In this document: piece by piece, positions 1 through 20,671 of the stretch
How positions within the stretch are numbered: position 1 is the stretch's first letter
How the letters are laid out: every line of letters starts with the position of its first letter
Source: Chrysochromulina parva
Taxonomy: Eukaryota; Haptophyta; Prymnesiales; Chrysochromulinaceae
Assembly: GCA_002887195.1 (NCBI GenBank)
Contig: PJAB01000791.1
Span: 1-20,671 of the forward strand
Length of the DNA: 20,671 nt
Reading direction: 5' to 3'
The notes under the pieces: generated by a model
The model's input: only the letters and a program-made list of their open reading frames with translations
The model's database searches: none
Told to the model about the DNA's origin: nothing
Position numbers and translations under genes: made by a program

Positions 1-1
1 C

Positions 2-3000
2 ATCGAGGAGCAGGTGCTCGACTTTCTGGTCGACGCGGTGCTGGCGGACGCAGGCTTTGCTGCGCGGCTGCGCGTGCTGCGCAAGCTTGTTGGCGCGGTG
101 GAGCTGCACGGCGGCGCGCTCGAGCAAGTTGGCCGCAACCTGCAGACGCTGCTGACCGCAAGGCTGGCCAAGCGGGCGCACGGGACGCTGCTGCACGAGG
201 CGGCAAGGGAAGGCAAAGTGGCGGTGCTGCGCCTTGCGCTCGACGCATGCAAGGACATGGCGGTTGAGAGCAAGTCCAACGCGCCGAAAGGGGTGGCAGG
301 CGACGCGGCGATGAAGGTGGCGGCGGTCGACGCGCCCGATGACCGCGGGCAAACGGCGCTGTACGTGGCGGCTGTGGCCGGCAACGAAGAGGCGGTACAA
401 CTCCTGCTTGAGAGCGGCGCAAATGCTGGCGCGCGAGCCCATCTTGTGGTGGAGCTGGCCATGGTCAAGAACAAGGTGGGCAGTCAGTGCAGCAAGGGCG
501 GTGCACGCGTGCGTGGGCTGGTTGCAAAAGGTTGCGTTCCACAGTTTGAGGCCGATGGCGGCTCGCAGCGTTTCGTTCGTGAAAACCTTGCCGTCGGCGC
601 GTGGATGGCTGGGCTCACCTCTGCTGCCGTGGAGGATGGCTGCTGGCGGTTTGAGGTGGAGGTGGTTGAGGTGCCCATCGAGCAGGAGGTAGAGGTTGCA
701 TGGCATCATGATTGGTTGAGATGCCCCCCCGAGCTGAGCGTTGGGTGGAGCGCGGACGACGCTGTTGTGGACGCCTTCATTCCTTACGAAAGGGATATTA
801 CTTACGATCAACAGGAAAATGCTCTGAGCGCGATAGCCACTCTAAGCTACAGAGACTATGACAATAAAGACACAGAGACGCGGACGGAGGCGGTGCGCGG
901 CGTCGCCCTCGGCCGTGATACAAGCTCCATTGGGTTCGAGAGCCGCGGCACCGTCTACTGCAACGTACCTCTGTGGATCGATCATACATGTAGTGAGGAA
1001 TACCGTTGTGAGAATTACCCAAGCGGAATCAGGGGGGGTATGCGGGGAATGGCGCAAAGCGCGCTTCAAAAATGGAGCAGAGGCGACAAGCTGGGCGTGG
1101 CTATCGACATGACACGCCGCGTCGCTTTCTTTGCGCTCAACGATGGCGAGTGGGTCGAGGTGCCACTGCCAAAGGAGGAGAAGCGCTTCTTCCCGGCACT
1201 GAGCGGTCGGTTCAGCGGCGGCGAGCTACGGCTGAGCATCGGTGAGCGTGGCGATGGCGGCTGGCGCAAGCGTGAGCCGCCGCCTGGCACCGGCCCATAC
1301 CGCGCAATCAAGGACGCCGCCACAGGCAACGCGCCCGCCCTCATTGCGGCCGCTTCCGGCCACACCACTGTTGCGCGTGCGTTGCTCCAGCGCGATGTTA
1401 GCAGCGTGTGGGCAGACGTAGAGCGCGAGCACCGGTGGACGCTTCTGCACACGTCAGCCCGGTGGAACGACAAAGCGCTGATGGAAGAGGCACTCAAGCA
1501 TGCCCCTGGCTCAGAGAGCATGCGTGATGCGGAGGGGCTGTTTCCGGTCGAGCTCGCCGCACTTCATCAGCAGAAGGATGTGCTGGCAGCGCTGCTGGAG
1601 CGCGACGTGGTGCGAGAAGATTCGTTTGCGCCCTTGAAGGACCTCCTGACGGTCTTCCCGAAGGTGCTCGACCTCTCAGAAAGGAAGCCTCCACTTGGGC
1701 CGCGAAATGCGGAGTTGCTGAGCGGACTGCTGCTTGTGCTCGGTGAGGGGTGCCACGAACTGAACCTGCGCGGGCAGAACCTTCAAACAAGCGGGTCGAA
1801 GGCACTAGCAAAGGCGCTGAAGGTCACCAAGGTGCTGAAGGTGACCAACCTCCTGCGCAATGAGCTCGATGCGGAGTCCGCCAAGTTGCTCGCTGAGGTT
1901 GCCAAGAAGAAGGGTATCTCACTCTGCGGCATCCAGCGCAACCAGACCATCGCTGACTTCTCCAAGAAGAAACTCACGCCGCCCGATGCGATCCTGCTGG
2001 GGTCGGACCTGTCACAGGCCATTGTCACAGGCGGGCTGACAAGCATCGACCTCTTCCAAAACCAGCTGTGTGGCATCTGGACTGACGGCTATCGCAACCA
2101 ACAAGGCACCTACACCGCAGAGGGCATCACTGCAATCGCCGACGCCCTGCGTGTTAATGGCGCGCGGATGGTGACCAACCTCCTGGGCAATCAGCTTGAT
2201 GCGGAGTCCGCCAAGATGCTCGCCGAAGTCGCCAAGCAGAAGGGTATCTCGCTCTGCGGCATCCAGCGCGACCAGACCACCGCTGACTTCTCCTCCCACA
2301 TGTACCTCCAGCCGCCCGATGCGATCCTCCTGGCCTCGGACCTGTCACAGGCCGTTGTCACAGGCACGTTGACACGCGTCGATGTCCGCCGCAACAACTT
2401 CGCGGGTGACGGCGCTGCGCAGCTTGCAGCCGCTATCCTTGGAAACCTCAAGATCGAGATGTTCAACGAGATCCCGATCAAGGAGATGCGCGCCGACTTG
2501 TTCACGGAGCTGGACCTGAATGGGAAGGGCGTCGGAGTCGAGGGAGTCATGGTAGTGGCCGGGCTCATACCCGTCATGGGCGCGCTGACGAGCCTGGACC
2601 TCTCCAACAACTCACTCTGCGGAGTGAACGGCTACGGCGGCACCTACACTGCAGAGGGGGCAGCAGCTCTAGCTCCAGCGCTCGCTGCTAATGGCACGTT
2701 GACACGCGTTGATGTCCGCCGCAACAACATCGCGGGTGACGGCGCTGCGCAGCTTGCAGCCGCTGTCCTTGGAAACCTCAAGATCGAGATGTTCAACGAG
2801 ATCCCGATCCAGGAGATGCGCGCCAACTCGCTCACGGAGCTGGACCTGAATGGGAAGGGCGTCGGAGTCGAGGGAAGCATGGTCGTTGCGGGTCTCATGC
2901 CCGTCATGGGCGTGCTGACGATGCTGTCCCTCACCAGCAATACGCTGGGGGAGGAGGGCACCAAAGCCATCTGCGAGGCACTGGAACAGAACAAGACGCT

Positions 3001-4792
3001 CAAGGAGCTTGACATCAGCGGGGCCAGCACTCACGAAGGCATCATCGGAAGGTCAGCAGGTGCCAAGCATGTGGCCAAGATGCTTGGCGTCAACGGCGGG
3101 CTGACGAGCCTCAATCTCCGCGAAAACCAGCTGTGCGGCCTCGATGGTTATGGGCGTGGAACTTACACTGCAGAGGGCATCACTGCAATTGCCGACGCTC
3201 TGCGCGTTAATGGCGCGCTAACAGAGTTGTCTATTTATGGCAACCGCATTGGTGATGAGGGAGTTCGTGCGATCTGCGAAGCCATCCAGAGCAACAAGGA
3301 GACCAAGCTCGCTTCGCTCTACATGGGCTTCAACAAAATCGGTCCAGTGGGAGCAACGTCTGTGGCGGCCATGGTGGCCGTCACAGGCGGGCTGACGGCC
3401 CTGGATTTGTCGTCCAATGACCTCAAGGATGATGGCGTAAGCGCAGTCTTCAAGGCCATCCAGAATAACAAGGAGACCAAGCTCGCGTCGCTCAACTTCA
3501 GTTCCAACAGCATCGGTCCAGGTGGAGCAAACGCTGTGGCGGCTATGGTAGCTGTCCCAGGCGCGCTGACGAGCATCGACCTGTCCAGAAATGATCTCAC
3601 TCACTACGGCAGGGACATGACGGGCATCAAGGAGCTCGCCGCCGCTCTTGGCGTCAACGGCGCGCTGACGAAGCTGTCGCTCGCCCAAAACAAGTTGGAG
3701 GAGGAGGGCACCAAAGCCATCTGTGAGGCATTAGAACAGAACACGACGCTCAAGGAGCTTGACATCAGCGGCCACCGTTTTCTTGACAGCAACATTGGAG
3801 GGTCAGCAGGTGCCAAGCATGTGGCCAAGATGCTTGGCGTCAACGGCGGGCTGACGGCCCTGGATTTGTCCGGCAACGACCTCAAGGATGAGGGCGTAAG
3901 CGCAGTCTGCGAGGCCATCCAGAGCAACAAGGAGACCAAGCTCGCGTCGCTCAACTTCGGGGACAACGGCATCCATCCAGTTGGAGCAAACGCTGTGGCG
4001 GCTATGGTGGCCGTCACAGGCGCGCTGACGTCCGTCAAGCTCAGGGGCAACAAGCTCGGGGACGAGGGCTGGGGTGCCATCTTTGCCGCCATCTGCGGCA
4101 ACAAGGACAGCAAGATCATTGCTATGGACGCGTCCTCCGAGAACATCGGCCCTGCTGGTGTCAAGCTGATCGCCGAGGCGCTCCGCACGAGCGTCACAGG
4201 CGCGCTGACGGTGACCAACCTCCTGGGCAATCAGCTTGACGCGGAGTACGCCAAAATGCTCGCTGACGTCGCCAAGCAGAAGGGTATCTCGCTCTGCGGC
4301 ATCCAGCGCGACCAGACCACCGCTGACTTCCGCAACAAAGGCCTCAAGCTGCCCGAAGCGATCCTGCTGGCGTCGGACCTGTCACAGGCTGTTGTCACAG
4401 GCGGGCTGACCAAAATGAGGTACGTTTTGCCTCAAACTTGAGGGACTTTGGGGCCAAAATCCCTGGCGAGCCAACACTTGTTCGCGCCGCGTGCTCCATC
4501 GCTCTTGTGCAAAGCAGCGCTCTGACGCTGCCACGTTGCCGCTGCTGCTCTTGTGTGATGCAGCCCTGCGCCTCTGCTCTGCGTTCCCGCACGCTGCATG
4601 TACTGCAAAAGGAGCACTCCTTCCTTGCATCCTGCCACATCGGACGCTCACCACTGCTCCTTGCCACCTGACGAAGATGCCCCTCTGCCCTCTCTCTGTG
4701 TGCGCAGCCTCGGCAACAATCACCTCGATGAGCAAGCCAAGCAAGCCCTCCGAGACGCTTGGCGAGGCGCCCCCTCCCACTTGGAGCTCTGA
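2..4792 (+). CDS. Ankyrin / SPRY / leucine-rich-repeat giant protein, 5' end outside window
   Basis: Coding exons are <2-4419 and 4708-4792. The frame is open to the left edge, so the start lies outside the window. Counting residues from position 14: ankyrin-like repeats at about 56-78 and 108-138, a SPRY-like domain at about 190-410 (LGVAIDMTRRVAFFALNDG is typical), further ankyrin-like repeats at about 438-533, then roughly 900 residues of ribonuclease-inhibitor-type LRRs (LxxLDLSxNxLxxxG, EGxxAIxEAL). A non-LRR module containing GISLCGIQRDQTTADF recurs at about nt 1840-1960, 2170-2290 and 4208-4340. The exon continues past a GT donor into a stop at 4439-4441, but splicing to 4708 restores a proper LRR ending (SLGNNHLDEQAKQALRDAW...HLEL, stop 4790-4792). 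ANK, SPRY and LRR are protein-interaction domains; no catalytic domain is visible, so a scaffold or recognition role is inferred. Several repeats are near-identical at DNA level, indicating recent internal duplication. Confidence 0.85.
2363..2930 (+). repeat. Recent in-frame tandem duplication inside the LRR exon
   Basis: About 240 bp starting at 2363 are repeated starting at 2693, an offset of 330 bp or 110 codons, with few mismatches. Both copies encode LTRVDVRRNN, then GDGAAQLAAA and LKIEMFNEIPI. A second, larger repeat relation links about 2944-3115 with about 3697-3870 (KAICEALEQN, then LKELDISG and KHVAKMLGVNGGLT). Both offsets keep the reading frame, so the protein has grown by whole-repeat copying. 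Confidence 0.8.
4420..4707 (+). other. Intron of the ANK/SPRY/LRR gene, phase 2
   Basis: The donor is GTACGT at 4420 and the acceptor TGTGTGCGCAG ends at 4707. The codon AG|C is completed across the junction and the LRR consensus continues. At 288 nt it has no tandem array and no copy of flanking exon sequence, unlike the introns of COASY and the multi-AAA gene. Confidence 0.8.
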
Positions 4793-5016
4793 GTGGCTCA
4801 AGCGCACGCCAAGCTGTGAACGGCAAGCAGTTTAAGCGCAAGCACCCCGTCAAGCATGAGGAGCGCGTGGTGTCCCGCGTTGATACAGTGACCACAGATC
4901 AGCATGACGAGCCGCCTGCAAGGGCCTCGCCCATCCATTGCCCGCGTGCGCGCCGCCGTGCCAGCCAGCGCTGGAGTGCGCTCGTGACCGCGCCCAGCTC
5001 GCGCATCGCGCGCATC

Positions 5017-5538
5017 ATGCGCCCCGTGCTCGACGAGGCGTGCTGGGCTGCCTTTGTGGCCCGCGCCAACGCGCACTACCGTGCCGCCTTCCTCGCCGCA
5101 TTCAACGGCCCGCTTCTGAGGTGCGTCGGGAGGGTGAGCGGCGCGCCGTGCCCCAGCGACGCCACGGTCGACCTCTCCGCGCTCGACGCGGCCAACTGGC
5201 TCGCGCACCTCCACCTCGACCACGAGCAGGACCTGCAGATCACGTGCGATATGTGGAAGGCGGCGCTGCCACCCTCGCCCGCTGCGCGTGGGATGACGGC
5301 ATCAACGGCCCTCTCCTGTGCCACTTGCTCTTCGGCGTGCGCAACGACCCGCTCCACGGCGCGGCGATGGTACGCTTCCGGTGCGGCCCGCTTGGGCAGC
5401 GGAGCTGGCTATTGTACGCCGCCACGCTGCGTGCTTTCTTCCCTGCACCCTTCCCGGCCGCTCACACCCCACTCTCCTTCCTCAGGCCACCAGCTGAATA
5501 TGCCACACTACCGAAGGCTGCGCGACGTGGCGGCGTGA
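5017..5538 (+). pseudogene. Frameshifted copy 1 of an unrecognised C/H-rich family
   Basis: From the ATG at 5017 one frame reads MRPVLDEACWAAFVARANAH and then RCVGRVSGAPC and LAHLHLDHEQDLQITCDMWK. Near 5275-5290 the homology moves to another frame (WDDGINGPLLCHLLFGVRND, then MVRFRCGPL). Alignment with the downstream copy shows 7 nt fewer here between the ATGTGG and GACGGC landmarks. A possible intron (GTACGC at 5414 to CCTCAG ending 5485) precedes HQLNMPHYRRLRDVAA and a stop at 5538, but the phase does not fit perfectly. The spaced cysteines and LHLDHE vaguely recall HNH-type metal sites, which is only a suggestion; I do not recognise the family. It could be a decayed gene, or a gene with an assembly error. 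Confidence 0.5.
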
Positions 5539-5545
5539 CGTGTGT

Positions 5546-5618
5546 GGGAGGGACGCAACACACGGGGAGGGACGCAACACACGGCGGGTTGCAGGGAGGG
5601 ACGCAACACACGGGGATG
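5546..5618 (+). repeat. Short tandem repeat GGAGGGACGCAACACACGG
   Basis: Three copies of a roughly 19-bp unit (GGAGGGACGCAACACACGG) occur, the third after a short spacer GCGGGTTGCAG. They lie between the two decayed paralogous copies and may mark the duplication boundary. No coding role is seen. Confidence 0.7.
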
Positions 5619-5688
5619 GATGACCATTCTTGCAGCATGCAGGGATGAGGAGCGATGGTGGCGCATGTCACGTCGACGTTGAAGTTGC

Positions 5689-5994
5689 GTGGGCATACGC
5701 GACGCTCGGCTCGACCACGAGCTGGACTTGGTTGTGACGTGCGACATGTGGGTGCAGGCGCTCGCGGCGCTTTCGCGCGCGCCCGCCACGTGGGACGACG
5801 GCGTCGACGGCGCGCTGCTGTGCCATCTGCTCTTCTCGGTGCACGACGACCCGGCGGAAGGGGCGGCGATGCTGCGCTTCCATTGCGGCCCAGTGCACGG
5901 GCAGCACGGTACCAAGACTATCTAATTACTGTCACAAGCTCAACAATTATGTCGCACTACCGCGGCCTGCGCGACGTCGCACTCAACGTGTAGA
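5689..5994 (+). pseudogene. Truncated copy 2 of the same unrecognised family
   Basis: The frame RLDHELDLVVTCDMWVQAL, then WDDGVDGALLCHLLFSVHDD, then MLRFHCGPVHGQHG matches the second half of copy 1 but stops at TAA near 5923-5925. Homology resumes in another frame at about 5950 (MSHYRGLRDVALNV, stop at about 5992). The N-terminal half with the first cysteines is absent: homology begins abruptly at the LDHE motif. This supports a partial tandem duplication followed by decay. An intron at the GTACC after GQHG would be only about 30 nt, so a disrupting change is more likely. Confidence 0.5.
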
Positions 5995-6667
5995 GCTGAA
6001 AGAGAGGAGAGAAAGTTGGCGCAAGTGGGGGGAGATGCGGCGAAGCGTGGAGACGCGCATCGCGCGAGGTGGGCGGCGAGGTGGGCATCATGTGTGTGGC
6101 CTATGTGGGTGTGGCCATTGGTAGGCCATTGGTGTGGGGCTGCGCGGCGGAGCCCGTCATGCCAGCGCGAGTGTGTGACTGAGTGCTGACTGTGAGTGAG
6201 TGGTGTCGGGGACCGCGGGCTGACGTGCGCGCCGCTCGCTCCGTTGAGCTGGTCTTGGGACTTCGACTTGGCATGAATGGTTGGCTGCTCCGTGTGCAGT
6301 GGTGCGCGCATTCTCAGCTGTACCGTCATGGCTAAGCGCGGTACGAGATGTACAACGACTATACAACGACCGGCCCCCGGCCTAGGAGCGATCGCAGTCG
6401 AACGTCTCGAAGATCGCGCAGGAGAGGAGAGTTACTTATTAACGAGCAGTCAGGGCGGGGTCACTTCGGCCGTGCCCGCGCGGTCGCGTACCCGGGTGTA
6501 GCCTTATTTGAAAATACGTAATACGATAAGTTTTCGAAAACGCGCAGCCGCGCAGGCATGCGCGCAGGGCGGCAGTCTCCTCCAGTCTGGCGTCTGAAGA
6601 GTCGCCAGATCGCGCTGGACATCGGGTTCAACACATGTCCATCCATCGATCCATCCACAACCTGACA
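5995..6667. other. Intergenic region between the decayed copies and the COASY 3' end
   Basis: About 670 nt without a convincing gene on either strand. It contains a G/T-rich stretch with a doubled GGCCATTGGT at about 6113-6134, an AT-rich patch at about 6505-6540 that includes the 12-nt palindrome GTTTTCGAAAAC and, on the minus strand, TCAAATAAGG (a possible polyadenylation signal for COASY), and a degenerate CATC run at 6637-6657. No tRNA-like or rRNA-like sequence was recognised. Confidence 0.5.
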
Positions 6668-9600
6668 TCACTGCCGCCTGTCGCAGTGGAGCCGCCTGGC
6701 GAGTCGCGCGCGTTCGGCGGCCATGTTGGCACGCGCCGCTCCCTCGAGCTCCGCCGCGCCCTCCGCTGAGAAGTAGAGGCGCTCGTGCGCCAGGTAGGAG
6801 GAGAGGAAGCCCGTGCGCCCCTCGAGCCAGCGATCGAGCGGGGCCCACGCGTACTCGAGGCGCACCTGCATGCCAGCTCATCAGAGCTCATCAGGGTGGG
6901 ATGCAGGCACGTACTCGAGGCACACCTGGCCATCAGTGGCCATCAGTGGCCATCAGTGGCCATCAGTGGCCATCAGTGGCCATCAGATGCATGCGCAGAC
7001 TCGAGGCGCACCTGGCGCGCGTATTCCGCATAGGCATTCGGGGGCAACCCCAGCACCGCAATATCGGCGTCCAAAAAGTGCGCCAGATCCGCCTTCGCTT
7101 CGCCTTTGAAGTGCGTCGCCGTCCGTTCGATGAGCGCGGCGACGATGTCCACGTCGTCGGGCGAGAGGTTCGTCGCTGTGCCTGATGAGGGAGGTCATCA
7201 GAGGTCATCAGAGGTCATCAGAGGTCATCAGAGGTCATCAGAGAGGTCGGGCGAGAGTTTCGTCGCTGTGCCTGATGAGGGAGGTCATCAGAGGTCATCA
7301 GAGGTCATCAGAGGTCATCAGAGGTCATCAGAGAGGTCGGGCGAGAGTTTCGTCGCGCATGCACCAAAGCGTCGCCACATTTCGGCAGATCGCATCTCGT
7401 TGTGCGAGGCGCTCGGGTCGTAGACGGCATCATGAAAGAACGCGGCCAGCTTGACGAGCAGCGGGCGCTGCAGCAGGCCACGGGCTTCGAGGGCTTCGAT
7501 GCGAGCCAGCAGCGCCTTCACGTGCTCCATCGAGTGGTACCTGATTAGTGACGCAATCAGAGGACATCAGAGGTCATCAGAGGCCATCATAGGCCATCAG
7601 AGGCGATCAGAGGTCATCTGAGGTCATCCGAGAACATCAGTGGGGTCATCGGAGGTCATCTGAGGGGTCATCAGAGGTCATCCGCAACCATCAGCGGCAA
7701 TCACGTACCAGCGGCAGGCTGAGCACAGCTCATCGCACAGGGTGCCCCACCAGCGTGAAGCGTGCGCCGCCCCGACGCCCGCGGACACGCAGAGAGCGTA
7801 AAACTGCCCCGCAGTCGAGTGCAACGGTTGCATGCGCAGCAAGCACTGACGCCGTCGGCGCGCGCCCTCGAGCGCCGTCGCGAGCTGCTGACGTGTCGCC
7901 TCCTCGCTGAACGCAGACGAGAGGGGCACATGTGCGCGCGCGAGGCGCTGCTCAGCCGTCATCTGCTTAGCTATCCGTGCCTCCGCTTGCTCGGTCGAGA
8001 GGCCATTACCTGATGACAGACGCAATCAGAATGCAATCAGAATGCAATCAGAATGCAATCAGAATGCAATCAGCCTGCAATCAGAGGCAATTACGGCTAG
8101 CGAGTCGCTCGAGGACGGCGGGGTGGCTCGCGCTGATGACCCAGACTTCGTCCACCATCGCGTCCCACTGGGCTTCGAGAAGGACGGCCGCCTCCATGAC
8201 CACCACCTGGGCCTTGGACGCGGCAATCTTCGCGGCCGCGAGAGCCGCAGTCGCGGGCCACACGATGTCGGTGAGGCGCTTCATGTTGGCTCCGCCATCT
8301 TCTTGAAAGACGAGCGCGCCGAGCGCTTTCCGATCGATCGTGCCATCCGCGCTCACAATCGCGTTGCCGAATGCGGCCACCAGCGCCGCAAACGGGGGAG
8401 TACCGGGCTGGTATGCCTCGTGTGCGAGCAAATCGCAATCGATCGCCTCGAGCCAGCCGCCACCGGCGCCGCCGTCGATGGCGCCAGCAGCTGCCATCTC
8501 GCCCGCGAGCTCAGCAGCAGATGCCATCTCGCCCGCGAGCTCAACGAGCATCTTGCGCGCGGTCGACTTTCCCGACGCGATCCCGCCCGTCAGCCCGATG
8601 ACGTACGGACCATGTTCGGGAGTGCGCCGGCACCTGATGAAAGATGCAATCAACATGCAATCAGCGTGCAATCAGCATGCAATCAACATGCAATCAGCAT
8701 GCACTCAGCATGCACTCAGCATGCACTCAGCATGCAATCAGTATGCAATCAGCATACAATCAGCATGCACTCAGCATGTTCGAAAGTGCGCCGGCACCAG
8801 TGACGTTCCAGTCCGAGACGTGAGCCTCGGAGCTGTGCGAGCTGCGCGCGCCGTGCGTCCGTGGAGCTCACCTGAGGGACAGGGCGCTGTGGTGAGCACT
8901 TGCATGCAAGGCGAGCGCGCCGTGCGTCCGTGCAGCTCACCTTGTCCTCCTCGGCCGCCGCCGCCACCGCCGCTGCCGCCGCCGCCGCGCCGACAGCCGA
9001 GGACGCGGGCGGCGCGGGCGGCGCGTCCGCCACGAGCGGCATCGTGATGACCCTCAACGGGGGAAGGACCAGCCCGTCGGAATGGGCACCCTGCGCACGC
9101 TTGGCATTGCATGCGGCGCCACCCGATGCCGTCTCTGCCGATACGACGATCGCCTCGAGAGCGCCGTCGCGGGTGGCGGGGCCGTATCCGTCCTGAGGAG
9201 GCAATCAGCATGCACTCAGAGATGCAACCACACGCCCATCCTCCTCATCAGAGCTCATCAGAGCTCATCAGAGCTCATCAGAGCTCATCAGAGCTCATCA
9301 GAGCTCATCAGCGCTCATCAGCGCTCATCAGCGCTCATCAGCGCTCATCAGCGCTCATCGGCGCCCGGCAGAGCGGCCATCATCAGCGGCCATCATCAGC
9401 GTTCATCATCAGCGGCCATCATCAGCGGCCATCATCAGCGACCATCAGCGGCCATCAGCGGCCATCAGCGACCATCAGCGGCCATCATCAGCGGCCATCA
9501 TCAGCGGCCCTCCGAGCGGCTTGATCTGTGAACGTTCACAGACCTGCAGAGCACTCAGCTCGAGCTTGATCGATGGCTTGATCGAGTGTACGAAGTCGTC

Positions 9601-10508
9601 GACGAGGGCGAGTCGGAGCTCGATCGGCTGCATGGCGGGGTGGCGAGAGCGCTGTGGTGAGCACTTGCATGCAAGGAGAGGGCGAGCCGGAGCTCGATCG
9701 GCTGCATGGCGGGGTGGCGAGAGCGCTGTGGTGAGCACTTGCATGCAAGGCAGGTCATCAGTGGCATCCAACGCACCTGCATCAGCTCCCTCAGGGTCTT
9801 CTTTTGGAGCAGCGGCGCGTCCGACACGCCGCACACGAGCCGCTCCGATGCGCAGTACGCCGCCAGCGAGAGCAGTAGCTTGTGGCCCACGTGAAGGTAG
9901 TCAAACGTGCCCCCCACGCACACGTGAGAGCACATCGGTGCCGGCGCGTTGAGGTCGCCGTCGCCGTCGATGGTGGCGGCGGTGGCGGCGGCGCCTGCGC
10001 CGGCCGCTGTGCCGCCATCGGGCGGTGGCAGCCACGTGCTGCTCGCGTCGGCGAGCGCGGCCACCTCGACGGTGACGAAGCCGAGAGGGGGCAGGTCGAG
10101 CGCCTTGCGTGCCGCGTTGATGGCCTCGAGCTCCTCTTCCTCCTCGGGCTTGCCGATGAGGGCATCGAGCTCGGGCGCGCCCGGGCCGATGTCGCTCGAC
10201 GCGCACGGCAGCAGCACGCGCACGTCCAGCGCGGGCTGCGTCCGCGCCACGTGCTGGTAGACCCAGTGCAGCTTCGCGTGCACTTCCGAGATGCTCAGTA
10301 GCTGCCAGTCTCCGCGCAGTGCCACGTACAGGCGGCGGTGCGCGAGCGCGGCCGATGCGGTGAGCTGCGCCTGCGCCTCGCGCGGCAGCGAGAGTGGCAG
10401 GCGCACGAGCGCGGACGGAGGCCGCGCAGGCGTCGAGAGCGAGGGCGCATCATCCAGCGCAAGGTCGTGGCCGCCGGAGGCTATGGACGAGGGGGTCGTC
10501 GAGACCAT
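6668..10508 (-). CDS. COASY: Bifunctional CoA synthase (PPAT + dephospho-CoA kinase) fused to an HD-superfamily phosphohydrolase-like domain
   Basis: Nine exons (minus strand, in order): 10508-9777, 9627-9544, 9192-8941, 8871-8798, 8633-8095, 8009-7709, 7540-7365, 7181-7012, 6865-6668; 2526 nt, 841 residues; every junction keeps frame. Residues about 195-356 are phosphopantetheine adenylyltransferase (VGGTFDYLHVGHK, LREELMQ-like ELMQPIELR, KPSIKLEL, DGYGPA...AIVVSAET). EEDKVSS resembles the linker of animal COASY. Residues about 391-600 are dephospho-CoA kinase (P-loop GLTGGIASGKS 394-404, LAHEAYQPGTP, DGTIDRKALGALVF, NGLSTEQAEARI). Residues about 625-841 match a COG4339-like HD family (WYHSMEHV, FFHDAVYD, NEMRSAEMW, FLDADIAVLG). 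Exon 8009-7709 encodes both the kinase end and the HD start, so the fusion is not a gene-model artefact. The first in-frame ATG is 10508; the frame is open for some distance upstream. The kinase has a doubled ELAGEM segment after the P-loop. It performs the last two steps of CoA synthesis; the HD role is unknown. Confidence 0.9.
6866..7011 (-). repeat. COASY intron 8 with CATCAGTGGC array and two exon 9 copies
   Basis: Phase 0, 146 nt. The intron starts GTGCGCCTCGAGTCTGCGC, a copy of exon 9 start (GTGCGCCTCGAGTACGCG); another copy (GTGTGCCTCGAGTACGTG) lies at about 6909-6927. About five and a half CATCAGTGGC units occupy 6931-6986. Splicing gives AEYARQ|VRLEYAW, as expected for the HD family. 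Confidence 0.85.
7182..7364 (-). repeat. COASY intron 7, 90-bp higher-order repeat
   Basis: Phase 1, 183 nt. It starts with a copy of exon 8 start (GTGCATGCGCGACGAAACTC versus GCACAGCGACGAACCTC), then five AGGTCATCAG-type units, then a second copy of the exon start with its own CATCAG acceptor, then five more units and the true acceptor. The offset between the two acceptors is 90 bp (7181 versus 7271). Confidence 0.85.
7541..7708 (-). repeat. COASY intron 6 with degenerate AGGTCATCAG array
   Basis: Phase 2, 168 nt. It starts GTACGTGATT and exon 7 starts GTACCACTCG, so the shared flank is only GGTAC. The body is a degenerate 10-bp array (plus strand AGGTCATCAG, AGGCCATCA and similar, about 7555-7690). 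Splicing gives CRW|YHSMEHV, building the first HD-family histidine motif. Confidence 0.8.
8010..8094 (-). repeat. COASY intron 5 with 11-bp array
   Basis: Phase 1, 85 nt. Donor GTAATTGCCTCT mirrors exon 6 start GTAATGGCCTCT. The body is repeats of an 11-bp unit, AATGCAATCAG on the plus strand, about 8022-8090. Splicing gives LASR|NGLSTEQ in the kinase domain. Confidence 0.8.
8634..8797 (-). repeat. COASY intron 4 with TGCAATCAG-type array
   Basis: Phase 2, 164 nt. The intron begins GTGCCGGCGCACTTTCGAAC, nearly identical to exon 5 start (GTGCCGGCGCACTCCCGAAC). The remainder is an 11-12 bp array; on the plus strand the unit reads CATGCAATCAG or CATGCACTCAG (about 8640-8780). Confidence 0.85.
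8872..8940 (-). other. COASY intron 3, duplication-flanked, carries the conserved element
   Basis: Phase 0, only 69 nt. The first 26 nt of the intron are a copy, one mismatch, of the first 26 nt of exon 4 (both begin GTGAGCT and include ACGGACGCACGGCGCGC). Between the two copies lies the element core (8892-8906 antisense as written) followed by GTCCCTCAG. Splicing gives EEDK|VSSTDARRAQ. Confidence 0.85.
9193..9543 (-). repeat. COASY intron 2 with CATCAG-type arrays
   Basis: Phase 0, 351 nt, placed by joining KPSIKLELSALQ to DGYGPATRDG, which follows the COASY family order. As written on the plus strand it holds six AGCTCATCAG units then five CGCTCATCAG units (about 9245-9360), followed by a GGCCATCATCA-type array (about 9378-9515). 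In the transcribed sense each unit carries CTGAT. A perfect 18-bp palindrome lies at the donor (9525-9542). Confidence 0.85.
9628..9776 (-). repeat. COASY intron 1 with 74-bp tandem duplication
   Basis: A phase 0 intron that starts GTGCGTTGG and ends GCCATGCAG. A 74-bp unit at 9604-9677 is repeated at 9678-9751. Each unit holds the element core (9657-9671 and 9731-9745, antisense as written), a complete acceptor, and a copy of the start of exon 2. The intron therefore contains a decoy acceptor plus decoy exon start 74 nt upstream of the used one. Confidence 0.85.
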
Positions 10509-10794
10509 GACTTGGGTTTGGCGTGGCGTTATGGGAGGGCCTGTCGAGGTGGCGCTCCTGAGCACGAGCAGGAGGGATGCCAAAAGCGGCGTCGTCGTCG
10601 CGCTGGCAGCCTCGGAGCCGAGCTCCGAGGGGGCAGGCTCCTTAGATGAAAAACACGGCCGATTTCCGTGTGAACGTTGGTGCCTTGGCGAAAAAGTATC
10701 AGCTCGATTGGGTCAAGTTCCACAAGTACGAGGGGAGTCGAACTTGAACGGCTCTTTTGGGCGTCCTTGTTTTGGGCGAACCCTGTGAGGGCAC
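10509..10794. promoter_or_regulatory. Divergent intergenic region between COASY and the WW gene
   Basis: About 286 nt separate the COASY ATG (minus) from the WW-protein ATG (plus), so both promoters or 5' UTRs must lie here unless upstream exons exist. The minus-strand frame stays open upstream of the COASY ATG without another ATG. No TATA box or other clear element was recognised. Confidence 0.35.
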
Positions 10795-12066
10795 ATGGTG
10801 GAAGCCGAGTGTGCCGCGCACACTTGGCAGGTGCGCACGACGCCCGAGGGCAAGAAGTTTTACTTCAACAAGGTGACCAAGAAGCGCGTGTGGAAGCGAC
10901 CTCCGGAGATGGCTGAGGCGGAAGAAGTTACTCACCATCTGACGGCTATGAAAGAGGACTTGGCCACCTGCCCTTCCTCTCCCAAATCGTCGCACAGCCT
11001 TGATCAGCAGCAGGGTGGTTGCGACGCCGATAGCGGCCGCGGCATTGCTCCGGATGTGGGTGACATCCCCGACACTGGTGCGAGCAGCAGCGGCCTGATG
11101 CAGGATGAGGACGGCTTCTGGGTGCGCACGGATAGCCTCGAGGATGAGTATCTGACCTTCACGCCGGCCATCTCTGTCGTCATCAAGGACACAGCTGTCT
11201 CCGTGGACCCGAAGCAGCTTCGGCAAGCGGTGGAGTCGCTCCAGATGGCGCTTCCGCCCGTGCCACCCCCCGCAGGTCGGCGTCCCCGCGCATCCCAGGC
11301 GCAGTCCCGGGCGCCCCCTGGCACCGCCCCCTCGCAGCCGGCCTCGATCAGACGGACGTCGCTGCAGCCACCCGCTGCTTCGAAGCCGCTGCCGTCCCGT
11401 GGCAAATGCAGCAGCACAACTCAAGGCAACAGTCTCGGCGGCGGCAACAGTAGCGGCGGCGGTGGCAGCAGCGGCGGCGGCGGCAGCAGCGGCGACGGCG
11501 GCAGCAGCGGCGGCAGCAGTAGTAGCATCGCTGCCATCCCAACGGCCTCTGCAGCACCATCGCACCCGCCGCCACCGCCCGAGGCTTCTTTGCCACCGCC
11601 TCCGGCTGCATCCTTCTTCACCACCACCACATCGAGCACGCTCGACAAGCTGGCAAGGCTGCCCGACCCCACTGTCCCCACAGAGCGCCCTGGTGAGCGC
11701 CGCCGTCGCACGGCGGCGATGGAGGCATACCTGGCGTCCATCGCGGCACAGGCCGCGCAAACCGCTCAGGCTGCGCAGGCGGACTTGAGCAACGAGGGCC
11801 GGACGGCGTGCCCGCCCACATCCGCGTCGGCGCCCGCGCCGGCATCCAAGCCCGCGCCTGCGCCGGCATCCACGCCCGCGCCCGCGCCGGCATCCACGCC
11901 CGCGCCTGCGCTCGCGGCGCCATCCGCGCCGAGGCCCGCGCCGAAGCCTGAGCCCGCGCCGTCTGTATCGGCACGGCCACGGGCTCACGCCGTCGCCACG
12001 CCAGCAGTGGCGCCCGTCAGCGCCCAGCCGCCCGCGGCTGTGGAGGAGGATGATGAGTGGCTCTGA
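10795..12066 (+). CDS. WW-domain protein with Ser/Gly- and Pro/Ala-rich low-complexity tail
   Basis: A single-exon 423-residue protein. A WW domain lies at residues about 7-38: W11, the aromatic block FYFN at 22-25, W33 and P36-P37, with the usual 22-residue spacing between tryptophans. WW domains bind proline-rich peptides. The rest is mostly disordered: an acidic region with TDSLEDEYLTFTP, proline-rich patches, a GGGSS run (nt about 11435-11530), PPPPPEA, a basic/alanine segment GERRRRTAAMEAYLASIAAQ, and PAPAPAST repeats (nt about 11826-11960) before EEDDEWL. The proline-rich tail could bind its own or a partner's WW domain, an inference. WW proteins of this kind occur in splicing and transcription, but nothing here fixes a function. 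Confidence 0.75.
   Translation: MVEAECAAHTWQVRTTPEGKKFYFNKVTKKRVWKRPPEMAEAEEVTHHLTAMKEDLATCPSSPKSSHSLDQQQGGCDADSGRGIAPDVGDIPDTGASSSGLMQDEDGFWVRTDSLEDEYLTFTPAISVVIKDTAVSVDPKQLRQAVESLQMALPPVPPPAGRRPRASQAQSRAPPGTAPSQPASIRRTSLQPPAASKPLPSRGKCSSTTQGNSLGGGNSSGGGGSSGGGGSSGDGGSSGGSSSSIAAIPTASAAPSHPPPPPEASLPPPPAASFFTTTTSSTLDKLARLPDPTVPTERPGERRRRTAAMEAYLASIAAQAAQTAQAAQADLSNEGRTACPPTSASAPAPASKPAPAPASTPAPAPASTPAPALAAPSAPRPAPKPEPAPSVSARPRAHAVATPAVAPVSAQPPAAVEEDDEWL
11435..11960 (+). repeat. Coding low-complexity repeats in the WW gene
   Basis: Two GC-rich coding repeats: a GGC/AGC-rich stretch encoding Gly/Ser at about 11435-11530, and a roughly 30-bp degenerate repeat containing GCGCCGGCATCCA at about 11826-11930 encoding Pro/Ala/Ser. 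Both keep the frame. Confidence 0.7.
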
Positions 12067-12232
12067 TCAATGCGTGTTCCTGTAGCGGTCAGTAGTTATA
12101 TGTGAGTAGTTATGTGTGAGGACAGCCTGGAACCCTCTTAGACGTCCTTCTATTCTGGAACTGGCTATTTACTTTTCCATTCACAGGAACTGTCATAGCG
12201 TGAAACGCCTTTTAACATGCTGTGAAAACAGA
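12067..12232 (+). other. Short intergenic / 5' UTR segment
   Basis: 166 nt, more AT-rich than the flanks, with a doubled AGTTATRTGTGAG at about 12093-12119. It separates two genes on the same strand and presumably holds the 3' end of one and the 5' UTR of the other. Confidence 0.4.
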
Positions 12233-13303
12233 ATGGCCGCCTCATCCTCAGCCGATGGTGGAAGGACCGCCGCCGACGTGTGGAAGAACCTCGTCTCCGT
12301 GCCGACGCGCGCCCTGTGCAAGCGTCACATGCGGGCGACGGCGTGCGACAAGGCGCACGTGCAGGCCATCCTGCATGAGTACAAGCGCTTCCTCGTGCTC
12401 AAGGTGCTCGCAGCTGACTTTGAGGACACGGCGCTCGCAGCGCCGCCGGCCGTGCTGCAGATGTGGGAGGCGCACGTGCTCGACACGGCCGCCTACGCGG
12501 AGAGCTGCCACGTCGTGTGTGGCCAGATGGTCCACCGGTCGCCGGACGTGGACGAGGACACGGACGCGGCACGACGCTCGCGCCGCTGCCACCTGTCGCT
12601 CGTGCTCTACCGCAAGCACTTTGGTGAGCCGCCGCCGAAGGAAGTGTGGTACTTTGGCGAGCTCGCGGCACTCAGCCCAGACGAGGCAGCGCGCCTCGAG
12701 GACGAGGCGCCCGCCGCGAAGCGGCGGCGCGCGGGCGGCGGCGCGGCGCAGTCGATCGGCGTGTCCGTGCAGGCGCCGTTCCTGGCACTCCGATCGTTCA
12801 CCATCAGCGCCGACGCAAGCATCGGCCAGCTCTTCGACGAGTTCGTGCGAGCCAGCGGCGCAAACCACCTGGTCGCCGGCCGGCGCACGCAAGCTCCTCC
12901 AACGACGCGGTTGCGACTGGATAGCACGTGGCTTCACGATCTGCAGACGTTGCGCGACGTCGGGTGCCGCGAGGGCTCCGTGGTTATGGTGGCGGTGCCC
13001 CAGGAGCGTCGCTCCCGCGAGGAGCTGTGCCTGACCGTCAGGGATGCCAAGGCGGGGGATACGGCCACCATCTTCATACGCCCAGCGGACGGCATGCTCG
13101 CGCTCATGCAGGCTGCTCAGGACACGCTCGGCGTGCCCGTTGACTGCCAGACTCTCATCTTCAAAGGACGCGTGCTCAGTGCCGCCGAGACCGTTGAGGC
13201 GTGCGGCCTCGTCGATGGAAGCACCGTGCACCTCGCCATAGGCAAGCGGCGCCAAAAGGAGGCGCAACTCAGTCCAGGCGGCACGTGGCGCATCCCTGAC
13301 TAA
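12233..13303 (+). CDS. GRDP-like protein with two ubiquitin-like domains
   Basis: 356 residues from the first ATG in frame (12233); the frame is open upstream but has no ATG. Residues about 41-141 resemble the N-terminal region of glycine-rich-domain (GRDP-like) proteins: LHEYKRFLVLKV, then MWEAHVLDTAAYAESC, then HRSPD, then YRKHFGEPP. The usual WHxHxLDT tryptophan-histidine signature reads MWEAHVLDT, so the first histidine is replaced. A basic patch AAKRRR at about 161-166 could be a nuclear signal. Residues about 174-256 and 264-338 are ubiquitin-like folds (second: LIFKGRVLSAAETVEACGL, typical of the ubiquitin core). Neither ends in a processable Gly-Gly, so they are probably fixed interaction domains. 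A link to ubiquitin-dependent processes is inferred only from these folds. Confidence 0.7.
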   Translation: MAASSSADGGRTAADVWKNLVSVPTRALCKRHMRATACDKAHVQAILHEYKRFLVLKVLAADFEDTALAAPPAVLQMWEAHVLDTAAYAESCHVVCGQMVHRSPDVDEDTDAARRSRRCHLSLVLYRKHFGEPPPKEVWYFGELAALSPDEAARLEDEAPAAKRRRAGGGAAQSIGVSVQAPFLALRSFTISADASIGQLFDEFVRASGANHLVAGRRTQAPPTTRLRLDSTWLHDLQTLRDVGCREGSVVMVAVPQERRSREELCLTVRDAKAGDTATIFIRPADGMLALMQAAQDTLGVPVDCQTLIFKGRVLSAAETVEACGLVDGSTVHLAIGKRRQKEAQLSPGGTWRIPD

Positions 13304-13731
13304 ATAGCTAGAAACACGCCGCCGCACGAAATGGCAGCGTACACCTGGTGAGGGGTTACCCAGCAGGCATAATGAGCGTGTACGGTGTTCCCTGACTGAT
13401 CAGCACAAGTGTAATTCGACAGCTTTGATCAGTGATACGCGGGGAAGTCGACAGCGTGTATATTTCGAACTCGAATTTCGAACACCCAGGGCGAACGGCA
13501 AACGCCACCGGCACGCTCCCGCCGGCGGCTCGCACGGGCTCCGCTCAGCCCCCGTCCGACCGCGCAGCGGCACCGGCTAGGCGCTAGCGCACCAGACGGG
13601 GAACATATGATGATTGCATATGCACCCTGCGTTACACCCTGCACTGTTGAGCTCCTGTGCTCGACTCCCCGCAGATTTCTCGCATCTCGGATCTCGGCCA
13701 TTAACCCAGCCATGCCGCGCTCTCAGCCAAC
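13304..13731. other. Intergenic region between convergent genes
   Basis: 428 nt between the stop codons of the GRDP-like gene (+) and the CHR transporter (-). It should hold both 3' UTRs and poly(A) sites. TGATCAG occurs twice (about 13397 and 13427), and there is a short AT-rich patch with TTTCGAACTCGAATTTCGAA. No gene was recognised. Confidence 0.5.
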
Positions 13732-15303
13732 TCAGGGGCGCGGATGCGTGAGGACGTACGGCACGCAGAGCGGCAGGCCGAGCAGCGCGCCGATCGCGAT
13801 GGTGGCTGGCGGGTTATACTTGGGTCCGAAGTTCTTGGGTCCGAAGAAGTTGTGAATGATGAAGGTCAGGAGCGTGATCGCGCGCTGTGGCGGCGTGCGC
13901 ACGACGTCGAACAGGGTAAACGCCGCCGCGATGACGAGGCCCGAAGCGGCCGCGTTCACACCCTTAAGGAAGGACTGGGTGCCTGGGTGGGTAGTCGCGA
14001 GTGCCCAAAACGGGAGCGCCGCGTAGATGAGCAGAAGCCCAGGAAGGAAGAGGCCGAACCACGCAATTATCGCGCCGAGCGGGCCCTGGTACACGCCGCC
14101 CAGGTAGGCGGCGAAGTTGAACATGGGACCGGGCATCGCCTGTGCGAAGGCGAAGCCCTGCAGGAACTGCACTTCGGACACAAATCTGGGCACGACCTCC
14201 GGCAGGAGCAGCGGGAGGACCACAGGGCCGCCGCCCCACACGAGAGACCCCGCCCGGTAGAAGCGCTCGAAGAGGTCGGCCCACCAGGGCGGCCCGAGCC
14301 CCTGCCAGAAAACCAGCCCGGCGAACAAAGCGATCCATGTAATTAGGCACAGCATTGCGAGAAAGTACGTGACTGGCTGGTCACGTACTGCGGCCGAAGG
14401 AGCCTTTGGAGGCTCCTGGCCACCTTGATCGGCAAGGAGGCCAGCACGCGCCCAGAACGCCTTGAAACGACCCTGGGACGCCTGCACGCACCCCGCGACG
14501 AATAGCGAGAGCGGAAGCACCCATGGAATGTCCGGTGCGAGCAGGTTCGCGGCTGCCGCGAGCGCGTTGAGCCAGCGCGTCAGAGGCTCGCTCGCGAGCT
14601 TGGCCGACAGGTCGAGGGCAGCCTTGATTGCGATGGAGACCGCGGCCGCGGCGAGACCCATCTGGACTCCCTGGAGCGTCGCTTCCATCTCCGGGGCCAT
14701 CGAGACCTCCGACGCATAAAAAAAGATGCAACCGAGGATCGCCATCGTCGTCGTTGCGATGAGCGAGAAGCAAATGAAGGCGACGAGACCGCCGGAAACT
14801 CCGCCCATCAGGATACCCATCGCGATCGCGAGCTGCGTCGACGACGGGCCGGGCAGGGCCTGCGTGAGAGCGAACAGCGACGCGAACGCCGCGTCGTCCA
14901 GCAACTCTGGCCGCCATGTCTGCACCTGGAAGAGCGCGACGTGCGCGGGCGGCCCGCCGAAGGCGATGGCGCCCAGAAAGAGGAAGCGCTTGGCGATGAC
15001 TGTGAGTGGCACCTGTCCTGCGCTTCGAGTGGCAGAGTACCAGAGCCAACCCCTCCGGGCGGTGGCAACGGCAGGGGCGGTGGCAGTGGCGCGGGCGGCA
15101 GCCTCAGTATCGGCGGGAGACGCATCGGGCTCCAGAGCTTTTCCTGCTTCTACATTGGCCAAGTGTTGCCTCTCCACGGTCTCTTCGGCCGTATTTGCGG
15201 AGGCGAAGCGTGTGGGGAGGAATTCAGGGAGCGGCGGCGGAGATGCTGCTGGCGAAGGGGGCGCAGGCTGGAAGGAGTCGGCCATATTCCAAGTTCGAGA
15301 CAT
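13732..15303 (-). CDS. Chromate-type (CHR family) transporter, two-domain form
   Basis: A single-exon 523-residue membrane protein from the ATG at 15303; the frame extends upstream only through non-ATG codons, and ATG 15285 is an alternative start. After a roughly 95-residue Pro/Ala-rich hydrophilic N-terminus come two homologous halves. The first carries FGGPPAH (about 115-121), ALTQALPGPSSTQLA (about 145-160) and GGVSGG. The second carries GGGPVVLP (about 357-364), FAQAMPGP (about 386-393) and AAYLGG. These are the CHR-family signatures repeated in each half. Many hydrophobic segments are visible (CFSLIATTTMAILGCIFFYA, AIIAWFGLFLPGLLLIYAAL). Family members are anion transporters linked to chromate efflux or uptake related to sulfate; the substrate here cannot be told. 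The gene is divergent from ClpS with 245 nt between start codons. Confidence 0.88.
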   Translation of the reverse strand: MSRTWNMADSFQPAPPSPAASPPPLPEFLPTRFASANTAEETVERQHLANVEAGKALEPDASPADTEAAARATATAPAVATARRGWLWYSATRSAGQVPLTVIAKRFLFLGAIAFGGPPAHVALFQVQTWRPELLDDAAFASLFALTQALPGPSSTQLAIAMGILMGGVSGGLVAFICFSLIATTTMAILGCIFFYASEVSMAPEMEATLQGVQMGLAAAAVSIAIKAALDLSAKLASEPLTRWLNALAAAANLLAPDIPWVLPLSLFVAGCVQASQGRFKAFWARAGLLADQGGQEPPKAPSAAVRDQPVTYFLAMLCLITWIALFAGLVFWQGLGPPWWADLFERFYRAGSLVWGGGPVVLPLLLPEVVPRFVSEVQFLQGFAFAQAMPGPMFNFAAYLGGVYQGPLGAIIAWFGLFLPGLLLIYAALPFWALATTHPGTQSFLKGVNAAASGLVIAAAFTLFDVVRTPPQRAITLLTFIIHNFFGPKNFGPKYNPPATIAIGALLGLPLCVPYVLTHPRP

Positions 15304-15548
15304 ATTCGAGCCTGTTTGATGGGGTGCGTGCGTACTTGCTCGTGCAGCGTCCTGGACGCGACACCGAGAAGCCCCGCGGTCGGCACCGGAAGCCCCGCCC
15401 AAATTTGGAGCATCCGAGCTCCAAAATCTCCGCCGAAGGCTAAGGCCACTATCGATGCTCTCGAAAGGTGTTCCTCAAAATGGGGTGCACACCCGCGCAC
15501 GCTCAAGTAAGTTGAGGAATTCGTGTTGAGGAGAATCCTCGTGGATGG
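15304..15548. promoter_or_regulatory. Divergent promoter region, CHR transporter and ClpS
   Basis: 245 nt between two divergent start codons, so both promoters probably share it. No TATA-like or other known motif was recognised; the function rests on position alone. Confidence 0.35.
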
Positions 15549-16001
15549 ATGCGCTTCCCCCAACTCGCCCCGACGCTGTGCTGCGCGCTGCAGTTTCCGA
15601 ACGTGCCGTTTGCAATTTTGCGATCACCGGCCGTACGAGCATGCGATGCCACCGAGAGCTCGACGGCAGCGAGCTTGAACGAGCCCGTGCTCATCCTTCC
15701 CAGCGGCGGAGTCTACGCCGCCGCGGAGGTTGCGACGGACAGCGAGGTGAAGAGCGCCTCGGAGGAGTACAGCGTGTTCCTGATGAACGACGGCTTCAAC
15801 ATGCGCGAGTACGTGTCGCGCGTGCTCATGATGGTGTGCTACGTCGACGAGGCAAGGGCCGAGAGGATCATGATGGAAGCGAACTGGGAATACCAGGCGT
15901 GCGTGGGAACGTACGAGCGGCCGGTTGCACAGCACGTGCTCGATGGGCTGCGAAAGGCTGGGCTCGAAGCGGCTATGGCCCCATCCAGCGATTTGGTCTG
16001 A
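15549..16001 (+). CDS. clpS: ClpS-like N-degron adaptor protein with altered pocket
   Basis: 150 residues. The core at about 73-145 follows the ClpS fold order: YSVFLMNDGFNMREYVSRVL, then DEARAERIMMEANWEYQA, then CVGTYERPVAQHVLDGLRKAGL. ClpS hands N-end-rule substrates to a Clp-type AAA unfoldase in bacteria and plastids. Bacterial ClpS has Asn-Asp-Asp in the first motif and a His in VHYQG that contact the substrate's N-terminus; here the motif reads NDG and the aligned position of the His is Asn (ANWEYQ). Substrate choice may therefore differ, or the protein may bind something else. The first about 70 residues are weakly conserved and could include a targeting peptide, but no clear signal peptide is seen. 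An overlapping ATG at 15545 is in another frame. The next gene on the same strand encodes an AAA protein. Confidence 0.75.
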   Translation: MRFPQLAPTLCCALQFPNVPFAILRSPAVRACDATESSTAASLNEPVLILPSGGVYAAAEVATDSEVKSASEEYSVFLMNDGFNMREYVSRVLMMVCYVDEARAERIMMEANWEYQACVGTYERPVAQHVLDGLRKAGLEAAMAPSSDLV

Positions 16002-16087
16002 CCCTGCTGCTTCTCGTCGGTTGCGGCATCGGCCCTGTCCTCGGCTGGTCTGGCGGCGGAGGCGGCCGCGTAGGCAACGTCGTCGGC

Positions 16088-19000
16088 ATGCCGGCGGCGG
16101 CGGCCACCACCGCGACGGCATGGGCGGCGCCAGCTGCCGCCGTGACAACGAGGGCGATGCCATGGCAGCGACGCGTTGTGCACATGAAGGCCGTCGCGTC
16201 CTCGGCACTCGCATCTGGTGCTTGGGAGATCCGCATGGGAGATCCGCCCGCCCTCGCCGCCATCAAACGCCTTGTTGGACTTGATGAGCTCAAGAGACAT
16301 GCGCAGGAGCTGACGGACGCGGTTGCGCTCGAGCGCGAGCGCGGCGACGATCCGAAGCAGAAACCTCTCTCGATGGTGCTCACGGGCAACCCCGGCACCG
16401 GTAAGCCCCGCTCGCCCAGCATGCAAGTGCTCACCACGGCGCCCTTCCGATGGTCTTGACGGGTGACCCCGGCACCGGCCATTCCCTCTTCGGGGGGGCA
16501 TGGCTCGCCCAGCATGCAAGTGCTCACCACGGCGCGCCCCTCCCCTCCCCACAGGCAAGTCGCTCTACGCAGCCCTCTACGCGGAGCTCCTCGGCGAGCT
16601 GCATGCAAGTGCTCACCACGGCGCGCCCCTCCCCTCCCCACAGGCAAGTCGCTCTATGCAGCCCTCTACGCGGAGCTCCTCGGCGAGCTACAGCTGCTTC
16701 CACAGGGGCGCGTGGTGCGCGTCACGGGTGCGCAGCTGCAGGACGGCGGCGTCGAGGGCCTCGAGAAGCTCTTTGAGATGTTCGACGCGCCTGGTAATGG
16801 AACGCTGCAGGTGGGCAAGCTGGCCGAGGCGCGGCTCCGGCGCGGCTGATTGCATGCTGATTGCATGCTTATTGCATGCTAATTGCAAGCAGGTGGGCAA
16901 GCTGGCCGAGGCGCGGCTCCGGCGCGGCTGATGACTGCTTATGACGGCTAATGACGGCTGATGATGGCAAGCCGAGCGAGGCGCGGCTGATGATGGCAAG
17001 CCGAGCGAGGCGCGGCTGATGATGGCCTCCCTTATTTGGTTGGATTGCTTCCTTCATCAGCGCCAGAGCTACGATGGCCTCGCTCATTAGGTTGGATTGC
17101 TTCCTTCATCAGGTGGGTGACACGGTGGAGGCGCGGCGCGAGGGCACGTGGGGCCACATCGGACGGATCGTCCATCACTGCACTCGGACCGATGCGCGGT
17201 CGCCCTATCGCGACACGTACGACGTGCACTTCGGGGCACAGGTGAGCTTCTGACTACTTACTGATTGCATGCTGATTGCATGCTGACTGCGTACGGCGTG
17301 CACTTCGGGGCACAGGTGAGCTTCGCACTCTCCAACGGCTCAACGATCACCCGCCGGGATCACGACTTCGACATCGGAGTGCGTCGCAAGGACCTTCGGG
17401 CGCGTGATGACACTGGCGGCGTCCTTCTCGTAGACGATGCGCATCAGGTGATGACCTCTGATGGCCGTTTGATCGCCTATGATGACCCCTGCTTGCCAAT
17501 CGGAGTGCCATCGATTCTTCTCGCGGACGATCCTAATTATGACTCTCATCGGTCTCGCGGACGATCCTAATTATGACTCTCATCGATGCTTCTCGCGGAC
17601 GATGCCATCAGCTCGAGCCCGCTGACAAGGGAGCCCAGCATGCAAGTGCTCACCACGGCGCCCCGCCCTGCCCTCTTCACAGCTCGAGCCCTCGGACAAG
17701 GGAGCCAAGCGAGTGCTCTACCAGCTGACAGAGGAGATGGACAAGCGAGGGGGCAGGCTCGCGCTCGTGCTCGCAGGTAAACTGATGAACCCTGCTGATG
17801 ACCCCGGCTGATGACCCCGGCTGATGACCCCGGCTGATGACCCCGGCTGATGACCCCGGCTGGTGACCCCTTCTGATGACCCCGGCTGATGACCCCGGCT
17901 GATGATAACGGAGGACGCGGCTCGCGCTCGTGCTCGCTATGAGAAGCCCATGTTTGAGGAGTACCCGAACCCGAATTGCCCTAATTGCCCTAATTGCCCT
18001 AATTGCCCCTAATTGCCCCTAATTGCCCCTAGTTGCCCCTAATTGCCCTAATTGCCCGTGCTCGCAGGGTATGAGAAGCCCATGTTTGAGGAGTTGCTCC
18101 CGTTCAACAACGGCGCCCTCGGGAGCCGAATCCGGCGGCGCTTTGCCCTGTCCGACTTTAGTGATGACGAGCTCATCAAGCTCCTCGAGTTTCGTCTGGG
18201 CCTGACGAAGCCGTCGTACCGGCTGAGCGATGGCCGGTACGCGCGCGCCGCCGCGCGTCGTCTCGGCAAGGGGCGCGGCAACGTGGGCTTCGCGAATGCT
18301 CGAGCGATCGAGAGTCTAGTCGAGCTGACCGCCGAGAGGCAGACGGCGCGCGTGCTCGCCGAGCGCCGTGCCGGCGCCCAGCCGGACATTTTCCGCATCG
18401 AGCGTGCGGACTTACTCGGCGCGCCGCCGCGCCTTCTCGAGCCGGAGACGAGCGCGCCGTTGCGGGCGCTGCGCCAGATGGAGGGGCTGCAACAGGTCAA
18501 AGCGTCGGTCGACAGCCTTCTCAAGCTAGCGGAGTCGAATGCGGCGCGCGAAGAGATGGAGCTGCCGCCGCTTGAGGTGATTGCCACTGATGACCTCTGA
18601 TGAAGAGATGGAGCTGCCGCCGCTTGAGGGGATTGCCACTGATGACTTCTGATTTCCTCTGATGCCCTTTGAGTGGCCTTTGATCGCCTTAATTGCGTCT
18701 TCGTGTGCGATCCTGGCACCCCCGGCATGCAAGTGCTCATGACGGCGCGGCGCACCTCACAGGTGAGCCTCAATCGCGTCTTCGTGGGCAACCCGGGTAC
18801 CGGTAAGACGACCGTCGCCAAGCTGTACGGACAGATCTTGCGCGAGCTCGGGCTGCTCTCAAAGGGTGAGATTGTGCTCTCGCGAGATTGTGCTCTCTCG
18901 AGATTGTGCTCTCGCGAGATTGTGCTCTCGCGAGATTGTGCTCTCGCGAGATTGTGCTCTCGCGAGATTGTGCTCTCGCGAGATTGTGCTCTCGCGAGAT

Positions 19001-20671
19001 TGTGCTCTCGCGACACCCGTGGACTTGATTGCTTCTGAGTGCCTCTGATTGCTGCTTGCCTCTGAGTGGCTCCCTCATTGCATGCAGGTGATGTTGTGCT
19101 CGCGACGCCGGCGGACCTCATCGGATCAGCTCTCGGCCAGTCCGAGGAGAAGACCAACGCGCTGCTTGACAAGGCGCTCGGCTGTGTGCTCGTCATTGAC
19201 GAAGCGTACGGGCTCGATCCGCTTAGTAGCTTTGGAGGACCCGGCGGCGGCGGTGGCGCATCGGGAGATCCGTTTAAGACGGCAGTCATCAACACCCTCG
19301 TCTCGCGCGTGCAAGTGCGCTGATGGCCACTAACTGCCTCTCCGAGTGCCTCTCTGATGATCGCTAATTGCGAGTGCCTCTTTGATGACCACTGATTGCG
19401 AGTGCCTCTTTGATGACCGCGATTTGCGAGTGCCTCGTCACGCGCGCATGCAGCCAGGGCGATGCGGGAGCGGACCGGTGATTGCCCCTGATTGCCACTG
19501 ATTGCCACTGATGGCCACTGATGGCCTCCCTGCCCCGTTGCATGCAGGGCGATGCGGGAGCGGACCGGTGATTGCCTCTGATTGCCTCTGATTGCATCTG
19601 ATTGCCACTGATTGCCACTGATTGCCATTGATGACCTGCCTCGTTGCATGCAGGGCGATGCGGGAGCAGACCGGTGCGTCCTTTTGCTTGGCTATCGTAA
19701 TGAGATGGAGTCGATGCTGCGCCGCGGCAACCCCGGGCTCGCGCGCCGCTTTCAGCTCGACAAGGCGTTCATCTTCGACGACTACGATGACGAGGCTCTG
19801 CTGCGCATCCTGCTGCGGAACGTCGAACGTCGTGGCAAGACGATCGCGCCCGAGACGGCGCGGCTGGTGGTCCAGCAGGTGATTGCCGCTGATTGCAGGC
19901 TGATTGCATGCTGATTGCCTCCCTCATCACACGGCTGGTGGTCCAGCAGGACCTTGCACGCGCTCGCCTTCGTCCCAATTTTGGCAACGCGGGTGCGGTC
20001 GACAATAGCGTTTCGTCAGCGGTGCTGCGTGCAGAGGCGCGGCTCGAAGCCCTGCCAGCCGAGATACGCGCCTCGCAGACGGAGCTGCTGATCTCCGACT
20101 TTGTGATCGAGAAGCCGCACGTGACCGACCCTTCGATCATCTTCGACGGTCTCATTGGGTGCGCTGCCCTCTGAGCGCCATCAGAGTGCCATCAGAGTGC
20201 CTTCTGACTGCCCTCTGATTGCCACTTTGAGTGCCTCTGACAAGGGGCGTGATTGCAACCGCACGTGATGCGATGCCATCAAGGCTCGGCTGCCTGAGCC
20301 CCACGCATGCACGTGCTCATCACGGCGCTCCTTCTCCCCACAGGTGCGATGCCATCAAGGCTCGGCTGACAGAGTACCAAGTGGTCATGCAGGCAGCCAA
20401 GGCCGCCGGCCGGAACCCGATCGATGATCTCGCACTCACGTTTGCGTTCCAAGGGAGCCCGGGGACAGGTGTGACGGCCGTTACGTCTGATTACGTCTGA
20501 TTGCGGCTGATTACGTTTGATTGCGGCTCATTGCGGCTCATTGCTACCCATACTAACGTTGATGACGTCTGATGGCGCCCCTCCTCCTCAGGCAAGACGA
20601 CCGTTGCTCGTCGTATGGGGATGCTCTTCGAGGCGCTCGGCGTGCTCCCCTCCGCCGACGTGGTGCAGGTG
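16088..20671 (+). CDS. Multi-AAA CbbX/CfxQ-family ATPase with Tudor-like insert, 3' end outside window
   Basis: Twelve exons: 16088-16400, 16644-16810, 17113-17241, 17316-17447, 17683-17776, 18068-18576, 18763-18865, 19088-19314, 19654-19878, 19950-20158, 20344-20468, 20592->20671; all phases agree and 771 residues lie in the window. The start is uncertain (ATG 16088, or 16235 just before the conserved region). AAA1: [14 protein letters not shown], Walker A NPGTGKS (about 101-107), Walker B LLVDDAHQ with Asp-Asp in place of Asp-Glu, then LAGYEKPM and SRIRRRF. Between Walker A and B lies a Tudor/agenet-like insert of about 75 residues ([30 protein letters not shown]). AAA2: NPGTGKTT (about 458-465), [29 protein letters not shown]3: [20 protein letters not shown], continuing off the edge. 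The family includes the Rubisco activase CbbX, which has one AAA domain; this larger protein is a distant relative whose substrate is unknown. Confidence 0.88.
16401..16643 (+). repeat. Multi-AAA intron 1 with 89-bp tandem duplication and three element copies
   Basis: Phase 1, 243 nt, splits Walker A (NPGTG|KS). The element core occurs at 16420-16434, 16513-16527 and 16602-16616. An 89-bp unit at 16513-16601 is repeated at 16602-16690, carrying element, pyrimidine tract, acceptor and about 50 nt of exon 2. A diverged copy of the upstream exon end (GACGGGTGACCCCGGCACCG) lies at about 16457-16476. Use of the first acceptor would shift the frame, since 89 is not a multiple of 3. Confidence 0.85.
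16811..17112 (+). repeat. Multi-AAA intron 2, nested duplications
   Basis: Phase 0, 302 nt, joins GNGTLQ to [11 protein letters not shown]. About 40 nt starting at CAGGTGGGCAAGCTGGCC are present at 16808 and again at about 16890. GCAAGCCGAGCGAGGCGCGG is doubled at about 16967-17020, and GGTTGGATTGCTTCCTTCAT is doubled before the true acceptor (about 17037 and 17089). TGATTGCATGC-type units fill about 16850-16890. The exon start VGDTVEAR itself resembles the intron-initial VGKLAEAR reading. Confidence 0.75.
17242..17315 (+). other. Multi-AAA intron 3, cleanest AG|GT duplication intron
   Basis: Phase 0, exactly 74 nt. A 35-nt segment at 17216-17250 (one mismatch) recurs at 17290-17324, offset 74 nt, the intron length. 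Both copies contain GGGGCACAGGTGAGCTTC; the first supplies the donor, the second the acceptor. The unique middle is CTGATTGCATG-type repeats. Confidence 0.9.
17448..17682 (+). repeat. Multi-AAA intron 4 holding a copy of the unsplit exon junction
   Basis: Phase 0, 235 nt, joins LLVDDAHQ to [11 protein letters not shown] 35-bp segment containing GGACGATCCTAATTATGACT is doubled at about 17523-17584. At 17589-17636 lies a copy of exon 4 end fused directly to exon 5 start (CTTCTCGCGGACGATGCCAT then CAGCTCGAGCCC). The element core follows at 17639-17653, 29 nt before the acceptor. Confidence 0.85.
17777..18067 (+). repeat. Multi-AAA intron 5, two arrays around a copy of the unsplit junction
   Basis: Phase 1, 291 nt, joins LVLAG to [10 protein letters not shown]. 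About nine 13-bp units (CTGATGACCCCGG) occupy 17783-17905. A contiguous copy of exon 5 end plus exon 6 start lies at 17919-17961 (GGCTCGCGCTCGTGCTCGC then TATGAGAAGCCC). An array of 9-10 bp units (AATTGCCCT, AATTGCCCCT) runs 17977-18057. Confidence 0.85.
18577..18762 (+). repeat. Multi-AAA intron 6, 52-bp duplication of exon end plus element
   Basis: Phase 0, 186 nt, joins EMELPPLE to VSLNRVFVG. The 52 bp from 18550 are repeated from 18602, carrying GAAGAGATGGAGCTGCCGCC and the following intron start. A diverged copy of exon 7 start lies at 18688-18725 (reads [12 protein letters not shown] versus [12 protein letters not shown]). The element variant CATGCAAGTGCTCAT is at 18726-18740. Confidence 0.85.
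18866..19087 (+). repeat. Multi-AAA intron 7, nine-copy 16-bp array derived from exon 8 start
   Basis: Phase 1, 222 nt, joins LLSKG to [10 protein letters not shown]. The unit GAGATTGTGCTCTCGC occurs nine times at 18868-19011. The unit and the sequence after it (GCGACACCCGTGGACTTGAT) match exon 8 start (GTGATGTTGTGCTCGCGACG then CGGACCTCAT), so the array grew from a copied exon fragment. The acceptor TTGCATGCAG ends at 19087. Confidence 0.9.
19315..19653 (+). repeat. Multi-AAA intron 8 with two exon 9 start copies
   Basis: Phase 0, 339 nt, joins INTLVSRVQ to [14 protein letters not shown]. Copies of the acceptor and exon start (CATGCAG then GGCGATGCGGGAGCGGACCG) lie at about 19446-19480 and 19540-19570; the used one begins at 19654. 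Between them are CTGATTGCCA, CTGATGGCCA and GAGTGCCTCT units. Confidence 0.85.
19879..19949 (+). other. Multi-AAA intron 9, duplication of the exon 9 end
   Basis: Phase 0, 71 nt. CGGCTGGTGGTCCAGCAG ends exon 9 (19861-19878) and recurs at 19932-19949 immediately before exon 10, offset 71 nt, the intron length. The middle is GCTGATTGCAGGCTGATTGC. Confidence 0.9.
20159..20343 (+). repeat. Multi-AAA intron 10 with exon 11 start copy and element
   Basis: Phase 2, 185 nt, joins FDGLIG to [31 protein letters not shown] at 20269-20288 is repeated at 20345-20364 in the exon. The element variant CATGCACGTGCTCAT is at 20306-20320, before TTCTCCCCACAG. GAGTGCC-type short repeats fill the first part. Confidence 0.85.
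20469..20591 (+). repeat. Multi-AAA intron 11 with TGATTRCG array
   Basis: Phase 1, 123 nt, splits Walker A of the third AAA domain ([13 protein letters not shown]). The intron start GTGTGACGGCCGTTACG is a diverged match to exon 12 start GCAAGACGACCGTTGC. The body is CTGATTACGT and CTGATTGCGG units, and a TACTAAC sequence at about 20552-20558 is a textbook branch-point match. Confidence 0.85.

Follow-up and report, generated by a model that had tools for sequence, protein, structure and literature searches.

How does a protein-coding gene come to be interrupted by an intron whose two borders carry nearly the same segment, and where did the intron's own sequence come from? The origin of new spliceosomal introns has been debated for a long time, and few cases are described in which the source was identified (PMC4974935). 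The locus considered here, from Chrysochromulina parva (contig PJAB01000791.1), raises this question for a predicted 74-nt intron; the window, meaning the whole stretch of DNA analysed, is 20,671 nt long and has a GC content of 63.6%.

Repeat, filler and host gene of intron 3

The host gene (16235..20671, plus strand) encodes a CbbX/SpoVK-like AAA ATPase, a family name taken from the source names of its homologs. The first ATG used is at 16235, and the 3' end is cut by the end of the contig. When its 11 introns were removed in silico, with intron 1 taken to the second of its two duplicated acceptors, the gene gave a single open frame of 752 amino acids. Removal of the predicted intron 3 (17242..17315, plus strand, 74 nt) leaves the frame open and the homolog alignment free of gaps.

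The segments 17216-17250 and 17290-17324 (plus strand) are identical at 34 of 35 positions at an offset of 74 nt. They score 32 (+1/-2), whereas the window shuffled 20 times with its dinucleotides preserved gave at most 14 at offsets of 40-300, which rules out a chance origin. The first copy (17216..17250) consists of the last 26 nt of the exon and the first 9 nt of the intron, with the donor CACAG|GTGAGC; the second copy (17290..17324) joins the last 26 nt of the intron to 9 nt at the start of the following exon, and here CACAG|GTGAGC serves as the acceptor. Thus, the first-pass annotation was right that a 35-nt segment with one mismatch flanks the intron at an offset equal to its length, and that the motif provides the donor in one copy and the acceptor in the other. 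AGGT stands in register in both copies, at 17240-17243 and 17314-17317.

The same annotation had called the intron exactly one tandem duplication, and this description does not hold. The exon repeat accounts for only 35 of the 74 nt. The remaining 39 nt (17251..17289, plus strand; TGACTACTTACTGATTGCATGCTGATTGCATGCTGACTG) are non-exonic and form a CTGAY array with candidate branch points, whose units (CTGATTGCATG) we take to resemble the branch-point consensus; similar arrays occur on other contigs. Since the 39 nt are a non-exonic filler of a dispersed kind, intron 3 is composed of repeat, filler and repeat rather than of a single duplication. The repeat had also been read as a signature of recent intron gain by local duplication of an AGGT-containing exon segment. 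The first half of this reading stands, as the in-register flanking repeat is genuine and recurs in the genome, and the comparison supports it as the kind of repeat that recent gain would be expected to leave; the proposed pure AGGT duplication does not, given 39 of 74 nt of dispersed filler. We infer that intron 3, the splicing of which is predicted from its sequence, was gained rather than lost.

To compare the junction with homologs, a query of 722 residues was used, which matched 1586 proteins; 120 of these were listed and six were aligned (P0001-P0005 and P0008). P0001, P0002 and P0003 (68-72% identical) are gap-free across the intron 3 junction, where VHFGAQ|VSFALSNG aligns to VHFGAMVKFQLANG in P0001 and the residues VSF after the intron align with V-K-F in all three; the nine bases after intron 3 therefore look like old coding sequence. 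The junction is also gap-free in P0004 and falls in a gap in P0005, and P0008 has diverged too far in this region to be judged. The intron 9 junction is likewise contiguous with P0001-P0003. P0001 (1105 amino acids) lies on a contig of 3960 bases and P0003 (1036 amino acids) on one of 3494 bases; such contigs, which could be genomic or transcript-derived alike, leave little room for introns.

Two dispersed filler families and the repeats around them

The filler of intron 3 belongs to a family (A) of CTGAY arrays, in several cases with a terminal CCTCCCTCATCAG. Its doubled unit CTGATTGCATG has 184 exact copies in the 45-Mb assembly, with none for the reversed control; the family A pattern has no exact copy before contig C140. 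A second family (M) consists of GCATGCAAGTGCTCACCACGGCGC followed by a pyrimidine stretch that usually ends in CACAG, i.e. a 3'-splice-site cassette. Its 24-mer has 364 exact copies in the assembly; 1531 copies are counted when two mismatches are allowed, and the reversed control has none. Within 133 predicted sample introns (see below), 12 had the M core (at least 18 of 24 positions) in the sense orientation and one had it in antisense. CTRAY likewise favours the sense orientation: the systematic sample (63 introns) has 71 sense and 35 antisense occurrences, where shuffles predict 47, and the enriched loci (70 introns) have 284 and 36, where 117 are predicted.

We analysed the flanks of 20 loci of each family. 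The M loci were every fifth of 100 exact copies listed, one of them replaced for lying near a contig end; the A loci were every second of 39 hand-counted from 100 copies listed, a count that omits loci already in the sample and some late entries on C824, C871 and C898. The listed copies of both families come from longer contigs only. A direct repeat across the core with a score of at least 13 was present at 16/20 M loci and in 11/380 swapped pairs; the best score of an inverted repeat among these 20 loci was 10. With AG and GT in register and a score of at least 14, 11/20 M loci had a repeat (swaps: 2/380), and 10/20 when arrays were masked (swaps: 3/380). For the A loci, in-register repeats with a score of at least 16 were present at 13/20 (swaps: 20/380) without masking, and with a score of at least 12 at 12/20 (swaps: 1/380) with arrays masked. 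One locus (L069) mirrors the configuration of intron 3, its 37 identical nt splitting into 17 and 20 nt around the splice site.

At the weak in-register threshold of 8, applied without a control, 14/20 M loci had a repeat, predicting introns of 45-95 nt, eight of them 73-83 nt; a repeat of this score was absent at 6/20 M loci, and in two the acceptor was not found. The 14 loci have 0-34 nt of non-matching sequence ahead of the M core. From the first repeat copy up to the M core, only 25% of 203 bases agree with the exon, so this sequence is not a decayed part of the repeat. Overall, the flanking repeats measure ~12-41 nt, vary from copy to copy and are not present at every locus. Terminal inverted repeats were absent (0 nt) at 19/19 M copies with an acceptor. 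As for reading frames, none of 16 A loci had an open unspliced frame and 10 had an open spliced frame; the M loci gave little contrast, with the spliced frame open in 9/11 and the unspliced frame in 8/11.

Two further introns of the window had been assigned the same arrangement as intron 3. All three are indeed built of repeat, filler and repeat, but their splice sites are placed differently relative to the repeat: AG|GT is well inside the repeat in intron 3, the acceptor is at the repeat end in intron 9, and the donor is near the repeat start in the COASY intron. Intron 9, previously given as 19861-19949, in fact covers 19879-19949; its repeat (19861-19879 and 19932-19950, together 19861..19950, plus strand) is exact, 19 nt long and offset by 71 nt. 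Its 52-nt filler belongs to family A and completes the donor, the T of the donor GT falling outside the repeat; the acceptor lies within the repeat, at its end. The COASY intron (8872-8940, minus strand) is flanked as proposed, by a 28-nt repeat (8915-8942 and 8846-8873, together 8846..8942) with 27 identical positions and an offset of 69 nt. Here the 41-nt filler contains a family M cassette; the repeat gives the donor, near the repeat start, and the cassette end gives the acceptor. The AG forms the outermost 2 nt of the repeat, a match that the splice-site consensus alone could produce. Both introns were scored by hand, as a retrained gene model altered the COASY intron and cut intron 9 short by 3 nt.

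Splice-site registers and exon copies in predicted introns

Introns were predicted with a home-made gene finder in two samples: a systematic one of 190 kb, for which 10 kb was taken from the start of each of 19 contigs chosen by rank, and an enriched one of 73 kb, comprising the window and loci fetched for their similarity to the focal array. Each sample has its bias, that of the systematic one being towards longer contigs. The intron penalty of -10 was picked by eye on the genes of the window after a first setting had over-predicted introns. Introns with a flanking exon shorter than 40 nt or a length above 900 were dropped, which kept 133/158 (125/151 in the other run); the 133 usable introns comprise 63 systematic and 70 enriched ones. 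Compared with rough hand coordinates, the gene finder was exact for 1/11 introns and off by 1 to 4 nt for the others, so intron borders outside the window are to be taken as model-based.

Introns that hold a copy of their own junction with a score of at least 16 numbered 8/63 in the systematic and 24/70 in the enriched sample. Inverted junction copies were found in 0/63 and 0/70 introns, copies of a distant exon in 0/54 and 0/60, and matches to the junctions of other loci in 0/1260 and 4/1400 comparisons, respectively. As these controls are at or near zero, the junction copies are local and direct, and we rejected an inverted or distant-exon source for them.

Border repeats in register with a score of at least 12 were present in 2/63 systematic introns (0.00 expected) and 13/70 enriched introns (0.04 expected), and are thus clearly rarer in the systematic than in the array-selected sample. 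Lowering the score to at least 8, we found 21/133 introns in which the sequence of one exon end recurs, in direct orientation, at the far end of the intron (0.31 + 1.26 expected in the two samples). AG or GT lies outside the repeat in 14 of these 21. In the other seven the repeat formally includes AG|GT, six of them having only 2-4 nt on one side, where a match could come from the splice consensus alone; among the 21, intron 3 is the sole one with 5 nt or more on either side of the splice site (26 and 9). In eight of the 21, the repeat has at least 11 nt on the first-exon side and up to 2 nt on the other, ending at the acceptor AG with the filler starting at the GT or just inside it, and intron 9 is of this kind. 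In twelve, there are up to 4 nt on the first-exon side, the repeat starts at about the donor GT and the filler reaches the AG; the COASY intron belongs with these. These three configurations would be the ways in which a repeat-filler-repeat structure can be spliced without a scar. The repeat is longer than 12 nt in 16/21 in-register introns and at 11/14 M loci.

These data bear on the Rogers model in its pure form, tandem duplication of an AGGT-containing exon segment, with the middle of the intron later altered by microsatellite growth. The register of AG|GT in both copies of intron 3, and its formal position inside the repeat in 7/21 introns, are what this model predicts, and this genome is rich in local tandem duplications. 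Copies of M plus exon stand in tandem at 16512-16689 and at L044, which shows that ordinary tandem duplication is also at work, and 83 direct-repeat pairs other than arrays were counted in 223 kb. Yet AGGT is not enriched among these pairs (23 observed versus 23.1 expected), AG or GT is outside the repeat in 14/21 introns, the 39 nt in the middle of intron 3 are non-exonic and of a kind that many loci share, and the sequence ahead of the M core bears too little resemblance to the exon (the 25% match over 203 bases) to be an altered copy. On the lack of AGGT enrichment, the splice dinucleotides outside the repeat and this test for a decayed repeat, we rejected pure AGGT duplication and regard this origin of intron 3 as improbable.

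Several introns of the AAA gene contain a copy of the joined exon ends. Intron 1 (16401..16554 by the gene finder, with the hand join extending to 16643; plus strand) has a decayed copy at ~16448-16492 (80%) and family M cassettes. In intron 4 (17448..17682, plus strand) the copy, at ~17589-17655 (92%), spans the junction from -24 to +41 and runs into a family M cassette with its core from ~17638. Intron 5 (17777..18067, plus strand) has two CTRAY arrays around a copy at ~17919-17962 that spans the junction from -21 to +27, its aligned bases being identical apart from a short deletion at the junction. In introns 4 and 5, the copy has arrays or cassettes on both sides. Intron 2 (16811..17112, plus strand) contains repeated CAG|GTGGG copies of exon sequence with CTGAY arrays. 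We trust joined-exon copies in four introns, namely introns 1, 4 and 5 of the window and L025:1570-1711. On rereading, we discarded the other candidates. Those at L023, L029, L024:5400 and L025:393 were taken for short coding repeats or copies of a border, those at L025:3488 and window 19315-19653 for mixed cases or repeated copies of an exon. The copies in introns 1, 4 and 5 are as expected if the exon was formerly uninterrupted; they would result if one site were hit twice in a row, each hit duplicating its own target, and we presume this order of events.

For a comparison with paralogs, a 543-residue stretch of the AAA protein was searched against its own assembly; the sites of introns 6-9 correspond to residues 288, 322, 398 and 473. 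Matches on C111 (residues 223-494), C687 (253-525) and C1778 (253-505) span these sites uninterrupted, without a stop and without extra length, and one on C2172 (286-471) covers them partly. A second match on C111 (77-255) covers introns 4 and 5. The intron 3 site (residue 43) was covered by no paralog outside the window among the matches listed. For introns 6-9, gain in the window gene is a simpler reading than loss in several paralogs. The paralog on C1385 matches in pieces (396-465 and 459-514); since these are 64 nt apart, it may itself carry an intron, ~8-14 residues from the intron 9 site and thus near rather than at it.

This last paralog would fit a reading in which the introns are old and their repeats came later, by gene conversion or duplication across the borders. 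Some internal copies reach from the exon across into the intron (L025:393, L024:5400), which shows that border duplications do occur. Against it, the nine bases after intron 3 appear in P0001-P0003 to be old coding sequence, so that conversion would have copied a sequence that already matched, and introns 1, 4 and 5 hold copies of joined exon ends, as if the exon had once been uninterrupted. We consider old introns with later repeats very improbable.

Proposed origin and comparison with known systems

Taken together, we conclude that intron 3 is probably a spliceosomal intron that arose by insertion of a filler with a 35-nt target duplication, in the manner of an introner. At the sequence level, we found a repeat-filler-repeat structure, dispersed fillers, the register of AG and GT, and a conserved protein across the seams in the AAA gene; the repeats would then represent target duplications. 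A 39-nt piece of dispersed, branch-point-bearing filler would have inserted into an uninterrupted exon, and the insertion would have duplicated 35 nt of the target on both sides of the filler. Because the duplicated target contained CAG|GTGAGC, copy 1 would become the donor and copy 2 the acceptor, with the filler contributing the branch point, so that splicing would restore the exon. The contribution of the repeat would depend on which of its ends meets a splice site: it could provide donor and acceptor together, or chiefly one of the two. The chemistry is the least certain part: as the repeat length varies between ~12 and 41 nt, insertion probably went through either target-primed copying or a break with widely staggered ends, with fill-in on both strands. 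The variable repeat length, the variable sequence ahead of the core and the lack of terminal inverted repeats argue against a fixed-stagger transposase. Selection probably inflates the observed repeat lengths, since introns with short fillers need long repeats to reach a spliceable size.

The filler could also have been captured during double-strand-break repair without any mobile element, as proposed for Daphnia. Staggered ends would be filled in, with nearby or abundant intron DNA taken up as filler; A and M would then be common only through their abundance as intron pieces and because selection spares only those fillers that contain a branch point. The variable repeat lengths, the 0-34 nt of non-matching sequence at 14 M loci and the absence of terminal inverted repeats from all 19 testable M copies are consistent with this explanation. 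However, 1531 copies of the M core within two mismatches and none reversed exceed what random capture would be expected to give, and the repeats reported for Daphnia are only 4-12 bp (PMC4202315). We hold capture during break repair to be a possible but less favoured origin.

Target-primed copying typically gives target duplications of variable length. The variable duplications would thus fit retro-insertion, in which the 3' part of an excised intron RNA, from the branch point to the AG, is copied into a broken exon; M and A would then be lariat tails. M copies do start a short distance before a putative branch point and extend to the predicted 3' splice site, but the filler of intron 3 has no 3' end, and we regard retro-insertion as unlikely.

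Insertion of a filler with target duplication can be taken one step further, to mobile half-introns. Cassettes of 40-50 nt, consisting of a branch point, pyrimidines and a 3' AG, or of an array only, would spread through exons, a long and variable target duplication would provide the missing 5' half, making each intron part mobile element and part exon copy in about equal shares, and repeated hits at one site would bury copies of the uninterrupted exon within the intron. We judge the chances of this extension to be about even. Intron sizes in the half-intron reading lie just above the splicing minimum, many being 68-75 nt.

In this genome a likely source (two dispersed families), a scar (duplications of ~12-41 nt) and joined-exon copies are visible together, which makes the order of events readable and provides many candidate young insertions. 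If the proposed origin is true, the introner concept would no longer be confined to complete introns but would take in 3'-splice-site cassettes. The findings would also suggest that insertion follows a route distinct from DNA transposition with a short stagger, by which new introns could arise with the protein unchanged. In the abstracts and article passages covered by our literature search on Chrysochromulina, we found no report for C. parva or C. tobin of the A and M families or of target duplications of this length.

Among the known systems, the Rogers model (PMC4974935) shares with intron 3 the in-register AG|GT in two exon copies and the unchanged protein. It describes a whole intron that is an exon copy, whereas more than half of intron 3 (39/74 nt) is non-exonic, and mostly AG or GT lies outside or at the edge of the repeat here. 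The neointrons of Daphnia pulex, attributed to staggered breaks (PMC4202315), resemble the introns described here in their filler between repeats of an exon end, their internal repeats and their repeated rounds of insertion. Their repeats are 4-12 bp, whereas ours are mostly longer and the fillers are members of genome-wide families. Direct repeats of 4-30 bp at or near the borders are also reported for a set of 213 introns (PMC11782384), where they are read as insertion scars; their mean is 11.4 bp, and dispersed filler families and seamless in-register joins are not mentioned in the part of that text considered here. The direct repeats of Amoebophrya introners, at 3-5 nt (PMC7789003), are shorter than those found here.

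Introners as described by Gozashti et al. 2022 (PMC9860276) have many similar intron-making copies and a target duplication that gives splice sites, and are mostly seamless. Multiple near-identical copies are present in both M (364 exact, 1531 within two mismatches) and A (184), and the predicted joins fit seamless splicing at the level of sequence. Flanking duplications are present as well, but they are ~12-41 nt long, compared with 3-9 bp for introners (PMC9860276), and some loci are without them; moreover, M supplies only the 3' part of an intron. M has no terminal inverted repeats (0 nt, 19/19), which are not required in all introner families (PMC9860276). The three modes by which introners are described to recruit splice sites (own 3' site, own 5' site or neither) match the configurations observed here, and an introner from a Chrysochromulina sp. 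metagenome assembly is listed with its own 5' site and a 4 bp target duplication (PMC9860276). We therefore consider introners to be the closest known kind to the scheme proposed for intron 3.

Tandem duplications and donor sites at M loci

Within the predicted CbbX/SpoVK-like AAA ATPase gene (AAA gene), an 89-nt unit is duplicated in tandem (window 16512-16689, 99% identity between copies). The unit contains a cassette of family M, the dispersed 3'-splice-site cassette, with its acceptor and the exon start, and its duplication results in two possible acceptors spaced 89 nt apart. At the M locus L044, a 47-nt repeat at offset 78 begins right behind the M core, and the sequence preceding both repeat copies matches. 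Since the bases ahead of the two copies agree, the M end and the exon look co-duplicated. Judged from its sequence, the L044 repeat looks like an ordinary tandem duplication and not a target duplication. At three other M loci (L047, L048 and L051), the best in-register donor was GC instead of GT.

Introns of the AAA gene and its paralog

The introns at window 16401 and 20469 occupy the same Walker A codon (GT|GK) in the first and third AAA domains, respectively; the Walker A codon of the second domain of the same gene carries no intron. Parallel gain of the two introns is possible. Intron 7 contains about nine repeats of the 16-nt unit GAGATTGTGCTCTCGC (window 18868-19013), which is similar to the start of the next exon. 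The match to a paralog in the C. parva assembly (C1385:2914-5355) was split into several pieces. This paralog may have introns of its own, one of them possibly near the intron-9 site of the AAA gene.

Distribution of families A and M

Among the matches listed, no exact copy of the doubled unit of family A (the CTGAY array filler) was found on C. parva contigs C1-C139, the first being at C140, whereas M was present from C5 onward. The A arrays may break the assembly, or may avoid some regions. The terminal stretch of a phage-like IMG/VR contig (L073:4230-4554) also contains the M core as an exact copy, together with a short array and a repeat of 39 nt (92%, offset 78). This contig is probably a chimera of phage-like sequence with algal DNA, which, if true, would place the element in an environmental sample.
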